Origin: Vulcanimicrobiota bacterium
GTDB taxonomy: Bacteria; Vulcanimicrobiota; Vulcanimicrobiia; Vulcanimicrobiales; Vulcanimicrobiaceae
Assembly: GCA_003161435.1 (NCBI GenBank)
Contig: PMOS01000024.1
Location: 155,601-219,600 of the forward strand
DNA length: 64,000 nt
Direction: 5' to 3'
The notes under the pieces: generated by a model
Databases searched by the model: none
Seen by the model: only the letters and a program-made list of their open reading frames with translations
What the model was told of the DNA's origin: nothing
Position numbers and translations under genes: made by a program
In this document: positions 1-64,000 of the stretch, in pieces
Layout of the letters: every line of letters begins with the position of its first letter
Position numbering within the stretch: position 1 is the stretch's first letter

Positions 1-523
1 CGACCATCTGCGAGACGAGCGCGCGGTCGTCGGCGGTGGCGGTCGCAACCAGCCGCGCGAGCGTATCGGGGTCGTGCTCGACATCGGCGTCGGTGAGCCA
101 CCAATACGCGGGCTTCGCGCCGCCGGCGCGCGCCGCGGCGACGCCCTCGGCGAGCGCCCAGACCTTCCCCGTCCAGCCGTCCGGCCGTGGGCCCGCCCGC
201 GTTACGCCGGCGCGACCGGCGGCGCCGAACCGGGCGATCGTCGCGTTCACGACCTCTGCGGTCGCGTCTTCGCTCCGATCGTCGACCAGCGTAAGGGTGA
301 AGCGGCCGGCGTACTCTTGCGCGAGCAGCGACGCAACGGTGCGCGCCACGACGTCGGCCTCGTTGCGGGCCGGAACGACCGCGTGAACGTCGGGCGGCGC
401 GCTCACCTCTTCGGGTTCACGAAGGCGGTCCGCACGCGAATCCCAAAATCGACCGCGACACACGACGAGGCCGATCCACGCGGCCGCGCCGACCCACGCC
501 GCAGTACGAAGCACTTTGAGCAT
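1..523 (-). CDS. hpnB: Hopanoid-associated glycosyltransferase HpnB (family 2), N-terminal part, cut by window edge
   Basis: Reading the minus strand leftwards from ATG at 523 (GTG at 529 is an alternative) gives an open frame that leaves the window. It has a short hydrophobic N-terminus, then the GT2 signature VVPARNEADVVARTVASLL, the nucleotide-binding stretch VDDRS, GWTGKVWAL and the DxD-type motif WWLTDADVEHDPDTLA. GT2 enzymes transfer sugar from a nucleotide-sugar donor; HpnB is named for its constant association with hopanoid genes, but its exact product is not settled. Placement head-to-head with shc supports the call. The start overlaps the shc start on the other strand. About 174 residues are visible of a family usually near 380. 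Confidence 0.85.
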   Translation of the reverse strand, partial: MLKVLRTAAWVGAAAWIGLVVCRGRFWDSRADRLREPEEVSAPPDVHAVVPARNEADVVARTVASLLAQEYAGRFTLTLVDDRSEDATAEVVNATIARFGAAGRAGVTRAGPRPDGWTGKVWALAEGVAAARAGGAKPAYWWLTDADVEHDPDTLARLVATATADDRALVSQMV

Positions 524-2537
524 CTTCACGCCGCCTTCGGATAGCATCACGGACCGCCCCTGCGCATCCTCGCTCGTTGCGGCGATCGCGCGCGCCGCCG
601 ACGCGTTGTTCCGCTTGCAGGACCCCGCCGGATACTGGTGGGCCGAGCTCGAGTCGAACGTCTCGATCACGGCGGAGGTGCTGCTGCTGCACCACGTGTG
701 GGGCGCCTTCGAGCGCATCCCGCACGCCGCCGCCGAGCGATATTTTCGCGACCAGCAACGCGACCACGGCGGCTGGGACCTCGCCTACGGCGACGGCGGC
801 GAGCTGAGCGTCACGATCGAGGCGTACATGGCGCTGCGGTTGCTCGGCGTCGGACCCGACGACGACGCGCTGCGCCGCGCCCGCGCCTTCGTGCTCGCGC
901 GCGGCGGTATCACGCACGCCCGCATCTTCACCAAGATGCACTTGGCGCTGATCGGTGCGTATGAGTGGGCGGGACTTCCTTCCCTCCCTCCCTGGTTGAT
1001 GGTGTTGCCGGACCGCGGCCCGCTCTCGATCTACGACTTGTCGAGCTGGGCGCGCGGCAGCACCGTGCCGCTGATCCTGTTGTTCGACCGCAAACCCGTC
1101 TATGGTCCGCCGCTGACGCTCGACGAGCTGTACGCCGAAGGCCGAACTGCCGCGCGCTTCGCGTTGCCGCACGGGAACAACGCGTTCGAGCGTTTCTTCA
1201 ACGGCCTCGACCGCGTCTTGAAGTGGACCGAGCGCAACGGGCTGGTGCCGTTTCGCGAGCGCGGATTGCGGTTGGCCGAACGGTGGACCGTCGAACGCCA
1301 GGAGCATACCGGAGACTGGGGCGGGATCATCCCCGCGATGCTCAACGCGATGCTCGCGCTGCGCGCGATCGGCTACGATCGCGACGATCCGGTCGTGGTC
1401 CGCGGTTTCGCCGCGATCGATGCCTTCACCATCACGGCCGGCGGCGCGTATCGGGTCCAGCCGTGCATCTCGCCGGTATGGGACACCGCGCTCGCCGTGC
1501 GCGCGCTGGCCGACGCGGGCGTGGCGCGCGACGATGCGCGCCTTGTCGGTGCCGCGACGTGGATGCTCGACAAGCAGATCGTCGCGCGCTACGGTGACTG
1601 GTCGGTGAAGAACCGGGCCGGCGAGCCGGGCGGCTGGGCGTTCGAGTTCGAGAACGCGTGGTACCCGGACGTCGACGATACGGCGGTCGTCGCGATGGCG
1701 CTCGCGGCAGTGGACCATCCCGATCCCGAGCGCGTCCGCGGTGCGATCGCGCGCGCCGCGCGCTGGGTCGCGACGATGCAGTGCACTACCGGCGGGTGGG
1801 CTGCGTTCGACGTCGACAACGACAAGGACTGGCTCAACCGCATCCCTTACGGCGACCTGCACGCGATGATCGATCCGAGCACGGCCGACGTGACCGCACG
1901 CGTCCTCGAGATGGTCGTGCGCTGCGACCTACGTGACTTCGGAGCGCCGCGCATCGAACGCGGCATCGCGTTTCTGCTGCGCGAGCAAGAACCCGACGGC
2001 GCGTGGTTCGGCCGCTGGGGCGTGAACTACGTCTACGGAACGAGCGGCGCGCTCGCGGCCCTCGCGGCCCTCGCCCTTCGACAGGCTCAGGACAGGCTCT
2101 CCAGCGGAAGCCGCGCGATCGACCGGTCCGTCGTGCGCGGCGCCGTCTGGCTCAAGAGCGTGCAGCAGAGCGACGGCGGTTGGGGCGAGACCACCGACAG
2201 CTACCGCGAACCGTCGCTGCGCGGGATCGGTCCCACGACGGCGAGCCAGACGGCCTGGGCGCTGATCGGGCTCTTGGCGACGGTCGAACGCCTACCGCAA
2301 CTCGGCGCGGCGTTCGCACCCGCGATCGAACGCGGCGTCGCGTATCTGTTACGGACGCAGCGGGCTGACGGAAACTGGGACGAGCCCGAGTTCACCGGCA
2401 CCGGCTTTCCGGCGCACTTCTACTTGAACTACCACCAGTACCGGCTTCATTTTCCGTTGACGGCGCTCGGCCGTTACGCGGCGTCCGCCTGTCCCGATGT
2501 CGCCGCCGGACGCGCGTGCAACGACTCGACCGGCTGA
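516..2537 (+). CDS. shc: Squalene-hopene cyclase
   Basis: This 673-residue protein has the usual length of the family. It cyclises squalene to hopene/diplopterol at the membrane face. The N-terminus carries GYWWAELESNVSITAE, the acid motif PDVDDTAV (DxDD, which protonates squalene) lies mid-protein, and several QW repeats follow (for example QSDGGWGET and QRADGNWDEP), ending in FYLNYHQYRLHFPL. The only plausible start is TTG at 516, overlapping the start of divergent hpnB. Around positions 2074-2104 a dispersed repeat is inserted in frame and encodes LRQAQDRLS, a stretch foreign to the family, in a loop between QW repeats. The 3' end overlaps the convergent ferritin-like gene by 64 bases. Confidence 0.96.
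   Translation: MSIFTPPSDSITDRPCASSLVAAIARAADALFRLQDPAGYWWAELESNVSITAEVLLLHHVWGAFERIPHAAAERYFRDQQRDHGGWDLAYGDGGELSVTIEAYMALRLLGVGPDDDALRRARAFVLARGGITHARIFTKMHLALIGAYEWAGLPSLPPWLMVLPDRGPLSIYDLSSWARGSTVPLILLFDRKPVYGPPLTLDELYAEGRTAARFALPHGNNAFERFFNGLDRVLKWTERNGLVPFRERGLRLAERWTVERQEHTGDWGGIIPAMLNAMLALRAIGYDRDDPVVVRGFAAIDAFTITAGGAYRVQPCISPVWDTALAVRALADAGVARDDARLVGAATWMLDKQIVARYGDWSVKNRAGEPGGWAFEFENAWYPDVDDTAVVAMALAAVDHPDPERVRGAIARAARWVATMQCTTGGWAAFDVDNDKDWLNRIPYGDLHAMIDPSTADVTARVLEMVVRCDLRDFGAPRIERGIAFLLREQEPDGAWFGRWGVNYVYGTSGALAALAALALRQAQDRLSSGSRAIDRSVVRGAVWLKSVQQSDGGWGETTDSYREPSLRGIGPTTASQTAWALIGLLATVERLPQLGAAFAPAIERGVAYLLRTQRADGNWDEPEFTGTGFPAHFYLNYHQYRLHFPLTALGRYAASACPDVAAGRACNDSTG
2074..2104. 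repeat. Dispersed palindromic repeat copy inside shc
   Basis: The core CCCTTCGACAGGCTCAGG is followed by an extra GACAGGCTC echo. It is the same element as the intergenic copies at 7612, 18947 and 19024, but here it is read through in frame and adds about ten residues to the cyclase. Confidence 0.7.
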
Positions 2538-3394
2538 GCGCCGTCGGTTAGCGCCGGCGTTTTCTCGCTCGTCGCGACGCGCGGCGGCAGCATGCGAATA
2601 CCGATCAGGAGCGCGGTCCCGATCGCCGGCATCACCTGCGGTTTGAGCAGTCGCGCGTCCAGCTTCGCCATCATACGGCGGTTCTCGGCCAGCGCGGTTT
2701 CGAGAAACAGCGCCGGCGTGACGTCCGCAACGATCGCCGCGAGTTCGGGATCGTCGAGCGCGGGCATCGGCGGGAGATCGGTTGCGCCGGTGATCGTTCC
2801 CATCGCAGCGCGGAAATGGTAGCCCAGCGCTTTGATCGCTTGCGCCAGGATGCTGCCGCGCCCCGCTCGGGTTTCTTCGTAGCGCCACCAATTGATGAAG
2901 AACACGATGTGCCGTGCTTCTTCGAACATGACGCCGTCGAAAACGTCGAGCAGCGCGTCGGGCAGGATCTTCATCTTGCGCGCGAGCGCGATGGCCCCGA
3001 AACCGACGAACGAATCCGTGCACTCGCCGAACCCGAAGATGGCGAACTCTTCGGGCGATATCGGGGCGTCGGCGATCGTCAGCGGCGGCGCGTCGATCCC
3101 GTAGCGCTCGATCGCGTGCGCCATCAAGCGACCGTGACGGGTTTCTTCCTCACCCTGCAGCGCAACCGCCGAGCGGATCAGCGGATCGTCGATCGTCTTC
3201 GCGAACGCCGTCACCATCCGCCCCGCCCGCTGCTCGATCGAACGCGCATAGCGCCAGAACGGAAACGCGCGAAGCCGCTCGAGGTCGACGCCCTCGAGAT
3301 GCGGCCACGGCAGCTCTTCCGGCTCGAACGCGACGTGCGTCTCGATGAAGGTCCGGCAGAACAGCTCCCGGTGTTGCGGCGTCCCTACTTGCAT
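2474..3394 (-). CDS. Ferritin-like di-iron protein in the hopanoid cluster, function unknown
   Basis: This is a 306-residue, mostly helical protein. It holds candidate iron ligands in four-helix-bundle order: FIETH, SIEQRAG, GEEETRHGRL, FGECTD and FEEARHIVFF. The two ExxRH/EExRH motifs are typical of ferritin-like di-iron carboxylate oxygenases and oxidases. I chose ATG at 3394 because an upstream in-frame start at 3541 would run into the divergent squalene synthase and has poor coding character. It lies between shc and the squalene synthase on the opposite strand, so a role in modifying a triterpenoid, or in iron/oxygen protection of it, is possible but only inferred. The family is clear; the substrate is not. 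Confidence 0.8.
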   Translation of the reverse strand: MQVGTPQHRELFCRTFIETHVAFEPEELPWPHLEGVDLERLRAFPFWRYARSIEQRAGRMVTAFAKTIDDPLIRSAVALQGEEETRHGRLMAHAIERYGIDAPPLTIADAPISPEEFAIFGFGECTDSFVGFGAIALARKMKILPDALLDVFDGVMFEEARHIVFFINWWRYEETRAGRGSILAQAIKALGYHFRAAMGTITGATDLPPMPALDDPELAAIVADVTPALFLETALAENRRMMAKLDARLLKPQVMPAIGTALLIGIRMLPPRVATSEKTPALTDGAQPVESLHARPAATSGQADAA

Positions 3395-3477
3395 GCGCGC
3401 CAATATCGCCGCTCCGGCAAGCCCCTTCCTGCCCGCCGGGAGAGGCGCGGGCGGCCCTTCGACGGAAGATCGAGCCG

Positions 3478-4539
3478 GTGCAGGTAGCGCGACCGGGGGT
3501 GAGAGCCCATGAGGCGACGCCGACAGACGCCGAGCGTGCATTACGCCTGCTGCTGCCCCGTGTCTCGCGGACGTTCGCGCTAGGGATCAAGCTGTTGCCC
3601 GCCAAGCTCGAGCCGCCCGTCCGCCTTGGCTACCTCCTCTGCCGGATCGCAGATACGGTCGAGGACGAGCTTGGGATGGCGCCCGGACGCAAGGCGCAAC
3701 TGCTCGACGCGTTTCTCGCGTGCTTCGAGGAGCCGCGGCTCGCCGACGCGTTCGGCGATTGCGTCGCCGAACTGCGCGCGAACGAAGATTATCTCGAGCT
3801 CGTCGCCCGGACAGGACTGATTTTCCAGAGCTATCGCGCCCTCGATGCGCCGACACGAACCATCCTGCAGCACTGGGTCACCGAGATGGTTCGCGGGATG
3901 CAGCGATTCGTGCTCGAGAGCCGCGACGGGATTCGCATCACGAGCCTCGCCGAGTTTCGGCAGTACTGCTACTTCGTCGCCGGCACGGTCGGGCATCTGC
4001 TCACCGACCTGTGGCGCGAGCACTCGTCGTTCATCGGACAGGCGACGTACGAACGGCTCCTCGACGACTGCGAGGCGTTCGGCGAGGTGCTCCAGACGGT
4101 CAACATCCTCAAAGACATCGCATGGGACGCCGAGCACGAGAACGCGATCTTCGTGCCGTCCGAGCTCTTGCGCGCCGTCGGGAGCAGTCACGATGCAATC
4201 CTGCGCGACGATCGCCGCGTGGCGAACCGCGCCGCCCTCGGCCCGCTGATCGACCTCGCCAACGACGACATCGAGCGCGCGCTGCGTTACATCGAAGGGA
4301 TACCGGCGGGCGCGATGCGGATCCGTCTGTTTTGCGCGTTGCCGCTGCTGTTCGCCATCGCTACGATGCGCGAGCTCGAACGATCCGACGAGATGCTCGT
4401 TCCGGGCGGCGTCGTGAAGATCGGACGCGCCGAGGTGCGCGCGCTCGTCATCGCCGGCTCGACGTCGACGTTGACGAATCGCACGCTGCGCTGGCTGGCC
4501 GAGCGCGTGCGCAAGCGGCCGTTCACGCTCACCGGCTAG
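3478..4539 (+). CDS. sqs: Squalene synthase, ERG9/SQS type (farnesyl-diphosphate farnesyltransferase)
   Basis: This 353-residue trans-isoprenyl diphosphate synthase joins two farnesyl diphosphates head-to-head. SRTFALGIKLLP opens the conserved region, the first Mg-binding motif is DTVED, YFVAGTVGHLL sits in the middle, and LQTVNILKDIAWD is the second aspartate motif. FVPSELL downstream and the long C-terminus fit the one-enzyme (eukaryote-like) SQS, not the HpnC/HpnD/HpnE three-enzyme route common in hopanoid bacteria. GTG at 3478 has GGAAG nine bases upstream; GTG at 3499 is an alternative. It supplies the substrate for Shc and starts a same-strand run with hpnA, hpnH and a prenyl synthase. 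Confidence 0.88.
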   Translation: MQVARPGVRAHEATPTDAERALRLLLPRVSRTFALGIKLLPAKLEPPVRLGYLLCRIADTVEDELGMAPGRKAQLLDAFLACFEEPRLADAFGDCVAELRANEDYLELVARTGLIFQSYRALDAPTRTILQHWVTEMVRGMQRFVLESRDGIRITSLAEFRQYCYFVAGTVGHLLTDLWREHSSFIGQATYERLLDDCEAFGEVLQTVNILKDIAWDAEHENAIFVPSELLRAVGSSHDAILRDDRRVANRAALGPLIDLANDDIERALRYIEGIPAGAMRIRLFCALPLLFAIATMRELERSDEMLVPGGVVKIGRAEVRALVIAGSTSTLTNRTLRWLAERVRKRPFTLTG

Positions 4540-4552
4540 CCGAATCTTTCGC

Positions 4553-5584
4553 GTGCGGACCGCCTTCGTGACCGGAGCCTCGGGGTTCGTCGGCGCCAAC
4601 CTCGTGCGCGCGCTGCTCGAGCGCGGTTGGCGCGTCCGCGCACTGCTCCGCGGCGACGCACCTTCGTTGTCGGGACTCGACCTCGAACGCTTCACCGGCG
4701 ACCTGTTCGCGCCCGGTTTGGCCGAAGCGATGCGCGGCTGCGATGCGGTCTTTCACGTCGCGGCGACCTACAGCTTGTGGCGCCGCGACCAGGTCGCGTT
4801 GACGCGCGCGAACGTCGAGGGGACGCGCAACGTGCTCGCTGCGGCGCGCGCCGCCCGCGTACCGCGCACCGTGCACACCAGCTCGGTCGCCGCAATCGGC
4901 GTGCGAAGCGACGGCCGGCCGGCCGACGAGACGTACCAGAGCACGCCGGAGCGTCTCATCGGCGCGTACAAGCGGTCGAAGTACTTCGCCGAGCTCGAGG
5001 CGCGGCGCGCGTTCGCCGCCGGTCAGGACGTGGTGATCGTCAACCCGACCACGCCCGTCGGTCCGTGGGATGCCAAGCCGACGCCGACCGGCGAGATCGT
5101 CGTGCGCTTCTTGAACCGCCGCATGCCGGCGTACGTCGACACCGGGCTGAACGTGGTCGACGTGCGCGACGTCGCCGCGGGCCACGTGCTCGCCTACGAG
5201 CGCGGCCGGGCGGGCGAACGGTACATCCTGGGCAACGAGAACCTGACGCTGCGAGCGTTGCTCGACCTCCTCGCGGAGATCTCCGGGCTCCCGGCGCCCC
5301 GCTTGCGGTTGCCGCGGGTGATTCCGCTCGCCTACGCTGCTCTGGGCGAGCTCGTGCTCGCACCGCTGGGCTTCACTGCCGACATCGCGCTCGACAGCGT
5401 GCGGATGGCAAAGCAGCGAATGTTCTACGCGACGGAGAAGGCAGCCACGGAGCTTGGAGTCCCGCGCAGCCCCGTCATCACGGCGCTGGCCGACGCGGTC
5501 GCCTGGTTTCACGGCCACGGTTACACGACCGCGGGCCGGCATCACTCGGAGGACGGATGGCGATCTCTCTCAAGCAAGCCGTAA
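4553..5584 (+). CDS. hpnA: Hopanoid-associated sugar epimerase/dehydrogenase HpnA
   Basis: This is a 343-residue extended short-chain dehydrogenase. It has the NAD(P)-binding motif TGASGFVG at the N-terminus, a catalytic YxxxK as YKRSK with an upstream SS pair (HTSSVAAIG), and the C-terminal domain typical of HpnA. The family is always found with hopanoid genes; it probably acts on a sugar-like side-chain intermediate, but its exact reaction is unproven. Start is GTG at 4553, 13 bases after the squalene synthase stop. Its last 28 bases overlap the start of hpnH, which implies translational coupling. Confidence 0.88.
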
Positions 5585-6576
5585 AGGTCGGATCGTACGT
5601 GGTCCGGCAACGGCTGGCGGGCCGCAAGCAGTACCCGCTCGTGCTCATGCTCGAGCCGTTGTTCCGCTGCAATCTGGCTTGCGGCGGGTGCGGAAAGATC
5701 CAGCACCCGGTCGAGGTTCTGCGCCGTCACCTCACGCCCGAGCAATGCTTCGCCGCGGTCGACGAGTGCGGCGCCCCCGTCGTCTCGATCCCGGGCGGTG
5801 AGCCGTTGCTCCACCCGCAGATCGACGAGATCGTGCGCGGCCTGGTCAAGCGCAAGAAGTTCGTATACCTCTGCACCAACGCGATCCGGCTCGAAGCGAG
5901 CTTGGACAAGTTCACGCCGTCGTCGTATCTCACGTTCAGCGTCCACCTCGACGGGCCGCGCGACGTACACGATCACGCCGTTGCGCGCACGGGCATCTTC
6001 GACGTCGCCGTCAAGGCCATCAAAGCCGCCAAGGCGCGCGGATTCCGCGTCACGACGAACACGACGATCTTCGACGGCGCCGATCCCAAGACGTTCCAGG
6101 ACTTCTTCGACTTCCTCACCGACGAGCTGAAGGTCGACGGGATGATGATCTCGCCGGGCTACCGCTACGAGAAAGCGCCCGACCAGGACCACTTTCTCGC
6201 GCAAGAGCAGACGCGCACCCTGTTCCGCGAGATCTTCGCGCCGATGAAGGCCGGGAAGAAACACTGGGAGTTCAATGCCAGCCCGTTCTTCCTCGACTTC
6301 CTCACCGGCGAAAAAGACTACGATTGTACGCCCTGGGGGATGCCCAGCTACAGCTTGTTCGGCTGGCAGAAACCATGCTATCTGCTCGGCGAAGGCTACG
6401 CGACGTCGTACAAGGCGCTGCTCGAAGAGACGAAGTGGGAAGAGTACGGCCACGCCAGCGGCAACCCCAAGTGCAAGGACTGCATGGTCCACTCAGGCTT
6501 CGAGGCGTCGGCCGCGGCCGACATGATGCGGCCGGCAAACCTGCTCGGTTCGATTCGGTCGGTGCTCGTCAAGTAG
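5557..6576 (+). CDS. hpnH: Adenosylhopane synthase HpnH (radical SAM)
   Basis: This 339-residue radical SAM enzyme attaches the adenosyl group of SAM to the hopane skeleton, the first step to C35 bacteriohopanepolyols. The [4Fe-4S] cluster motif CNLACGGC follows an LMLEPLFR lead-in typical of HpnH, with [11 protein letters not shown] next. The C-terminus has a second cysteine set ([20 protein letters not shown]) of the SPASM-like type. ATG at 5557 is preceded by GGAGGACGG and lies inside the end of hpnA. It is followed one base later by the prenyl synthase gene. Confidence 0.93.
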
Positions 6577-6577
6577 C

Positions 6578-7576
6578 GTGCTGATGAGAGCGTCGTTCGA
6601 AGCGTTCGAGGCGTACCTCGAGCGCGCGGTCGAACAGCTCGACCAGACCTCGCCGGTCCGCTCGCTCGTGCGCGAGCACTTCGCCTTCGACGATCCCGGC
6701 GCGAAACGCGGGAAGCGGCTGCGCCCGCGAATCCTGGTTGCGGCCGCCGAAACCGAGGGGGCGCAGGGCGACGACGCGTTCCCCGCGGCCGCCGCCGTCG
6801 AATTGCTCCACAACTTCTCGCTCGTCCACGACGACATCGAAGATCGCGACGAGTTGCGTCACGGCCGGCCGACGCTGTGGGTCCGGCACGGCATTCCGGC
6901 GGCGATTACCGCCGGCGACGCGATGTGCGCGCTGTGCTACGTGGTCCTGCTCGACGAGCCGGCGCACTTCGACGCGCAGCGGATCGTCGCGATGACGGCC
7001 TGCCTGCACCGCACGCACTATGCGTTGTGCACCGGTCAAGGCGCCGATATCGGTTTCGAGACGTCGCCCTCGGTGACGTTCGCCGAATATCTGCAGATGA
7101 TCGAAGGCAAGACCGCGGCACTGTTCGCGGCGGCCTGCGAGCTGGGCGCGCTGGCGGCCGGCACGTCGCCGCAACGTGCCGCGGCGTACGGACGAATGGG
7201 CCGCGCGTACGGGCTTGCCTTTCAGGTGCGCGACGACGTGCTCGGAACGTGGGGTACGCCCGCCGAGACCGGCAAGCCGGCCGGCGCCGACATCCGCCGC
7301 CGGAAATGGTCCTTTCCGGTAGCCTGGGCGTTCGCCGAGCCGCGGTCAGCGGATCGTTCGATCGTCGCGGCGGCATACGCATCGATCGGCGAACTCGACG
7401 ACGCGCGTGCCGACGAGGTAATTGCGGCGCTCGAGCGGCTGGGCGCGCATCGTGCAGCCGACGATGCGTGCGATGCCTATGTCGCGCAAGCAGTCGCCGT
7501 CGCCGCCGAACACGACCTCGACCGCGACGGTCAGTTGGCCGAGATCTTCTCCTCAACCGCGCACCGCACGGTTTGA
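6578..7576 (+). CDS. Polyprenyl (farnesyl/geranylgeranyl) diphosphate synthase
   Basis: This 332-residue all-trans prenyltransferase condenses IPP with allylic diphosphates. The first aspartate-rich motif is VHDDIEDRD, followed by RHGRPTLW. The second motif reads QVRDDVLGTWG; its last Asp is replaced by Gly, as in many actinobacterial-type family members, and GKPAGADIRRRK follows. GTG at 6578 is one base after the hpnH stop (ATG at 6584 is the alternative). As the last gene of the hopanoid run it most simply makes farnesyl diphosphate for squalene synthase. Chain length cannot be fixed from the sequence. Confidence 0.88.
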   Translation: MLMRASFEAFEAYLERAVEQLDQTSPVRSLVREHFAFDDPGAKRGKRLRPRILVAAAETEGAQGDDAFPAAAAVELLHNFSLVHDDIEDRDELRHGRPTLWVRHGIPAAITAGDAMCALCYVVLLDEPAHFDAQRIVAMTACLHRTHYALCTGQGADIGFETSPSVTFAEYLQMIEGKTAALFAAACELGALAAGTSPQRAAAYGRMGRAYGLAFQVRDDVLGTWGTPAETGKPAGADIRRRKWSFPVAWAFAEPRSADRSIVAAAYASIGELDDARADEVIAALERLGAHRAADDACDAYVAQAVAVAAEHDLDRDGQLAEIFSSTAHRTV

Positions 7577-7611
7577 CCCGCGCTACGAAGCGCTCCGCGA
7601 CCAAAGCCTCG

Positions 7612-7645
7612 TCATGCTGTCGCCCCTCGACAAGCTCAGGGTGAC
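7612..7645. repeat. Dispersed palindromic repeat between hopanoid and phenylacetate genes
   Basis: The stretch begins GTCATGCTGTCG, continues CCCCTCGACAAGCTCAGGG and ends TGAC. CCCT and AGGG arms can pair, and outer GTCA/TGAC ends also match. It is the most complete copy of the element in the window. Confidence 0.75.
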
Positions 7646-7672
7646 GGGGAGGGGGTGGGCGTAGTACCCGGC

Positions 7673-8953
7673 ATGATCTTTCAGCCGGAGTATGAGACGC
7701 TCGAACGGCATGCGCTGGAGGCGCTCCAGTTCGAGCGGCTGCAAATGCTGGTCGAACGGCTGCGGCATTCCAATGCGATCTACCGCGAGCGGCTGCGCGG
7801 TATCGAGAACCCTGGCTCGCTCGAAGATCTCGCCGGCTTGCCGTTCAGCACGAAAGCCGATATGCGCGATGCGTATCCGCTGGGGCTGCTGGCGGTCCCG
7901 GAGGCGCAGCTCGCGCGCATCCACGCTTCGTCGGGGACGACCGGCAATCCGACGATCAGCGCCTACACGAAAGAAGACTTGCGCATCTTCGGCGAGGTCA
8001 TGGCGCGCAGTTTCGCGGCGGGCGGAATCGCGCCGGGCGATATGTTCCAGGTGGCGTGGGGGTACGGGCTGTTCACCGGCGGGCTCGGCGGTCAGGCCGG
8101 TTGCGAGACGCTCGGCGCATGCGCGATCCCGGCGTCGAGCGGAAACACCGCGAGGCAGATCCAGCTGCTGTGCGATCTGCCGGTCGTCGGGATCGGCTGC
8201 ACGCCGTCCTACGCGCTCGTGCTCGCCGAGCGCATCCGCGCCGAAGGCCGCACGACCAAAGTGCTGCGCTACGCGATCTGCGGAGCGGAATCGTGGACGC
8301 GCGAGATGCGCGCGGAACTCGAAGAGCTGTTCGGCGTCGTCGCGACCAACATCTATGGGTTGACCGAGATCATCGGCCCCGGCGTCGCGCAAGAGTGTCT
8401 CCAGAAACAAGGTCTGCACGTCCAAGAGGATCATTTTCTGGCCGAGATCATCGATCTCGATACCGGCAAGCCGCTCGCCGACGGTGAGCGCGGCGAGCTG
8501 GTGATCACGACGCTCACGCGCGAAGCGATGCCCGTGCTGCGCTATCGCACGCGCGATCTGACCTCGATGGTGCGCGAGCGGTGCGCCTGCGGCCGGACGA
8601 GCGCGCGCATCGACTGGTTCACCGGGCGCGTCGACGACATGTTGGTGATCCGCGGCGTGAACGTCTTCCCATCGGCGATCGAGGAGGTCGTGTTGGGCTT
8701 CACCGAGCTTTCGCCGAACTATCGCATCTTCGTGGACCGCCCGCGGAACGGCCTCGACGCGATGCTGGTCGAGGTCGAGCATCATCCGGACGCGACGATC
8801 GACGATCTCGACTTGCTCGCTCGCCGCGTTACCGGGCGGCTCTCGGAAACATTGCTGGTCTCGCTCGAGACAAGAGTTGTCCCGCCCGGGACGATCGAGC
8901 GAATCGAGGCCGGAAAAGCGAAACGCGTCATCGATCGGAGACCAGCACCATGA
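7673..8953 (+). CDS. paaK: Phenylacetate-CoA ligase-like adenylate-forming enzyme (PaaK family)
   Basis: About 426 residues, the normal PaaK length. PaaK activates phenylacetate or a related aryl acid with ATP and CoA in the cytoplasm. The AMP-binding P-loop is HASSGTTGNPT, followed by NIYGLTEIIGPGVAQEC and the motif YRTRDLT with a cysteine pair (CACGRTSAR). The hinge region GRVDDMLVIRGVNVFPSAIE leads to the C-terminal domain. ATG at 7673 gives the family-typical N-terminus MIFQPEYETL; an in-frame GTG at 7655 lies nearer the purine run GGGGAGGGGG. The stop overlaps the next start as ATGA. Confidence 0.88.
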   Translation: MIFQPEYETLERHALEALQFERLQMLVERLRHSNAIYRERLRGIENPGSLEDLAGLPFSTKADMRDAYPLGLLAVPEAQLARIHASSGTTGNPTISAYTKEDLRIFGEVMARSFAAGGIAPGDMFQVAWGYGLFTGGLGGQAGCETLGACAIPASSGNTARQIQLLCDLPVVGIGCTPSYALVLAERIRAEGRTTKVLRYAICGAESWTREMRAELEELFGVVATNIYGLTEIIGPGVAQECLQKQGLHVQEDHFLAEIIDLDTGKPLADGERGELVITTLTREAMPVLRYRTRDLTSMVRERCACGRTSARIDWFTGRVDDMLVIRGVNVFPSAIEEVVLGFTELSPNYRIFVDRPRNGLDAMLVEVEHHPDATIDDLDLLARRVTGRLSETLLVSLETRVVPPGTIERIEAGKAKRVIDRRPAP

Positions 8954-9702
8954 GCGATATCATCCTCACCGAGCGGCCCCACGAGCACGTCGCACTGGTG
9001 CGCTTGAACCGGCCGAAGTCCCTCAACGCGATCTCGAACGAGCTGTTCGAGCAGCTCGTCATCGCGCTGGAGACGCTCGCCGCGGACGGCGTCACGCGCG
9101 CCGCCGTCATCACCGGCGACGCACGCGCGTTCGCAGCCGGCGCCGACATCGCCGAGTTCGCCGCCGCCCGGCCCCAGCTGGAGATGTGGGATCGCGTCTG
9201 GTCGCTCGAGCTTCCAACGATCGCCGCAGTCAACGGCCTCGCCCTGGGCGGAGGGCTCGAACTCGCAATGTCGTGCGACCTCATGGTCGTCGCAGAAGAT
9301 GCGCGGCTCGGGCAGCCCGAGATCAACCTGGGGGTGATGCCCGGCGCGGGCGGGACGCAGCGGCTGACCCGGGCGGTCGGCAAGACGCTCGCCACCGAGA
9401 TGGTGCTGCTCGGGCGCGAGCTGAACGGCCGTGAAGCGGAACTGCACGGACTCGCCAACCGGGCGGTCCCGGCAGAGCGCGTCGTGCCGTTCGCAATCGA
9501 GCTCGCGCGGGCGCTGGCAAAGCAGCCGCCGCATGCGGTGCGCGTCGCGAAGCGGGCGATTGCGCGGTCCTTCGAAGGCTCGCTGCACGCCGGGCTGCTC
9601 GACGAGCGGCAGGCGTTCTACGGTTTGCTGCAGACCGAGGACGCGCGCGAGGGCATCGCCGCCTTCGTCGGCAAACGCAAACCGACATGGAGCGGACGAT
9701 GA
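8950..9702 (+). CDS. paaF: Enoyl-CoA hydratase (crotonase family, PaaF-like)
   Basis: This 250-residue crotonase hydrates trans-2-enoyl-CoA in beta-oxidation-type pathways. Both catalytic glutamates of true hydratases are present, in GGGLELAMSCD and GQPEINLG, followed by PGAGGTQRL. The oxyanion-hole region is FAAGADIAEF. It overlaps the ligase by ATGA and the next crotonase gene by ATGA, so the three are translationally coupled. The paa symbol rests on context; any short enoyl-CoA could be its substrate. Confidence 0.88.
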   Translation: MSDIILTERPHEHVALVRLNRPKSLNAISNELFEQLVIALETLAADGVTRAAVITGDARAFAAGADIAEFAAARPQLEMWDRVWSLELPTIAAVNGLALGGGLELAMSCDLMVVAEDARLGQPEINLGVMPGAGGTQRLTRAVGKTLATEMVLLGRELNGREAELHGLANRAVPAERVVPFAIELARALAKQPPHAVRVAKRAIARSFEGSLHAGLLDERQAFYGLLQTEDAREGIAAFVGKRKPTWSGR

Positions 9703-10490
9703 ACGACCCGATCGATCACCGCGTCACGGTCGCGGACGGGGTCGCAACGATCGCCTTCGCACGTCCTCACGCGTACAATGCGCTGACGGCCGACCTTTTG
9801 GACTCACTGCTCGGCACGCTCAAGACGCTCGAACGCGACGCGTCGGTGCGGGCGATCGTCATTACGGGCGACGGGAAAGCGTTCTGTTCGGGCCAAGCTC
9901 TCGACGACGTGAAGACCGTGCCGCCCGGTGGCGCGGCCGACCTCGCGAACACGATCGAGCGCCGTTACAACCCCTTGATCGTCAAGTTGCTCACCATCGA
10001 GAAACCGGTGATCGCCGCGGTGAACGGCGTCGCCGCGGGCGCGGGGATGGGGATCGCCTGCGCTTGCGATTTCCGGATCGTCGCGCAGACCGCGTCGTTT
10101 ACGACGACGTTCGTGAAGATCGGCCTCGTTCCTGACAGCGGGCTTTCGTTCACGCTCCCGCGCATCGTCGGTTACGCAGCGGCTCTCGAGCTCTGCATGC
10201 TCTCGCAGAAGATCGACGCCGCGCGCGCGGACGCGCTCGGCTTATGCACGCGAGTCGTGGCCGCCGAACGCTGCCTGGAAGAAGCGCAGACCTTGGCCGC
10301 GACCCTCGCTCGCGGACCTCGTTCACTCGGCCTCATCAAGCGCGAGCTCGCCCGCAACGGCCTCGGCGACATCCAAGCCGCGCTCTCCTACGAAGGCCAT
10401 CTCCAAACGATCGCCGGCGCCACGGACGACTTCGCCGAAGGCCTCGCGGCTTTCGCGAACAAGCGCGTTCCGGAATTTCGCGGGACTTAG
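9699..10490 (+). CDS. paaG: Crotonase-family isomerase, PaaG-like (oxepin-CoA forming)
   Basis: This 263-residue crotonase differs from its neighbour. The first hydratase Glu is Gly (AGMGIACACD) and the second is also missing. Instead it has the Asp of the isomerase subgroup in KIGLVPDSGLSFTLPRIVG, matching PaaG, which converts 1,2-epoxyphenylacetyl-CoA to oxepin-CoA. FCSGQALDDVK forms the oxyanion region. ATG at 9699 overlaps the previous stop; an upstream in-frame ATG at 9687 is less likely. The epoxidase genes paaABCDE and the ring-opening paaZ are not in this window. Confidence 0.83.
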   Translation: MNDPIDHRVTVADGVATIAFARPHAYNALTADLLDSLLGTLKTLERDASVRAIVITGDGKAFCSGQALDDVKTVPPGGAADLANTIERRYNPLIVKLLTIEKPVIAAVNGVAAGAGMGIACACDFRIVAQTASFTTTFVKIGLVPDSGLSFTLPRIVGYAAALELCMLSQKIDAARADALGLCTRVVAAERCLEEAQTLAATLARGPRSLGLIKRELARNGLGDIQAALSYEGHLQTIAGATDDFAEGLAAFANKRVPEFRGT

Positions 10491-10495
10491 CCACC

Positions 10496-10529
10496 CCGCC
10501 GCCTCGCCTCTCTAACGAGGAGTCGGCGG
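10496..10529. terminator. Hairpin between convergent genes, possible two-way terminator
   Basis: CCGCCGCCTCG (10496-10506) can pair with CGAGG plus CGGCGG (10516-10529) around a short loop, with a 3-base bulge. It sits where the crotonase operon and the opposing secreted-protein gene meet. There is no T-tract, so it is a weak call. Confidence 0.4.
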
Positions 10530-10922
10530 ATTCTGCGGAATCCACGTTTCGACGCTGAGGGTCACGTGCGCCGTGTCGCGCGGCGACGCTTCGACGTACC
10601 AGCCGCTAACTTCGACATGGCGCATTTCGTACGAATATGCTCCCACCTCGCGCAGCATCGCGGATGCGATCAGGCGATGCTGGTGGGACAAGCGGGTAAA
10701 CACGCCCAGATCACCGCGCCGCGACAGCGTGAGATAGACTTTCGTAACGTGTCCCCACGGTGAAGGGACGTTCCCACCGAACGACGTCAGGCGAATCGTC
10801 CCAGTTTCCTGCGAGGCGAACGTCGTCAGCCGGTCAGGTGGTGCGGGCGCTGCACGGACCGCGCCGCAATAGCCGAGCGTGACGACGCAGCAGGCAAGTG
10901 TAGCCGCAAACCGCGAGATCAC
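10512..10922 (-). CDS. Small secreted protein of unknown function
   Basis: This 136-residue protein starts with GTG at 10922 and has a Sec signal peptide (basic start, then ATLACCVVTLGYCGAVRA, with cleavage likely after AVRA or AAP). The mature part is rich in beta-strand residues, with no cofactor or catalytic motif I recognise; it ends VETWIPQNPPTPR. It faces the crotonase operon tail to tail, and the thiolase gene ends about 20 bases upstream of its start on the same strand, so it may be co-transcribed with the thiolase. I cannot assign a function. Confidence 0.65.
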   Translation of the reverse strand: MISRFAATLACCVVTLGYCGAVRAAPAPPDRLTTFASQETGTIRLTSFGGNVPSPWGHVTKVYLTLSRRGDLGVFTRLSHQHRLIASAMLREVGAYSYEMRHVEVSGWYVEASPRDTAHVTLSVETWIPQNPPTPR

Positions 10923-10943
10923 GTCGTCGCCGTGGCGATGCCT

Positions 10944-12137
10944 CTAGAGCCGTTCAAAGATGGTCGCGATTCCTTGGCCCATGCCGATGCACATGGTGGC
11001 GAGCCCGTAGCGCGCGTTGCGGCGTTTGAGCTCGTGGAGGAGCGTCGTCGCGATGCGGGCGCCACTGCACCCGAGCGGGTGCCCGAGCGCGATCGCGCCG
11101 CCGTTCACGTTGACGATGGCCGGATCGATCCCCAGTTCTTTCACGCACGCGACGCTCTGCGCGGCGAATGCTTCGTTCAGTTCGACGAGATCCAAGTCGG
11201 CGATGCTGAGCTTCGCGCGTTCGAGCGCCTTGCGCGTGGCGCCGATCGGGCCGATCCCCATGATGCTGGGATCGACACCGAACGTTGCCGAGGTCACAAC
11301 GCGCGCCATCGGCTGCCAGCCGTACCGCTGCGCCGCTTCCTCACTGCAGATCAGCAGGGCCGCGGCGCCGTCGTTGAGCGGCGAGGAGTTGCCGGCGGTC
11401 ACCGTGCCGTTCTCCTTGAAGACCGGCTTGAGCTTGGCCAGCGTTTCCATCGTCGTGTCCGGGCGCGGCGGCTCGTCGTGCGTCACCTCGTAGCTCTTCT
11501 TTCCTTGGTCGACGTGCACGGGGATGAGCTCCGCGTCGAACCGGCCGGCGTCGATCGCCGCCTTGCATTTCATCTGGCTCTGGTAGGCGAACACGTCTTG
11601 GTCGTCGCGGCTCACGCCGAACTGTTCGGCCACGTTCTCGGCGGTTTCACCGAGCGAGATCGGCGGGTACATCGCGGCGAGGCGCGGGTTGACCATGCGG
11701 TTCCCGAGCGTCGTATCGTGGATGTCGGGCGCCCGGTCGTAGGCTTTCTCCGCCTTGAGGATCACGAACGGCGCGCGCGTCATCGACTCCGCTCCACCCG
11801 CGATCGCGACTTCGATCACGTCGGCCGCGATCGCGTGAAAGGCGGAGTTGAGGGCCTGAAGGCCGCTGCCGCACAGCCGGTTGAGGGTCGTGCCGGGGAC
11901 GCTCGACGGCAGGCCGGCCAAGAGCGTTGCCATCCGGGCCGCATTGCGGCAGTCCTCGCCCGCCTGGTTGGCGGCGCCCCAGAAGACGTCGTCGATGGCC
12001 GCCGCGTCGACCCCGGTGCGCACGACTAGGGCACGAATCGCGAAGGAACCCAGATCGTCGGGCCGGACGGGTGCGAGCGCGCCGCCATAACGGCCCATGG
12101 GGGTGCGGAGGGCGTCCACGATTACTGCCTGAGCCAT
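10944..12137 (-). CDS. Acetyl-CoA acyltransferase (thiolase, PaaJ/PcaF type)
   Basis: This 397-residue thiolase cleaves 3-oxoacyl-CoA with CoA. The nucleophilic cysteine is in NRLCGSGLQA, the His motif is NGGAIALGHPLG followed by CSGAR, and the second active-site cysteine is in CIGMGQG. Family length and motif spacing are intact. It is encoded on the strand opposite to the PaaK/PaaF/PaaG genes, yet is close enough to finish the same route by cleaving 3-oxoadipyl-CoA; a general fatty-acid thiolase is the alternative. Start is ATG at 12137. Confidence 0.9.
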   Translation of the reverse strand: MAQAVIVDALRTPMGRYGGALAPVRPDDLGSFAIRALVVRTGVDAAAIDDVFWGAANQAGEDCRNAARMATLLAGLPSSVPGTTLNRLCGSGLQALNSAFHAIAADVIEVAIAGGAESMTRAPFVILKAEKAYDRAPDIHDTTLGNRMVNPRLAAMYPPISLGETAENVAEQFGVSRDDQDVFAYQSQMKCKAAIDAGRFDAELIPVHVDQGKKSYEVTHDEPPRPDTTMETLAKLKPVFKENGTVTAGNSSPLNDGAAALLICSEEAAQRYGWQPMARVVTSATFGVDPSIMGIGPIGATRKALERAKLSIADLDLVELNEAFAAQSVACVKELGIDPAIVNVNGGAIALGHPLGCSGARIATTLLHELKRRNARYGLATMCIGMGQGIATIFERL

Positions 12138-12218
12138 AAGCCGGGTCCCATTCGCGCGGGCCGAAAGCGTCTCCCCGCCTCCGGGGCCCCAGAAAAGTTA
12201 TTCGCGCGCACCGCCGCG

Positions 12219-12224
12219 TATAGT
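12219..12224 (+). promoter_or_regulatory. Likely -10 box just before a start codon (leaderless transcript)
   Basis: TATAGT ends eight bases before ATG at 12233, so transcription would begin at or next to the start codon. No clear -35 box and no Shine-Dalgarno sequence are seen. Confidence 0.45.
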
Positions 12225-12232
12225 CCCACCCA

Positions 12233-13225
12233 ATGGCTGTGTCACGGCGCGCGTTCCTCAGCGGGTGCGCGGCGGTCGCGGCTGCGGCCGGCGGCGCTCG
12301 AAGGGCCGACGCGCAGACGCTCATCCCGATCCAGGTCGGATACTATCCGGGCATCTCAGCGTTGCCGCTGCTCACCGGCGTCTACGTGGGGATGTTCGCG
12401 TCCGAAGGTCTCGCCGTCGACGCCGAGCCGGCGGTAGCGGTGAACAAGCTCTTCAGCCAGCTCGACGACGGCATCGTGAACATCGCGCATACCCCGATCG
12501 ACAACGCGATCGCGTACGATCTCGGCCTCGGGGCGAGATCCGTGAAGAGCCGCGACTTCGTCGCCTTCTTGGGCGTCGACGACGGGCAGTTCCGCCTCGT
12601 CGCGCGCGATGGGATCACGCGCGTCGCGCATCTGCGCGGTAAGACGCTCGCCGTCGACTCGCTCTCCTCGGGGATGGCATTCGTTCTGCGCGAGATGCTC
12701 GAGGTCGAGGACCTGGCCGAGAATACCTACCGGCTCGTCGCTCAAGGCGGGTCGCAGCAGCGCGCGAACGGCCTAGTGACCGGCAAGTTCGACGCGACGC
12801 TGCTCACGCCGCCGTTCGATGTCTCGGTCGCGGCGCGAGGCTGTACGACGATCGCGCACGCGACCGACCTCCTGGGACCGTATCAAGGGATCGCCGTCAT
12901 TGCGCGCCGGGCCTGGCTGAGCGAAAACGGGAGCGTGGCGACCCGGTACATGCACGCGTATCGCGAGGCGCTCGCCCACGCCGCCGCCGACAAAACCGGT
13001 TCGATCCCGCTGCTGTCCCGCGCACTTCACGTTGCGCCGGCCGTAGCCGCCGCGAGCTACGACGCGGCGTTCCGCCACGGCGGCGGGTTCCGCCGCGACG
13101 GCAACCTCGATCTCGACGGGATACGCAACGTCCTGCGCTTGCGCGCGGAGTACGCGCCGCCCGGCGGCGGCAAGGATCCGGCTCCCTACATCGAGCCGGC
13201 GATCATCACGCCGCAGTCGGACTAA
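12233..13225 (+). CDS. Tat-exported substrate-binding protein, NMT1/SsuA type
   Basis: This 330-residue periplasmic-binding-protein fold starts with a twin-arginine signal (SRRAFLSG, then an alanine-rich core ending RADA). The mature part begins IPIQVGYYPGISALPLLTG and has GKTLAVDSLSSG, the hinge pattern of the nitrate/sulfonate/thiamine-precursor family. It resembles ABC transporter binding subunits, but no permease or ATPase gene follows; an FAD monooxygenase and a DUF1275 protein do. It may deliver an aromatic or sulfonate compound to that enzyme's pathway, or serve a transporter encoded elsewhere. Confidence 0.8.
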   Translation: MAVSRRAFLSGCAAVAAAAGGARRADAQTLIPIQVGYYPGISALPLLTGVYVGMFASEGLAVDAEPAVAVNKLFSQLDDGIVNIAHTPIDNAIAYDLGLGARSVKSRDFVAFLGVDDGQFRLVARDGITRVAHLRGKTLAVDSLSSGMAFVLREMLEVEDLAENTYRLVAQGGSQQRANGLVTGKFDATLLTPPFDVSVAARGCTTIAHATDLLGPYQGIAVIARRAWLSENGSVATRYMHAYREALAHAAADKTGSIPLLSRALHVAPAVAAASYDAAFRHGGGFRRDGNLDLDGIRNVLRLRAEYAPPGGGKDPAPYIEPAIITPQSD

Positions 13226-13227
13226 AC

Positions 13228-14460
13228 GTGACCTCGATCGAAGCCGCTTGTTGCATCGCCGGCGGCGGCCCGGCCGGGATGATGCTCGGCTTTCTGCTCG
13301 CCCGCGCCGGAGTCGACGTGGTCGTGCTCGAAAAGCACGCCGACTTTCTCCGCGACTTCCGCGGCGACACCGTGCATCCGTCCACGCTCGACGTGATGGG
13401 CGAGCTGGGCTTGCTCGACGAGTTCCTGACCCGACCGCACCAGGAGGTCCGCGAGCTCACCGGCGTCATCAGCGGCACGCCCGTCATCGTCGGCGACTTC
13501 ACGCACGTGGGTGCGCGCTGTCCGTTCATCGTCCTGATGCCGCAGTGGGACTTCTTGAACTTTCTCGCCGAGCACGGGCGGCGCTATCCGACCTTTCGCG
13601 TGCTCATGCAGGCCGAGGTCACCGATCTCGTCGAGGAAGGCGGCAAGGTCAGTGGCGTGCGCGCGACGACGCCCGACGGCCCGCTCGAAGTGCGCGCGCA
13701 CGTCGTGGTCGGCGCCGACGGCCGGCATTCGATCGTCCGGGAACGCGCCGGTTTCGTCGTCGACGACCTCGGCGCGCCGATCGACGTGCTGTGGATGCGG
13801 CTCCCGCGCCACGCGGACGACGTGGGGGCCGCACTCGGGCGTTTCGACGCCGGGCACATCTTGGTGATGCTGGATCGCGGCGACTACTGGCAGTGCGCCT
13901 ACGTCATCGCGAAAGGCGGCTTCGACGACCTCAAACGGCAAGGCATCGAAACGTTGCGCCAGAGCATCGTCACGGTCGCGCCGATGCTGCGCGATCGCGT
14001 CGATGCACTGCGCGACTGGGACGACGTGAAGTTGCTCACGGTAACGGTCGACCGGCTACGCAGGTGGCACCGGCCCGGCTTGCTGTGCATCGGCGACGCG
14101 GCACACGCAATGTCGCCGATCGGCGGCGTCGGGATCAACCTCGCGATCCAAGACGCGGTCGCGACGGCGAACCTGTTGGCGGCACCGCTGCGCGCCGGGA
14201 CGCTGACCGAGGGCGACCTCGCGCGCGTTCAGCGGCGGCGCATGCTGCCGATACGGTTGACCCAAGCGATGCAGGTGTTCGTGCAGAACCGCGTCATTCG
14301 CGGCGTGCTCGGGAGCACGAAGCCGTTCAGCCTGCCGTGGCCGTTGCGACTGTTGCAACGCTTCCCGTACCTGCGACGATTTCCGGCACGCGCCGTCGGG
14401 ATCGGCTTCCGGCCCGAGCACGTTCACACCCCGGAAGCATCCCCGCCTTCCGCGGCGTAG
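13228..14460 (+). CDS. FAD-dependent aromatic-type monooxygenase (PHBH fold)
   Basis: This 410-residue flavoprotein has all three family motifs: the dinucleotide-binding GGGPAGMM near residue 12, the DG motif VVGADGRHSIVRE, and the GD motif CIGDAAHAMSPIGGVGINLAIQDA. It resembles UbiH/PobA-like hydroxylases using NAD(P)H and O2. It starts with GTG two bases after the binding-protein stop, so the two are probably co-expressed. The substrate cannot be read from the sequence; a phenolic compound, or a membrane quinone-like molecule given the basic C-terminus, are possibilities. Confidence 0.85.
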   Translation: MTSIEAACCIAGGGPAGMMLGFLLARAGVDVVVLEKHADFLRDFRGDTVHPSTLDVMGELGLLDEFLTRPHQEVRELTGVISGTPVIVGDFTHVGARCPFIVLMPQWDFLNFLAEHGRRYPTFRVLMQAEVTDLVEEGGKVSGVRATTPDGPLEVRAHVVVGADGRHSIVRERAGFVVDDLGAPIDVLWMRLPRHADDVGAALGRFDAGHILVMLDRGDYWQCAYVIAKGGFDDLKRQGIETLRQSIVTVAPMLRDRVDALRDWDDVKLLTVTVDRLRRWHRPGLLCIGDAAHAMSPIGGVGINLAIQDAVATANLLAAPLRAGTLTEGDLARVQRRRMLPIRLTQAMQVFVQNRVIRGVLGSTKPFSLPWPLRLLQRFPYLRRFPARAVGIGFRPEHVHTPEASPPSAA

Positions 14461-14465
14461 CTCCG

Positions 14466-15137
14466 ATGCCCGCGACTATCGGGACGCTGCCGTACCTGTT
14501 GCTGCTCCTCACCGTCGTCGCCGGCGCGGTCGACGCGGTCAGCTTCCTGTCGCTGGGACATGTCTTCGTCGTCAACATGACCGGCAACATCGTGTTCCTT
14601 GGATTCGCCGCAGCCGGCGTGACCGAGATCTCGCTGACGGCAACTCTCGTTGCTCTCGGCGCGTTTCTGTGCGGTTCGGTCTTAGGCGGACGGCTGGCGT
14701 TGCGGTTCACCGGCGCGCGGCTGGTCACCATAGCGACAGTGGTCAAGATCGCGTTGATCGCCGCCGCACTCGTCGTCGTCGCGGCATCCCACGGGGCAAT
14801 CGCCACCGCGCACCGTGACGCGGTCATCGCGCTGCTCGCGTTCGCGATGGGCACGCAGAACGCGTCGGCGCGGCGCATCGGGATCCCCGACCTGACGACG
14901 ACCGTCCTGACGATGACGCTCACCGCCATCGCGGCGGATTCAACGCTCGCCGGCGGCACGAACCCGCGCTGGACGTGGCGCGCGCTCTCGATCGGATCGA
15001 TGTTGGTGGGCGCGTTCGCCGGCGGCCTCTGCGTGCTCCACCAAGGCGTCGCCGTGGCGCTTGGCCTCGTCCTCGTGCTGCTCGTCATCACCGGGCTGCT
15101 CGCGCGCTTCGCGTTCCGCCCGACCGCGGACGTCTAG
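14466..15137 (+). CDS. DUF1275 (YoaK-family) membrane protein
   Basis: This 223-residue protein has about six predicted membrane segments. It shows the DUF1275 hallmarks: GAVDAVSFLSLGHVFVVNMTGN near the N-terminus, FAMGTQNASARRIG mid-protein, and TTTVLTMTLTAIAAD. The biochemical role of the family is unknown; transport has been suggested. ATG at 14466 is five bases after the monooxygenase stop, and the gene end overlaps the convergent Ldh_2 gene by four bases. Confidence 0.83.
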   Translation: MPATIGTLPYLLLLLTVVAGAVDAVSFLSLGHVFVVNMTGNIVFLGFAAAGVTEISLTATLVALGAFLCGSVLGGRLALRFTGARLVTIATVVKIALIAAALVVVAASHGAIATAHRDAVIALLAFAMGTQNASARRIGIPDLTTTVLTMTLTAIAADSTLAGGTNPRWTWRALSIGSMLVGAFAGGLCVLHQGVAVALGLVLVLLVITGLLARFAFRPTADV

Positions 15138-16228
15138 CTCAGCCGCGGAACCGGCTCGATACCGAGGTCCTCGGCGAGCTGGTCGAGGTCGGCGATCACC
15201 GGAGCGATGAGCGGGATCCCGTCACGGCGGAATGCGATCTCGTTCTCGTGCTCGATCTCGCCGGCGACATAGACGCGGCCTTGCCCGGGCACGGGCGCGC
15301 TGTCCTTGAACGTGCGCAGCTCGCGATCCATGTCGCGCTTGAAATCGGCGATGTCGCGCATCGCATCGATGCGAATCGCACCGAAGAAGTGCGACGTAAT
15401 TCCGGACGGCGACGTGAGGCTCTCGGCGACGGTGAGCGCGGTCCCGAACCAGCCGCCGGCAAGCACGCCGGTGAGAATCTCGGCGAGGGCACCTAAGCCA
15501 TAGCCCTTATGGCCGCCGCCGTCGGTGCCGAAGCCGCCTAGGGGCAAGAGCGAACCGCCACCGTGGCGCACCGCTGGGTCGTCAGCCGGATTTCCCTCGT
15601 TGTCGACCGCCCAGCCAGGTTTGAGCTTGAGGCCTTTGCGCTCGTAGACTTCGAGCTTGCCGTAGGTGACCGTGGTGGTCGCGAAGTCCAGCACGAACGC
15701 GGGCTCGTTGCCGGCGGGGATCGCGTAGGCGAACGGATTCGTCCCCTGCATCGGCGTGCGCCCGAACGTCGGCACGGCGAAGTGCGCCGAGTCGGTCGAG
15801 CAGATGCCGATCATGTCGTGCTCGAGCGCCATCATCGCATAGTAACCGGCGATCCCGTAGTGGTTCGAATTCCGCACTGCGGCGAACGCAATCCCACGGC
15901 CCCGCGCCTTCTCGATTGCCCGCGTCATCGCGAGGTGCGAGGCTGGATGGCCGAGCCCGTTTCCCGCGTCGAGGAGCAACGACGTCGGCGTCTCGCGCAC
16001 GACCTCGTAGGCCGGTCGCGCCGCGATCCGCCCGTTGCGAATGCGATCGACGTAGAACCACCGCAACCGCGCGACCCCGTGCGACTCGATCCCGCGCCGA
16101 TCCGCCGCGACCAATACCTCGCCGACGATCCGCGCCGGCTCGGCGTCGACGCCGACGGTCGTCAAAGACCGCTCGACGAAGTTCTTCAGGCCAGCCTCGG
16201 GGACGCGAACGGTATCCGTCGGACTCAC
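15134..16228 (-). CDS. Ldh_2-family (malate/L-lactate/ureidoglycolate) dehydrogenase, copy 1
   Basis: This 364-residue NAD(P)-dependent oxidoreductase belongs to the YlbC/ComC/Ldh_2 family, unrelated to ordinary Rossmann LDH. Motifs include GIESHGVARL with the catalytic His, RNSNHYGIAGYYAMMA, FGRTPMQGTNP and GHKGYGLGALAEILTG. It oxidises 2-hydroxyacids or reduces 2-oxoacids. Start is GTG at 16228. It is the last gene of a long minus-strand run and lies 36 bases after a close paralogue; the two look like a tandem duplication that diverged in the middle and C-terminus. The substrate is not predictable. Confidence 0.87.
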   Translation of the reverse strand: MSPTDTVRVPEAGLKNFVERSLTTVGVDAEPARIVGEVLVAADRRGIESHGVARLRWFYVDRIRNGRIAARPAYEVVRETPTSLLLDAGNGLGHPASHLAMTRAIEKARGRGIAFAAVRNSNHYGIAGYYAMMALEHDMIGICSTDSAHFAVPTFGRTPMQGTNPFAYAIPAGNEPAFVLDFATTTVTYGKLEVYERKGLKLKPGWAVDNEGNPADDPAVRHGGGSLLPLGGFGTDGGGHKGYGLGALAEILTGVLAGGWFGTALTVAESLTSPSGITSHFFGAIRIDAMRDIADFKRDMDRELRTFKDSAPVPGQGRVYVAGEIEHENEIAFRRDGIPLIAPVIADLDQLAEDLGIEPVPRLS

Positions 16229-16264
16229 CCGGCGAATGTGCGGGAACGAGAGGGCTTCGTCCTC

Positions 16265-17365
16265 TCACACCGTGAATCTCGAGAGCTGCGCGATCTTTAG
16301 GCGCTCCGCGAGCGCGTCGAGCGTTTCCCAAACACGTTCGTTGATTGGGACGCCTTCGCGGCGGAAGCGCTCGGTGTTCTCGCGTTCGGGGGTGCCCGCG
16401 ACCATGACCCGTTGCGAACCTGGGACCGGTGCGCTTTGCTCGAATGTTTGCAACTCGCGATCGAGGTCGCGGCGGAACGCGGTTTCATCGCGCAGCGCGC
16501 CGACGCGGAACGCGCCGAAGAAGTTGCCGACGATTCCGCCATGCATGCCGGTTTCTGGGACGTCGGCGGCCGCGGCAAACAAGCCGCCCGACAGGACGCC
16601 GCACAGAATGTCGACGAGCGCCCCCAGGCCGTAACCCTTATGACCGCCGTTGTCGGTGCCGTAGCCGCCGAGCGGCAACAGTGCGCCGGTCGTCTTTGCA
16701 GCCACCGGATCGAGCGTCTCACGGCCCTCGGCGTCGACCGCCCACCCGGGTTTGAGCTGCTTTCCTTTGCGCTCGCTGACTTCGAGCCGGCCGAACGTGA
16801 CGCCGGTCGTCGCCATGTCCAGGACGTACGGCGGGTGCTCACCGGCGGGGATCGCGACGGCGATCGGGTTCGTCCCGGTCGTCTTCTTCGCGCCGAATGT
16901 CGGGACGGCGAGATGGGTCGAGTTCGTCATCGACAGCCCGATGAGGCCGTGCTCGAGCGCCATCATCGCGTAGTATGCCGCGATCCCGTAGTGGTTCGAG
17001 TTCCGCACGGTTGCAAACGCCAGCCCGTGCTCACGCGCTTTGCCGATCGTCTTGCGCATCGCGAACTTTCCGGCGGGATGGCCGAGCCCGTTACCGGCGT
17101 CGAGCGCGAACTGCGTCGGCCGGTCGGCGAGCGTCGTGTACTCCGGCTGTGCGTTCACCACGCCGGCCTCGATCCGCCGCACGTAGAACGTCTCGAGCCG
17201 CGCGATACCGTGCGACTCCACGCCGCGCAGATCGGCCGCGACGAGAACGTCCGCGACGTCGCGCGCGTCGGATTCGCGCACGTTCACGGCCGTCAGCGCG
17301 CGCACGATGAAGTCGTGCTCGTCAGCCTCCCACGCGCGGATCTTCGACGGCTCCTCACCGATCAT
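16265..17365 (-). CDS. Ldh_2-family dehydrogenase, copy 2
   Basis: This 366-residue paralogue of the downstream gene shares GVESHGIARLETFYVRRI, RNSNHYGIAAYYAMMALEHG, KKTTGTNPIAVAIPAG, GYGTDNGGHKGYGLGALVDIL and a matching C-terminus (GTPERENTERFRREG). Its N-terminus has extra residues (IGEEPSKIRAWEADEHDF). ATG at 17365 directly abuts the stop of the macro-domain gene. Two paralogues side by side suggest different 2-hydroxyacid substrates or a heteromeric enzyme. Confidence 0.87.
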   Translation of the reverse strand: MIGEEPSKIRAWEADEHDFIVRALTAVNVRESDARDVADVLVAADLRGVESHGIARLETFYVRRIEAGVVNAQPEYTTLADRPTQFALDAGNGLGHPAGKFAMRKTIGKAREHGLAFATVRNSNHYGIAAYYAMMALEHGLIGLSMTNSTHLAVPTFGAKKTTGTNPIAVAIPAGEHPPYVLDMATTGVTFGRLEVSERKGKQLKPGWAVDAEGRETLDPVAAKTTGALLPLGGYGTDNGGHKGYGLGALVDILCGVLSGGLFAAAADVPETGMHGGIVGNFFGAFRVGALRDETAFRRDLDRELQTFEQSAPVPGSQRVMVAGTPERENTERFRREGVPINERVWETLDALAERLKIAQLSRFTV

Positions 17366-17905
17366 TCAAATGCACGGACCTTTCGCAGACACCTGAACCA
17401 AATCCATGACCCTCAAGCCGCGGAGGGCTTCCTCGTACGCGGCGATATTCTCCGTGTCCATGAGGCACACGACGATCTCATCGAACGCGTCTTCGTTGCG
17501 TCGCATGGCCTCCACCGCGATCTGGGCGGCCGGGCGCTTCGGGTACCCGTAGGCGCCCGTCGATATCGCGGGAAACGCGATCGTTCGGATATCGCCCCGT
17601 TCGCGCGCGATGCGAAAGACGCTCTTGTAGGCGTGCTCGAGCAGACTCGGCTCCGAGAACCCCGCTCGCCAGATCGGCCCGACGGTATGAATGATCCAGC
17701 GTGCCGGCAGCCGATGGCCTTTCGTCAATATGGCGCTCCCTGTCGGGAGCCGCGAATATTGCATGCACTCTTGAAGGAGCGCGGGGCCGGCTTCCCGGTG
17801 GATGATGCCATCGACACCGCCGCCGCCCCGGAACGCTTCGTTCGCGGCGTTTACGACGGCATCTACCTGCGCAGCGGCAATGCTCGTTCGAACAACGGAA
17901 ATCAT
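17366..17905 (-). CDS. Macro-domain protein (O-acetyl-ADP-ribose deacetylase/YmdB type)
   Basis: This 179-residue single macro domain binds or hydrolyses ADP-ribose derivatives. The signature VDAVVNAANEAFRGGGGVDG is near the N-terminus, then IIHREAG, WIIHTVGP, and IAFPAISTGAYGYP in the phosphate-binding loop. It sits between the E2 gene (six bases away) and the Ldh_2 pair (abutting), inside an operon of NAD-dependent dehydrogenases. A link between NAD-derived ADP-ribosyl metabolites and 2-oxoacid oxidation is an attractive inference. Confidence 0.9.
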   Translation of the reverse strand: MISVVRTSIAAAQVDAVVNAANEAFRGGGGVDGIIHREAGPALLQECMQYSRLPTGSAILTKGHRLPARWIIHTVGPIWRAGFSEPSLLEHAYKSVFRIARERGDIRTIAFPAISTGAYGYPKRPAAQIAVEAMRRNEDAFDEIVVCLMDTENIAAYEEALRGLRVMDLVQVSAKGPCI

Positions 17906-17911
17906 TCGATG

Positions 17912-18814
17912 TCAGCCGTCGGCTCGGTCGGCCGCATGAGCGAGCTGCTCGACGACTGTCGCGAGCAACTGATCGGCGGCGTACTCGTCGTAGTGCGCCC
18001 GGTCGTAGCAGAGCGCTAGCCAACAGCGGCCGTCGACGATCGCGCCGGGCGCGAGAATGACCGGCTCGCCCGGGGCGACGAGGGGGAACGCCAGCAGCGT
18101 GCCCGTGGCGCCAACGTTCGTGACGGTTGCGGCGGCACCGCCGACATCGACGGCGGTGAGCGCATTGCGGCGCGCTCGGTCGGCGAGATCGGCGATCCGC
18201 ACACCGATGTCGTGTATCGAGGCGTCGCGCGAGTCGGGGATGACCGGGACGACGAGGCCGCCGGGAACCTCGACCGCGATCCCGATGCGATCGGCTTCCA
18301 GCGCTTGTGCGAAGGCCTTCACGAAGAATGCCGTCCACGTCACGCCGTGGCGTTCGATCGCGCTCAGGTCGACCTGCCGTGCGCACGAGCCCTGCGCGAT
18401 CGTCGCGCGTGCCTCGGTCATCCGCTCCGCGATCCGCTTGCGCATCGGAGTGAGGCCGCCGTTCGAGCTGCCGGCCGCCGGCGCGATCGGGCGCGAGACA
18501 GCGGTGTGCTCGCCGGGCGCGCTCGTGTGCGGCGACGACGCGATCGGCGGCGCTTCGACCGTTGCGGCGCCGGCGAAGCGCGCGAGGAGTTGGCCGACCT
18601 CGGCGCGCTCGCCCTCGGCGACGAGGATCTCGGCAAGGACACCGTCGTGAGGTGACTCGACGTCGGTGTTCACTTTGTCGGTTTCGACCGCGAACAGCGG
18701 CTCGCCGCGCCTGACGCGATCGCCCGGTCGCTTATACCACGCCGAGACGATACCGTCGACCAACGTATCGGCGAGGCGCGGAAACTCGATGTCCACCTGC
18801 GATCCGGTGCTCAC
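17912..18814 (-). CDS. Lipoyl-bearing E2-like protein of a 2-oxoacid dehydrogenase, catalytic His replaced
   Basis: This 300-residue protein has a lipoyl domain (lipoyl Lys about residue 47 in VETDKVNTDVESP), a proline/alanine linker (about 85-115) and an acyltransferase-like domain from PMRKRIAERM to the C-terminus. It is short for E2 (usually above 400 residues), and I see no peripheral subunit-binding domain. The catalytic motif, normally DHRxxDG, reads DRAHYDE here, so the active His and the DG are lost, while the GIAVEVPGGLVVPVI segment is intact. Start is GTG at 18814. Acyl transfer may depend on the E2-like domain fused to E1-beta next door. Confidence 0.83.
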   Translation of the reverse strand: MSTGSQVDIEFPRLADTLVDGIVSAWYKRPGDRVRRGEPLFAVETDKVNTDVESPHDGVLAEILVAEGERAEVGQLLARFAGAATVEAPPIASSPHTSAPGEHTAVSRPIAPAAGSSNGGLTPMRKRIAERMTEARATIAQGSCARQVDLSAIERHGVTWTAFFVKAFAQALEADRIGIAVEVPGGLVVPVIPDSRDASIHDIGVRIADLADRARRNALTAVDVGGAAATVTNVGATGTLLAFPLVAPGEPVILAPGAIVDGRCWLALCYDRAHYDEYAADQLLATVVEQLAHAADRADG

Positions 18815-18946
18815 GCGGTTTCGTTCGGCCCAGATCGCCTGGTTTCCGGCGTCGGAACGCTCGTTTATTCCGGTCGCCGCAGCGCGATGAAAACGGATTT
18901 CGCCACGAAGATCAGCAGCAACACGCTACGGCGGGAATTTGTGCGG

Positions 18947-18971
18947 TCCCCTTTCGACAAGCTCAGGGGAA
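18947..18971. repeat. Dispersed palindromic repeat upstream of the E2 gene
   Basis: TCCCCTTTCGACAAGCTCAGGGGAA. CCCCT (18948-18952) pairs with AGGGG (18965-18969). It lies in the 222-base gap between the E1-beta fusion and E2 genes, the largest gap of this operon. Confidence 0.75.
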
Positions 18972-19023
18972 CGCCGCGAATCGGCTTCCGCGACGACCGA
19001 TTGTGACTCGGGTTGATCGTTCG

Positions 19024-19045
19024 CCCTTCGACGAGCTCAGGGTGA
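19024..19045. repeat. Dispersed palindromic repeat supplying the stop codon of the E1-beta fusion
   Basis: CCCTTCGACGAGCTCAGGG followed by TGA. Read on the minus strand, the element gives CACCCTGA, whose TGA (19039-19037) ends the E1-beta-E2 gene. Confidence 0.75.
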
Positions 19046-20503
19046 CATTGGGATGGTCGCTCGTCGGTCGAGACTTGGGGTTGCGCGCTTCTGCTCGGCG
19101 GCGGACTTGAACGCGGCGAGGAAGCGACCGGCGTCGGCACCGTCGACCGCGCGGTGGTCGACGGCGCATGCGACGTACGCACGGCCGTTACGGACGGCGC
19201 CGATTCGTACCGCGGCGGTTTGGCCCGGGCGGACGAACGGGATCGCGAGATCGCTGCCGTCCGGACCGTAGTCGACCAGGGTGATCGTACCGCGGCCCGC
19301 GGCCGGTGATGCGGGACCGAGGTCGAGATCGACGACGACATCTTCGTGCTCGACGATCCCGGTCCACGCAAAGGTCGCGTTGCAGCGTGGCACGGCGCGC
19401 GCTGCGCTGACGAGTGCGTCGAGCGCAACCCGCGTATGCTCCGGCGACAGCGCGACTTCGATCAGGCTCGAAGCCTGCGGGATCCCTGGATCGTAGGCGC
19501 GTGCCGCGACCCCGGCGCGGGTTCGTTCGCGCGCAACCAAGTGCACGAGCGCGTCGCGGATCGTTGCGCGGTTCGGCAGAACCGCGTCCTCCAGGTTGTC
19601 GTCGACCGGTATTCCGGGGATGTCGGGCATCGCGACGCGCACCGGCGGAACGTCGAGCACGTCGGCCTCGGCGGCCAGCGCGCACAGCTCCGCGCCAAGC
19701 CCCATCGTGACGGTGTCTTCGTGCACGACGCACAGCCGGCGCGTCTTGGCCAGCGACGCCAGGATCGTTTCGCGATCGAGCGGCAACAGCGTCCGCAGGT
19801 CGACCACCTCGACGTCGATCCCTTCGGCGGCGAGCGTCTCGGCGGCGGCAAGCGATTCGTGCAGCATCATGCCGTACGCGAGCACCGTCGCGTCTCGGCC
19901 TTCACGCGCGATCGACGCTTTGCCGATCGGCACGACGTAGTCGCCTTCGGGAACCGAACCGCGAATCGCGCGGTACGTGCGCTTGTGCTCGAGCACGAGC
20001 ACGGGATCCGGGTCGCGGATCGCCGCGAGCAGCAAACCCTTTGCGTCGGCGGGAGTCGACGGGGCCACCACCTTGAGCCCGGGCGCGTGCGCGTAGAACG
20101 CTTCGACGCTTTGCGAGTGGTATGGTCCGCCGCGAAAACCACCGCCGTACGCGGTCCGCAGCACCATCGGACACGACCAGTCGCCGCCGGTCCGCCAGCG
20201 AATCTTCGCCGCTTCACCGACCAGATGATCCATCGAGGCGTGGATGAAGTCCGCGAACTGGATCTCCGCGACGGGCCGCATCCCGCGCATCGCGAGGCCG
20301 ACCGTCACGCCGGCGATCACCGTCTCGGCCATCGGCATGTCCACGACGCGCTCGGCACCGAAGCGGTCGAAGAGTCCCTCGGTCGCGCGGAAGACGCCGC
20401 CGAGCTTTCCGATATCTTCGCCGAGCAGAATCACGCGCTCGTCGCGCGCCATCTCGTCGCCGAGCGCCTCGCGCACCGCCTCGATCACCGACAATTCACG
20501 CAT
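19037..20503 (-). CDS. 2-oxoacid dehydrogenase E1-beta fused to a compact E2 catalytic-like domain
   Basis: This 488-residue protein joins two parts. Residues 1-327 are a normal E1-beta of the pyruvate/branched-chain type: LLGEDIGKLGGVF, DMPMAETVIAG and EIQFADFIH. Residues about 341-475 resemble a shortened E2 acyltransferase domain: IPQASSLIEV, a strand-helix part, GTITLVDYGPDG, and the complete catalytic motif DHRAVDGADAGRFL at 449-462. It has no lipoyl domain and lacks the GIAVxxPxGLxVPVI segment. Ordinary E1-beta ends near residue 330. ATG at 20503 overlaps the E1-alpha end by eight bases. The separate E2 has the complementary set of motifs. The stop lies in a dispersed repeat, so the C-terminal tail may be recent. 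Confidence 0.85.
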   Translation of the reverse strand: MRELSVIEAVREALGDEMARDERVILLGEDIGKLGGVFRATEGLFDRFGAERVVDMPMAETVIAGVTVGLAMRGMRPVAEIQFADFIHASMDHLVGEAAKIRWRTGGDWSCPMVLRTAYGGGFRGGPYHSQSVEAFYAHAPGLKVVAPSTPADAKGLLLAAIRDPDPVLVLEHKRTYRAIRGSVPEGDYVVPIGKASIAREGRDATVLAYGMMLHESLAAAETLAAEGIDVEVVDLRTLLPLDRETILASLAKTRRLCVVHEDTVTMGLGAELCALAAEADVLDVPPVRVAMPDIPGIPVDDNLEDAVLPNRATIRDALVHLVARERTRAGVAARAYDPGIPQASSLIEVALSPEHTRVALDALVSAARAVPRCNATFAWTGIVEHEDVVVDLDLGPASPAAGRGTITLVDYGPDGSDLAIPFVRPGQTAAVRIGAVRNGRAYVACAVDHRAVDGADAGRFLAAFKSAAEQKRATPSLDRRATIPMSP

Positions 20504-21443
20504 AGGCGTGCTCCAGCACGGACGCCGGATCGCCGAGCGGCTGCGCCTCCGCCCACTCGGCGGCTTCGGCGGCGATCGCTTCGTTCTCGGTGTCGACGCG
20601 CGCGGCGAACGCGCCGTCGACCAGCGCCCGCGCCCGCACCAGCGGATCGCCGGTCGCGCGCAGGGCGTCGACTTCGGCTCGGTCACGATAGCGTGAGTCG
20701 TCGTCGTTCGACGTGTTCGGCATGAACCGCACGCACTGCGCATCGATCAGCGTCGGGCCGCCGCCGCCTCGCGCGCGCCGGACAGCTTCGCTTGCCGCCG
20801 CATACATCGCTTCGACGTCGGTGCCGTCGACGCTGATGCCCGGGATACCGTAGCCGGCGGCGCGGGCGACGAGGGTTTCGGTCGCGTACTGATCGCTGCG
20901 TTTGACGGACTGCGTCCAACCATTGCGGTGGACGACGAAGACGCACGGCAGTTGGTGGATCGCGGCGACGTTCATCGACTCGTGAACCTCGCCTTTCTGC
21001 GCGCCGCCGTCGCCGAACGCAATCACCGACACGCTGCCGTCGCCGAGCAGCTTCGAGCCCCACGCGCAACCGACACCGTGCGAACAATGATTCGGCTGCG
21101 GACCCTGCTGCGAGAGCACGTGCAACCGCCGCGAGCCGAAGTGTGCGTACGGCTGACGTCCGCGCGCGTTGGGATCCGACGGCCGCGAAAAGAAACACAG
21201 CATCACGTCGCGCGGCTCCATCCCCAGCACGAGCAGCGCGGCGAGATCCCGGTAGTGCGGCGAAACCCAGTCGACGCCGGGCTCTAACGCCAGTGCGTAC
21301 CCGACCCCGATCGCCTCGTGGCCGCTGCACGGTACGGCAAAATGCGCGCGACCCGCGCGGGCGAGCCGCCACATCCGTTCGTCCAGCGCCCGCGCGAGCG
21401 AGAGCGCCCGGTACGCCCTCTCCCGCCCGGATGGTGACAGCAC
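20496..21443 (-). CDS. 2-oxoacid dehydrogenase E1-alpha subunit
   Basis: This 315-residue protein carries the thiamine diphosphate motif GDGGAQKGEVHESMNVAA. CSGHEAIGVGYAL near the N-terminus and the phosphorylation-loop-like MPNTSNDDDSRYRD are family features. With E1-beta it decarboxylates a 2-oxoacid (pyruvate or branched-chain) and passes the acyl group to lipoyl-E2. The usual ENN that ends the cofactor motif is HRNGWTQS here. Start is GTG at 21443, 12 bases after the livK stop, so the enzyme is made with the branched-chain amino acid transporter, which favours a branched-chain substrate. Confidence 0.88.
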   Translation of the reverse strand: MLSPSGRERAYRALSLARALDERMWRLARAGRAHFAVPCSGHEAIGVGYALALEPGVDWVSPHYRDLAALLVLGMEPRDVMLCFFSRPSDPNARGRQPYAHFGSRRLHVLSQQGPQPNHCSHGVGCAWGSKLLGDGSVSVIAFGDGGAQKGEVHESMNVAAIHQLPCVFVVHRNGWTQSVKRSDQYATETLVARAAGYGIPGISVDGTDVEAMYAAASEAVRRARGGGGPTLIDAQCVRFMPNTSNDDDSRYRDRAEVDALRATGDPLVRARALVDGAFAARVDTENEAIAAEAAEWAEAQPLGDPASVLEHAYA

Positions 21444-21455
21444 TTCGGCGCGACC

Positions 21456-22625
21456 CTATTTGGCGACGGTGAACTTGCCGTTGTCGACTTTGGTCACGAC
21501 CAGCGAGTCGCCGGAGAGCCCGTTGTGGTCGGTCGGCGAGATGCGGAAGGTTCCGGTGACGCCTGAATAGGTCGTGTGCTCGATCGCGTCGCGCAGCTTG
21601 GCCGCGTCGGAGCTCTTGGCGCGCTCGAGCGCATCCTTGATGATGTAGACGCTGTCGTAGCCGAAGCCGCCGAAGATGCTGACCGCGCCGTCCTTGGGAT
21701 AGGCCTTGAGGAAGTCGCCGATGTAGTGGGTGAGGATCTTCTTCTGCGGATCGCTGTTGGGCAGCAGGTCGGCGACGTTGATCTTGGTGCTCACGATGAA
21801 CGCCCCGTTGAGCGCCGGGCCGGCTTGGGTCAAGAAGATCCCGGTCGCCGAGCCGTCGGAATAGTAGATCGGCGGCGTGAGCCCGAGCTCGCGGTAGCCT
21901 TTGATGATGACGCCGGCCGACGGCAGCGTCGTCCAAGCGACGATCGCCTGCGGCGCGGCGGCCTTGGCGTGGGTGAGCTGCGTCGTCGCATCGCTAGCCG
22001 TTGAGGCGATCGCGTCCGCCGAGGCGACCTCGAAGCTCTTGCCGTCGGGCGCGTCTTTGAAGTGCTGCAGGCCGGTCTTGCCGTAGTCGTCGTCGCGATA
22101 GATGAACGCCAGCTTCGTCTGCTTCTGCTTCTTCATGTAGGCCTGCATCGCAGTAGCGACGTGCGTGTCGGTGATCGGCATCTTGAAGACCCACTTGTGA
22201 TCGGCGACCGGCTCGATCACTTGCGCGCTCGAGGCGAGCGAAATCAACGGGATCGACGCCGCCTGAGTCAGCGGGATCATCGCGAGCGAGGTCTGAGTGA
22301 GCGAGGAGCCGATAATCACGATCGGATGCTTGTCGATCAGCTGACGGACGGCGTTCACCGCGGTCGTGGCCTGCGACTCGTCGTCGATGATCTGGACCTG
22401 CAGGGGATGCCCGCTCACGCCGCCGGCCTTGTTGATCTCGTCGACTGCCATCTGGACGCTATCGGCTTCGGGCCGCCCGAGCGACGAGCCGGGGCCACTC
22501 TCCGAGAGGACCGCGCCGATCAAATACGGTTCGTTCGCCGCGCTTGCCGAACGTGGCGGAGTCGCCGAGACGACCAGGAACGCGGCGAGCGCGAGTGCTC
22601 CGAGACGGACGATCGTCGAATGCAT
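21456..22625 (-). CDS. livK: Branched-chain amino acid ABC transporter, substrate-binding protein
   Basis: This 389-residue Leu/Ile/Val-type periplasmic binding protein has a Sec signal (LGALALAAFLVVSATPPRSASA). It then has YLIGAVLSESGPGSSLG, the cleft motif VIIGSSLTQTSLA and AFIYRDDDYGKTG, all typical of the LivK/HAAT family. ATG at 22625 is the best start; AAGGAGG lies 16 bases upstream, which is long, and TAGATATAT sits directly before the ATG. It is 73 bases downstream of livF and 12 upstream of E1-alpha. Confidence 0.9.
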   Translation of the reverse strand: MHSTIVRLGALALAAFLVVSATPPRSASAANEPYLIGAVLSESGPGSSLGRPEADSVQMAVDEINKAGGVSGHPLQVQIIDDESQATTAVNAVRQLIDKHPIVIIGSSLTQTSLAMIPLTQAASIPLISLASSAQVIEPVADHKWVFKMPITDTHVATAMQAYMKKQKQTKLAFIYRDDDYGKTGLQHFKDAPDGKSFEVASADAIASTASDATTQLTHAKAAAPQAIVAWTTLPSAGVIIKGYRELGLTPPIYYSDGSATGIFLTQAGPALNGAFIVSTKINVADLLPNSDPQKKILTHYIGDFLKAYPKDGAVSIFGGFGYDSVYIIKDALERAKSSDAAKLRDAIEHTTYSGVTGTFRISPTDHNGLSGDSLVVTKVDNGKFTVAK

Positions 22626-22698
22626 ATATCTACCAGGCCTCCTTATGATCATTGCACCGGGTGATTTCTTCGGGGGTCCCGGTTCACCCGCGGAGGCA

Positions 22699-23439
22699 TC
22701 ATGCCCCCGCCAGATAGACACGGCGGGCCGAACGCGCGAGCTCGTCCGAAGTCTCGGTCCCGACGATTCGGCCGCGCTGCATGAGATAGGCGCGTTGACA
22801 GATCCGCGCCGCCAGCCGCAGGTTCTGCTCGACCAGCAGAATCGTCACCCCGCGCTCGGCCAGCCGGGCGAGCGCGCCGAAGTTCTCGGCGCGCACCTTG
22901 GGCGCGAGGCCCAGACTCGGCTCGTCGAGCAGCAACAGCTCGGGCTTAGCCATGAGCGCGCGGCCGATCGCGACCATCTGCTGTTCGCCGCCCGACAGCG
23001 AGCCGGCGATGACATCGCGGTAGCGCACCAGCGGCGGAAACAGGCCGAACACGTCATCCAGGTCCGCTTCGAGCTCGGCTCGCTTCGCGCGACGCGAGTA
23101 CGCGCCCATCATGAGGTTCTCGCGCACGGTCAACGGCGCGAAGATTCCACGGCGCTCGGGAACCAAGGCGACGCCGCGCGTCGCCAAGCGCTCCGGCGAG
23201 TAGCCGGTCACATCGACGCCGCCGATCCGCACGCGACCGGATTTCGGTGGTACGAGTCCGGTGATCGAACCAACCAACGTGGTCTTCCCGGCGCCGTTGG
23301 GCCCGACGATCGCCACCGTTTCGCCGCGGTTCACGGTCAAGCTGACGTCCCACAAGACTTGCACGCGCCCGCGAATGGTCGAGATGTTCTCGACTTCGAG
23401 GACGGGCGTGTCCTGCGCGTTGCGCGCCGGTGAGGTCAT
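22699..23439 (-). CDS. livF: Branched-chain amino acid ABC transporter ATPase LivF
   Basis: This 246-residue ABC ATPase has Walker A GPNGAGKTT, signature LSGGEQQM, Walker B LLLLDEPSLGLAP and the switch His region LLVEQN. VPERRGIFAPLTVRENL before the signature is typical of LivF. It overlaps livG by four bases. Confidence 0.93.
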   Translation of the reverse strand: MTSPARNAQDTPVLEVENISTIRGRVQVLWDVSLTVNRGETVAIVGPNGAGKTTLVGSITGLVPPKSGRVRIGGVDVTGYSPERLATRGVALVPERRGIFAPLTVRENLMMGAYSRRAKRAELEADLDDVFGLFPPLVRYRDVIAGSLSGGEQQMVAIGRALMAKPELLLLDEPSLGLAPKVRAENFGALARLAERGVTILLVEQNLRLAARICQRAYLMQRGRIVGTETSDELARSARRVYLAGA

Positions 23440-24248
23440 TCCAGCTCATCCCCGATGTATGCGTCGATCACAACCGGATCGGCGGCGACCTGCGCCGGCA
23501 ATCCTTCGGCGATCATGCGTCCATGATCGAGCACGACGACGCGATCTGCGACCGACAACAGCTCGCCGACGGCGTGTTCGACGAGCAGCACGGCGACGCC
23601 GTCGGTGCGCGCGGCGCGAATCGATGCGATCACCGCATCGACTTCGTCCGGGTTCAATCCCGAGAGCGGCTCGTCGAGCAGCAGCACCGTCGGCTCGACG
23701 GCGAGCGCGCGCGCGAGTTCGAGTAACCGTTCCTCACCGAACGCGAGCGACTCGGTCGCGCGATCGGCCATCGCAGCGATCCCGGCACCGGCGAGCAGCA
23801 CGTCGGCACGCTCGCGCAGTGCGGCTTGAGCGTGACGGCGGCCGGGCGACCCCAGACCGCATGGCGCGAGCTCGCGCAGCGGTGCCGGCGGATACGTTCC
23901 GCCGAACTCACGCGCGGCGAGCGCGACCTCGACGCTTTCGCGCACGGTGAGGCCCCAGAACATCACCGGCGTTTGGAACGTGCGCGTAACGCCGCACGAA
24001 GCGACGTCCTCGACCGAACGGCCGGTCAAACGCACGCCGCGCAACGAGACGTCACCCGAGGTCGGGCGCTGCACGCCGCTGATCACGTTGAACAGCGTCG
24101 TCTTCCCCGCACCGTTGGGGCCCATGACGCCGAGTACTTCACCGGTGCGCGCGCTGAACGACACGTCGTCGACGGCGAGCACGCCGCCGAATCGCATCGT
24201 GACGCTGCGAACCTCCAACGTGGCCGTTGCGACGGGTATCGCCGTCAT
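23436..24248 (-). CDS. livG: Branched-chain amino acid ABC transporter ATPase LivG
   Basis: This 270-residue ABC ATPase has Walker A GPNGAGKTT, a long LivG-type insertion (TRTFQTPVMFWGLTVRESV), Walker B VLLLDEPLSGLNP and LLVEHAV with the switch His. The ABC signature reads LAFGEERLLELARAL, a divergent form of LSGGQ (S to A and first G to F), as is often seen in LivG. ATG at 24248 overlaps the livH stop by four bases. Confidence 0.92.
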   Translation of the reverse strand: MTAIPVATATLEVRSVTMRFGGVLAVDDVSFSARTGEVLGVMGPNGAGKTTLFNVISGVQRPTSGDVSLRGVRLTGRSVEDVASCGVTRTFQTPVMFWGLTVRESVEVALAAREFGGTYPPAPLRELAPCGLGSPGRRHAQAALRERADVLLAGAGIAAMADRATESLAFGEERLLELARALAVEPTVLLLDEPLSGLNPDEVDAVIASIRAARTDGVAVLLVEHAVGELLSVADRVVVLDHGRMIAEGLPAQVAADPVVIDAYIGDELE

Positions 24249-25117
24249 GCGCGACGTGTCGCTCGCCCGAGGAGCCCTTGCGGGCGCAGCACGAGCACGA
24301 GCACGAGGATCAAGAAACCGACGCCCTGTTCCCAGCCGGTCGACCACAGCCCGCCCGCGACGTGCTCGACGATCCCCAGCACGAAGCCGCCGACGAGCGC
24401 GCCGGGTAAGCTGTCGAGCCCACCCAGCACCGCCGCGACGAACCCGGCCAGACCCAGCGTCAACCCCATGTCGTACGTCGCACTGGTGATCGGAGCGATC
24501 ATGACGCCGCCTAGACCGCCGATCGCGGCGGCGACGACGAAGCTCCAGAACGCGAAGGTGCGCAACGGAATACCGAACGTCGACGCGATCGGCGGGTTCG
24601 CAACCGCGGCGCGCACCGCCGTTCCGGCGTAGGTGTGGCGAAAAAACAGGTACAGCGCGGCGAACACGATGACGTCGGATCCGAGCACCCACATCGCCTG
24701 CGGCGGCAGCGCACCGCCGAACAGCGCGATCGCATTGCCGCTGCTAAATGCGTTGAGGCTCAACGGGTTCGTTCCCCACACGAACAGCGCCAGCCCGCGC
24801 AGCGCGACGTCGAGCCCGAGCGTGATGAAGATCAGGGTCACGCCGGTCGACTTGCGCGCCGGGCGGATCGCCAGCAAATAGCACAGCGCGCCGACGACGG
24901 CGGCGGCGAGCACGGCGATCCCGGCCGCCGCGAGCGTGGGCATCCCCGCGGTGGCGAGCGCCGCGGCCGTCATCGCGCCGATCATGGCGAACTCGCCCTG
25001 CGCGAAGTTGATGAGCCCGGTCACCTGATAGATCAGAACGAAACCTGCCGCGACGAGCGCGAAGATCGCACCGTCGACGACACCGGAGAGCACGTATTGC
25101 CACAGCGAGGCCATCAT
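24245..25117 (-). CDS. livH: Branched-chain amino acid ABC transporter permease LivH
   Basis: This 290-residue membrane protein with about eight helices opens with GVVDGAIFALVAAGFVLIY, then QVTGLINFAQGEFAMIGA, the LivH signature. AVLGGLDSLPGALVGGFVLG near the C-terminus is the cytoplasmic coupling region. ATG at 25117 overlaps the livM stop as ATGA. Confidence 0.93.
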   Translation of the reverse strand: MMASLWQYVLSGVVDGAIFALVAAGFVLIYQVTGLINFAQGEFAMIGAMTAAALATAGMPTLAAAGIAVLAAAVVGALCYLLAIRPARKSTGVTLIFITLGLDVALRGLALFVWGTNPLSLNAFSSGNAIALFGGALPPQAMWVLGSDVIVFAALYLFFRHTYAGTAVRAAVANPPIASTFGIPLRTFAFWSFVVAAAIGGLGGVMIAPITSATYDMGLTLGLAGFVAAVLGGLDSLPGALVGGFVLGIVEHVAGGLWSTGWEQGVGFLILVLVLVLRPQGLLGRATRRA

Positions 25118-26058
25118 GCGCGGCGCGCCTCGCTCAGGCGGCTGGTGATCCCGCGCGGCAACAGGATCAGCATCGCGATCAGGATGACGCCCAGGAAGAA
25201 CGATTGAAAATCGCCGCGCGCGCTGGGCAGCACGACGGGCACGACGTTCTGCAGGATCTGCCCCAGCGCGACGACGACCGTCGCGCCGATCACCGCGCCC
25301 CACAGACTGCGCAGGCCACCGATCACCGACATCAGCACGAAGTTCACCGACAGCAAGAAACTGAACGAGGTCGGATCGATGTACGATGCCTGCGACGCGT
25401 AGATCGCTCCCGCTGCGCCCGCGTATACGGCGCTCAACACGAACGTTTGCCGCTTGAGCCGCTCCGAGTGCACACCCAGCGCCTGCGCGCCGAGCTCGCC
25501 GGCCGAGATCGCGATCAGCGAGCGCCCGAAGCTCGATCGCACGAGGTTGCCGGCGAACCAGATTCCCACCGCCACCAGCGCCCAGGCCAAGATCGCATAG
25601 GCCCGTTGATCGAAGGTGAAGCTGCCGATCGTGAAGCCGGGGATGTCCTTGAGCCCGGACGTCCCGCCGATGAAATCCCACTGGTTGAAGACGACGTTGA
25701 TCACGATCCCAAGCGCCAGCGTGGCGAGTGCGAGCAGGTTCTCGCGCAGGCGCAGCGCGACGAAGCTGAGCGCGTATGCGACGAGCGCGGCGACGATCGC
25801 ACCGAGCACCATTCCGAGCCAGGGCGTGATGTTCGCCTTCACCGCGAAGGTCGCCGACGTGTACGCGCCGACTCCGAAGAACGCCGCCTGACCGAGCGAA
25901 ACCTGGCCGGCGTAGCCCATGAACAGGTTGAGCCCGATGGTAACCAGCGCGTATAGGCCGATAAGGGTGAGCAATCCCGTGTAGTATGACGGGAGAATCC
26001 AGACGATCGCGGCGACGACAACGAGCAGCACGAGTCCGGTCCGGCCGTACACGAACAT
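25114..26058 (-). CDS. livM: Branched-chain amino acid ABC transporter permease LivM
   Basis: This 314-residue permease has about nine helices, GLNLFMGYAGQVSLGQAAFFG as the LivM signature, and SVIGGLRSLWGAVIGA as the coupling loop. It is the first gene of the liv/2-oxoacid dehydrogenase run. GGAAAGG directly precedes ATG at 26058. Confidence 0.92.
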   Translation of the reverse strand: MFVYGRTGLVLLVVVAAIVWILPSYYTGLLTLIGLYALVTIGLNLFMGYAGQVSLGQAAFFGVGAYTSATFAVKANITPWLGMVLGAIVAALVAYALSFVALRLRENLLALATLALGIVINVVFNQWDFIGGTSGLKDIPGFTIGSFTFDQRAYAILAWALVAVGIWFAGNLVRSSFGRSLIAISAGELGAQALGVHSERLKRQTFVLSAVYAGAAGAIYASQASYIDPTSFSFLLSVNFVLMSVIGGLRSLWGAVIGATVVVALGQILQNVVPVVLPSARGDFQSFFLGVILIAMLILLPRGITSRLSEARRA

Positions 26059-26127
26059 CCTTTCCGGGTAAGGGAATGGAGCAGGAATACTGTCTTCGTT
26101 CTCCTCGGAGGGCGCCGCAACTCCTTG

Positions 26128-26389
26128 TCAGGGAGAAGCAACCCAGGCCAGCAGCACGTCGGGCTCGCGTTCCTCGTTGCCGCTGCCGTCCGTTCTCTTG
26201 ACGATGCGAAAGCCGCGCGCGGTCGATTCACTCGTCGCGAAACGCGCAGAACCCGACGATCGCCTCTTCTTCGACCGCAACCCATACCTCGCACGCCGCG
26301 AAGACGCGGTCCCGGAAGTACGCATCGATCTTCTGCCGAGTGCAGATCCGGCAGATACGGTCACGGTCCGCAGTCCCGGGCGAAAGCAT
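26128..26389 (-). pseudogene. GNAT acetyltransferase remnant with internal deletion and frameshift
   Basis: Two reading frames hold the two ends of one GNAT protein. The frame from ATG 26389 gives an N-terminal half ending EVWVAVEEEAIVGFCAFRDE and a stop. In the next frame ARGFRIVKRTDGSGNEER and EPDVLLAW form the usual GNAT C-terminus. The central acetyl-CoA-binding segment (R/QxxGxG/A) is missing between them. This is a dead gene left between livM and the MFS gene. Confidence 0.7.
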
Positions 26390-26418
26390 CACGGGCCTCG
26401 CGCGGCGAACAGCGCGAA

Positions 26419-27612
26419 GTGACCAGCGCCTCGTCGTCCTTGTCGCGCCCGTGGGACCTGCGCGGCGTTTCGTTGATGGCCTTTGCGCATGGCGCGAGCG
26501 ACCTGTACTCGGGCATCGTTCCGTTCGTGATCTTCTTCGACGTGACGCGCGCCGGTCTGCCGGCATGGTATCAAGGTGCGCTGGCGTTCGCTTGGTACCT
26601 CACCAGTTCGATCGCGCAGCCGCTGGTCGGCGCGTACAGCGATCGGCGCGGGCGCTGGTGGTTCTTGCCGGCGTCGGTCGCACTCACCGCGATCGCGGTT
26701 TCGGCGACGGCCGCCGCGACGTCGCTGCCGATGCTGGTCGGATTCGTCGTGCTCGGCGGTATCGGCTCCGCGATCATGCACCCCGAAGCCGGCCGGTTCT
26801 CCTCGCTGCTGGGCGGTTCGAAACGCGCATCGGCAATCTCGATCTTTCAGATCGGCGGTCAAGTCGGCTACGGGATCGGCCCGCTCGTTGCGGCGGCGCT
26901 GCTCGCGCACGCCGGTCCGGCGAGCGTCATTGCGATGAGTGTCCCGGGCATCGCCGCCGCGCTTGCCGTCGCCGCGGTGCTGCCCGCGTTCGCGCGCGAC
27001 GCCGATGCCTCGTCGCCCCGCCGGCGTAGCGTCACGGAGGGAGCGCATCCGCCGGTCGACCGCGCGGCGATCGGATTGCTCGTCGCGAGCACGGGGCTGC
27101 GTTACCTCACCGGCGCGTCGTTCGCGTTTTACCTACCGAACTTGCTGGCGGCCCGCGGCCTGCCGCTCACCGCGACGGGCGCGGTCGTCACCGCGTTCTT
27201 GATCGCCGCCGCGTTCGGACTGTACGTGGGTGGCGCTGCTGCGGACCGCTTCGGCCACGCGCGCGTCGCGATCGCCGGACTCGTCGCGTCCGTTCCGCCG
27301 CTGGTGGCCGGGCTCGCCCTGCACGGACCGCTTGCGATCGCGCTGCTGCTCCTGGGAAGCGCGTTGTTGTCGGTGCAGAACGCACCCGGCGTCGCGATGG
27401 CGCAGGCGCTTCTGCCGCGCAATCTGGGTACCGCGCTCGGCTTGATGAACGGCGTCGCGTTCGGGCTCGGCTCCCTCGGCGTCGCCGCACTTGGCTTCGT
27501 GGTGACCCAATCCGGACCAGATGCAGCACTCATTCTGGTCGCGTTCGCACCGCTGCTCGCAGCCGTCGCCTATGCCTTCGTCGGCGCGAAGCAACCCACT
27601 CGAACGGCGTAG
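26419..27612 (+). CDS. MFS transporter, fosmidomycin-resistance (Fsr)-like
   Basis: This protein of about 397 residues has 12 predicted membrane helices. MAFAHGASDLYSGIVPFVI is helix 1 and matches the Fsr family pattern (HxxxDLYSG), followed by QPLVGAYSDRRGRWW, the MFS motif A region. The second half repeats it with GGAAADRFGHARVAI. It probably exports a small hydrophobic or drug-like molecule by proton antiport. GTG at 26419 is used; ATG at 26476 would remove the start of the first helix region. It partly covers the GNAT remnant's promoter side. Confidence 0.85.
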   Translation: MTSASSSLSRPWDLRGVSLMAFAHGASDLYSGIVPFVIFFDVTRAGLPAWYQGALAFAWYLTSSIAQPLVGAYSDRRGRWWFLPASVALTAIAVSATAAATSLPMLVGFVVLGGIGSAIMHPEAGRFSSLLGGSKRASAISIFQIGGQVGYGIGPLVAAALLAHAGPASVIAMSVPGIAAALAVAAVLPAFARDADASSPRRRSVTEGAHPPVDRAAIGLLVASTGLRYLTGASFAFYLPNLLAARGLPLTATGAVVTAFLIAAAFGLYVGGAAADRFGHARVAIAGLVASVPPLVAGLALHGPLAIALLLLGSALLSVQNAPGVAMAQALLPRNLGTALGLMNGVAFGLGSLGVAALGFVVTQSGPDAALILVAFAPLLAAVAYAFVGAKQPTRTA

Positions 27613-27613
27613 C

Positions 27614-27907
27614 GTGAGATCGCTCCGCGTTGCGATCGCGCTGGCCGGCGCAACGGCTCTCCTCGCGGCCGGAACCGCGCCGTCCGCGTTGCCGCTGGGG
27701 CTCCATCTGGCCGCCTGCGCCGTCGGCAAGTCGAAGGTACCAGCCCGATGCGGTACGTTCGTGGTCTACGAAGATCGCGCTGCGAGGTCGGGGCGCACGA
27801 TCGCGCTGCTTAGCGCGGATGACAATCGGACGGCATTGTGTGCGCCGCCCACCGCGCGATTTACTGATCTGGGGATGTCGGTTTCACTTCCGACTTTCAT
27901 CCAATAG
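27614..27907 (+). pseudogene. Truncated TAP-like alpha/beta-hydrolase (signal peptide and N-terminus only)
   Basis: The 97-residue frame begins with GTG two bases after the MFS stop. It has a signal-like core and then CAVGKSKVPARCGTFVVYEDRA and GRTIAL, the N-terminal pattern of secreted tripeptidyl-aminopeptidase-type hydrolases (normally above 450 residues). The hydrolase core, nucleophile and rest are missing, and the frame ends in unrelated sequence. The break coincides with the edge of a lower-GC patch. Confidence 0.6.
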
Positions 27908-28005
27908 CGGAAGTATAGAAGTATAACGGACGTCGCGGCACTTCGCATTTGCACATGACACGTCGCAACTTAGCGCGCCGAGCGGCGGTCGCTGCCAAAT
28001 CAATA

Positions 28006-28818
28006 CTAGACCGCAGCCATGATTACATGCGCCTGAATTTTGGCAGCAACCTCGCCGCTTCCGTGTCTGTTCGCGATCTTGGACACGGCGTAGTCGGTTG
28101 CAGCCTCCAGCTTGCCTGCACCTCTGGCTTCGATTTCGTTTCGTAGTAGGGTTCCCTGACAGTAGGCAACAGCAGGGTGGCGCGGAGAGGATGCGCGGCT
28201 CTGCTCGGCCCTAGTCTCAATGACCACGCTGGAGAAGCCTGCCTTCTCCAACTCGCTACGGATCAGCGCGGGGTCGTGATAGCCGTGCGGCGTCCGTGCC
28301 AGAAAGCGTGGCGGATCGCTCGGAAAGACTTCCGTGAGCGCGTTCGTCACATCGTTCGCGAACACGTTCTCCTCAATGCGATCCCATACGTTAAACAGGA
28401 AATAGCCTCCCGGCTTGAGGACCCGCCTTGCCTCACGGTAGCCCGATTGGCGGTCGGGAAAAAACATAACGCCGAACTGACAACAAACGAGATCGAACGC
28501 AGCATCTTCGAACGGCAGCGCCAGTGCATCTGCTTTGCGCCAGGTAATGTGATTGTCTGCGGCCTGTCGCGTAGCGGCATAGTCGAGCATCGGTTGGTTC
28601 AGGTCGGTTACGACGTAGCCAGCGTCTGGCGAAAGTCTCGGCGTCAATGCTCGCGTGACGACGCCACTGCCAGCAGCGGTTTCTAAAACGGTGCTCGGCG
28701 AAAGCGCAGCCACTCGTTGGGCCATATCCTGGGCGAAGCTTTCGAATATCAACGGAACTAAATAACGGTCGTAGTTTTCCGGGATCGAGCCCGCGAACAC
28801 CTCGTCGATTTCAGGCAT
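28006..28818 (-). CDS. Class I SAM-dependent methyltransferase (Methyltransf_11 type)
   Basis: This 270-residue protein has the SAM-binding motif I VLETAAGSGVVTRAL, the acidic motif II VVTDLNQPMLD, DALALPFEDAAFDLVCCQFG and LKPGGYFLFNVWD. It resembles UbiE-like small-molecule methyltransferases; the acceptor is unknown. Base composition is visibly lower in GC than its neighbours, and there is a clear Shine-Dalgarno (AGGAGAC) before ATG 28818, unlike most genes here. Both facts suggest recent acquisition. A 13-base palindrome lies about 70 bases upstream. Confidence 0.85.
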   Translation of the reverse strand: MPEIDEVFAGSIPENYDRYLVPLIFESFAQDMAQRVAALSPSTVLETAAGSGVVTRALTPRLSPDAGYVVTDLNQPMLDYAATRQAADNHITWRKADALALPFEDAAFDLVCCQFGVMFFPDRQSGYREARRVLKPGGYFLFNVWDRIEENVFANDVTNALTEVFPSDPPRFLARTPHGYHDPALIRSELEKAGFSSVVIETRAEQSRASSPRHPAVAYCQGTLLRNEIEARGAGKLEAATDYAVSKIANRHGSGEVAAKIQAHVIMAAV

Positions 28819-28889
28819 TGTTTGTCTCCTGTCGAAGCACTCTAGGTCGAGTCGTTGGCTGGAGCTACGGCAAGCGGCAAGCAGCGGAA

Positions 28890-28902
28890 AATGTTAAACA
28901 TT
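28890..28902. promoter_or_regulatory. Perfect 13-base palindrome upstream of the methyltransferase gene
   Basis: AATGTT-A-AACATT in an AT-rich pocket, in the 121-base gap upstream of the minus-strand methyltransferase. It could be an operator for a dimeric regulator; none is encoded next to it. Confidence 0.4.
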
Positions 28903-28939
28903 AATACGATCTCGTACTTGTCAGTGGTGTGACCGCGGC

Positions 28940-30448
<1,509 letters not shown>

Positions 30449-30472
30449 GAACGATCCTTGCGCTCGGCTCGC

Positions 30473-30505
30473 GGGAGGAACCTCCCAACGGCGGGGGAAG
30501 CCCCG
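30473..30505. promoter_or_regulatory. Two tandem hairpins between mmsA and the EF-G-like gene
   Basis: GGGAGG-AA-CCTCCC (30473-30486) and CGGGG...CCCCG (30492-30505) lie in the 91-base gap between divergent genes. They would fold in the leader of the EF-G-like mRNA. A clear AGGAGGG Shine-Dalgarno follows before GTG 30540. Confidence 0.4.
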
Positions 30506-30539
30506 CGGACCTTTCTCCTAGCCGTCAGGAGGGTAGCCG

Positions 30540-32573
30540 GTGGACGACATCGCGCGCCTCAGGAATATCGCCATCGTCGGACCGCACCACGCGGGCAAGA
30601 CGACGCTGGTCGAAGCGCTGCTCGCGCACTGCGGCGCGATCCCGCGGCGAGGGTCTGTTCGAGACGGAACGACGACCACCGACTGCGAGCCTGAAGCGAT
30701 CGGCCATTTGCAATCCGTCTGCGTCGGGTTCGCGCACACGTCGTGCGGACCGGTCGATATCACCTTCGTCGACACCCCTGGCTTCGTCGACTTCTTCGAG
30801 GAGACGAAAACCGTTCTCGCGGCGGTTGACGCCGCGCTCATCGTCATCGACGGCGAACCCGGCCGGGTCGCCCAAACGGCGGCGATCGTAGACCACGTGG
30901 AGATGCGCAAGATGCCGCATCTCTTTTTCGTCAACAAGCTCGATCGGCCCGGCGCGAACTTCGACGCGACCCTCGCGGCGCTGCGCGACGCGTACGGCCC
31001 GCACGTCGTGGCGACGCACTTGCCGGTCGGGGTGGGCGAGAAGTTCGGCGGTTACGTCGACCTCGCCACCCGCAAGACGGTGCTGAATGCGGACGGAAAA
31101 ACGACCGAGATCGCCGTCCCGATCGCGCTGCGCGACACCGTCGAAGCGCAGCGGACGATCTTGCTCGAAGCGTTGGCCGACTTCGACGATACGCTCATGG
31201 AGGAGCTCCTCGACGGCAAGGATCCGGCGCAAGACGAGATCGAGCGCGACCTGTGTGAAGACTGCTCGCACGATCAGATCGTCCCCGTGCTGGTCGGCAG
31301 CGCGCAGGAGAACATCGGGATCAACCCGCTGGTCGACGCGATCGCGCGCCTCTTCCCTTCGCCGATGACCGAGCCGCGCCACGACGTCGACGGCCGCGCG
31401 ATCGTACCGCGCGCCGACGGACCCGTGGTCGCGCAAGTCTGCAAGACGATCGTGCACCCGCAGCAAGGAAAGCTCTCGGTCGTGCGCGTGTTCACCGGCA
31501 CGATCACGCCCCAGACGCCGCTCGTCGACGCGTCGCGGAACAATGCGACCATCCGTCTATCGGGGATCGCGCGCCTGTTCGGCAAGCGGCAGGAGCCGGT
31601 CACCTCGGCCGGCCCGGGATCGATCGTCGCGCTTGCGCGGCTCGACGGCGTCTGCACCGGCGACACGCTCGCATCGCCGAACGCCGGCGTGCTCATGCCG
31701 ACCACCCCACTCGCCGAGCCGCTGTTCGCGGTGGCGATCGCGCCGGCGCAGCGGCTCGACGAGGCGAAGCTCTCGCAGGCGCTCGGCCGGCTGATCGAAG
31801 AGGACCCCGCGCTGCGCGTCGGGCGCGCCGAGTTCACCAACGAGTTGCAGCTGCTCGGCAGCGGCGAAACCCACGTCTCGACCGCGACCGAACGGCTCGC
31901 GCGCAAATACAACGTCGACGTGAAGACGCACCCGCCGTCGATCGCGTATCGCGAGACGATCCAGAGCTCGACCGAGATCCACTCGCGCTACAAGCACCAG
32001 ACCGGCGGCCACGGACAGTTCGCCGACGTCAAGCTGCGCTTCGAGCCGCGCGAACGCGGCAGCGGCGTGTCGTTCACCGAGAAGATCGTCGGCGGCGTGG
32101 TGCCGCGCCAGTTCTTCCCCGCGGTCGAGAAGGGCGTGAAGGAGGCGCTCGCGTCGGGCGGCCCGCACGGTTTCCCGGTGACCGACATCCACGTCACGCT
32201 GTTCGACGGCGCGTTCCACGACGTCGACTCGAGCGAAGCGTCGTTCAAGACGGCTTCGGGAATGGGCGTGCGCGATGCGCTGCACAAGCTCGGGACGGTC
32301 GTGCTCGAGCCGCTGATGCGTGTCGAGACGACGGTTCCGTCGCCGTCGCTGTCGGCGGCCGTCTCGCAGCTGACCGCGAAGCGCGGCCAGATCCTCGGAT
32401 TCGAGGGCGCCGAGAAGCAAGGGTGGGATCGGATCACCGCGCTGGTTCCCCAAGCCGAGCTCGGCCGCTACGCAACGGAGTTGCGCACGGCGACCGCGGG
32501 GCTGGGAACATACGGTGCGCGCCACGAGCGCTTCGAGATCGCTCCTGAGCGCGCCGTGGTCGCGCCGGCGTGA
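30540..32573 (+). CDS. Elongation factor G-like GTPase (EF-G paralogue)
   Basis: At 677 residues it is near EF-G size. GTPase motifs are present: P-loop GPHHAGKTT, DTPGFVDFFEE (G3) and NKLDRPG (G4). The domain IV/V region includes YKHQTGGHGQFADVKLRFEP and GILGFEG-like GQILGFEG. The effector stretch (FAHTSCGPVDITF in place of the canonical RGITI region) is atypical, as in FusA2-type paralogues of uncertain role. GTG at 30540 has a strong AGGAGG. No str-operon ribosomal genes are nearby, so this is not the housekeeping copy. Confidence 0.88.
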   Translation: MDDIARLRNIAIVGPHHAGKTTLVEALLAHCGAIPRRGSVRDGTTTTDCEPEAIGHLQSVCVGFAHTSCGPVDITFVDTPGFVDFFEETKTVLAAVDAALIVIDGEPGRVAQTAAIVDHVEMRKMPHLFFVNKLDRPGANFDATLAALRDAYGPHVVATHLPVGVGEKFGGYVDLATRKTVLNADGKTTEIAVPIALRDTVEAQRTILLEALADFDDTLMEELLDGKDPAQDEIERDLCEDCSHDQIVPVLVGSAQENIGINPLVDAIARLFPSPMTEPRHDVDGRAIVPRADGPVVAQVCKTIVHPQQGKLSVVRVFTGTITPQTPLVDASRNNATIRLSGIARLFGKRQEPVTSAGPGSIVALARLDGVCTGDTLASPNAGVLMPTTPLAEPLFAVAIAPAQRLDEAKLSQALGRLIEEDPALRVGRAEFTNELQLLGSGETHVSTATERLARKYNVDVKTHPPSIAYRETIQSSTEIHSRYKHQTGGHGQFADVKLRFEPRERGSGVSFTEKIVGGVVPRQFFPAVEKGVKEALASGGPHGFPVTDIHVTLFDGAFHDVDSSEASFKTASGMGVRDALHKLGTVVLEPLMRVETTVPSPSLSAAVSQLTAKRGQILGFEGAEKQGWDRITALVPQAELGRYATELRTATAGLGTYGARHERFEIAPERAVVAPA

Positions 32574-33019
32574 CCCGCGCAGCTCTGGTTGCGTGCCTGA
32601 TCCTCGTAGCCGGTTGCGGCGGCGGCGGGAGCAGCGGCTCAGCGACGGCGCCCGCCGGGCTGCTCTGCGATCCGAACGCGCAGGGAATCCAGCTGGCGCG
32701 CCCGTTGCCGGGTCAGATGGGCGTAGCGATCACGACGACGACGATCGAGATCGTCGACGACGGCAACCTGGACCAGCTCTATTCGCTGACGCCCCAATTC
32801 AATCTGAAACTGGTCGACACCGCCGGAGACCAAGACACGACGACCGCACTGGTCGAAGTTCAAGATCCGACCGGACAGCAGCCCTACGGCACGAGCTCGT
32901 ACTTCTACCAGGGGACGCTCACCCAGAGCTTGATCGCCGGCCGCACCTACTCGGTGTCGCTGAACGCCACGAGCTTGTCGTGCACGCCGCTGCCGGTCAC
33001 CGGCACGTTCTCGACCTAA
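32570..33019 (+). CDS. Small lipoprotein of unknown function
   Basis: This 149-residue protein begins with a short signal and lipobox LVAGC, then a glycine/serine-rich tether. The rest looks like one beta-sandwich domain of the Ig-like type, with no enzymatic motif. It overlaps the EF-G-like stop by GTGA, so it is translationally coupled to it, an unexpected pairing of a translation-factor homologue with an envelope lipoprotein. Confidence 0.7.
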   Translation: MTRAALVACLILVAGCGGGGSSGSATAPAGLLCDPNAQGIQLARPLPGQMGVAITTTTIEIVDDGNLDQLYSLTPQFNLKLVDTAGDQDTTTALVEVQDPTGQQPYGTSSYFYQGTLTQSLIAGRTYSVSLNATSLSCTPLPVTGTFST

Positions 33020-33026
33020 CCGGCCT

Positions 33027-33851
33027 TCAGCGGGCCCGTTGCGCGAACGCGGCCAGCGCGTTCGCCGTCGCCTCGGGTGACTCGAACATCGGCAGGTGGC
33101 CGACGCGCTCGAGCGCGACGAACGTCGCGCCGGCGATCGCATCGGCCGTCGCGCGCAGCGTCGCCGGCTTGAGATAGGCGTCCTCGGTCCCGGCGACGAC
33201 GAGCGCGGGGACGTCGATGTCGGCCAACAGGTCGTGAGAGTCGAGGCGCTCCTTCATCCCGCGCACCAGCTGCGCGCAGCCGCGCGGATCCTGGCGCTGC
33301 ATGACCGCACGGATGCGTTCGACGAGATCGGGCCGCTCGCGATACGCGTGCGGCGCGAGGTAGCGCGGGAGGTAGCTGTCGACGGCGGCACCCATCGCGT
33401 TCTCGCGTTCGAGCCGGTCGGCCAGATCGTCGCGGCTCGCGGCGAGCGCGCGCTGGGCGGGATCGGCGTGCGGCGCGTTCGACGCGTCGGCGGAGACGTG
33501 GCTCGCGACCAGTGCGAGCCCCGCGACACGCTCGGCGTACATGCGAAAGAACGCGAGCGCGACGTACCCGCCGATCGAGTGTCCGACCAGCGCAGCGCGC
33601 TCGACGTAGAGCGCGTCGAGCAGACCTGCAACGTCACCGGCCAGCACCTCCATGAGCGCGGGGCCGTCGCTGGGTTCCGACTCGCCGCAGCCGCGCAGGT
33701 CGACGCGAATCACCCGCGCCGCGCTCAGCGCCGGCAACTGCTCGTCCCACACGCCGCGGTCGAGCGGAAAGCCGTGCAGCAACACCAGCGGCGTGCCTCG
33801 GCCGCCGGAATCGTCGTACCCGATCCGGCGGCCGTCGATGACGATCGTCAC
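33027..33851 (-). CDS. Alpha/beta-hydrolase
   Basis: This 274-residue alpha/beta-hydrolase has an oxyanion region VLLHGFPLDRGVW, the nucleophile elbow GHSIGG (Ser), an acid in AGTEDAYLKP and the catalytic His in VGHLPMFESPE. No signal peptide, so it is cytoplasmic. It resembles BioH/3-oxoadipate-enol-lactonase-like esterases; the substrate is open. Start GTG at 33851, eight bases after the LolA-like gene ends on the same strand. Confidence 0.85.
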   Translation of the reverse strand: MTIVIDGRRIGYDDSGGRGTPLVLLHGFPLDRGVWDEQLPALSAARVIRVDLRGCGESEPSDGPALMEVLAGDVAGLLDALYVERAALVGHSIGGYVALAFFRMYAERVAGLALVASHVSADASNAPHADPAQRALAASRDDLADRLERENAMGAAVDSYLPRYLAPHAYRERPDLVERIRAVMQRQDPRGCAQLVRGMKERLDSHDLLADIDVPALVVAGTEDAYLKPATLRATADAIAGATFVALERVGHLPMFESPEATANALAAFAQRAR

Positions 33852-33858
33852 GCGACTT

Positions 33859-34491
33859 CTAGAAGTCGCTTTCCTTGAGACCTGCCGCCGTGTTCACGTC
33901 GGTGAACGCCTCGTCGACCACGATCGCCGTGCCGGCGTACGTCACGCGCCGAACCGGCAGGTGCGTCGTCTTCGACAGAAAGATCACGCGCTTCGTCGCG
34001 CCGAACGGATCCGTGTACGGTATCGTGACCGTGTCGTAGGTCGTCCCGCTCCACGCCTCTTCCGCGTTGGTCTCCGACGCCGCCGACTTGATGTTGTCGG
34101 CGATGTTGTCGAACGAGGCCTCGTCGATCGTTCCGCCGCGCAAGTCGACGGCACGGCCGTCGTGGATCGAGATGTTCAAGTGGACGCCGCTGAGGATGCC
34201 GCCCTGATGGCCGCTCACCGTGTCGCCGCCCTTCCACGAAGCACCGCCGCCGCGACCCGCACCGCCCGTGATGTCGATCCTGGCGAAGTGCGGCTTGAGG
34301 TACGCGTAGTGATACGTCCGGTCTTGGATGTCGCTGCCCTTGACCACGTGGATCTTGATGTTGTCGGTGTAGCTCGGCACCTTCGACCACGCGTCGAGAA
34401 AGGCGGCCGCCGGGCCGGACGGCGCGGCGCCGAGCAGCGCCACGCTCAGCGTGGCAGCAGCGGCGGCGAGAGCGAGCTTAGCGTTGCGCAC
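33859..34491 (-). CDS. Secreted LolA-like/outer-membrane lipoprotein-sorting-type protein
   Basis: This 210-residue protein has a signal peptide (LALAAAAATLSVALLGAAPSG) and a beta-rich mature part: YTDNIKIHVVKG, YLKPHFARIDITGG, IFLSKTTHLPVRRVTYAG. The last is the pattern of DUF1571/LolA-fold proteins that hold lipid chains. It overlaps the SGNH lipoprotein end by 14 bases. A role in envelope lipid or lipoprotein handling is inferred from fold and neighbours. Confidence 0.6.
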   Translation of the reverse strand: MRNAKLALAAAAATLSVALLGAAPSGPAAAFLDAWSKVPSYTDNIKIHVVKGSDIQDRTYHYAYLKPHFARIDITGGAGRGGGASWKGGDTVSGHQGGILSGVHLNISIHDGRAVDLRGGTIDEASFDNIADNIKSAASETNAEEAWSGTTYDTVTIPYTDPFGATKRVIFLSKTTHLPVRRVTYAGTAIVVDEAFTDVNTAAGLKESDF

Positions 34492-36100
34492 GGAGATACC
34501 CCGATGGGTTGATGGTGCCGAAGTTGGCAGCCGAGTACGGATCGCCCATGACGACCGTGTGAATGTCGACTAGCGGGAACGCCTGCCCATACTTGGTATC
34601 GAAGGCCGTGATGAACAGGTTTGCGATCACCGCGTAACCGGTGTTCGACGGATGCAATCCGTCGAGGCTGAAGAAACCACCGCCGTATTGCAACGTGGCG
34701 GTATCACCTTGCGGATCGCCGAGCGGAAACGGTTTCCCTTGAGCCCGTAGAGCCTCGGCGGCCTGGAACGTCGAAGCGATGTCGACCAGCGCGGCGCCGG
34801 TCGAGGCCGCGGCGCCCGCGATCGCCTGATCGTACGCGACGTTGAGCTGCTTGACGGTCAGCGCCGTCTGGTCGCTGACGAACTCACCCGCGCCGGTCGG
34901 ATTCGCCGGCGTCACCACCTGCGGGACCGGTTGACTCTGCAGAATAGCAGCGACCGTGTCGAGCAGCACCGGCAGCAAGAAGTAGCCGTTCGGCCCGAGG
35001 CCCGCCTGCTGGATCTCGGCTTGCGCGTACTGATGCGCCGCCAGTTCGGCGGCGGCAACCTTTGCCTGGACTGCGGGGATCGTCGCGGCGACCGACGGCG
35101 GGATCCCGAACTGTTGGGCCGCGCCGTTGATGATCGCGGCCTGCAGGAACGCATCGAGGTTCTGCTCGTAGGTCGGCTCGGTCGTCGATTGGACCGGGAA
35201 GAACAGCGCGCCGCCCAGCACGTCGACGAGGTTGGCGACGGCGACTTTGGCGCCGCTCGCCTGCAAGCCGCGGATGATCGTGGCGATGTCGTTGCCGATC
35301 GCGGTCGGGTTCGCCGGCGGCGAGCCGCCGTTGGCGAAGGCGAAGTGCAACAGGTCGTTCGACCCGATGTTCACCGTCGCGAGCTGACCGTGGAGTGACT
35401 CGGCGGCCTGCAGCTGCGTGACCTGCGAGCCGAAGTTTGCCAAGGCCGGATAGAACGCTTCGCTCTCGCTGAACAGCAGCGAGTTGAGCGCAGCCAGCGC
35501 GGGCGGCGACATCGCAATCGTCGCCGCGGACGCGCAGCTCGAGAGCGGCTGGTACATCGCGATGACTTCGTGCGTGGTCTGCCCTGAAACCGCGACGTCG
35601 TACGGCGTCGTGTTCGGATTCATCCGATCGCCCAGCGCGCCGCTCGGCGAAAACGCCGCCGCGCGCTCGCCGGTGCACTCCGTCGTGAGCCCGGCCGGAA
35701 AGCCGCTGCTGGTCTTGGCCAAGATTCCGCCGATTCCGGGCGGAGTGATGAGCGGAAGCGGCGAGGTAGCCGGATTCTCGAGCGTCGATTTCGTGACTTT
35801 GTTGGCCTGCTCCCAGAGCAGCGCGTAGAAGCCGTTTTCCTGCGTCTCCTGGACGCGCCCGATCGTGCCCACGCCGGGAGCGGTCGCACCGCCCGGAATG
35901 TCCGCGCCGGTGAGGCCGCCGGATTGCACGCCCGCGGTCAGGCTGTCGCCGACGCCGACGATCTTCACCGCGGCCGCCACCGTCGTGCCGGGACTGGCGT
36001 TGAACGGCGTCGTGAACGGTTTGGTCCCGCCGCTGCCGCCGCAGGCGGTGAGGGCGACGATGACTGCGAGCGCCGCGGCCGAGCGAGTCCGCGCGATCAC
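34478..36100 (-). CDS. SGNH/GDSL-family lipase/esterase lipoprotein
   Basis: This 540-residue protein has a lipobox (VIVALTAC) and a glycine-rich tether. The SGNH blocks are all visible: block I KIVGVGDSLTAGVQ (catalytic Ser), block II Gly in the VAVSGQTT region, block III VNIGSNDLL (Asn), and block V SLDGLHPSNTGY (Asp and His). It is long for the family owing to inserts between blocks. GTG at 36100 overlaps the outer-membrane protein stop as GTGA. It is probably a surface or periplasmic esterase working with the co-encoded outer-membrane protein. Confidence 0.88.
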   Translation of the reverse strand: MIARTRSAAALAVIVALTACGGSGGTKPFTTPFNASPGTTVAAAVKIVGVGDSLTAGVQSGGLTGADIPGGATAPGVGTIGRVQETQENGFYALLWEQANKVTKSTLENPATSPLPLITPPGIGGILAKTSSGFPAGLTTECTGERAAAFSPSGALGDRMNPNTTPYDVAVSGQTTHEVIAMYQPLSSCASAATIAMSPPALAALNSLLFSESEAFYPALANFGSQVTQLQAAESLHGQLATVNIGSNDLLHFAFANGGSPPANPTAIGNDIATIIRGLQASGAKVAVANLVDVLGGALFFPVQSTTEPTYEQNLDAFLQAAIINGAAQQFGIPPSVAATIPAVQAKVAAAELAAHQYAQAEIQQAGLGPNGYFLLPVLLDTVAAILQSQPVPQVVTPANPTGAGEFVSDQTALTVKQLNVAYDQAIAGAAASTGAALVDIASTFQAAEALRAQGKPFPLGDPQGDTATLQYGGGFFSLDGLHPSNTGYAVIANLFITAFDTKYGQAFPLVDIHTVVMGDPYSAANFGTINPSGYLRAQR

Positions 36101-37242
36101 AGCGGCAGCACCGTCGGCGAACCAAGACCGAATTGAATCTGCACGGTTGTCGCCTTGAGCCCGCCGCGTGACGTCGCGACCGAGCTGCAGGAAGGAAGGT
36201 TCTGGCAGTAGAGTCCCGTGATGCCCATCTCCTTGTAGTTGGTCGCGCCGCCCGTCAGCACGGACATTTGCACGTACGTCTGCGGCGTGAAGTGGTGCGA
36301 GAGCCCGTAGATAAAGGTCGGCGTGTACTCGGGGTACGGATCGACCGGGTTGTACTGCACCAGGCGCGACGGCTGGAAGAAGAACGTCGTCGACCGGCTG
36401 GCGCGATATTCGATGTAACCCAGTAGGAATATCTGCGCCTTGTTGGTCTGGTTGATCCCGTCGAGGTGGTTCAGCCACTGCCCGGCGACGGTCGCCGTGG
36501 CGAACATGCGGGGCGTCGCCAAGAACGGGAGTGTGATCGGAAGCAGCCACTCCTGCTCGGTGCGCTGGCGAACCGAAACCGGGAAACCGTTGTATTCGAT
36601 CAGCGCCGTATCGTCGCCGCCGGCGATCTTCGCCGTGTGAGCGAGGTACGTCGGCGAGATCACGATCGGCAGCTTGTTGCCGATCACGAACAAGTTCTGG
36701 TCGACGACGGTGAGGATCTGGTCCTTGGTCGTCGCGTCGACCGCACCGGTGTTCTGCGTGATCCCCGCCAGCGCGCTGCCCGGCGCGGTGAAGCCCTGGA
36801 TGTAAAACGGCACGTTCTTGTTGCTGAAGCCGACCGGGAACTGCTGGATCTCGTAATAGCCGACCTGCAGCCGGTTGCTGCGCGAGAAGCCGTAACCGAA
36901 GCCGGCATCGACGCCGCCCGGCATGCGCGCGTTGTAGTTGATCCCGCCATACGGAAACGCGAACGAAACGTCGACGTTATAGGTGAACCCGAGCGGTAAG
37001 CTCGGGCGCCGGATCGGCGCCTGCGGCGTTCCGACCGGATTGGTTTGAGCTACGTCGCTGGGCGAACGGCCCTTGTTGGCAGAGAGATCGTTGAGCGCAC
37101 GTTGCAGCGAAGCGTTGGCCGGTGCCAGAAGTCCGGCGCTGATCGCCCCGGCCTCCGACACGTCGGCGCGGGCCATCAGCGGCGCGAAAGTGATTGCGGC
37201 ACACGCGGCGGCGCACGCCGCCACCGACACACGTTGTATCAT
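36097..37242 (-). CDS. Outer-membrane beta-barrel-type protein
   Basis: This 381-residue protein has a signal peptide (CAAACAAITFAPLMARA) and a short helical/linker part. Many amphipathic strands follow, each alternating polar and aromatic residues, for example LGFTYNVDVSFAFPYGG, LQVGYYEIQQFPVGF and STTFFFQPSRLVQYN, as in outer-membrane channels of the fatty-acid or phenol-transporter kind. I cannot name a family. It heads the run outer-membrane protein, SGNH lipoprotein, LolA-like protein, hydrolase. ATG at 37242. Confidence 0.65.
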   Translation of the reverse strand: MIQRVSVAACAAACAAITFAPLMARADVSEAGAISAGLLAPANASLQRALNDLSANKGRSPSDVAQTNPVGTPQAPIRRPSLPLGFTYNVDVSFAFPYGGINYNARMPGGVDAGFGYGFSRSNRLQVGYYEIQQFPVGFSNKNVPFYIQGFTAPGSALAGITQNTGAVDATTKDQILTVVDQNLFVIGNKLPIVISPTYLAHTAKIAGGDDTALIEYNGFPVSVRQRTEQEWLLPITLPFLATPRMFATATVAGQWLNHLDGINQTNKAQIFLLGYIEYRASRSTTFFFQPSRLVQYNPVDPYPEYTPTFIYGLSHHFTPQTYVQMSVLTGGATNYKEMGITGLYCQNLPSCSSVATSRGGLKATTVQIQFGLGSPTVLPL

Positions 37243-37367
37243 GAACGTCGCGTTGCGCGGGTCGGAGAAAGGTTCCTTCGCCGACGCGGCGGCGCCGTCG
37301 GACGCGTCTTCCGCGCCGCGCGCGACGACGTCATCGTGCGCGTCTCCTGTCGGCCGACGGCAAAAAG

Positions 37368-37396
37368 TTGCACACACACTTGATTAGTGGTATAAG
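37368..37396 (+). promoter_or_regulatory. Sigma-70-type promoter for the histone-H1-like gene
   Basis: TTGCAC (37368-37373), 17-base spacer, TATAAG (37391-37396). Transcription would start near 37403 and leave a leader of about 80 bases. Confidence 0.6.
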
Positions 37397-37407
37397 AGAT
37401 GCAACTG

Positions 37408-37481
37408 CCGGCGGTCGTCCGCCGGATTCTCCGCGCGTCCGTCGGGTCCCGCGGACGCGGAAAGGAACGGTAGCACTACCG
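37408..37481 (+). promoter_or_regulatory. Structured 5' leader with three consecutive hairpins
   Basis: CCGGCGG-TCGT-CCGCCGG (37408-37425), CGCGTCCG...CGGACGCG (37434-37459) and CGGTAG-CA-CTACCG (37468-37481) are perfect stems. The last lies between the purine-rich GGAAAGGAA and the ATG at 37483, so folding could bring the ribosome site next to the start or hide it. Confidence 0.55.
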
Positions 37482-37482
37482 A

Positions 37483-37764
37483 ATGGCCGCAAAGAAGGCT
37501 GCGTCGAAACGAAAGACGACGCGCAAAAAGACTGCGAAGAAGACCGGCGCTCGTAAGACGACGGCCCGCAAGAAGACCGCAAAGAAGACCGCGAAGAAGA
37601 CCACCGCTCGCAAGAAGACCGGTGGACGGAAGAAGAAAGCGGGAGGACGCAAGAAGAAGGCGACGTCACGGAAGAAGACTGGGGCGAAGAAGGCCGTCCG
37701 CAAGACAGCCCGTCGCGCCGCACCGCGTCGCAAGACCGCTGCTCGCAAAAAGAAAGCGGCATAA
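37483..37764 (+). CDS. Histone H1-like lysine-rich DNA-binding protein
   Basis: This 93-residue protein is almost wholly Lys, Arg, Ala, Thr and Gly in repeats of the KKTAKK/ARKKT type. There is no globular domain. It resembles the tails of eukaryotic H1 and bacterial Hc1/AlgP/HctB-like proteins that compact DNA. It has its own promoter, a three-hairpin leader and a strong terminator, so it is a single-gene unit, unlike most of the window. It probably condenses the nucleoid or modulates DNA access. Confidence 0.85.
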   Translation: MAAKKAASKRKTTRKKTAKKTGARKTTARKKTAKKTAKKTTARKKTGGRKKKAGGRKKKATSRKKTGAKKAVRKTARRAAPRRKTAARKKKAA

Positions 37765-37786
37765 CACACCAGCCGATTGAGGCTAC

Positions 37787-37827
37787 GAAGCGCGTCGCGA
37801 GAAAACTCGCGGCGCGCTTCTTCTTTT
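37787..37827 (+). terminator. Rho-independent terminator of the histone-H1-like gene
   Basis: A 15-base stem (37787-37801 with 37806-37820, one G-T pair) closes an AAAA loop and is followed by TTCTTTT. Confidence 0.9.
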
Positions 37828-37887
37828 GCGATGCCCCGTCGATCGGTCGCGGCAAAGCGGACTCGCATCGACTTTTGTCATATTCTT

Positions 37888-37907
37888 TATATCAAGTAGT
37901 TGATATA
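37888..37907. promoter_or_regulatory. Perfect inverted repeat, likely MarR-type operator
   Basis: TATATCAA-GTAG-TTGATATA, eight-base arms, in an AT-rich pocket 48 bases before a secreted-protein gene that is followed by a marR-family gene. The size fits a MarR dimer site, so self-regulation is likely. Confidence 0.6.
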
Positions 37908-37954
37908 GAAACGCCCAGAGACTCTTCCCATCCTCAGAGGGTAGCCTTGTCACC

Positions 37955-38353
37955 ATGGTCCTCAATGCGCTCGCCGGCCTCGCCGGCGCCCTCAGCCTGG
38001 TCGCCGCGCCGGTCGCGACCGCCGCTCCGCCGATCAACGTCGTGTCGTGCGTCTACACGAGCCAACAAGTGAGCTCAGCCGTCACCGGGTTCGCGCGGAC
38101 CGCGCCCTTCGAGCTCAGCAGCCTCCGCATCTCCTTCGTCAATCAGGGACCGCTGGAAGCGAGGGATGTGCGCTTCGCCGCCACCTACGACGGCCTGACA
38201 CAAATCGTCGACGACCGCGGGCGCTTCGCGACCGCGAAGCAGATCACGCGTGACTTCCAGCCGCTCGCAACCGGGACGTTTCGCGACGATCCCGCACGGT
38301 GCGTGGTACAGTCGGTAACCTTTGCCGACGGTTCTACCTGGCAGCCGTCGTAG
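37955..38353 (+). CDS. Small secreted protein of unknown function
   Basis: This 132-residue protein has a signal peptide (ALAGLAGALSLVAAPVATA) and a mature part with two cysteines (VVSCVYT and ARCVVQS) that could form one disulfide. ISFVNQGPLEARDVRFAATYDG suggests a beta-sandwich. ATG at 37955. A palindrome upstream and a MarR gene starting 42 bases downstream suggest a small regulated unit. No function can be assigned. Confidence 0.65.
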   Translation: MVLNALAGLAGALSLVAAPVATAAPPINVVSCVYTSQQVSSAVTGFARTAPFELSSLRISFVNQGPLEARDVRFAATYDGLTQIVDDRGRFATAKQITRDFQPLATGTFRDDPARCVVQSVTFADGSTWQPS

Positions 38354-38394
38354 TCTCCGGCATGGTGGGCATGGTCGCTGGGGAACCAGCGGCC

Positions 38395-38946
38395 ATGGCC
38401 GACACGCCTGACGTCCGTAACCGCCTCGAAAACGTGAGCGTCTCCGAGCATCTGCTCTCCAAACTCAAGCGGGCCCAAGCGGCGACTCGCGCCGCGATCG
38501 ACGCGGACCTGGCCCGTATCGGTCTGACCGCTCCGCAGTTCCTCGCCCTCGCGCACATCGCGGAGAACGCCGACGTCTCCGGTGCCGAGCTCGCCCGGCT
38601 GTGCTGGGTCACACCGCAGGCGATCGTCGCGATCGTCGCGCGACTCCGCGCCGCCGGACTGGTGCGCCGCGTGCCCGCGGCCGGCGGCGGACGGTCGCTC
38701 ACGATGCGCTTGACCGACAAGGGGGCCGGCCTCGTGAAGACCGCGTTCGCGCACGGGTATGCGATCGAGCGCTACATCCTGGACATCCTCGGACCCGACG
38801 CGTACCATGCGCTCCACGGCTCGCTCGATCGCGTCGCGGACGCGCTCTCCGAAGAGTCGACCGTCGTCAAGACCGCGCCGTGGGACGGCTACGTCGAGGA
38901 CGCGTTTGCGGCGTTGCGGGCGCGCTCCGACCCAGCAGACGCTTGA
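38395..38946 (+). CDS. MarR-family transcriptional regulator
   Basis: This 183-residue winged-helix protein has LTAPQFLALAHIAENADVSGAELARL, then the recognition helix VTPQAIVAIVARLRAAGLV and the wing RRVPAAGGGRSLTMRLTDKG. ATG at 38395 is chosen; earlier in-frame starts would add a hydrophobic stretch foreign to the family. It probably binds the TATATCAA palindrome upstream of its operon. The 3' end overlaps the convergent hydrolase gene by 80 bases. Confidence 0.87.
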   Translation: MADTPDVRNRLENVSVSEHLLSKLKRAQAATRAAIDADLARIGLTAPQFLALAHIAENADVSGAELARLCWVTPQAIVAIVARLRAAGLVRRVPAAGGGRSLTMRLTDKGAGLVKTAFAHGYAIERYILDILGPDAYHALHGSLDRVADALSEESTVVKTAPWDGYVEDAFAALRARSDPADA

Positions 38947-39778
38947 GCAACGCGTCGTGCTTGTACGACGCCGAGTTCCCGAACTTCACTACCACCGTAT
39001 CCTCGGACGGCACGACGTAGAGCGCTTGTCCGCCCGACCCGCTCGCGTACACGATGTCCGGGTGCGCCGGTAGCGGGCTGAGCCACCAGCCCAGACCGTA
39101 GCGCGGGTTCGCCGTCGACGCCGCGAAGCAACGCTCGAGCGCGGCTTCACCGACGACACGAAGCCCTTGGCATACGCCGCGATCGCGCACCAGCAGGCCG
39201 AACTTCAGCCACTCGCGCGCGCCGAGAAACGCCCCGGTCGGTAACGGCCGCGTCCCGTCTTTGAGGGTGCGCCACGTTCCGACGCGCAGCCCGATCGGCT
39301 CGAAGATGCGCTCGCGCAAGTAATCGTGCGGCGTGAGGCCGCGCGGCGAAAGCTTCGCGGCAAGCACCGCGCCGAACACTTGCAGCGGTATCCCGCCGTA
39401 GGTGAACCGTTCGCCCGGCGCGTCCTTGAGCGTCACCGCCAAGGCCGCGTCGAACGGCGGCACCGACGCGCCCAGACCGCCGAAGCCGATCCCGCTGGTC
39501 AGCTGCAGCAGCTCGCGCAGCGTAACGCGCGACTTCGCACCGTCGCTCCAGCTCGGGGCCGTGCGCGCGACCGGCTCGTCGAGCTCGAGCAGTCCGTCAT
39601 CCTGCGCGGCGCTTGCGAGAGTGCCCCAGAAGCTTTTCGTCCCGCTGTAGAGCGCGTGCGGCTTGTGCGCATCGTAGCCGCCGGCGTAGCGTTCGAAGAC
39701 GACCTCATCGCCCTGCTGGACCACGAGCGCGTGCAGGACGTGCCGTTCGGCGTACTCCGCGGCAGCTTCGACGTTCAT
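38867..39778 (-). CDS. Serine hydrolase, beta-lactamase/class C-PBP family
   Basis: This 303-residue protein has the SxxK motif as SGTKSF (nucleophile Ser, base Lys). TYGGIPLQVFG occupies the YxN position with Gly for Asn, and SGSGGQALYVVP is the HxG/KTG-equivalent. No signal peptide is evident, so it may act in the cytoplasm as an esterase, not on peptidoglycan. The C-terminus (TPQTRPRRSRPTARS) is basic and may come from reading through the overlap with the MarR gene. Confidence 0.82.
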   Translation of the reverse strand: MNVEAAAEYAERHVLHALVVQQGDEVVFERYAGGYDAHKPHALYSGTKSFWGTLASAAQDDGLLELDEPVARTAPSWSDGAKSRVTLRELLQLTSGIGFGGLGASVPPFDAALAVTLKDAPGERFTYGGIPLQVFGAVLAAKLSPRGLTPHDYLRERIFEPIGLRVGTWRTLKDGTRPLPTGAFLGAREWLKFGLLVRDRGVCQGLRVVGEAALERCFAASTANPRYGLGWWLSPLPAHPDIVYASGSGGQALYVVPSEDTVVVKFGNSASYKHDALLKRLLGRSAPATPQTRPRRSRPTARS

Positions 39779-39782
39779 CGCA

Positions 39783-40451
39783 TCAGAGCGTATGGCGCCG
39801 CGCGCCGTTCCCCGCCGGCGCGACGCCGAACGTTACGGTGTCGTAGACGACGATCGTCGCGGTCATCGTCCCCAGATCGAACTGAGTGCCGGGTCCGAAC
39901 TGTTGGCTGTCGGACACGACCGGGCAACCGCCGCTTTCGTTGACCGATTGGACGCCGTCGATCGACAAGCCGGCGAGCGCGGCGAGCGCTTCGCCTTTGC
40001 GGCGTGCGTCGGCGAACGCGGCGGTGCGCGCCGCCTGCTCGGGAGCGGCGCAATCGTCGAGTCGCGGGAAGAAGTTCACGTTGTCGATCGAGGACCCCGG
40101 GTGCGCTCGCACGTACTCGGCGGCGGCCGTCGCAATGTGCTGCAGCTTCTCGCGACTTGCATTCGGGATCGTTCCGCGCAGCATCGTCGGCTGGTTGTTC
40201 GAGATCGCCGAACCTGCCGGTCCGATCGACGGATCGACGATGCCTGCCGCGCGCATCGCACTGAGGACTGCCGGTTCGTCGGAGTTGCCGCGCGTCATGG
40301 CGACGAACTGCAACGTCTTGACGACAACCTTAGTGCTCCCGTGGCCCATCACGGTAATGCCGGCCGCCGGTACGGCGCGCGGCGGGATGCCCTGCGCGCT
40401 CGCGCCGATCGGCAGCAAGGCCAGGGCCAGGACTGCGAACCGCTTCATCAT
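39783..40451 (-). CDS. SIMPL-domain (DUF541) secreted protein
   Basis: This 222-residue protein has a signal peptide (MMKRFAVLALALLPIGASA) and then ITVMGHGSTKVVV, the SIMPL start. KLQHIATAAAEYV, NVNFFPRLDDC and AAFADARRKGEALAALAGLSIDGVQSVNES are the usual helix-and-strand pattern. The family is periplasmic and linked to oxidative stress in some bacteria; its mechanism is unknown. ATG at 40451. Confidence 0.8.
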   Translation of the reverse strand: MMKRFAVLALALLPIGASAQGIPPRAVPAAGITVMGHGSTKVVVKTLQFVAMTRGNSDEPAVLSAMRAAGIVDPSIGPAGSAISNNQPTMLRGTIPNASREKLQHIATAAAEYVRAHPGSSIDNVNFFPRLDDCAAPEQAARTAAFADARRKGEALAALAGLSIDGVQSVNESGGCPVVSDSQQFGPGTQFDLGTMTATIVVYDTVTFGVAPAGNGARRHTL

Positions 40452-40515
40452 GTCACGAGCTTCGTCGCAAGCGACGCCGTTCCGGTTCAGCCCCGCGGCG
40501 GATCGCCCAGGACAC

Positions 40516-42120
40516 TCACTTCGAGCGCGACTCGGCGAGGTCGAGATCCCACTCGAGGCTGCGGTAGACGTCGTCGCCGATCTCGCCGGCGCGGCGCAAA
40601 TCGAGGAGCGCACGGCGCTCGGCGCCGAGCGCCTCGGCGCGCAGCCGGCGTTCGATTACGTGCTGTTGCGCGTCGTCTTCGGGCGGGGCGCCTTCGGCGT
40701 GGGCGCGAAAGTGAGCTTCGCGGTCGTCGTACTCGGCCTGCAACCGGCCCGCGATCTCCCACTCGGCGGGCGATGCGAACGTCGGCTCCAGCCCGCGCAA
40801 GTGGTCGCGAGCCGCCGCCGCCGTCCGCGCGCGCGCCAGCGCGAGCGCACGCTCCGAGTCTTCATCGGAACCAAGGGTCCCGTCGAACCACCGGATCAAG
40901 ACCGGCAGGAACAGCCCTTCGCCCACCAGCGAGACCAAGATCACGACGAACGTGATGAACAGGATCAGCGGGCGGTCCGGGAACGGCGTTTCCGTGAACG
41001 GGAGGAGCTCGGGAACGGCGAGTGCGGCCGCGAGCGACACGATGCCACGCATCCCCGCGAGCGAGAGCACGCAGAGCGCCTGCCACGTCGGCGCCGTCCC
41101 CTCACCGCTGCGCAGTACCGGAAACCATCCCCACGAGACGAGCGCGACGGCGTAGACCCAGGCGAACCGCACGGCGACCAGGACGAGCCACACGGCAAGC
41201 CCCCAGCCGATGAGCACCGGCAACGAGTATTCGGGCAGACCGTGGACGATCGCGCGCAACTGCAAGCCGATCAGCACGAACGCCGCACCGTTGAAGATGA
41301 AGAACAGCAGGTTCCAAACCGACGCGGCCGCGAGCCGGCTGTCGGCATCGAAGATCTGCGTCGACTTCCGGCTGAGGTAGATTCCGCCGGTCAAGGCAGC
41401 GAGCACGCCCGAAGCGCCGATCACGTCGGCCGGGACGTACAGCGCGAAGGGCGTCACCAGCGAGATCGAAACCGCGATGAGCTGATCGCTCAGCCCCTTC
41501 TTCCGAATCGCGATCATCATCCGCGCGATGAGCCAACCGCCGCCGAGGCCGATCGCGACGCCGGCTGCGACGACGTAGAGAAACTGCATGAAAGCGAACG
41601 CCAACGAGAACGCGCCGGTCGCGACCGCGGCGAGCGCGAAGCGATAGATCACCAGCCCCGACGCGTCGTTGATCAAGCTCTCGCCGCTGATGATGCTGGT
41701 GATCCGGCGCGGCAGGTCGACCTCCTCGGCGATGGCATCGGTCGCGACGGCGTCGGTCGGCGAGAGGATGCCGCCGAGCACGAACCCGATCGCCAGCGGG
41801 ATGCCGATCATCCAATGCGCGACGTACGCGACAGCGATCGACGTGCAGACCACGAGCCCGAGCGCGAGCGCGAAGATGGGCCTGCGGTAGCGCACGAACG
41901 AGCGATAGTCGGTCGTCCAGCCGTCGCCGAAGATCAGCGGCGGAAGAAACAGCAAGAAGACGAGATCCGGCTGGAGCTCCACGGTCGGGACGCCCGGCAC
42001 CAACGCGATCGCGAGGCCGCCGATCACGAACACGACCGGGTACGGCACGTGCATCCGCTTGGCGAGCAGCGCGAGTGCGACAATCGCCGCCAGCAGCGAC
42101 GTGAGATAGACGCCGGTCAT
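40516..42120 (-). CDS. CPA1-family Na+/H+ antiporter (NhaP/YjcE type)
   Basis: This 534-residue protein has about 12 membrane helices. The ion-binding aspartates are in LSPTDAVATDAIAEE and ESLINDASGLV. The C-terminal 130 residues form a cytoplasmic, charged, helix-rich tail (RAEALGAERRALLDLRRAGEIGDDVYRSLEWDL) as in regulated CPA1 exchangers. It overlaps the MFS gene as ATGA and ends an operon with kup, so the unit handles monovalent cations and pH. Confidence 0.9.
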   Translation of the reverse strand: MTGVYLTSLLAAIVALALLAKRMHVPYPVVFVIGGLAIALVPGVPTVELQPDLVFLLFLPPLIFGDGWTTDYRSFVRYRRPIFALALGLVVCTSIAVAYVAHWMIGIPLAIGFVLGGILSPTDAVATDAIAEEVDLPRRITSIISGESLINDASGLVIYRFALAAVATGAFSLAFAFMQFLYVVAAGVAIGLGGGWLIARMMIAIRKKGLSDQLIAVSISLVTPFALYVPADVIGASGVLAALTGGIYLSRKSTQIFDADSRLAAASVWNLLFFIFNGAAFVLIGLQLRAIVHGLPEYSLPVLIGWGLAVWLVLVAVRFAWVYAVALVSWGWFPVLRSGEGTAPTWQALCVLSLAGMRGIVSLAAALAVPELLPFTETPFPDRPLILFITFVVILVSLVGEGLFLPVLIRWFDGTLGSDEDSERALALARARTAAAARDHLRGLEPTFASPAEWEIAGRLQAEYDDREAHFRAHAEGAPPEDDAQQHVIERRLRAEALGAERRALLDLRRAGEIGDDVYRSLEWDLDLAESRSK

Positions 42121-43361
42121 GTTTCGCGCACCTGCGGTTGGGTCAGACCGACCCACAGCGCGAACAGCAGCGAGACACCGCCGCCGACCACGAACGTCCA
42201 GCGCAGCGTCAGCACCGTCGCGAGCGATCCGATCAACAGCGAGCCCAGCGGGACGAAGCCCAGCAGGATCATCGAGTAGACCGAGATCGCCCGCCCGCGC
42301 ATGTCATCCGGCGAGAGCGTCTGCAACAGGATGTTCGACGACCCGATGAAGCTCAGCGTTGCAAGCCCCGTTACCGTGAGCGCCGCCGCCGCGACGCCGA
42401 AGTGCGCCGTGAGGCCGAGCCCGGCGACGCCGAGCGCGGCGAGCGCCGCCGAGATCGCCCAGATTGTTCCGCGCCGCCTTCCGCCGGTGGCGGCGGTGAA
42501 GAACGCGCCGACGATCGCTCCGATCCCGCTGGCGGCCATCAACCAGCCCAGCCCCTTCGCATCCGTGTGCACCACGTGCACGGCGTAGGCCGGTAACAAA
42601 AAGTTGTACGGCCGAATCGTCAGCGACGTGACGACCAGCATCAGCACGATCCAACGCAGGACCGGGTGCGCAATCAGAAACCGAATGCCTTCAAGGATCG
42701 CCGCGACGACGTTGCCGCGCCGCCGGCTCGACGGCGGCGCGGACTTCATGAAGGCCAGCGCGAGCACGACCGCCAGCGTCGTGACGGCGTTGACCAGGAA
42801 ACACGGCGCGACGCCGATCCCGGCGATCAGCAACCCGGCGAGCGGCGGCCCGACCACGCTGGGCGCGTTGAACGCGATCGAGTTCAAACCGATCGCGCCG
42901 CCGACGTATTCCCGCGGCACCATCAACGGGACCCAACTCTGGCGTGCCGGTGCGTCGAACGACTGCGTCGCCGCGTTGACGCTGCTGGTGATCATCAGCG
43001 CCCAGAGCGGTGCGTGCCCGGTCGTCACCAGCGCGAACATGATGAACGCCACGACCGAGGTCGTCGCGTTGGTGAGAAAGAGCACGCGCCGGCGGGGATA
43101 GCGGTCGGCGATCACGCCGGCGAACGGCGAGAAGATGAGCACGGGCAGCGCGCGCGACGCGCCGATCAGCCCGATGTCGAACGAGCCGATGGCGGCGTTG
43201 GGTGCCATCGACGCGACGTAGTAGCCGAGCGCGGTGAACTGCATCCACGTTCCGAGATTGGAGACCAGCAAGCCGCCCCACAACAAGCGGAAGTCCTTGA
43301 AGCCGAACGGGCCGAAAAAGTCTGGCCGGCGGTCGGGGATACGCGGTTCGATATTGGTCAC
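42117..43361 (-). CDS. MFS exporter (EntS/MFS_3 type)
   Basis: This 414-residue protein has about 12 helices: FRLLWGGLLVSNLGTWMQ in helix 1, FAGVIADRYPRRRVLFLTN as motif A, AFDAPARQSWVPLMVP-like TQSFDAPARQSWVPLMVP, and LSPDDMRGRAISVYSMI in the second half. These fit the EntS/MFS_3 exporters of siderophores or drugs. GTG at 43361 overlaps the kinase-like gene as GTGA. Confidence 0.88.
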   Translation of the reverse strand: MTNIEPRIPDRRPDFFGPFGFKDFRLLWGGLLVSNLGTWMQFTALGYYVASMAPNAAIGSFDIGLIGASRALPVLIFSPFAGVIADRYPRRRVLFLTNATTSVVAFIMFALVTTGHAPLWALMITSSVNAATQSFDAPARQSWVPLMVPREYVGGAIGLNSIAFNAPSVVGPPLAGLLIAGIGVAPCFLVNAVTTLAVVLALAFMKSAPPSSRRRGNVVAAILEGIRFLIAHPVLRWIVLMLVVTSLTIRPYNFLLPAYAVHVVHTDAKGLGWLMAASGIGAIVGAFFTAATGGRRRGTIWAISAALAALGVAGLGLTAHFGVAAAALTVTGLATLSFIGSSNILLQTLSPDDMRGRAISVYSMILLGFVPLGSLLIGSLATVLTLRWTFVVGGGVSLLFALWVGLTQPQVRET

Positions 43362-43969
43362 GACGATGCGGCACGCACCGCGGCGACGATGATGCTCGCG
43401 GCTCCGTCGACGCCGAAGCGCGACGTATCGATGACGAGATCGTAGTTCTTCGCCTCGCCGGAGGTGACACGATATCCCTCGCGCGCGTAGATTCGCCGCG
43501 CCTCGTCGATGCGGGCGATCTCCGCCCGCGCGGCAGCTTCGTCGATCGCCAGCGACTGGGCGACGCGCGCGGCGCGCCAGGCGAGCGGCGCGCAGAGGTA
43601 CACTCGCACGACGTCGCGGCGCCCCGCCAGAATCGAGCCCGCCGCCCGCCCGACGATCACCACGTCGCCGCCGGCGGCCTCCTCGCGCACCGCCGCTTCG
43701 ATGGCGTGCCGCGTCTCGACCGGGAAATCGTCGGTATCGGGCGGCTGCGCCGCCTCCGGAACGCCGCCGCCGAGTTGATCGAGGACCCGCTCGCCGTAGC
43801 GGCGCGGCCGTTCCGAGACGGTTTCCACTACCTCGGCCGAGGTCCCCAAACGCCACGCCGCGACGACCGGCAGTTGCTCGTCGACGAGCCGGTATCCGAG
43901 CCGCTCGGCGACGAGCCGCGAAACCGCCAGCGAAAGAGCGCCGTACTCGCGCGAGATCGTGACGATCAT
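43358..43969 (-). CDS. Cytidylate kinase-like family protein
   Basis: This 203-residue protein starts MIVTISREYGALSLAVSRLVAERLGYRLVD, the Cytidylate_kin2 pattern in which a Ser/Arg/Glu loop replaces the classic P-loop. VVIVGRAAGSIL, VYLCAPLAWRAARVA and the C-terminal YDLVIDTSRFG match the family. Its substrate is unknown. It overlaps the MFS gene by GTGA and follows kup by 19 bases. A nucleotide-kinase fold in a K+/H+ transport operon could be a sensor, but that is a guess. Confidence 0.8.
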   Translation of the reverse strand: MIVTISREYGALSLAVSRLVAERLGYRLVDEQLPVVAAWRLGTSAEVVETVSERPRRYGERVLDQLGGGVPEAAQPPDTDDFPVETRHAIEAAVREEAAGGDVVIVGRAAGSILAGRRDVVRVYLCAPLAWRAARVAQSLAIDEAAARAEIARIDEARRIYAREGYRVTSGEAKNYDLVIDTSRFGVDGAASIIVAAVRAASS

Positions 43970-43988
43970 CGGGACACGCAGCGCTCCA

Positions 43989-45860
43989 TCAGATCTGGAC
44001 GGTGATGCCGAGTTCGATGCGGCGTTCCGCCTGGATTCGAAGGTCGTCGGGAAGCGGTCGCGCATTGCGCAGCAGCGTCGCGAACAGCTGGCGCCGCCAG
44101 GCGGGCATCCCGCCTTGCGGTGCGGCTTCGATCTTGGGGTCAGCGTAGAAGAACGACGTGTCGTCGCGGTCGAGGTCAAGCCCGAACGCGTCGCAAGAAC
44201 GCAGGATCGGATCGATGCGCGGCGCCTCCATGTACCCGAAGCGCGCGATGACGCGAATCAGCCGCAACGAATGCCGCTCGACCGTGACGCGCTGCTCGTT
44301 GGTGAGGTACGGCGTCGGCGCACGCGCGATGTTGAGGATCACGATGCGTTCCTCTTGGGCGCGGTCGCGCACCCAGCGATGACGCGCAAGGAAAGGAACG
44401 CCGCGTGGATCGGGCGTCAGGAATACCATCGTACCGTGCTCGCCGACGCCGGCCGGCAGCTTCTCGAGGACCTCTTCGATCGGGGTCTGCTGGTCGGCGA
44501 GCGCCTTGGCCAAGCAGCGTCGCCCTTCGAGCCACGTTAGGCTCATCAGCACGAGCACGGCGCTGATCGAGACCGGTATCCAACCGCCTTCGATGAACTT
44601 GGGCAACGACGCGAGCACGAGGCTGCCGTCGACGACCACGAACAGCGCGACGAGCGCGATCGACAGCCAGCGGTTCCAATGCAACACCTTGGAGATCACC
44701 ACGAAGTAGACCAGCGACGTGCAGAGCATGGTGAACGCCACCGCCAAGCCGTACGCCGACGCGAGACGATCGCTGGAGCGAAACCCGATCACGAGAATCG
44801 CACAACCCACCGCCAGCCAGAGATTGACGGCAGGCACGAAGACCTGTCCCTTGTATCGGTCTGACGTGTGTAGCACGAGCACGCGCGGCGCGAGGTTCAG
44901 TGCGATCGCCTGCTCGACGAGGGTGAACGTCCCGGAGATCAACGCTTGCGACGCGATCACCGTCGCCACCGTCGCGAGCACGACCATCGGGATCAGCGCC
45001 CACCCCGGCGCCAGCGCGTAGAACGGATTGGCCGCCGCGTTCGGGTCGGACAGCAGCTTCGCGCCTTGGCCGAAATAGTTCAGTATCAGCGCCGGGAAGA
45101 CCAAACTGTACCAGCCGAATACGATCGGCTTGCGCCCGAAGTGCGAGAGATCCGCGTAGAGCGCCTCGACGCCGGTCACGGCCAGCACGACCCCGCCCAG
45201 GATCGTGAACCCGGCCAGACCGTTGCGGGTCACGAAGTGCAGTGCGTAGCGCGGATCGATTCCACGGATCAGCACTTCGGGATGGACGGCGACCGCGAAG
45301 GCTCCGAGGACGCCGATGGCGATGAACCATACGACCATCACCGGTCCGAAGAGGCCGCCGACCTTCTCGGTGCCGCGGCTCTGGAACGCAAAGAGCGCGA
45401 CGATGACGGCCAGCGAGATCGGAACGACGTACGGTTGAAAGGCCATCGACACGACGCCGATCCCTTCGACCGCGGAGATCACCGAGATCGCCGGCGTGAT
45501 GATACCGTCGCCCAGCAGCATCGAGGCGCCGACGACGACGATCAGCGTGAGCCCAACCGAGCGGATCATGTGTCCGAACTTCGGCGGCGGCGACGCGAGC
45601 GCCAGGAGCGCCAGGATCCCGCCCTCGCCGTCGTGATCGACGCGCAGGATGAACGTGACGTACTTGATGCACACCACGATCACCAGCGCCCAGAGGAGCA
45701 GCGAGCAAATCCCGAGCACGTCGTCGAGCCCGCCCTTCGAGCCGGCCAGACCGAGGCACACCTTGAGCGTGTAGAGCGGGCTCGTCCCGATGTCCCCGAA
45801 CACCACGCCCATCGCGCCGACGATGAGCGTGAGGGGGGTCTTGGGACGGCGCAACTTCAC
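43989..45860 (-). CDS. kup: Kup-family K+ uptake permease
   Basis: This 623-residue protein has about 12 helices and a soluble C-terminal domain. MGVVFGDIGTSPLYT at the N-terminus and VDHDGEGGILALLAL are diagnostic of Kup/HAK/KT; GDGIITPAISVISAVEG follows. It imports K+ with protons. Start GTG at 45860. It is first in a four-gene operon. Confidence 0.94.
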   Translation of the reverse strand: MKLRRPKTPLTLIVGAMGVVFGDIGTSPLYTLKVCLGLAGSKGGLDDVLGICSLLLWALVIVVCIKYVTFILRVDHDGEGGILALLALASPPPKFGHMIRSVGLTLIVVVGASMLLGDGIITPAISVISAVEGIGVVSMAFQPYVVPISLAVIVALFAFQSRGTEKVGGLFGPVMVVWFIAIGVLGAFAVAVHPEVLIRGIDPRYALHFVTRNGLAGFTILGGVVLAVTGVEALYADLSHFGRKPIVFGWYSLVFPALILNYFGQGAKLLSDPNAAANPFYALAPGWALIPMVVLATVATVIASQALISGTFTLVEQAIALNLAPRVLVLHTSDRYKGQVFVPAVNLWLAVGCAILVIGFRSSDRLASAYGLAVAFTMLCTSLVYFVVISKVLHWNRWLSIALVALFVVVDGSLVLASLPKFIEGGWIPVSISAVLVLMSLTWLEGRRCLAKALADQQTPIEEVLEKLPAGVGEHGTMVFLTPDPRGVPFLARHRWVRDRAQEERIVILNIARAPTPYLTNEQRVTVERHSLRLIRVIARFGYMEAPRIDPILRSCDAFGLDLDRDDTSFFYADPKIEAAPQGGMPAWRRQLFATLLRNARPLPDDLRIQAERRIELGITVQI

Positions 45861-45910
45861 GCGCCCCTTCTCCCCCGTTACGCGCGGGATTACCCTCCGG
45901 CCGGAATGGG

Positions 45911-48409
45911 CTAGACTGCGGCGGCGGTCGGGTCGACGAGCCCGAGCGCTACGGCCCGAGCGACCGCGCGGGCACGGGAGTTGACGCCCAGCTTGCCGGT
46001 GACGCGGGCAACGTGCGTTTCGACGGTGCGCGCGGAGAGTACGAGACGTTGCGCGATCTCACGGTTCGTCAAGCCCGCTGCGAGTAGCGCCAGAATCTCC
46101 GCCTCACGCAGCGTGAGCGCCTCGAGCGGGAGCGCAATCGGCGATGCGGCAGTCGCGCGCCCCGCAAGATGCGGCGCGGCGAGACGTTCGATCAGCTGCG
46201 TCTCGAAGCTTCGGCCGCCTGCTTCCGCGCGGCGCCCGATGAGCGCGTGGAAGGCACCGTACTGCGCCTGCGCCGTCGAAGCTCGGCCCGCGAGCGCGTC
46301 GAGCAAAGCCGCCGCCGACCACAACCACACGGCGTCGGCAGCGTCGACCGGCGTCGCCGCGGCGATCGCTCGACGCGCGTGCTCGCGGCGCGCCGCCGCA
46401 TCGTGTTCGTGCGCCAACCCGGCATAGATCGCGCGATCCGCGGCGACCAGCGGATCGTCGCCGGCGAGCGCGTCGGCCGCTCGCAGCGCAGCGTCGTAGT
46501 TCCCGTCGAGCGCGTCGGCGCGAGCGATGATGCGAGCCGCGAGCGATCGCGTCCGCGCCGCGTCGCGCGCGTACCATGCGGCCCCGGCGGAGCGCAGCGC
46601 CGCGCGCGCTTCGTGTCGAGCGAGTGCGGTGTCGCCGACGTGCAGCGCCGCCTCGGCAAGGGTGCCGTGCAACGCGGCCGCTTGCGGCCGCAGGCCGAAC
46701 GGTCGCGCGATGCGTTCGGCTTCGCGCGCGAGCTCGTAGGCCGCCGCCGTGTCGCCGCGCAGCAACGCGAAGCGCGCGCCCCACACCAGCGCGCCGGAGT
46801 AGCGCATGAGATCGTCGCTGCTCGACCAAGCCTCGATCAAGCCGTTCGCGATGCGTTCGCCGGACTCGAAATCTCCGAGCGCGACATGCGCGTATGCCTC
46901 CAACGGTGCGACGTCGGCGAGCAGCGCCGGATCACCGGCGTCGAGCGCGTCGAGCCGCGCCAGCGCTTGCGCGAAACGGCCGGCGATCGCGTCGGCCCAG
47001 CCGGCTCGCACCTGCGCCTTCGCGATACCGGCTGTGCCGCCCACCGTCGCGCGCGCGAGCAGGTCGTCGATTCGTTCCGTCGCGACGGGCTCGCCGTGCG
47101 CGAGGTCCGCTTCGACCAGCGCGAGCCGGGCTTCGAACGCGAGCGCATCGTCGCCACGCGCGCCGGCCTCCTGCGCCGCGACCGCGAACGCCGAGCGACC
47201 GTCGCCGCCGCGCGCTTTGAGAACGATACCTTCGACGAATGCGAACAGCGCCGGTTCGTCGACGCCGGCAGCGCGCATGCGCGCGAGCGCGGCGCGAACG
47301 CCTTCGGTCAGCCCCGACTCGACCGCGGCGGCGGCATGCGTGCGCAAGAATGCGGCGTCGGCGCTCGCATCGCGCGCCCGCTCGAGGTGGAACATCGCGG
47401 GGCGGACGCGTCCTGCGCGCGCGTACGCCGTCGCGGCAGCGGCGTGTAACACCGCCAGCGCGTCGGCGCCGAGACGGCGCGCGAGCAGATCGCGCACCAA
47501 CGGATGAACGCGAAATGCACCGCTTGCGCGCGCGACGAGCGACGCGTCGGCAGCGAGCTCCGCGAGCAGTCGCGCGTACCGGGCATCACCCGGCGCGACG
47601 AGCTCGGGTTCGATCGTCTCGTACGCTACGGAGCTGGCCAAGAGCGCGCGCTGATCGTCGTCCAACGCCGCGATTCGACGGCCGACGAGATCGTCGAGGA
47701 GCGCATCCGACGACTCCGGCGCCCGCAACGCGAGGGCGACGGCGATCGGCCAACCTTCGGTGCGCTCCACCAACGCGCGCGCCCGCGCATCGTCCAGAGG
47801 AACGCCGAGCGTCGCGGCGAGCGAACGGGTTTCGGCGACGTCGAAGCGGAGGACGGCCGCGTCGATCAATACGCCGCGTCCGGCGGCGACCGCTTCGGGC
47901 AGACCGACGTCGAGTGAGCCACGCGCGAGCAGCACCAGGCGCACCGGTTCGGGTAGTCCGCGCACCAGGCTGCGCGCGAAGGTCGCGAACGATGCGCCGA
48001 GCACGTGGGCGTCGTCGACCACGATGCGCAGCGGCGCGTCGACGTGCCGCAATTCCTCGGCGAATGTCGCGCCCAGCCGCTCGGGATCGGCGCGCTGCTC
48101 GGCCAACGCGAGCGTCAAGCGCCCGACGTCCGGGCGCACTTCGCGAACGCGCGCCAGCAGCGCCTCGGCGAACGCGTCCGCCTCCCACGGCTGAGCGTCG
48201 TACCACGCGACGTCGGCCGCACCGTCGAGCGCAGCGTGCGCCGCCGTCGTCTTGCCGAAGCCGGCCGGCGCTTGGACGACGACCAATGCGGCGCCGCGCA
48301 ACGCCTGGGTGAGCGCGTCAGGAACCAGCAGGTTCGTCCGCCTCGAGTGCTGTCCGCTCGCGTTCGGCGCGCGTTCCGCGTCGCGGCTTGGGTTCCATCG
48401 GGCCGGCAC
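45911..48409 (-). CDS. LuxR-family regulator of the MalT/LAL type
   Basis: About 832 residues. The N-terminus holds an ATPase (Walker A APAGFGKTT, then IVVDDAHVLG as Walker B). The middle is a long alanine-rich helical TPR-like region, and the C-terminus is a LuxR helix-turn-helix (LTLREAEILALLAAGLTNREIA then VETHVARVTGKLGV). Such proteins act as ligand- and ATP-dependent activators. The start is uncertain: GTG 48409 avoids running into the divergent ABC gene, but overlaps a small basic ORF. It is probably monocistronic. Confidence 0.85.
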   Translation of the reverse strand: MPARWNPSRDAERAPNASGQHSRRTNLLVPDALTQALRGAALVVVQAPAGFGKTTAAHAALDGAADVAWYDAQPWEADAFAEALLARVREVRPDVGRLTLALAEQRADPERLGATFAEELRHVDAPLRIVVDDAHVLGASFATFARSLVRGLPEPVRLVLLARGSLDVGLPEAVAAGRGVLIDAAVLRFDVAETRSLAATLGVPLDDARARALVERTEGWPIAVALALRAPESSDALLDDLVGRRIAALDDDQRALLASSVAYETIEPELVAPGDARYARLLAELAADASLVARASGAFRVHPLVRDLLARRLGADALAVLHAAAATAYARAGRVRPAMFHLERARDASADAAFLRTHAAAAVESGLTEGVRAALARMRAAGVDEPALFAFVEGIVLKARGGDGRSAFAVAAQEAGARGDDALAFEARLALVEADLAHGEPVATERIDDLLARATVGGTAGIAKAQVRAGWADAIAGRFAQALARLDALDAGDPALLADVAPLEAYAHVALGDFESGERIANGLIEAWSSSDDLMRYSGALVWGARFALLRGDTAAAYELAREAERIARPFGLRPQAAALHGTLAEAALHVGDTALARHEARAALRSAGAAWYARDAARTRSLAARIIARADALDGNYDAALRAADALAGDDPLVAADRAIYAGLAHEHDAAARREHARRAIAAATPVDAADAVWLWSAAALLDALAGRASTAQAQYGAFHALIGRRAEAGGRSFETQLIERLAAPHLAGRATAASPIALPLEALTLREAEILALLAAGLTNREIAQRLVLSARTVETHVARVTGKLGVNSRARAVARAVALGLVDPTAAAV

Positions 48410-48509
48410 CGCTCTTTTGCCGCACGGCCAGCCATTGCTCCGCACCCAGCCTGCCGGTGGGCGGCGGGGAAGCAGCTTTCTTCTTCTTGTTCTTCTTCGG
48501 TGCGGCCAT
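48318..48509 (-). CDS. Small lysine-rich protein, uncertain
   Basis: This 63-residue frame from ATG 48509 starts MAAPKKNKKKKAASPPP and continues GRLGAEQWLAVRQKSG, then a basic, charged tail. Composition resembles small nucleic-acid-binding proteins. It fills the gap between the LuxR gene and the divergent ABC gene but overlaps the LuxR 5' end in another frame, so either it or the long LuxR N-terminus is wrong. Confidence 0.45.
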   Translation of the reverse strand: MAAPKKNKKKKAASPPPTGRLGAEQWLAVRQKSGAGPMEPKPRRGTRAERERTALEADEPAGS

Positions 48510-48557
48510 GTTCGTGCTCGGGAGTCGAGTTCGTGCCGTACCGCGAAGCGACCCTCG

Positions 48558-49565
48558 ATGCCGATCATCGAGACGCAGGATCTGCGCAAGGTGTTCCGCT
48601 CGCTCGTCCGCCGCCCCGGGGTCGGCGGGACGCTGCGCACGTTGTTCTCGCGCGAGTACGAGGACAAGGTCGCCGTCGAGGGCGTGACGATGGCGCTCGA
48701 GGCGGGCGAGCTGGTCGGCTACATCGGACCGAACGGGGCGGGCAAATCGACGACCATCAAGATGCTCACCGGGATCCTCGTGCCGACGTCGGGCGTCGTG
48801 CGCGTCGACGGGCTCGTCCCCTACGAGCAGCGCCGCCGCAACGCGCGCAACATCGGGGTGGTGTTCGGCCAGCGCTCGCAGCTGTACTGGGATCTGCCGC
48901 TGATCGAATCGTTCGAGCTGCTCCGCGCGATCTACGGGATCCCGCCGACGCGCTACCGCGCGAACCTCGACCACTTCACCGAGACGCTCGACATGGGACC
49001 GTTCCTGCGCACGCCGGTGCGGCAGCTGTCGCTCGGACAGCGCATGCGCGGCGACTTCGCCGCAGCGATGCTGCACGACCCGCGCATCGTCTTTCTCGAC
49101 GAGCCGACGATCGGTTTGGACGTCGTCGCGAAAGAGGCGATCCGCGAGTTCATCGCGCGCGTCAACCGCGAGCGCGGAACGACGTTCATCCTGACCACCC
49201 ACGACCTAGCCGACGTCGAGCGCCTGTGCCGGCGGATCGTGCTGATCGATCGCGGAACGCTCGTCTACGACGGCGAGATCGACGCGCTTCGCGATCGCTA
49301 CGGCACGCACCGCACGCTGGTGGTCACGCTGTGCGAGCCGACACCGGTCGAAACCCTCACGGTCGAGGGCGCCGAAGTCGAGTCTCACGCCGGCGACGTC
49401 TGGCGCCTGCGCTTCGACCGCCGCACGGTATCGGCAGAGGTGGTGATCCGGCGGGTCGCCGACCGCTATCGCGTGAGCGACCTCTCGATCGAGGAGCCCG
49501 AGCTCGAGTCGATCATTCGGCGCATCTACCTCGAGGGATACAGCGAAGCTATGGCACCCGCGTGA
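48558..49565 (+). CDS. ABC-2 exporter ATPase
   Basis: This 335-residue ATPase has Walker A GPNGAGKST, Q-loop region GVVFGQRSQLYWDLP, signature LSLGQRMRGDFAAAMLHDP, Walker B IVFLDEPTIGLD and the switch His LTTHDL. GQRSQLYWDLP and LSLGQRMR mark the subgroup that works with DUF990-type permeases. One permease gene is at 50117 and the other at 59803. ATG at 48558. The 3' end overlaps the convergent secreted-protein gene by 17 bases. Confidence 0.9.
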   Translation: MPIIETQDLRKVFRSLVRRPGVGGTLRTLFSREYEDKVAVEGVTMALEAGELVGYIGPNGAGKSTTIKMLTGILVPTSGVVRVDGLVPYEQRRRNARNIGVVFGQRSQLYWDLPLIESFELLRAIYGIPPTRYRANLDHFTETLDMGPFLRTPVRQLSLGQRMRGDFAAAMLHDPRIVFLDEPTIGLDVVAKEAIREFIARVNRERGTTFILTTHDLADVERLCRRIVLIDRGTLVYDGEIDALRDRYGTHRTLVVTLCEPTPVETLTVEGAEVESHAGDVWRLRFDRRTVSAEVVIRRVADRYRVSDLSIEEPELESIIRRIYLEGYSEAMAPA

Positions 49566-50118
49566 TCAGCTGCGGGTGGGCGTTCGTCCCCAGCACGCCG
49601 ATCGACGACCGGTGATCGGCGCCGTCGCTGTGGAACACCAACACGAGCTGCGATCCCGCCGGCATTTGCAGCGGCGAGCTGACATTCACTTCGGCGAAAC
49701 CGCGGCCGTCGGCGGTGAAGCTGTTGCCGGCGCCGGTGAGGTCGAGCGGGGTGAACACCGGGCCGGCTCGGCCGGCCAGTTGCCGCACGAACAGGCTGTA
49801 CCGGCCGTTCGGAATCAGATGATGGAACGTGGCATGCACGGCTGTCGTCGTCGGGCCGGCGTTGAACGTGGCCGTGCCGTCGGCGGTCCGCCAGATTCCC
49901 AGCGCCGCGTGCAGGCTGTCGCCATGCGCGTTGAACAGCGGCAGCCCGTCCGCGTCGTTATCGGTCGGCGGCCGCAGCCCCCAATCGTGCGCGTTGTCGC
50001 CGGTCTGCGCTTGCGCGGCCGGGTCCCGAACGAAGACCTGCGGCGGTTGCGCGGTGGTCGCCGCGGTGACGGGCTGGAACGTCGCGGTCGCAAGCGCGAA
50101 GAGCACGGCAGCTAGCAT
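49549..50118 (-). CDS. Secreted beta-rich protein of unknown function
   Basis: This 189-residue protein has a signal peptide (MLAAVLFALATATFQPVTAA). The mature part has ALGIWRTADGTATFNAGP, NGRYSLFVRQLAG and SQLVLVFHSDGADHRS, patterns of a CHRD/superoxide-dismutase-like beta-sandwich, though no metal set is clear. Its ATG (50118-50116) shares two bases with the divergent permease ATG (50117-50119), so the CATG palindrome starts both genes. Confidence 0.7.
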   Translation of the reverse strand: MLAAVLFALATATFQPVTAATTAQPPQVFVRDPAAQAQTGDNAHDWGLRPPTDNDADGLPLFNAHGDSLHAALGIWRTADGTATFNAGPTTTAVHATFHHLIPNGRYSLFVRQLAGRAGPVFTPLDLTGAGNSFTADGRGFAEVNVSSPLQMPAGSQLVLVFHSDGADHRSSIGVLGTNAHPQLITRVP

Positions 50119-50950
50119 GTCCGTTATACGATTGGAGCACGTCCGGCGTTCCCCTGGCGAGCTCCTGGCACCCTATGTCGCCTTCGCCGCCAAGGCGTTC
50201 TCGCGCGAAGCCACCTATCGGATGGAGGTCTTCACCAACGTCGGCTCGCTGGTGGTGCGGCTCTACTTGATGAAATCGGTCTGGACCGCGTTGTACGCGC
50301 AGAACGCCGCGCCGGCCGGGGTCAGCCTGCACGCCGTCCTCACGTACACGGCGATCGCGTTGCTCATGTCGCTGGTGCTCGAGCTCGACGGTACGCGCCA
50401 GATCCGCGACCGGATTCGCGAGGGCTCGATCGCGACGGACTTGATGAAGCCGATCAGCCTCCCGCTGTACTTTTTCAGCGACGGCGTCGGGATGACGCTG
50501 CTGCACGCGCTGTTGATCGTGCCCGCGCTGATCGTCTCGCTGCTGATCGTGCACATCGACGTGCCGCCGCCGCACGTGCTGGCAGCCTTCGCGCTCAGCT
50601 TCCTGCTCGGCTATCTGGTGAACTTTCTGTTGAACTTCCTGATGAACTGCGTCGCGTTCTGGACCCTCGAGACCTTCGCCGTGCAACTGATGGTGCGCTG
50701 GATGAGCGATCTGCTCGGCGGCCAAGTCGTGCCGCTCATCTTCTTCCCCGGCGTGTTCCAGAAGATCGTCCTGGCCCTCCCTTTCGCCGCCATCTACTCG
50801 ACGCCACTGCTGATCTACGTCGGCACGATCCCGCCGTCGGGCTACCTCGCCGCGTGGGGCGCGCAAGTCGGCTGGTTCATCGTATTCGCGCTGCTTTCAG
50901 CGGTCATCTGGCACGCCGCCCAACGCCGCGTCGTCGTCCAAGGCGGCTAA
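50117..50950 (+). CDS. ABC-2 exporter permease, DUF990 type (first)
   Basis: This 277-residue protein has six predicted helices. YVAFAAKAFSREATYRMEVFTNVGSLVVRLYLM and REGSIATDLMKPISLPLYFFS are the hallmark of this permease family. VGTIPPSGYLAAWGAQVGWF is near the end. It partners the ATPase upstream; families of this kind use two different permeases, and the second lies 9 kb away at 59803. The transported compound is unknown. Confidence 0.85.
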   Translation: MSVIRLEHVRRSPGELLAPYVAFAAKAFSREATYRMEVFTNVGSLVVRLYLMKSVWTALYAQNAAPAGVSLHAVLTYTAIALLMSLVLELDGTRQIRDRIREGSIATDLMKPISLPLYFFSDGVGMTLLHALLIVPALIVSLLIVHIDVPPPHVLAAFALSFLLGYLVNFLLNFLMNCVAFWTLETFAVQLMVRWMSDLLGGQVVPLIFFPGVFQKIVLALPFAAIYSTPLLIYVGTIPPSGYLAAWGAQVGWFIVFALLSAVIWHAAQRRVVVQGG

Positions 50951-50979
50951 GCTGTCAGCGGCTACAGGATGACACGATT

Positions 50980-51606
50980 TTATTTGCCGTGTTTGGTGGC
51001 GAGTTGGATGCGGGTGGTAACGTCGTCCTGACTTGCGACGAGCACCGACTGATCGCCGCCCGTCTCCTCGTTGGAGAACGTCCCGACCGTCTTGCTGCCG
51101 GCGGTGATGATGCCGCCCTTCCACGTTGACGGCAGGTGCGCTTTGTACCAGTCGGCGACTGTCTTCGAGTCGTCTTTGGTCGCGTAGACCTTGAGGACGA
51201 GCGAGCCGCCGTTAGCGGACATCGATATACCCTGGTCCGTGCGCTCTGTGGCGCCCGGGTAGACCGGTAGATCGATGTAGGTTCCCGGTGCTCCGTTCGC
51301 CGAACCGCCGGTCGTCGTCGTGGAGGTGACGGTCGGTGGCGCAGTCGTCGCGGTCATGGCACCGGTCGTCGCGCTGGCGGCAGGCGCGGAGGTGGAGGTG
51401 GTCGCTTCGCCTGCGGCTGTTGCGCTCGCACCCGGCGCCGTCGAAGCGCCGGCGTCCGGCGCTGCGGAAGCACCCGTCCCGGCGTCCGGAGCCGTCGTCT
51501 GCGTGGCGTCGGCTGACGTCGACGTCGAATCCGTGGACTTTGTGCAAGCGGTGAACGCCAGCGCGACGCAAAGCGCGACGGCGGCGTATCGCAGGGAGCT
51601 CGTCAT
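50980..51606 (-). CDS. Lipoprotein with a Thr/Ala/Ser-rich stalk
   Basis: This 208-residue protein has a lipobox (VALAFTAC). About 80 residues of low-complexity Thr/Ala/Ser/Gly follow, probably a stalk, and then a small C-terminal domain from YIDLPVYPGATERTDQ, with VADWYKAHLPSTWKGG, of the kind seen in many small secreted proteins. GAGG lies six bases before ATG 51606; ATG 51618 is possible. Function unknown. Confidence 0.72.
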   Translation of the reverse strand: MTSSLRYAAVALCVALAFTACTKSTDSTSTSADATQTTAPDAGTGASAAPDAGASTAPGASATAAGEATTSTSAPAASATTGAMTATTAPPTVTSTTTTGGSANGAPGTYIDLPVYPGATERTDQGISMSANGGSLVLKVYATKDDSKTVADWYKAHLPSTWKGGIITAGSKTVGTFSNEETGGDQSVLVASQDDVTTRIQLATKHGK

Positions 51607-51729
51607 CGAGTACCTCATCGGAACGCGTCCGAACGACCAGGGCTGGCCCGCTCGCTTCGATTCCGAAAGTAAGGCTCCTACAACGGGTCCGCGGCGGGAC
51701 GCTGCGAACGTCGCACGTCGGAGGCTCGC

Positions 51730-53373
51730 ATGGACACCATCGATCGCCCGATCCACTCGACGCACGAGGTCACGAACCAGCCGCCGCCGCTCGTTGGATA
51801 CGACGTCGCCGGCCACGACGCGGCGTTGCTCGAGGGGCTGCGGCGCGAAGGCGCGGGCTGGGACGAAGAGGGATTGCGCGCGCTCGGAACGCTCGCGGGA
51901 TCGGAGGAAGCGATCGCGTGGGGCTTCGAGGCGAATCGCTTCGGCCCCGAGCTGCACAGCTTCGACCGCTACGGGAACCGCGTCGACGAGGTGACGTTCC
52001 ATCCGTCGTGGCACCGGCTGCTCGAGGTCGCGGTCGGCCACGGTCTGCACGGCGCACCGTGGCGTGAACCGCGCGCCGGCGCGCACGTCGCGCGCGCCGC
52101 GCGGTTCGCCGTGTGGTCGCAAGCCGAGTCCGGCCACGGCTGCCCGATCTCGATGACCTACGCGGCGGTCCCCGTGCTGCGCCGGCGGCCCGACCTGGCG
52201 GCGCTGTTCGAGCCGGTGTTGACGTCGACGACGTACGAACCCGGGTTGCGACCGCTGCGCGAGAAGAGCGGCGCACTGTGCGGGATGGCGATGACCGAGA
52301 AGCAAGGCGGTTCCGACGTGCGCGCCAACACGACGCGCGCCGAGCCGTTCGACGGCGACACGTACGCGCTGACCGGACACAAGTGGTTCTGCTCGGCGCC
52401 GATGTGCGACGCGTTTCTCGTCCTCGCGCAAGCGCCGGATGGTTTGACGTGCTTCTTCCTGCCGCGCGTGCTGTCGGACGGAACCCGCAACGCCTTTCGC
52501 ATCCAGCGCCTCAAGGACAAGCTCGGCAACCGTTCCAACGCGTCGAGCGAGATCGAGCTCGACGGCGCGCTCGCGCTGCGGATCGGCGATGAAGGGCGCG
52601 GCGTCGCCACGATCATCGAGATGGTCACGCACACGCGGCTCGACTGCATCGCGGGGAGCGCGTCCTTGATGCGGCAGGCGTTCGTGCAGGCGGCGCATCA
52701 CGCGCGGCACCGGCGCGCGTTCGGAGCGCTGCTGGTCGATCAGCCGCTGATGACCAACGTGTTGGCCGATCTCGCGCTCGAATCCGAAGCCGCGACGGCC
52801 CTGCTGCTGCGGCTCGCCGGCGCCATCGATCGCGGGGAGACGGCGTTCGCGCGGATCGGGATCGCGCTCGGCAAATACTGGGTGTGCAAGCGCGCTCAGG
52901 CCCAGGTCGGCGAAGCGCTCGAATGTCTGGGCGGAAACGGCTACGTCGAGGAGAGCATCATGCCGCGCCTCTATCGCGAGTCACCGGTGAACTCGATCTG
53001 GGAAGGCTCGGGCAACGTCAACGCGCTCGACCTGCTGCGCGCGCTGGCGCGGCAGCCGGCGGCGCTCGATGCCTATCAGGCCGAGGTCGCGCTCGCGAGC
53101 GGTGGCGACCCCCGGCTCGACCGCGCCGCCGCGGCGCTGCGCGAGTCGCTGGTCCGCGGCGGCACCGATCTCGAGGGGCAAGCACGACGCATCGTCGAGC
53201 GGATGGCGCTCGTGCTGCAGGCGTCGCTGCTGGTGCGCAACGCGCCGGCGCCGGTCGCCGACGCCTTCTGCGCGGCGCGGCTGGGAGGCGACGGCGGGTT
53301 CGCCTTCGGGACCCTCCCGCCCGCGGCCGACACGCGAGCCATCGTGAATCGCGCTTGGCCGGGTACGAGGTGA
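51730..53373 (+). CDS. aidB: AidB-like acyl-CoA dehydrogenase
   Basis: This 547-residue flavoprotein has the AidB pattern: PPLVGYD and GHDAALLEGL at the start, GMAMTEKQGGSDVRANTT (FAD-binding), TGHKWFCSAPMCDAFLVLAQ, and the catalytic-Glu segment YRESPVNSIWEGSGN. AidB proteins relate to alkylation-damage response and to isovaleryl-CoA dehydrogenases, so a role in branched-chain catabolism is also possible. Shine-Dalgarno GGAGG precedes ATG 51730. Confidence 0.9.
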   Translation: MDTIDRPIHSTHEVTNQPPPLVGYDVAGHDAALLEGLRREGAGWDEEGLRALGTLAGSEEAIAWGFEANRFGPELHSFDRYGNRVDEVTFHPSWHRLLEVAVGHGLHGAPWREPRAGAHVARAARFAVWSQAESGHGCPISMTYAAVPVLRRRPDLAALFEPVLTSTTYEPGLRPLREKSGALCGMAMTEKQGGSDVRANTTRAEPFDGDTYALTGHKWFCSAPMCDAFLVLAQAPDGLTCFFLPRVLSDGTRNAFRIQRLKDKLGNRSNASSEIELDGALALRIGDEGRGVATIIEMVTHTRLDCIAGSASLMRQAFVQAAHHARHRRAFGALLVDQPLMTNVLADLALESEAATALLLRLAGAIDRGETAFARIGIALGKYWVCKRAQAQVGEALECLGGNGYVEESIMPRLYRESPVNSIWEGSGNVNALDLLRALARQPAALDAYQAEVALASGGDPRLDRAAAALRESLVRGGTDLEGQARRIVERMALVLQASLLVRNAPAPVADAFCAARLGGDGGFAFGTLPPAADTRAIVNRAWPGTR

Positions 53374-53378
53374 AGGTT

Positions 53379-53831
53379 ATGCAGCGCTATGCCGTCTCTT
53401 CGATTCTCGCCATCGCCGTCGGCGTGATGGTCACCGGCGGCGCGGGCGTCGCAGCGACGCCCACCGCCGTCAAGGCGGCGCACGATGCGACGCGCCACGC
53501 GAAAGCCCTGACCTATCAGCTCGAATCAGGGATGGGAACCGTCACGCTGCAGCGGATCGGCACCACCCGAAGCCGGGTCACCGTTCGGCTCGCCAATCCG
53601 GCAGCGGCGGGGACGCGGGTCACACTGCACACCGGCCGGCAATGCCACGAACCGAACGCCGCCGCGCCCGTGACGGCGCTCGCACTCAACCCGGTGAGCC
53701 AGCAGGTTTCGCAGACGATCGTTGCGCTGCCGCTCGAGAAGCTGCAATCGGGTAACTACCTGGTGGACGTGCAGAACGCGACCGCGCGCAGCCAGTTCAG
53801 CAGCGCGTGCGCGCGGCTGGGTTCTCAGTAG
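53379..53831 (+). CDS. Small secreted protein of unknown function
   Basis: This 150-residue protein starts five bases after the aidB-like stop. It has a signal peptide (SSILAIAVGVMVTGGAGVAA) and a mature part with VKAAHDATRHAKALTYQLES and GTRVTLHTGRQCHEP. Two cysteines could pair. No domain recognised. Confidence 0.68.
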   Translation: MQRYAVSSILAIAVGVMVTGGAGVAATPTAVKAAHDATRHAKALTYQLESGMGTVTLQRIGTTRSRVTVRLANPAAAGTRVTLHTGRQCHEPNAAAPVTALALNPVSQQVSQTIVALPLEKLQSGNYLVDVQNATARSQFSSACARLGSQ

Positions 53832-53837
53832 GGCGCG

Positions 53838-54401
53838 TCACTCGCGCAGCGCGGCGAGAACTTCGGCGGCGTTCGCATCGGGCGGGAAGACCGGATAGAA
53901 CGTGCGCGTGATGACGCCGTCGCGCGCGATCCATGCGATCCGCTTGAGCAGCGTCTGACCGGCGACGTCCATCGTCGGTAGATTCAGCGCGCGCGTCAGC
54001 GCGAGCTCGCGGTCGCTCAAGACCAGGAATGGGACGCCGACCCGCTCGACCATCTCCTGCTGGTACGCCCGGTCTTGCGTCGACAGACCGAAGACGCGTG
54101 TGCCAAGCGCCGTGAACTCCGTATAGAGATCGCGAAAGCCGCTGGTGTGCGGCGTGCAGCCGCGGGCGCCCGGGATCTGATCCCAGTCCTCGACCAGCGA
54201 CGGCTCGCCGGGGCGGCCGGTCCGCGGATACGCGAAGACGACGACCGTGCCGGTGACGTCGGCGAGATCGACGATGCTGCCGTCGGTCGCCTCGAGCGGG
54301 ACGTTCGGCAGTCGCATTCCGTTGAGGTGGTCGGCGGCACCGTCGTCGACCGGAACCGGGAGATCGGCCGGAAGTTGGCTCAGCGACTGCTCGTTCATCA
54401 T
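53838..54401 (-). CDS. AhpC/TSA-family peroxiredoxin-like protein
   Basis: This 187-residue thioredoxin-fold protein has LPNVPLEATDGSIVDLADVTG, TVVVFAYPRTGRP, and a peroxidatic-like Cys in GARGCTPHTSGFRDLY. FGLSTQDRAYQQEMVERVGVPFLVLSD follows, as in BCP/PrxQ proteins. Only one cysteine is in the active region, so it would be a 1-Cys type. It overlaps the ClpN gene as ATGA and ends the stress operon. Confidence 0.82.
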   Translation of the reverse strand: MMNEQSLSQLPADLPVPVDDGAADHLNGMRLPNVPLEATDGSIVDLADVTGTVVVFAYPRTGRPGEPSLVEDWDQIPGARGCTPHTSGFRDLYTEFTALGTRVFGLSTQDRAYQQEMVERVGVPFLVLSDRELALTRALNLPTMDVAGQTLLKRIAWIARDGVITRTFYPVFPPDANAAEVLAALRE

Positions 54402-55018
54402 GTCGTCTCCTCTTCGCGAACCCACGACCACGTCCGTTCTTCCGTACCTGGAACGGCGATGCTCACGCTGAAGCGCGTTCCCGGGACGTCGAACTCCTTG
54501 TAGCTCGGCAGCGCTTCCAGCAACGCCGGAATCTCCGGGTGCGAGTCGTCGCCGGCGACGCGCTTCCACGCGGATGCACGGCGGCGCTTGCGCAGGTGCG
54601 TGCCGGGTGACTCGTGCCTCGCCGCCAACTCCAGCGCCGCGCGCAATGCGGCCGAGTCTACCGTACCTACCAGCGGCGGCGGGTCGGAGCTCGCGACGAT
54701 CCCCAGCGCGAGGTGCGCCGTACCGATAAAGCTCTGCTTGAGCCGGTGGGCGGATTCGAAGGCAAGCTCGATCGACTGCTTCGCGCCGCGGGTGAACGTC
54801 ATCTCATCGGTCGGGCTCGCGCTGGCCGCCCCGAGGAGCAGTCGCATCGCCTCGCGGTCGACGGCATTGGCCAACGCCGAACCGACCTCGTCATCGGACT
54901 CCGCCAGCGCGAACGTCATGTGTTCGGTTCCGATGGTGGAAGAGCCGAACATTTGAGCGACCTCCTGCGCGCGCACGAAAATGCGCCGGGCAGGCTCGCT
55001 GAATGGCTCCCACATCAT
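54398..55018 (-). CDS. Clp N-domain (ClpR) protein without an ATPase
   Basis: This 206-residue protein has the double Clp N-domain motif: EPFSEPARRIFVRAQEVAQMFGSSTIGTEHMTFAL and the second half THLALGIVAS. It then has a basic linker (LRKRRRASAWKR) and a C-terminal domain of unknown type. There is no AAA module, so it may act as an adaptor or decoy for Clp substrates. ATG 55018 overlaps the UBP gene stop as ATGA. Confidence 0.8.
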   Translation of the reverse strand: MMWEPFSEPARRIFVRAQEVAQMFGSSTIGTEHMTFALAESDDEVGSALANAVDREAMRLLLGAASASPTDEMTFTRGAKQSIELAFESAHRLKQSFIGTAHLALGIVASSDPPPLVGTVDSAALRAALELAARHESPGTHLRKRRRASAWKRVAGDDSHPEIPALLEALPSYKEFDVPGTRFSVSIAVPGTEERTWSWVREEETT

Positions 55019-55281
55019 TCCCATATCGCCTCGTCGACGTAGCACCACTTCCAGTTCTCGCCGGGCTGAAGCGAGCGGATGACGGGATGCTGCGTCGCGC
55101 GGAAGTGCTTCGTCGCGTGCTTGTTCTTCGAGTCGTCGCAGCAGCCGACATGTCCGCACTGCTCGCACAATCGCAAATGCACCCAGGTATCACCGGAGAG
55201 CAGACACTCCTCGCAGCCCTCGGGCGTCCGCGGCGGCGGGTTCTTGATCGTCGCGGCGTGACTACACGGACCCTGCCTCAT
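55015..55281 (-). CDS. UBP-type zinc-finger protein
   Basis: This 88-residue protein is a stand-alone ZnF-UBP domain: CSHAA, CEECLLSGDTWVHLRLCEQCGHVGCCDDS, HATKHFRATQHPV and SLQPGENWKWCYVD. The Cys/His set for three zincs is complete. In eukaryotes the fold binds the free ubiquitin C-terminus; bacterial copies are uncharacterised. ATG 55281 overlaps the pirin stop as ATGA. Confidence 0.88.
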   Translation of the reverse strand: MRQGPCSHAATIKNPPPRTPEGCEECLLSGDTWVHLRLCEQCGHVGCCDDSKNKHATKHFRATQHPVIRSLQPGENWKWCYVDEAIWE

Positions 55282-56018
55282 GCATCCTCCAATCGGACGT
55301 CGGTCGGCGGAACATCCCACAGCACCAGCTCGGCACTGCCGCTCACCTCGAGCTCGCGCACCCCGGTCATCCGCACCGCGTCGCCGGTCGCAAGACGCTC
55401 GCCGTTCGCGACGGCCTCGCCGTCGGCGACGAACAAGAACCCATACCGTGACGGATCGAACGCGTACGTCAGCGACGCGTCTTCGAGCCGAGCAACACGC
55501 AGGGTCGCGTCCTGTCGCAGCGCGACCGGCGCGGAGACGCCTGCTTCACCGGTCGCCACGACGAGCCAGCGATTGCGCCGCTCGTCTTCGGGGAACGCGT
55601 GCTGCCCGTAGGCCGGCGGTTCACCGTAGCTGCGCGGAAACACCCACATCTGCACGAAGTGCACGTCGTTCTCTTGCGAGTGGTTGAACTCGCTGTGCCG
55701 CACGCCGCTGCCCGCGCTGATGTACTGCACGCCGCCCGGCGCGACGACGCCGTGGCCGCCGAGCGAATCGCGATGCTCGAGCTCGCCGCGCAGCACGTAC
55801 GTCAGGATCTCCATATCACGATGCGGGTGCGTCCCGAAGCCCTTCCCCGGCTGCACCGTGTCATCGTTGAAGACGCGTAGCGCCCCCCAGTTCAGGTTCT
55901 CCGGATCGAAGTAGTCTGCGAAACTGAACGAGTGATACGTCTTCAGCCAGCCAAAGTCAAACACCGCGCGCTCGCCCGAGCGCTGGATCGCAAAGACAGG
56001 CGCAGTTTGGGTAGCCAT
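55278..56018 (-). CDS. Pirin-family bicupin
   Basis: This 246-residue protein has two cupin domains. The metal site is in the N-terminal cupin: GFGTHPHRDMEILTYVLRGELEHRD with H, H and E ligands, then SAGSGVRHSEFN. Pirins bind iron or other metal and some have quercetinase activity or redox-sensor roles. It leads the operon pirin, UBP, ClpN, peroxiredoxin. Confidence 0.9.
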   Translation of the reverse strand: MATQTAPVFAIQRSGERAVFDFGWLKTYHSFSFADYFDPENLNWGALRVFNDDTVQPGKGFGTHPHRDMEILTYVLRGELEHRDSLGGHGVVAPGGVQYISAGSGVRHSEFNHSQENDVHFVQMWVFPRSYGEPPAYGQHAFPEDERRNRWLVVATGEAGVSAPVALRQDATLRVARLEDASLTYAFDPSRYGFLFVADGEAVANGERLATGDAVRMTGVRELEVSGSAELVLWDVPPTDVRLEDA

Positions 56019-56116
56019 CGTGTCCTCCGGACCGGTGGCCTGCCGCGCACCTTTCGGCCATTCCTGCCGAGCAGCGGAGTTCTGGTAGAGGCCTGGTCAG
56101 GGAACCAAAGATACTG

Positions 56117-56356
56117 TTGGGCGTCGTGGTCGTCATCGGTGCAGCAATCTGCCTCCTTCTCGTCGTGCTCTTTGCAATCGTGCGCCGGATCGCCGCAATC
56201 GAACGGACCGGTTCTCCCAGTACTTCGGGGTCCGCCGACCCAGAGAAATATCCGGAACGCCTTGATGGCCATTCACGATTCACGTTGGGCGACGACGTTC
56301 TCATCGACATCTCGGCGCGCTACAGCGAGGCGATCGTGTCCAACATTGACGCATAG
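56117..56356 (+). CDS. Short single-span membrane protein, possibly half of a frameshifted gene
   Basis: The 79-residue frame starts TTG 56117 (GTG 56126 possible, about ten bases after a GATACT box). It has one membrane helix (VVVVIGAAICLLLVVLFAIV) and a polar part ending DISARYSEAIVSNIDA. The next frame continues seamlessly with a membrane segment and no clear start codon, so a single-base change may have split one gene. Confidence 0.5.
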   Translation: MGVVVVIGAAICLLLVVLFAIVRRIAAIERTGSPSTSGSADPEKYPERLDGHSRFTLGDDVLIDISARYSEAIVSNIDA

Positions 56357-56400
56357 ACACGGGGCTGATCGGAATCCTTGCCCTGCCCGTTGCTTTCGGC

Positions 56401-56742
56401 GTGTTCGCGGTCGACAAGATTCAAGAGCTTCATCAGCCGTTCGAAGGCATCGCGATTGCGCTGTTGACGCTTTCCGCGTTCGTCAGTTTCGTCGGATACG
56501 GGTGGGGCTTCTTGATCCGTGGCGGCCGTTACGGGATACACGACGGTATCTATCCGCGAAGCTTCTTGGCCGAATACACGAGCCGCGGATCCGAAGCCAT
56601 TCGCGAGGCCATCGGTGGCCTTATTGACGCGGGCGATCAAAACGCCTCGATACGCTTCACGAAACGTTGGATCGCTGTGTTGGCGCTCATCCTCTTCCTC
56701 GTCGCGGCAGCAACGGTTTTCGCGGCCCGCCTCACTCGGTGA
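56401..56742 (+). CDS. Small membrane protein, possibly 3' half of a frameshifted gene
   Basis: The 113-residue frame begins at GTG 56401, but the open frame extends back to 56350 and encodes GLIGILALPVAFGVFAVDK, a membrane helix cut by that start. Two more helices follow (IAIALLTLSAFVSFVGYGWGF and WIAVLALILFLVAAATVFAA). No family recognised. Confidence 0.5.
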   Translation: MFAVDKIQELHQPFEGIAIALLTLSAFVSFVGYGWGFLIRGGRYGIHDGIYPRSFLAEYTSRGSEAIREAIGGLIDAGDQNASIRFTKRWIAVLALILFLVAAATVFAARLTR

Positions 56743-56796
56743 CACGCGACCCAGCCTTGCAGGCTCAGCCTTCAGTGAACCCAAGACCATGAGAGG

Positions 56797-56805
56797 TGGT
56801 ATAAT
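56797..56805 (+). promoter_or_regulatory. Extended -10 promoter element at the start of small orphan protein A
   Basis: TG-G-TATAAT, ending four bases before ATG 56810 and seven before ATG 56813. A transcript from here would be leaderless. No -35 box seen. Confidence 0.6.
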
Positions 56806-56809
56806 AGCT

Positions 56810-57004
56810 ATGATGGATCGTGAGATTTTCGTCGTGAAGGGCGGGCTGTCAGAGGCAGTTCTCGAGCTGGGTCGCCAGTACGCCCGGGAAGATCGCAGCC
56901 GGGGCCTGGGGCCTAGCCAGCAAGGCGCCATGCTTTACTACACGGCGAACCATGTCACCGGGAAGCTGGACCGTGCTCCCAGCGCTCCAAAAGTCACTCG
57001 CTAG
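56810..57004 (+). CDS. Small orphan protein, paralogue A
   Basis: A 64-residue protein (ATG 56810 or 56813). Its core SEAVLELGRQYAREDRSRG, then a GP loop and MLYYTANHVTGK, is nearly identical to the protein at 58117. It looks like an amphipathic helix followed by a strand. It has no signal peptide or known domain. The shared core and shared promoter layout argue strongly that both are real genes. Confidence 0.72.
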   Translation: MMDREIFVVKGGLSEAVLELGRQYAREDRSRGLGPSQQGAMLYYTANHVTGKLDRAPSAPKVTR

Positions 57005-57154
57005 ACCCGCCTAACCGGCCACGATCGTCCGCAGCGGCGATCATCGGTAGGTCCTAAGAGTGCTCACCGGCGAGGGTTCGCCGATGAGGACGGGTGACAG
57101 CTCCGCTGGCACGGCCCGCAGACGTCACCCAAAGCAACCGCGGTGGGGCAGCTT

Positions 57155-57211
57155 TGACAGACTTGTCAGTGGGAATGCCGTCACTGTCAGACTTTGTCAT
57201 AATCCTTGACA
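57155..57211. promoter_or_regulatory. Array of five TGACA/TGTCA half-sites upstream of a lipoprotein gene
   Basis: Half-sites begin at 57155 (TGACA), 57164, 57185 and 57195 (TGTCA), and 57207 (TGACA, within the -35 box). Spacing of 9, 21, 10 and 12 bases is close to helical turns. TGACA-GACT-TGTCA at 57155-57168 is one inverted pair. Confidence 0.5.
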
Positions 57212-57234
57212 GGCGTCACGATATCGCCTATACT
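57206..57234 (+). promoter_or_regulatory. Near-consensus sigma-70 promoter
   Basis: TTGACA (57206-57211), 17-base spacer, TATACT (57229-57234): the best promoter in the window. It drives the lipoprotein gene at 57265. Confidence 0.8.
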
Positions 57235-57248
57235 TTGCATTGCAAAGT
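57232..57248. promoter_or_regulatory. Perfect 17-base palindrome overlapping the -10 box
   Basis: ACTTTGCA-T-TGCAAAGT covers the end of the -10 box and the expected transcription start, an ideal repressor position. Confidence 0.7.
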
Positions 57249-57264
57249 TAGGCGGATACCTCGC

Positions 57265-57840
57265 TTGTGGACGAATCTCTTACGCGCCGTTCTTCGCGCC
57301 CTATTCGCTACGGCGAGCACATCGGCGCTGCTCGGGTTCGGCGCTGTCGCTCTCCTCACCGGTTGCTTTCAGATCGGCACCGACACGCCGATGCCGAGCG
57401 ATGAACAGATGCTCACCGCCGCGCACCGCGCAACGCTCACCGATCTCGCGCGCCTACTGCGGGAAGTGCCGTCGGTGGGCGCGATCGAGTTGGCCGATCG
57501 GCGCTTCTACGTGGAAGGCCCACATCGTCGGGGAGGCTATTGGCGGCCAAGCACCGCCATGGCTCCAGCCCGGTGGCGCCGATTCGAAGCTGACCTGCAC
57601 GCGCTAGGCGCGTGGGCGCTCGACCGTGACGACATCGGCGTGACCGTCATCATTTGGTGGGGGAGCGGCATCAACGCGCCTCGACGCGGTTACGTCTACA
57701 CGACGAAACGTCCGACGCCGATTCTCGCATCTACGACGAACGACAAAGACCCATTATGGTACCGCTACACCTATTTGTACCGCACGATCGGTGGCGGCTG
57801 GTACATTTGGTACGACACTTCTGTCGTCGTTAACCAATGA
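57265..57840 (+). CDS. Lipoprotein of unknown function under tight control
   Basis: This 191-residue protein starts with TTG 57265 (AGGCGG about ten bases upstream), which is downstream of the promoter; earlier in-frame starts would precede the promoter. It has a lipobox (AVALLTGC). The mature part has SVGAIELADRRFYVEGPHRRGGYW and a Trp/Tyr-rich end (YRYTYLYRTIGGGWYIWYDT). No family recognised. It lies between the two orphan paralogues. Confidence 0.65.
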   Translation: MWTNLLRAVLRALFATASTSALLGFGAVALLTGCFQIGTDTPMPSDEQMLTAAHRATLTDLARLLREVPSVGAIELADRRFYVEGPHRRGGYWRPSTAMAPARWRRFEADLHALGAWALDRDDIGVTVIIWWGSGINAPRRGYVYTTKRPTPILASTTNDKDPLWYRYTYLYRTIGGGWYIWYDTSVVVNQ

Positions 57841-58102
57841 TCGAATGCAACTCTGCGGTTGTGTCACAGCCCGGAACGTCTGGCGGAAGAGAGCGCGGGC
57901 TACCCGCTTTCCGTCCAGGAATACGCGTCGGCAGCGTCGCTGGGCACATCACGGCGACGTCATCAGCGAGCTCGCCGTCGAGAGCGCAATCACCGGCGTG
58001 CGGCGCTCCTACTCGAACAGCGTGCGGCCAAACTACTTGCCGGTGCGCTTCAACGCCAGACTGACGCGGCTTTCCTTCAGCGATAGGTCGATTTCTTCCA
58101 CA

Positions 58103-58111
58103 TGATACAAT
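58103..58111 (+). promoter_or_regulatory. Extended -10 promoter element at the start of small orphan protein B
   Basis: TG-A-TACAAT, ending five bases before ATG 58117 and eight before ATG 58120, the same layout as for paralogue A. The preceding 57841-58102 has no convincing gene. Confidence 0.6.
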
Positions 58112-58116
58112 CACGT

Positions 58117-58317
58117 ATGATGCTCCGGAACTTCTTATTTGTGAAGAGTGGGCCGTCCGAAGCGGTTCTTGAGCTAGGTCGGCAGTACGCTCGGGAGGAC
58201 CGGAGCCGAGGCTTTGGGCCTCACGATCAGCAGCCAATGCTTTACTACACGGCAAATCACATCACCGGGAAACCAGAACGGTCGCCGGCCAAGCGCGTAC
58301 GCACGAGGACGCTCTGA
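58117..58317 (+). CDS. Small orphan protein, paralogue B
   Basis: A 66-residue protein. It shares SEAVLELGRQYAREDRSRG, a GP loop with Gln, and MLYYTANHITGK with paralogue A, but differs in the first ten residues and in a basic C-terminus (AKRVRTRTL). Both genes begin ATGATG and have an extended -10 box right before it. Function unknown. Confidence 0.72.
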   Translation: MMLRNFLFVKSGPSEAVLELGRQYAREDRSRGFGPHDQQPMLYYTANHITGKPERSPAKRVRTRTL

Positions 58318-58326
58318 TATACCGAA

Positions 58327-58833
58327 TTAGTCCTGTGCGTTGAATGCCTCGTGGTACGAGACGGTGCCGTGCGGCCGAGACGAGTCGAGCGAGATGGCCT
58401 GGAAATATTCAGGCGGAACATCCGGAAGAATAAGATTCGGATCGACTTGGAAGCCAAAGCGGCTGTAATACTCGGGCTCCCCAAGCAACACACAGCCAGC
58501 CGCGCCACGCTCACGCAGAATGCGCAGAGCTTCGCGCATAAGGCGGGAGCCCACGCCACGACGTTGATACTTTGGCACTACTGAAATTGGGCCGAGCCCG
58601 AACCAAGCAGAGGCCCCGTCCGATAGGGATACCGGAGACACCGCAACGTGGCCAACTACGCTGCCTTCAACATCCGCAACGAGTGAGATTGATAGGCTCC
58701 CTGACTTACGCAACGCGCTGACGATGAACTGCTCGGTGTGACTTGTGTGTGGCGCGTTCAGGAACGCGGAGATCGTCACAGCCTCGATCGCCGGCACGTC
58801 TGCTGCGGTCTCTTTTCTGATCCTGATGTTCAT
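58327..58833 (-). CDS. GNAT N-acetyltransferase (YhbS-like)
   Basis: This 168-residue protein has GLGPISVVPKYQRRGVGSRLMREAL, the acetyl-CoA-binding motif A, then GCVLLGEPEYYSRFGFQ typical of YhbS. ATG 58833; ATG 58851 is possible. The gene is lower in GC than the flanking AlkA gene. It probably acetylates a small molecule or protein. Its 3' end is 10 bases from orphan gene B (convergent). Confidence 0.88.
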   Translation of the reverse strand: MNIRIRKETAADVPAIEAVTISAFLNAPHTSHTEQFIVSALRKSGSLSISLVADVEGSVVGHVAVSPVSLSDGASAWFGLGPISVVPKYQRRGVGSRLMREALRILRERGAAGCVLLGEPEYYSRFGFQVDPNLILPDVPPEYFQAISLDSSRPHGTVSYHEAFNAQD

Positions 58834-58891
58834 GGGACTCTTCGCGTTCATCCGCCAAAATGGGATGACACGCAGGCCTTGAATGCGCGGG

Positions 58892-59824
58892 TCATCGGGA
58901 TAACTGCACCTCGCCCGATGCCGCCAGGCGGCCGAGGAGCAAGTGGTAGTACAGCATCCCTTGCTGCGGCACGAGCGCATCGATGATCGGTTCGACTTCG
59001 ATGCTCGGGTCACCGGAGAGGCTGCGCAGGAGCGCAGTGGCGCCGGAGTCTTTCATCGGGAAGATGTCGAGGCGGCCGAAGCCGCGTAACGCGATCACCG
59101 CGGCGGTCCATGGACCGATGCCCTTGTGCGCGACGAGCGCTTCGACGAGTTGGGGCGTGGGCAGATCTTCGAGCGCGGTTTCGTCGAGCTCGCCGGACTC
59201 GATCGCGGCGGCGACCGCTTTGAGCGAGTCGACCTTGTTGACCGACAGGCCGGCGGCGCGCAGGTCGTCGCGCTCGGCGTCGAGCAGCGTGTGCGGCGCA
59301 GGGAACGGGTACAGCCGCACGCCGTGCATCTCGACGGGTCGCGCGTAGCGTTCGATCGTTCGCCGCAAGATCGCACCCGCAGCGTGGATCGAGATTTGCT
59401 GGTAGACGATCGCGTTGCAGATCGTCTCCCACAGCGAGGGATAGCGCGGCGGCCGCACGCCGCGCGCCCCGACCGCGATGCGATCGAGCCACGGCACGCC
59501 GGCCGCTCCGGCATAGAACGGTGCTAGATCGACGTCACCGCCGAGTAGCCGGCGCACCAGCGCCACGGGGTCGAGCGCGCCGGCATCCGGCCCCTCCAGT
59601 CGCACGGTGAGCGCGTCAGGCGTGGTTTGCTCGACCGAAACGGTCGTCGGAGCGAGCGGGTCGCCGAGCAACCGGCGAAACGTACCGGCCTCGAACGTGT
59701 CGATGACGTTGGTCGAGAGCCGGCGCAGCGCGACCGCGGTGAGGTCCAGGCGATACGGCGTCCGAACGGGGACGATCGACTCGCGGACGGAACGTTCGCG
59801 GCGTGTACTTGGCGACGTACGCAC
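58892..59824 (-). CDS. alkA: DNA-3-methyladenine glycosylase II (AlkA family)
   Basis: This 310-residue HhH-GPD glycosylase excises alkylated bases. The hairpin-helix-hairpin is LVAHKGIGPWTAAVIALRGFGR and the catalytic Asp follows in DIFPMKDSG. An AlkA-type N-terminal domain precedes it (TPYRLDLTAVALRRL). GTG 59824 is the only usual start codon in reach; it overlaps the divergent permease start by 22 bases. AidB-like protein 6 kb away offers a possible second alkylation-response gene. Confidence 0.9.
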   Translation of the reverse strand: MRTSPSTRRERSVRESIVPVRTPYRLDLTAVALRRLSTNVIDTFEAGTFRRLLGDPLAPTTVSVEQTTPDALTVRLEGPDAGALDPVALVRRLLGGDVDLAPFYAGAAGVPWLDRIAVGARGVRPPRYPSLWETICNAIVYQQISIHAAGAILRRTIERYARPVEMHGVRLYPFPAPHTLLDAERDDLRAAGLSVNKVDSLKAVAAAIESGELDETALEDLPTPQLVEALVAHKGIGPWTAAVIALRGFGRLDIFPMKDSGATALLRSLSGDPSIEVEPIIDALVPQQGMLYYHLLLGRLAASGEVQLSR

Positions 59825-60600
59825 GTTACTGGCGGATCAACCTGCTCACGATGCTCGAGTACCGGGCAAACTTCATCATGTGGTCGCTGTTCACCGTGAT
59901 CTACCACGGGACCGCTATCGCCGCGCTGTGGGTGACGCTGCGTAACTTTCCGTCGATCAACGGTTGGGACTTTCGCCAAACCGCGTTCATGTACGGCCTG
60001 TGGATGCTCGGGAACGGGCTGCACAACACGCTTTTCTTCACCGTCGGGAGCGTCCCGGAGTTCGTGCGCGAAGGCCGCTTCGACCGGTTCTTGATCCGCC
60101 CGCTCGACCCACTGTTCCAGACGCTCACCGCCCCGCAGCAGATCTTTCCCGACGAGCTGATCCTGGCGATCGCGTACATCTGCGTCGCGGTGCCGTTCGC
60201 CGGTGTGCGCGTCGACTGGGTGCTGATCTGCTACCTTCCGCTGGTCGCGATCGGCGGCGCGCTGATCGACTTCGGCGTCAACCTCGTGCTCGCGACGGCG
60301 TCGTTCTGGTTCACCCGCGTCGACTCGCTGCGCTGGGTCTTCATGTCGCTCGAGCAGGAGTTCTCGCGCTACCCGATCTCGATCTACCAGCGCGGCGTGA
60401 AGTTGGTGCTCGCGTTCGTCGTGCCGTTCGCGTTCATGAACTATTTTCCGGCGACGTTTCTGCTGCACAAGAGCGAGGACGGCTTGCACCTGAACCCGAT
60501 CGTCGGGCTATTCACGCCGGTAGTCGGCTTGTTGGTGTTCGCGCTCGGGTATCTCTTCTGGCGCACCGGCATCGACCGCTATCAAGGAACGGGGAGCTGA
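59803..60600 (+). CDS. ABC-2 exporter permease, DUF990 type (second)
   Basis: This 265-residue protein with six predicted helices has YARYWRINLLTMLEYRANFIMW and REGRFDRFLIRPLDPLFQTL, the partner pattern to the permease at 50117. Start GTG 59803. Its stop overlaps the RuBisCO-like gene as TGATG. With the ATPase at 48558 it would complete a three-part exporter, though a separate ATPase elsewhere is possible. Confidence 0.85.
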   Translation: MYLATYARYWRINLLTMLEYRANFIMWSLFTVIYHGTAIAALWVTLRNFPSINGWDFRQTAFMYGLWMLGNGLHNTLFFTVGSVPEFVREGRFDRFLIRPLDPLFQTLTAPQQIFPDELILAIAYICVAVPFAGVRVDWVLICYLPLVAIGGALIDFGVNLVLATASFWFTRVDSLRWVFMSLEQEFSRYPISIYQRGVKLVLAFVVPFAFMNYFPATFLLHKSEDGLHLNPIVGLFTPVVGLLVFALGYLFWRTGIDRYQGTGS

Positions 60601-61697
60601 TGGCCTGGTTGACCGCGACGTATCTGATCGGCGCTGCGCCCGAGCAGATCGAAGCACGCGCGCAGGCGCTGGCGATCGAGCAGAGCGTCGAGTGCCAGCT
60701 CGATGCGATTCACGATCCCCGTATCATCGAGAACGTCGTCGCGCGCGTCGCGTCGATCGAGCGCTTCGACGACGCGCGGTTTCGCGTCGCCGTTCAGATT
60801 GCGACGGCTACGATCGCCGGCGAAACCGCGCAGTTGATCAACATGGTCTTTGGTAACTGCTCGCTGTGGGAGAACGTGCAGCTGATCGACCTCGACCTGC
60901 CGCCGGCTTTGCTGGCGCGCTTTCCGGGACCACGCCACGGGATCCCGGGGATCCGCGCGCTGCTCGACGCGCCGCGACGGCCGCTCACCAGTGCGGCGAT
61001 GAAGCCGCAGGGACTTCCCGTCGCCGAGCTGGCGCGGCTGTGTCGCACCTTCGCGCTGGCCGGCGTCGACGTCGTCAAGGACGACCACGGGATCGCCGAC
61101 CAGGTGTATTCGCCGTTTCCGCAGCGCGTGCGTGCTTGTCAGGCGGCCATCGCGGAAGCGGTAGCGTCGACCGGACGGCCGGCGTTCTACGCACCGCACC
61201 TGATCGGGACGCCGCGCATCCTGCGCGATCACGCGCGCGTCGCGCGGGACGAGGGCGTGCGCGTGGTGCTGGTCGCTCCAATGATCGTCGGGTTGCCCGC
61301 GTTCCGCGATCTGGTCGACGAGTTTCCCGACTTCGTCTACCTCGCACACCCCTCGTTCGGCGGTGCCGCGCGCATCGCGCCTCCGCTGCTGTTCGGGAAG
61401 ATCTTCCGGCTGCTCGGGGCCGACGCCCCGATCTTCGTCAACTACGGCGGCCGGTTCGCCTACCCGGCGGCGGAGTGCGCGGCGCTGGCGGCGGCGGCAC
61501 GCGCGCCCTGGGGCGACCTGCGCCCGGCGCTCCCCGTCCCGGCCGGCGGGATGCGCCTGGATCGGGTCGACGAGCTCCTGGCCTTCTACGGTCCCGACAC
61601 GATGCTGCTGATTGGGGGTAACCTTCTCTTAGCTGAAGGTGAGGCGTTGCTGCCGCGCGCACACGAATTCGTCACGAAAGTAATGGTAACCATATGA
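60600..61697 (+). CDS. RuBisCO-like protein (form IV type)
   Basis: This 365-residue protein has the RuBisCO large-subunit fold: ATYLIGAAPEQIEARAQALA at the start, NMVFGNCSLWENVQLIDLDLP, KPQGL (the loop with the first active-site Lys) and GVDVVKDDHG. In true RuBisCO the last motif is KDDE, binding Mg with a carbamylated Lys; here Glu is His. HPSFGG and PAGGMRLDRVDEL occupy the phosphate-site loops. It is therefore not a carboxylase and more probably an enolase or isomerase-type enzyme. It is shorter than typical members. ATG 60600. Confidence 0.82.
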   Translation: MAWLTATYLIGAAPEQIEARAQALAIEQSVECQLDAIHDPRIIENVVARVASIERFDDARFRVAVQIATATIAGETAQLINMVFGNCSLWENVQLIDLDLPPALLARFPGPRHGIPGIRALLDAPRRPLTSAAMKPQGLPVAELARLCRTFALAGVDVVKDDHGIADQVYSPFPQRVRACQAAIAEAVASTGRPAFYAPHLIGTPRILRDHARVARDEGVRVVLVAPMIVGLPAFRDLVDEFPDFVYLAHPSFGGAARIAPPLLFGKIFRLLGADAPIFVNYGGRFAYPAAECAALAAAARAPWGDLRPALPVPAGGMRLDRVDELLAFYGPDTMLLIGGNLLLAEGEALLPRAHEFVTKVMVTI

Positions 61698-62026
61698 GTC
61701 GAGCCTTCACCAAGGAACGTGACGACGAGCCCGACGAGGTCGTGTTCGTGCGCGCACGGCGCAAAGGGGCCGACACGCCGACCCCACCGGCCGATCACGG
61801 CATCGTCGGCTTCGGCGCGACGGTGGTCGTCGAGGGCGTCGGGCCGGCCGCCAGGACCTTCACCATCGCCGACGCCGACCAGACCGACCTCGCCGCGGGG
61901 CGGCTCGGGATCGACTCCCCGCTGGCCGAGGCAATGACCGGCGCGCGGGCGGGCGACACCGTGGTGTGGCACCGGCCCGCCGGGGACTTGCCCCTCAAGG
62001 TCGTCTCGATAACCTACGACGACTGA
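61694..62026 (+). CDS. Gre-factor C-terminal-domain protein without coiled coil
   Basis: This 110-residue protein has about 30 charged residues at the N-terminus. The GreA/GreB C-terminal FKBP-like domain follows: FTIADADQTDLAAGRLGIDS, SPLAEAMTGARAGDTVVW and LKVVSITY. The acidic coiled coil that enters the RNA-polymerase channel is absent. Relatives such as Rnk-type proteins bind polymerase without cleavage activity. It overlaps the RuBisCO-like stop as ATGA. Confidence 0.78.
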   Translation: MSRAFTKERDDEPDEVVFVRARRKGADTPTPPADHGIVGFGATVVVEGVGPAARTFTIADADQTDLAAGRLGIDSPLAEAMTGARAGDTVVWHRPAGDLPLKVVSITYDD

Positions 62027-62044
62027 GCGTCCAGCCGACGGCGG

Positions 62045-64000
62045 TCACGACCGGGCCGTGACGAGCGCGCCCCACGCGTTCAGGGCTCGATCAGATTGTT
62101 CGCGCAGCGTCGACCACGTCGCGCGTTCGCCCGGCGTCGGGGCGGCGTCGGCGCTCTCGACGGCACCGAACAGATCGCCCAGCGCGCCGGCGTACCAGCG
62201 CAGCGTCGTGAAGCTCGTCGCCGGCGCGCCGACGGAGTTGCGCGGATCGCGTAGCGGCGAAGCTCCGGCAATCGCGTCGATTCGCGCGACGTCGGCGCCT
62301 GGCTTCGCGCGCAGTGCGTCGGCTTGCGCGAGCGCCGCCTGAACGCGCGCGAGGAGCGCGTCGACGTCGTGCGCCAGCGCATACTGCGCGCGCAGGTCGG
62401 CGTCGGTTGCCGGCATGCGCGGATCTCGTCGTACCGTGAGTGAGCGCGCGTAGGTATGTCCGTCGACCGTCAACCGCACCGCGTAACGGCCGGGCGGGAC
62501 GAACGGTCCGTCGCCGCCGCGCCGGCGCCGCCCGGTCGCGCTCGCCGCCGCGTGCAGGTCCCACCAGAAGCGCTGCATCCCCGGCTGCGCCGACGGGCGC
62601 GTCGGCGGCACGAGCCAGTATGCAGGGAAATCGGCGGTATTCGGGTCGACCGGCTTGACGACGTCGGCGCTCGACCACACGCGCAGAACGTTGCCCGCCG
62701 TGTCGGCGATCTGGAGCGTCACCGGGCCGCGTGCGTCGCGCGGTACGGCGTAGTCGATCGCCGCGCCGTAGGGCGGGTTCTCGCCGGTCGGAACCTCGGG
62801 CGGCGACGCTTCGGCTTCGTCGTTGTACGGGCGCATGCGCACCACGTCGCGCGGCGCGAAGAGCCTCGCATCCGATGACGGATCGGCGGCCAGCTCACGC
62901 AGCGGCGCGATGTCGTCGAGGATCCAGAACGCGCGGCCGAATGTCGCGATCGCGAGATCGCCCTGTCGCACCGCAATGTCGCGCACCGAGATGGTCGGCA
63001 AGTTGCGCTGCAACGAGCTCCACGAAGCGCCGTCGTCGAACGACGCGAACACGCCCATCTCGGTTCCCGCGTACAGCAGGCCGCGCCGCGCCGTATCCTC
63101 GCGCACGACGTTGACGAAGCTACCGTCGGGGATCCCGCGCACCGCGAGCCTCCAGTTTCGGCCGAAGTCGTGCGTGATGTAGACGTACGGCCGATCGTCG
63201 TCGAGACGATGCCGATCGACCGCGACGTACGCCGAACCGAGATCGAAGTGCGATGCTTCGACGATCCCGACTTTGCTCCATGCGCTCAGACCGCGCGGCG
63301 TGACGTCGTGCCACGTGCGGCCGCCGTCGCGCGTGAAATAAACCAATCCGTCGTCGGTCCCCGCCCACAACGTGTCGGCCCGCAGCGGCGACGGCGCGAG
63401 CGCGTAGACGACTCCGCGGCGCGGGCCGCGCACCGGCGTGTCGGCGATCGTCACCGCATCGAGCGTCGACGGGGTCGCCGGGTCGGCCCGAGTCAGGTCG
63501 CCGGAGATCGGCTCCCAGCTCCCGCCGCCGTTGCGCGAGCGGAAGATGACCTGATGCGACGCGTAAAGCGCGTGATCGATGCCGAACGCCAGCGGCAGGG
63601 TCCAGGTCGAACGCCAGACACCGGGTCGCCCGAGCGTCGGCGAGAGCGATCGCGTCTGAGCCGTGCGCAGGTTCTCGCGATCGACCTCGCCGCCGTAGAC
63701 GACGTTTGCGTCGCGCGGGTCGGGGGCGATCGAGCCGCTCTCGCCGCCGGCGTTGAGCGGTCGCCAGTCGCGCGACTCGATCCCGGCGTGCGCGCTGCGC
63801 GAGACGATCATCGCCGCGCCGCTGTCCTGCTGCGCGCCGTACACGTTGAACGGGTACGCATCATCGGTCGCGACGTGATAGAACTGCCCGGTCGGCTGGT
63901 TGAACCACGAGCTCCACGTCGCCGCGCCGTCGATGCTCACGCTCACGCCCTGATCGCTCCCGAGCACCATCCGCGAACCATCGGTCGGATCGATCCACAG
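62045..64000 (-). CDS. BNR/VPS10-type beta-propeller protein, C-terminal part, cut by window edge
   Basis: About 651 residues are visible, and the frame continues beyond the window edge (LWIDPTDGSRMVLGSDQG at the edge). Repeated Asp-box/sortilin motifs are present: SIDGAATWSSW, SRNGGGSWEPI, TRDGGRTWHDV, THDFGRNWRL and FDDGASWSSL. A C-terminal domain with PPGRYAVRLTVDGHTYARSLTVRRDPRM follows, as in the large WD40/YVTN/BNR exoprotein family of many high-GC bacteria. It is probably extracellular. The N-terminus and signal peptide lie outside. Confidence 0.88.
   Translation of the reverse strand: MWIDPTDGSRMVLGSDQGVSVSIDGAATWSSWFNQPTGQFYHVATDDAYPFNVYGAQQDSGAAMIVSRSAHAGIESRDWRPLNAGGESGSIAPDPRDANVVYGGEVDRENLRTAQTRSLSPTLGRPGVWRSTWTLPLAFGIDHALYASHQVIFRSRNGGGSWEPISGDLTRADPATPSTLDAVTIADTPVRGPRRGVVYALAPSPLRADTLWAGTDDGLVYFTRDGGRTWHDVTPRGLSAWSKVGIVEASHFDLGSAYVAVDRHRLDDDRPYVYITHDFGRNWRLAVRGIPDGSFVNVVREDTARRGLLYAGTEMGVFASFDDGASWSSLQRNLPTISVRDIAVRQGDLAIATFGRAFWILDDIAPLRELAADPSSDARLFAPRDVVRMRPYNDEAEASPPEVPTGENPPYGAAIDYAVPRDARGPVTLQIADTAGNVLRVWSSADVVKPVDPNTADFPAYWLVPPTRPSAQPGMQRFWWDLHAAASATGRRRRGGDGPFVPPGRYAVRLTVDGHTYARSLTVRRDPRMPATDADLRAQYALAHDVDALLARVQAALAQADALRAKPGADVARIDAIAGASPLRDPRNSVGAPATSFTTLRWYAGALGDLFGAVESADAAPTPGERATWSTLREQSDRALNAWGALVTARS

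Follow-up and report, generated by a model that had tools for sequence, protein, structure and literature searches.

E2 acyltransferase determinants divided between an E1-beta C-terminal domain and a lipoyl-E2 without the catalytic histidine: a possible shared active site

Results and Discussion

Genes and features of the locus

The window (the whole 64,000-nucleotide stretch of contig PMOS01000024.1, assembly GCA_003161435.1, analysed here) comes from a MAG that is 83% complete and close to Ca. Eremiobacterota. Three genes are the subject of this analysis, and they lie on its reverse strand, as does every other gene, domain and motif given below in window positions. These are an E1-alpha gene (P0003, 20496..21443; PF00676 E1_dh, 221 bits), a gene for an E1-beta of 488 aa with a C-terminal E2-like tail (P0001, 19037..20503; PF02779, PF02780 and PF00198), and a gene for a lipoyl-E2 of 300 aa without the catalytic His (P0002, 17912..18814; PF00364 and PF00198). 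A repeat pair, to which no strand is assigned, lies between the E1-beta and E2 genes at 18939..19042 (units 18939-18968 and 19013-19042).

Downstream are two genes for 2-hydroxyacid dehydrogenases of the Ldh_2 family, at 16265..17365 (PF02615, 372 bits) and, as a second copy, at 15134..16228 (PF02615, 374 bits). On the other side is a Liv-type periplasmic substrate-binding protein (21456..22721; PF13458 Peripla_BP_6, 189 bits), whose top NCBIfam match is well under the cut-off of that model. Besides the Ldh_2 genes, a macro-domain gene also adjoins the E1-beta and E2 genes. In five loci labelled Ca. Eremiobacterota or WPS-2, the E1-beta is 84-90% identical to that of the window.

An E2-like catalytic domain at the C-terminus of E1-beta

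Up to approximately residue 315 the E1-beta is ordinary, with Transket_pyr and Transketolase_C, and the last ~150 residues are extra. The initial annotation had described this extension as a compact E2 catalytic core with an intact DHRAVDG, and the description is upheld by a Pfam match above cut-off, by a profile of the tails and by a structural model. PF00198 (2-oxoacid_dh) matches residues 405-470 with 33 bits (E 5.4e-8, cut-off 23), and a profile built from ten tails retrieved E2 catalytic cores in the PDB with a best E of 2.2e-11. Structure prediction of the tail alone, which had been put forward as a check, gave a confident model (pLDDT 90.2, pTM 0.86), and all 50 PDB matches listed for it by Foldseek are E2 proteins. 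The alignment used for the model contained three ordinary E2 rows, which may bias it towards an E2-like fold, and of the 50 matches two are integrative models and one is an engineered E2p nanoparticle. Together with dN/dS these data delimit a domain at residues 337-472 (19088..19495) with a compact E2 catalytic-core fold, the His half. No lipoyl domain was matched on the E1-beta at E<=1.

The tail could be aligned in ten genus members, including the source genome, and in four Chloroflexota genomes. The motif DHRAVDG (residues 449-455, with His450; 19139..19159) takes the form VDHRA[VI]DG in 14 of 14 compact tails. Among the ten genus members (45 pairs each), median dN/dS in the E1-beta was 0.122 for its core and 0.211 for the tail, whereas the E2 had 0.153 in its lipoyl domain and 0.226 in its core; the medians of two linkers were 0.68 (41 usable pairs) and 0.49 (44 usable pairs). 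The tail, at 0.211, is under purifying selection.

An origin of the tail from the repeat near 19024 was considered and rejected, as the unit at 19013-19042 touches the E1-beta gene only at 19037-19042, which is its final sense codon plus the stop codon. The failure to align with E2 that such an origin was expected to bring is likewise not seen, given the Pfam, profile and PDB fold matches.

A lipoyl-E2 without the catalytic histidine

The separate E2 has a lipoyl domain (PF00364, E 2.9e-17) at residues 7-80 (18575..18796), with the lipoyl Lys47 in ETDKVN, a Lys that is present in 13/13 aligned E2s. Its catalytic-core-like domain (PF00198, E 1.9e-24, 86.9 bits) covers residues 119-292 (17939..18460) and, in the joint alignment, is without the P..N segment. 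Several determinants of the E2 core are retained: a GGLVVPVI motif at 18239..18262 (GL[VIL]VPV in 13/13 aligned E2s, and missing from the compact tails); an IGIAVE strand at 18269..18286, which by alignment is the equivalent of the CoA-pocket strand Leu200-Ala201-Ile202 of OdhA (PMC10415282); and TVTNVG at 18110..18127, with TNVG in 13/13 aligned E2s, where E2s carry the Ser/Thr, which is Ser551 in E. coli E2p.

At the place of DHRxxDG the alignment puts YDRAHYDE (17984..18007), with Arg for the catalytic His, as the initial annotation had noted. Arg stands at this place, and His is missing, in all 15 split E2s that could be read (the 13 aligned, plus those of G514 and G387). That the His had merely shifted by two places was considered and rejected, since the His of YDRAHYDE is found in only 4/13 E2s and the other nine have R, K, A, S or E.

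No PSBD (PF02817, E3_binding) was matched in the window E2 at E<=1. A PSBD search of the source genome found none on contig C1 at E<=0.1 and four elsewhere, on C29, C17, C44 and C8.

Reciprocal loss along the half-site boundary

In joint alignments the P..N segment and DHRxxDG are conserved in the tails, which are without GLVVPV and the helices after it (~36 residues) and without ~19 residues further upstream; the N-terminal helix has no recognisable counterpart in them. The split E2s retain the regions that are missing from the tails, together with the lipoyl domain, GIAV, GLVVPV and TNVG, and are without the P..N segment (~18-20 residues) and without the His. The CoA-pocket strand is retained in the jointly aligned split E2s. 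Each protein therefore has what the other lacks, and the earlier observation that E2 determinants are divided between E1-beta and lipoyl-E2 is confirmed as real.

At the Ser/Thr place, 13 of the 14 compact tails have Val or Ile and one, from L065, has Thr; the three fuller tails described below have Ala, Ala and Thr, the last in L062. Loss of the Ser/Thr is not universal among tails, as these two show, and this counts against the shared-site explanation favoured below.

The boundary can be compared with published active sites. In E. coli E2p, the domain that binds the lipoyl domain and forms its entrance receives H603' and D607' from the domain adjoining it, while S551 is unprimed (PMC8421416). 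In OdhA, CoA lies against Leu200, Ala201, Ile202, Leu257 and Thr258, and His316 is supplied by the neighbouring subunit (PMC10415282). Alignment places these OdhA residues at a GLAI strand, at LTN and at DHR; the first two have their counterparts in IGIAVE and TVTNVG of the E2, the third in DHRAVDG of the tail. By this alignment the E2 bears the lipoyl and CoA side and the tail bears the His side. The losses in tail and E2 thus follow the half-site boundary between neighbouring E2 subunits.

Distribution and co-occurrence

A search for the domain pair in related genomes had been suggested, and it was found in ten of the 11 genus genomes and patchily in Chloroflexota. Among the matches listed, one reaching at least residue 470 of the E1-beta is present in 10/11 genus genomes, the source genome included; the remaining member, G121, which is 74% complete, has neither a tailed E1-beta nor a split E2. 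Loci L009-L013 come from genomes already represented by five genus members, and each of these genomes enters the counts a single time. Outside the genus, no tail was seen within Eremiobacterota, either among the matches listed or in a further profile search. In a sample of 400 Chloroflexota genomes, G149, G229, G514 and G530 match across the tail at 65-67% identity. The searches of both phyla scored the best few candidates per genome (3, 6 or up to 16).

A split-E2 profile had matches in 19 of the 400 Chloroflexota genomes at E<=1e-60. Five of these were at E<=1e-103 (G149, G229, G514, G530 and G387), all in genomes with a tailed E1-beta, and the remaining 14 lay between 2e-61 and 3e-65. One of the 14 is from G315, a tailed genome, and is cut at a contig end; seven of the other 13 were examined, and DHR and the P..N segment are present in every one of them. 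Among 149 Eremiobacterota genomes the same ten hold both the tail and the split E2, and the next match after these ten is from G019 (6e-62), the sequence of which was not examined. One Chloroflexota genome, G371, has a tailed E1-beta and no split-E2 match at E<=1e-60. The two genes are not always adjacent, with the E2 gene ~3 kb from E1-beta in L014 and ~13 kb from it in G514.

Class-level searches for further carriers found 3/110, 3/29 and 1/177 genomes, all of them already known; the genomes searched overlap the 400-genome Chloroflexota sample. Of 822 plasmid records that match the E1-beta, none reaches 80% coverage of the query, and a tailed copy was not seen among them.

A less reduced form and phylogenetic analysis

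In three genomes of one Chloroflexota class (G315, G387 and G371, of 29 searched) the E1-beta continues into a fuller E2 core of ~200 residues. The motif reads IDHRALDG in both of the fuller tails that could be read, which brings DHR to 16/16 readable tails (14 compact and two fuller). The partner E2 of G387 has a lipoyl domain, a PSBD (26.3 bits against a cut-off of 23.7) and a catalytic domain of 141 bits; it reads DRRAFDD at the His place and is without the P..N segment. The His place is unreadable in the other two genomes, the E2 of G315 being cut before it and the contig of G371 ending inside the tail, within the core.

In a tree of the E1-beta core a single branch (100/100) sets all 13 fused rows apart. 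The tree of E2 domains puts 12 tails on one side of a branch (100/99) and, likewise, ten split E2s (96/95), and in both groups the fuller forms lie outside the compact ones. In the E1-beta-core tree, however, the fuller form is nested among the Chloroflexota compact forms (93/91). Both trees were drawn with a midpoint root. As they conflict, whether the compact or the fuller form came first is not settled.

A proposed shared active site

The explanation that we favour, with a probability of roughly 70%, is a 2-oxoacid dehydrogenase in which the E2 acyl-transfer site is shared between the E1-beta tail and the lipoyl-E2. Domain content, reciprocal loss, conservation, co-occurrence and purifying selection were observed; pairing, activity, stoichiometry and substrate are inferred. 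Neither protein looks fully able to work alone. The lipoyl-E2 would be acylated by E1 and carry the acyl group, its lipoyl arm docking on the E2's own half-site, with CoA bound at the same half. The E2 would thereby contribute the side on which the lipoyl arm docks, the pocket for CoA and the Ser/Thr side of the channel. The tail, as a CAT fold cut to the half that gives the catalytic His and Asp (of DHRAVDG), would take the part that a neighbouring subunit plays in a trimer, and the two are predicted to pair through the interface of neighbouring subunits in an ordinary trimer, with one working site per pair.

A mixed interface of this kind had been suggested in the initial annotation, and the idea is strengthened by the reciprocal loss at a known boundary, by co-occurrence across genomes and by the less reduced form. 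It gains support in this way, and physical contact is not shown. Also counting against it are the tailed E1-beta of G371 without a split-E2 match, the E2 genes that lie apart from E1-beta in L014 and G514, and the conflict between the two trees. Two CAT folds were found, one in the tail and one in the E2, with the His on one only. A linked model of tail and E2 was poor (pLDDT 53, pTM 0.43) and did not resolve the interface; the Foldseek matches for its E2 part are to the CAT-fold catalytic core.

The tail may also tie the E2 to E1. The PSBD docks near the C-terminal domains of E1-beta. A tail that held the E2 on E1 would explain why the PSBD is dispensable in the E2. The stoichiometry may be an alpha2-beta2 E1 with tail-bound E2, perhaps with no cubic or icosahedral core. 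The pair may be a two-chain pseudo-dimer or belong to a mixed trimer; an even alternation of two subunit types is impossible in a trimer, which counts against the shared site. A more specific version is an obligate heteromer of E1-beta tail and lipoyl-E2, forming a two-chain CAT pseudo-dimer rather than a trimer and built on the E1 heterotetramer with no E2 cage, of which a less reduced form exists in Chloroflexota; the chances that it holds in full appear to us to be even.

It is also possible that the E2, though without His, suffices on its own as a slower acyltransferase, with the transition state stabilised by other residues, and that the tail is a mere dock replacing the PSBD. In E. coli E2o the activity left was 45% for Thr323Ala, 2.1% for His375Ala, 59% for His375Trp and 13% for His375Gly (PMC5986005). 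From these values the Ser/Thr counts for little and an E2 without His need not be dead, which also weighs against the favoured explanation, and no PSBD was found in the compact E2. A mere dock, however, would not need DHRxxDG, and yet this is kept in every compact tail and in both readable fuller ones. In addition, the E2 of G387 has lost its His while it still bears a PSBD, so that loss of the His is not tied to replacement of the PSBD. We consider this alternative unlikely.

Another acyl acceptor, or a role as lipoyl carrier or regulator, could be proposed for a pair that no longer makes acyl-CoA. In favour of this, the core has been strongly cut down, and the neighbouring macro-domain and Ldh_2 genes leave space for other chemistry. 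Such a change of function is nevertheless very unlikely in our judgement, as the parts for CoA transacylation persist, with GLVVPV and TNVG in all 13 aligned E2s, DHR in all 14 compact tails, and the CoA-pocket strand.

Other E2s in the genome

The use of another complete E2 with this E1 had been named as an outcome that would refute a shared site. Complete E2s do exist, on C17, C44 and C29, so this part stands; each is adjoined by its own E1-alpha and E1-beta genes, and their use by the window E1 was rejected on that account. On C8 a lipoyl-PSBD-E2 is followed by a long frame, interrupted by a masked stretch, which was read by eye as E1o. The own-genome search found no other E2 on C1. That the tail is merely the decayed remnant of a gene fusion, with E1 relying on one of these complete E2s or on the E2 domain in the long C8 frame, is scarcely credible given that the first three have E1 partners of their own, that the tail is under purifying selection and that the split E2 is kept together with the tail in the same genomes.

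Comparison with known systems

In 2-oxoacid dehydrogenases the E2 is the core and holds the entire transferase site. Canonical E2s (E. coli E2p and E2o, A. vinelandii E2p) share with the present pair the fold, the lipoyl domain, the CoA-pocket and DHRxxDG motifs and a site between subunits; they differ in that every copy has both sides, whereas here there is one side per protein and the PSBD is gone. E3BP (protein X) is also without the catalytic His. It is described as an E2-like protein without known catalytic function (PMC8146983), which resembles the split E2; unlike the latter, which is in an operon without a complete E2, it accompanies a complete E2 and binds E3.

The closest known system is OdhA, in which a complete E2 domain is fused to E1. 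As in the present case, OdhA/KGD has an E2 catalytic domain on the E1 polypeptide and receives lipoyl groups from another protein (PMC10415282). OdhA is a dimeric single-chain E1 with a complete N-terminal E2 domain, and it keeps canonical E2 trimers in which one chain carries both the CoA pocket and the His; here, in contrast, the E1-beta is of the alpha/beta type and bears only a C-terminal His half, without the GLVVPV region. A more distant likeness is the condensation domain of NRPS, in which two CAT folds have HHxxxDG at the subdomain interface (PMC8097023); its halves are in one chain, whereas two chains are proposed here, one of them fused to E1-beta. The initial annotation knew of no described complex of this layout, and no 2-oxoacid dehydrogenase of this kind appeared among the papers listed for the literature searched, from which subscription papers were mostly absent.

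If the shared site is real, it would be a natural example of a homo-oligomeric shared active site that became an obligate heteromer and of which a less reduced form has survived, and the need of 2-oxoacid dehydrogenases for an E2 core would become testable. Automatic labels would read such a locus as an E1-beta and a dead E2, which is a pitfall for annotation.

Gene neighbourhood and possible substrate

Genes for the oxidation of 2-hydroxyacids are found near the complex in several lineages, and a weak guess from the neighbouring genes is that the substrate is a 2-oxoacid made from an imported 2-hydroxyacid. In the vicinity of L014 there is a GlcD-like oxidase match, which is below cut-off. 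The vicinity of L065 contains an L-2-hydroxyglutarate oxidase match, for 2-hydroxyacid oxidation, which is over cut-off. Binding proteins of the Peripla_BP_6 family are present both at the window locus and at L065.

Within the same MAG, positions ~7545-12000 of locus L069, on contig C8, carry a lipoyl-PSBD-E2 frame (PSBD, peripheral subunit-binding domain) followed by an apparent E1o, the latter being a reading made by eye. The E2 stretch of this frame was matched to KGD with 154 bits using phmmer, and the arrangement is like that of OdhA/KGD, the actinobacterial E1o-E2o fusion, in its E2 and apparent E1o, but differs from it in having a lipoyl domain of its own. The lipoyl-PSBD-E2/E1o-like frame is broken by a masked stretch.

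A pair of repeats lies behind the E1-beta gene of the window, at 18939-18968 and 19013-19042. The E1-beta C-termini of some relatives resemble the residues of these repeats, as can be seen from CHPELVEG in locus L012, HPELV in L023 and TLSLSKG in L024. Judged from sequence alone, it is as if repeats of this kind keep eroding the 3' end of the E1-beta gene.

Downstream of the window E2, a macro-domain gene (17366-17905; PF01661, 134 bits) sits between the E2 and two adjoining Ldh_2 genes (15134-17365). The top NCBIfam match of the Ldh_2 pair was L-sulfolactate dehydrogenase, at ~219 bits, which is far under the cut-off of 500.

Two further observations concern Chloroflexota loci. In genome G514 (locus L095, ~5-15 kb), ~13 kb separates the split E2 from the E1-beta, and nearby frames look like what we take to be enzymes of three kinds: GlcD-type oxidase, 2-hydroxyacid dehydrogenase and HpcH-type aldolase. 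In locus L014, the E1-alpha is apparently spread over two open frames (9422-10286), possibly due to an assembly error.
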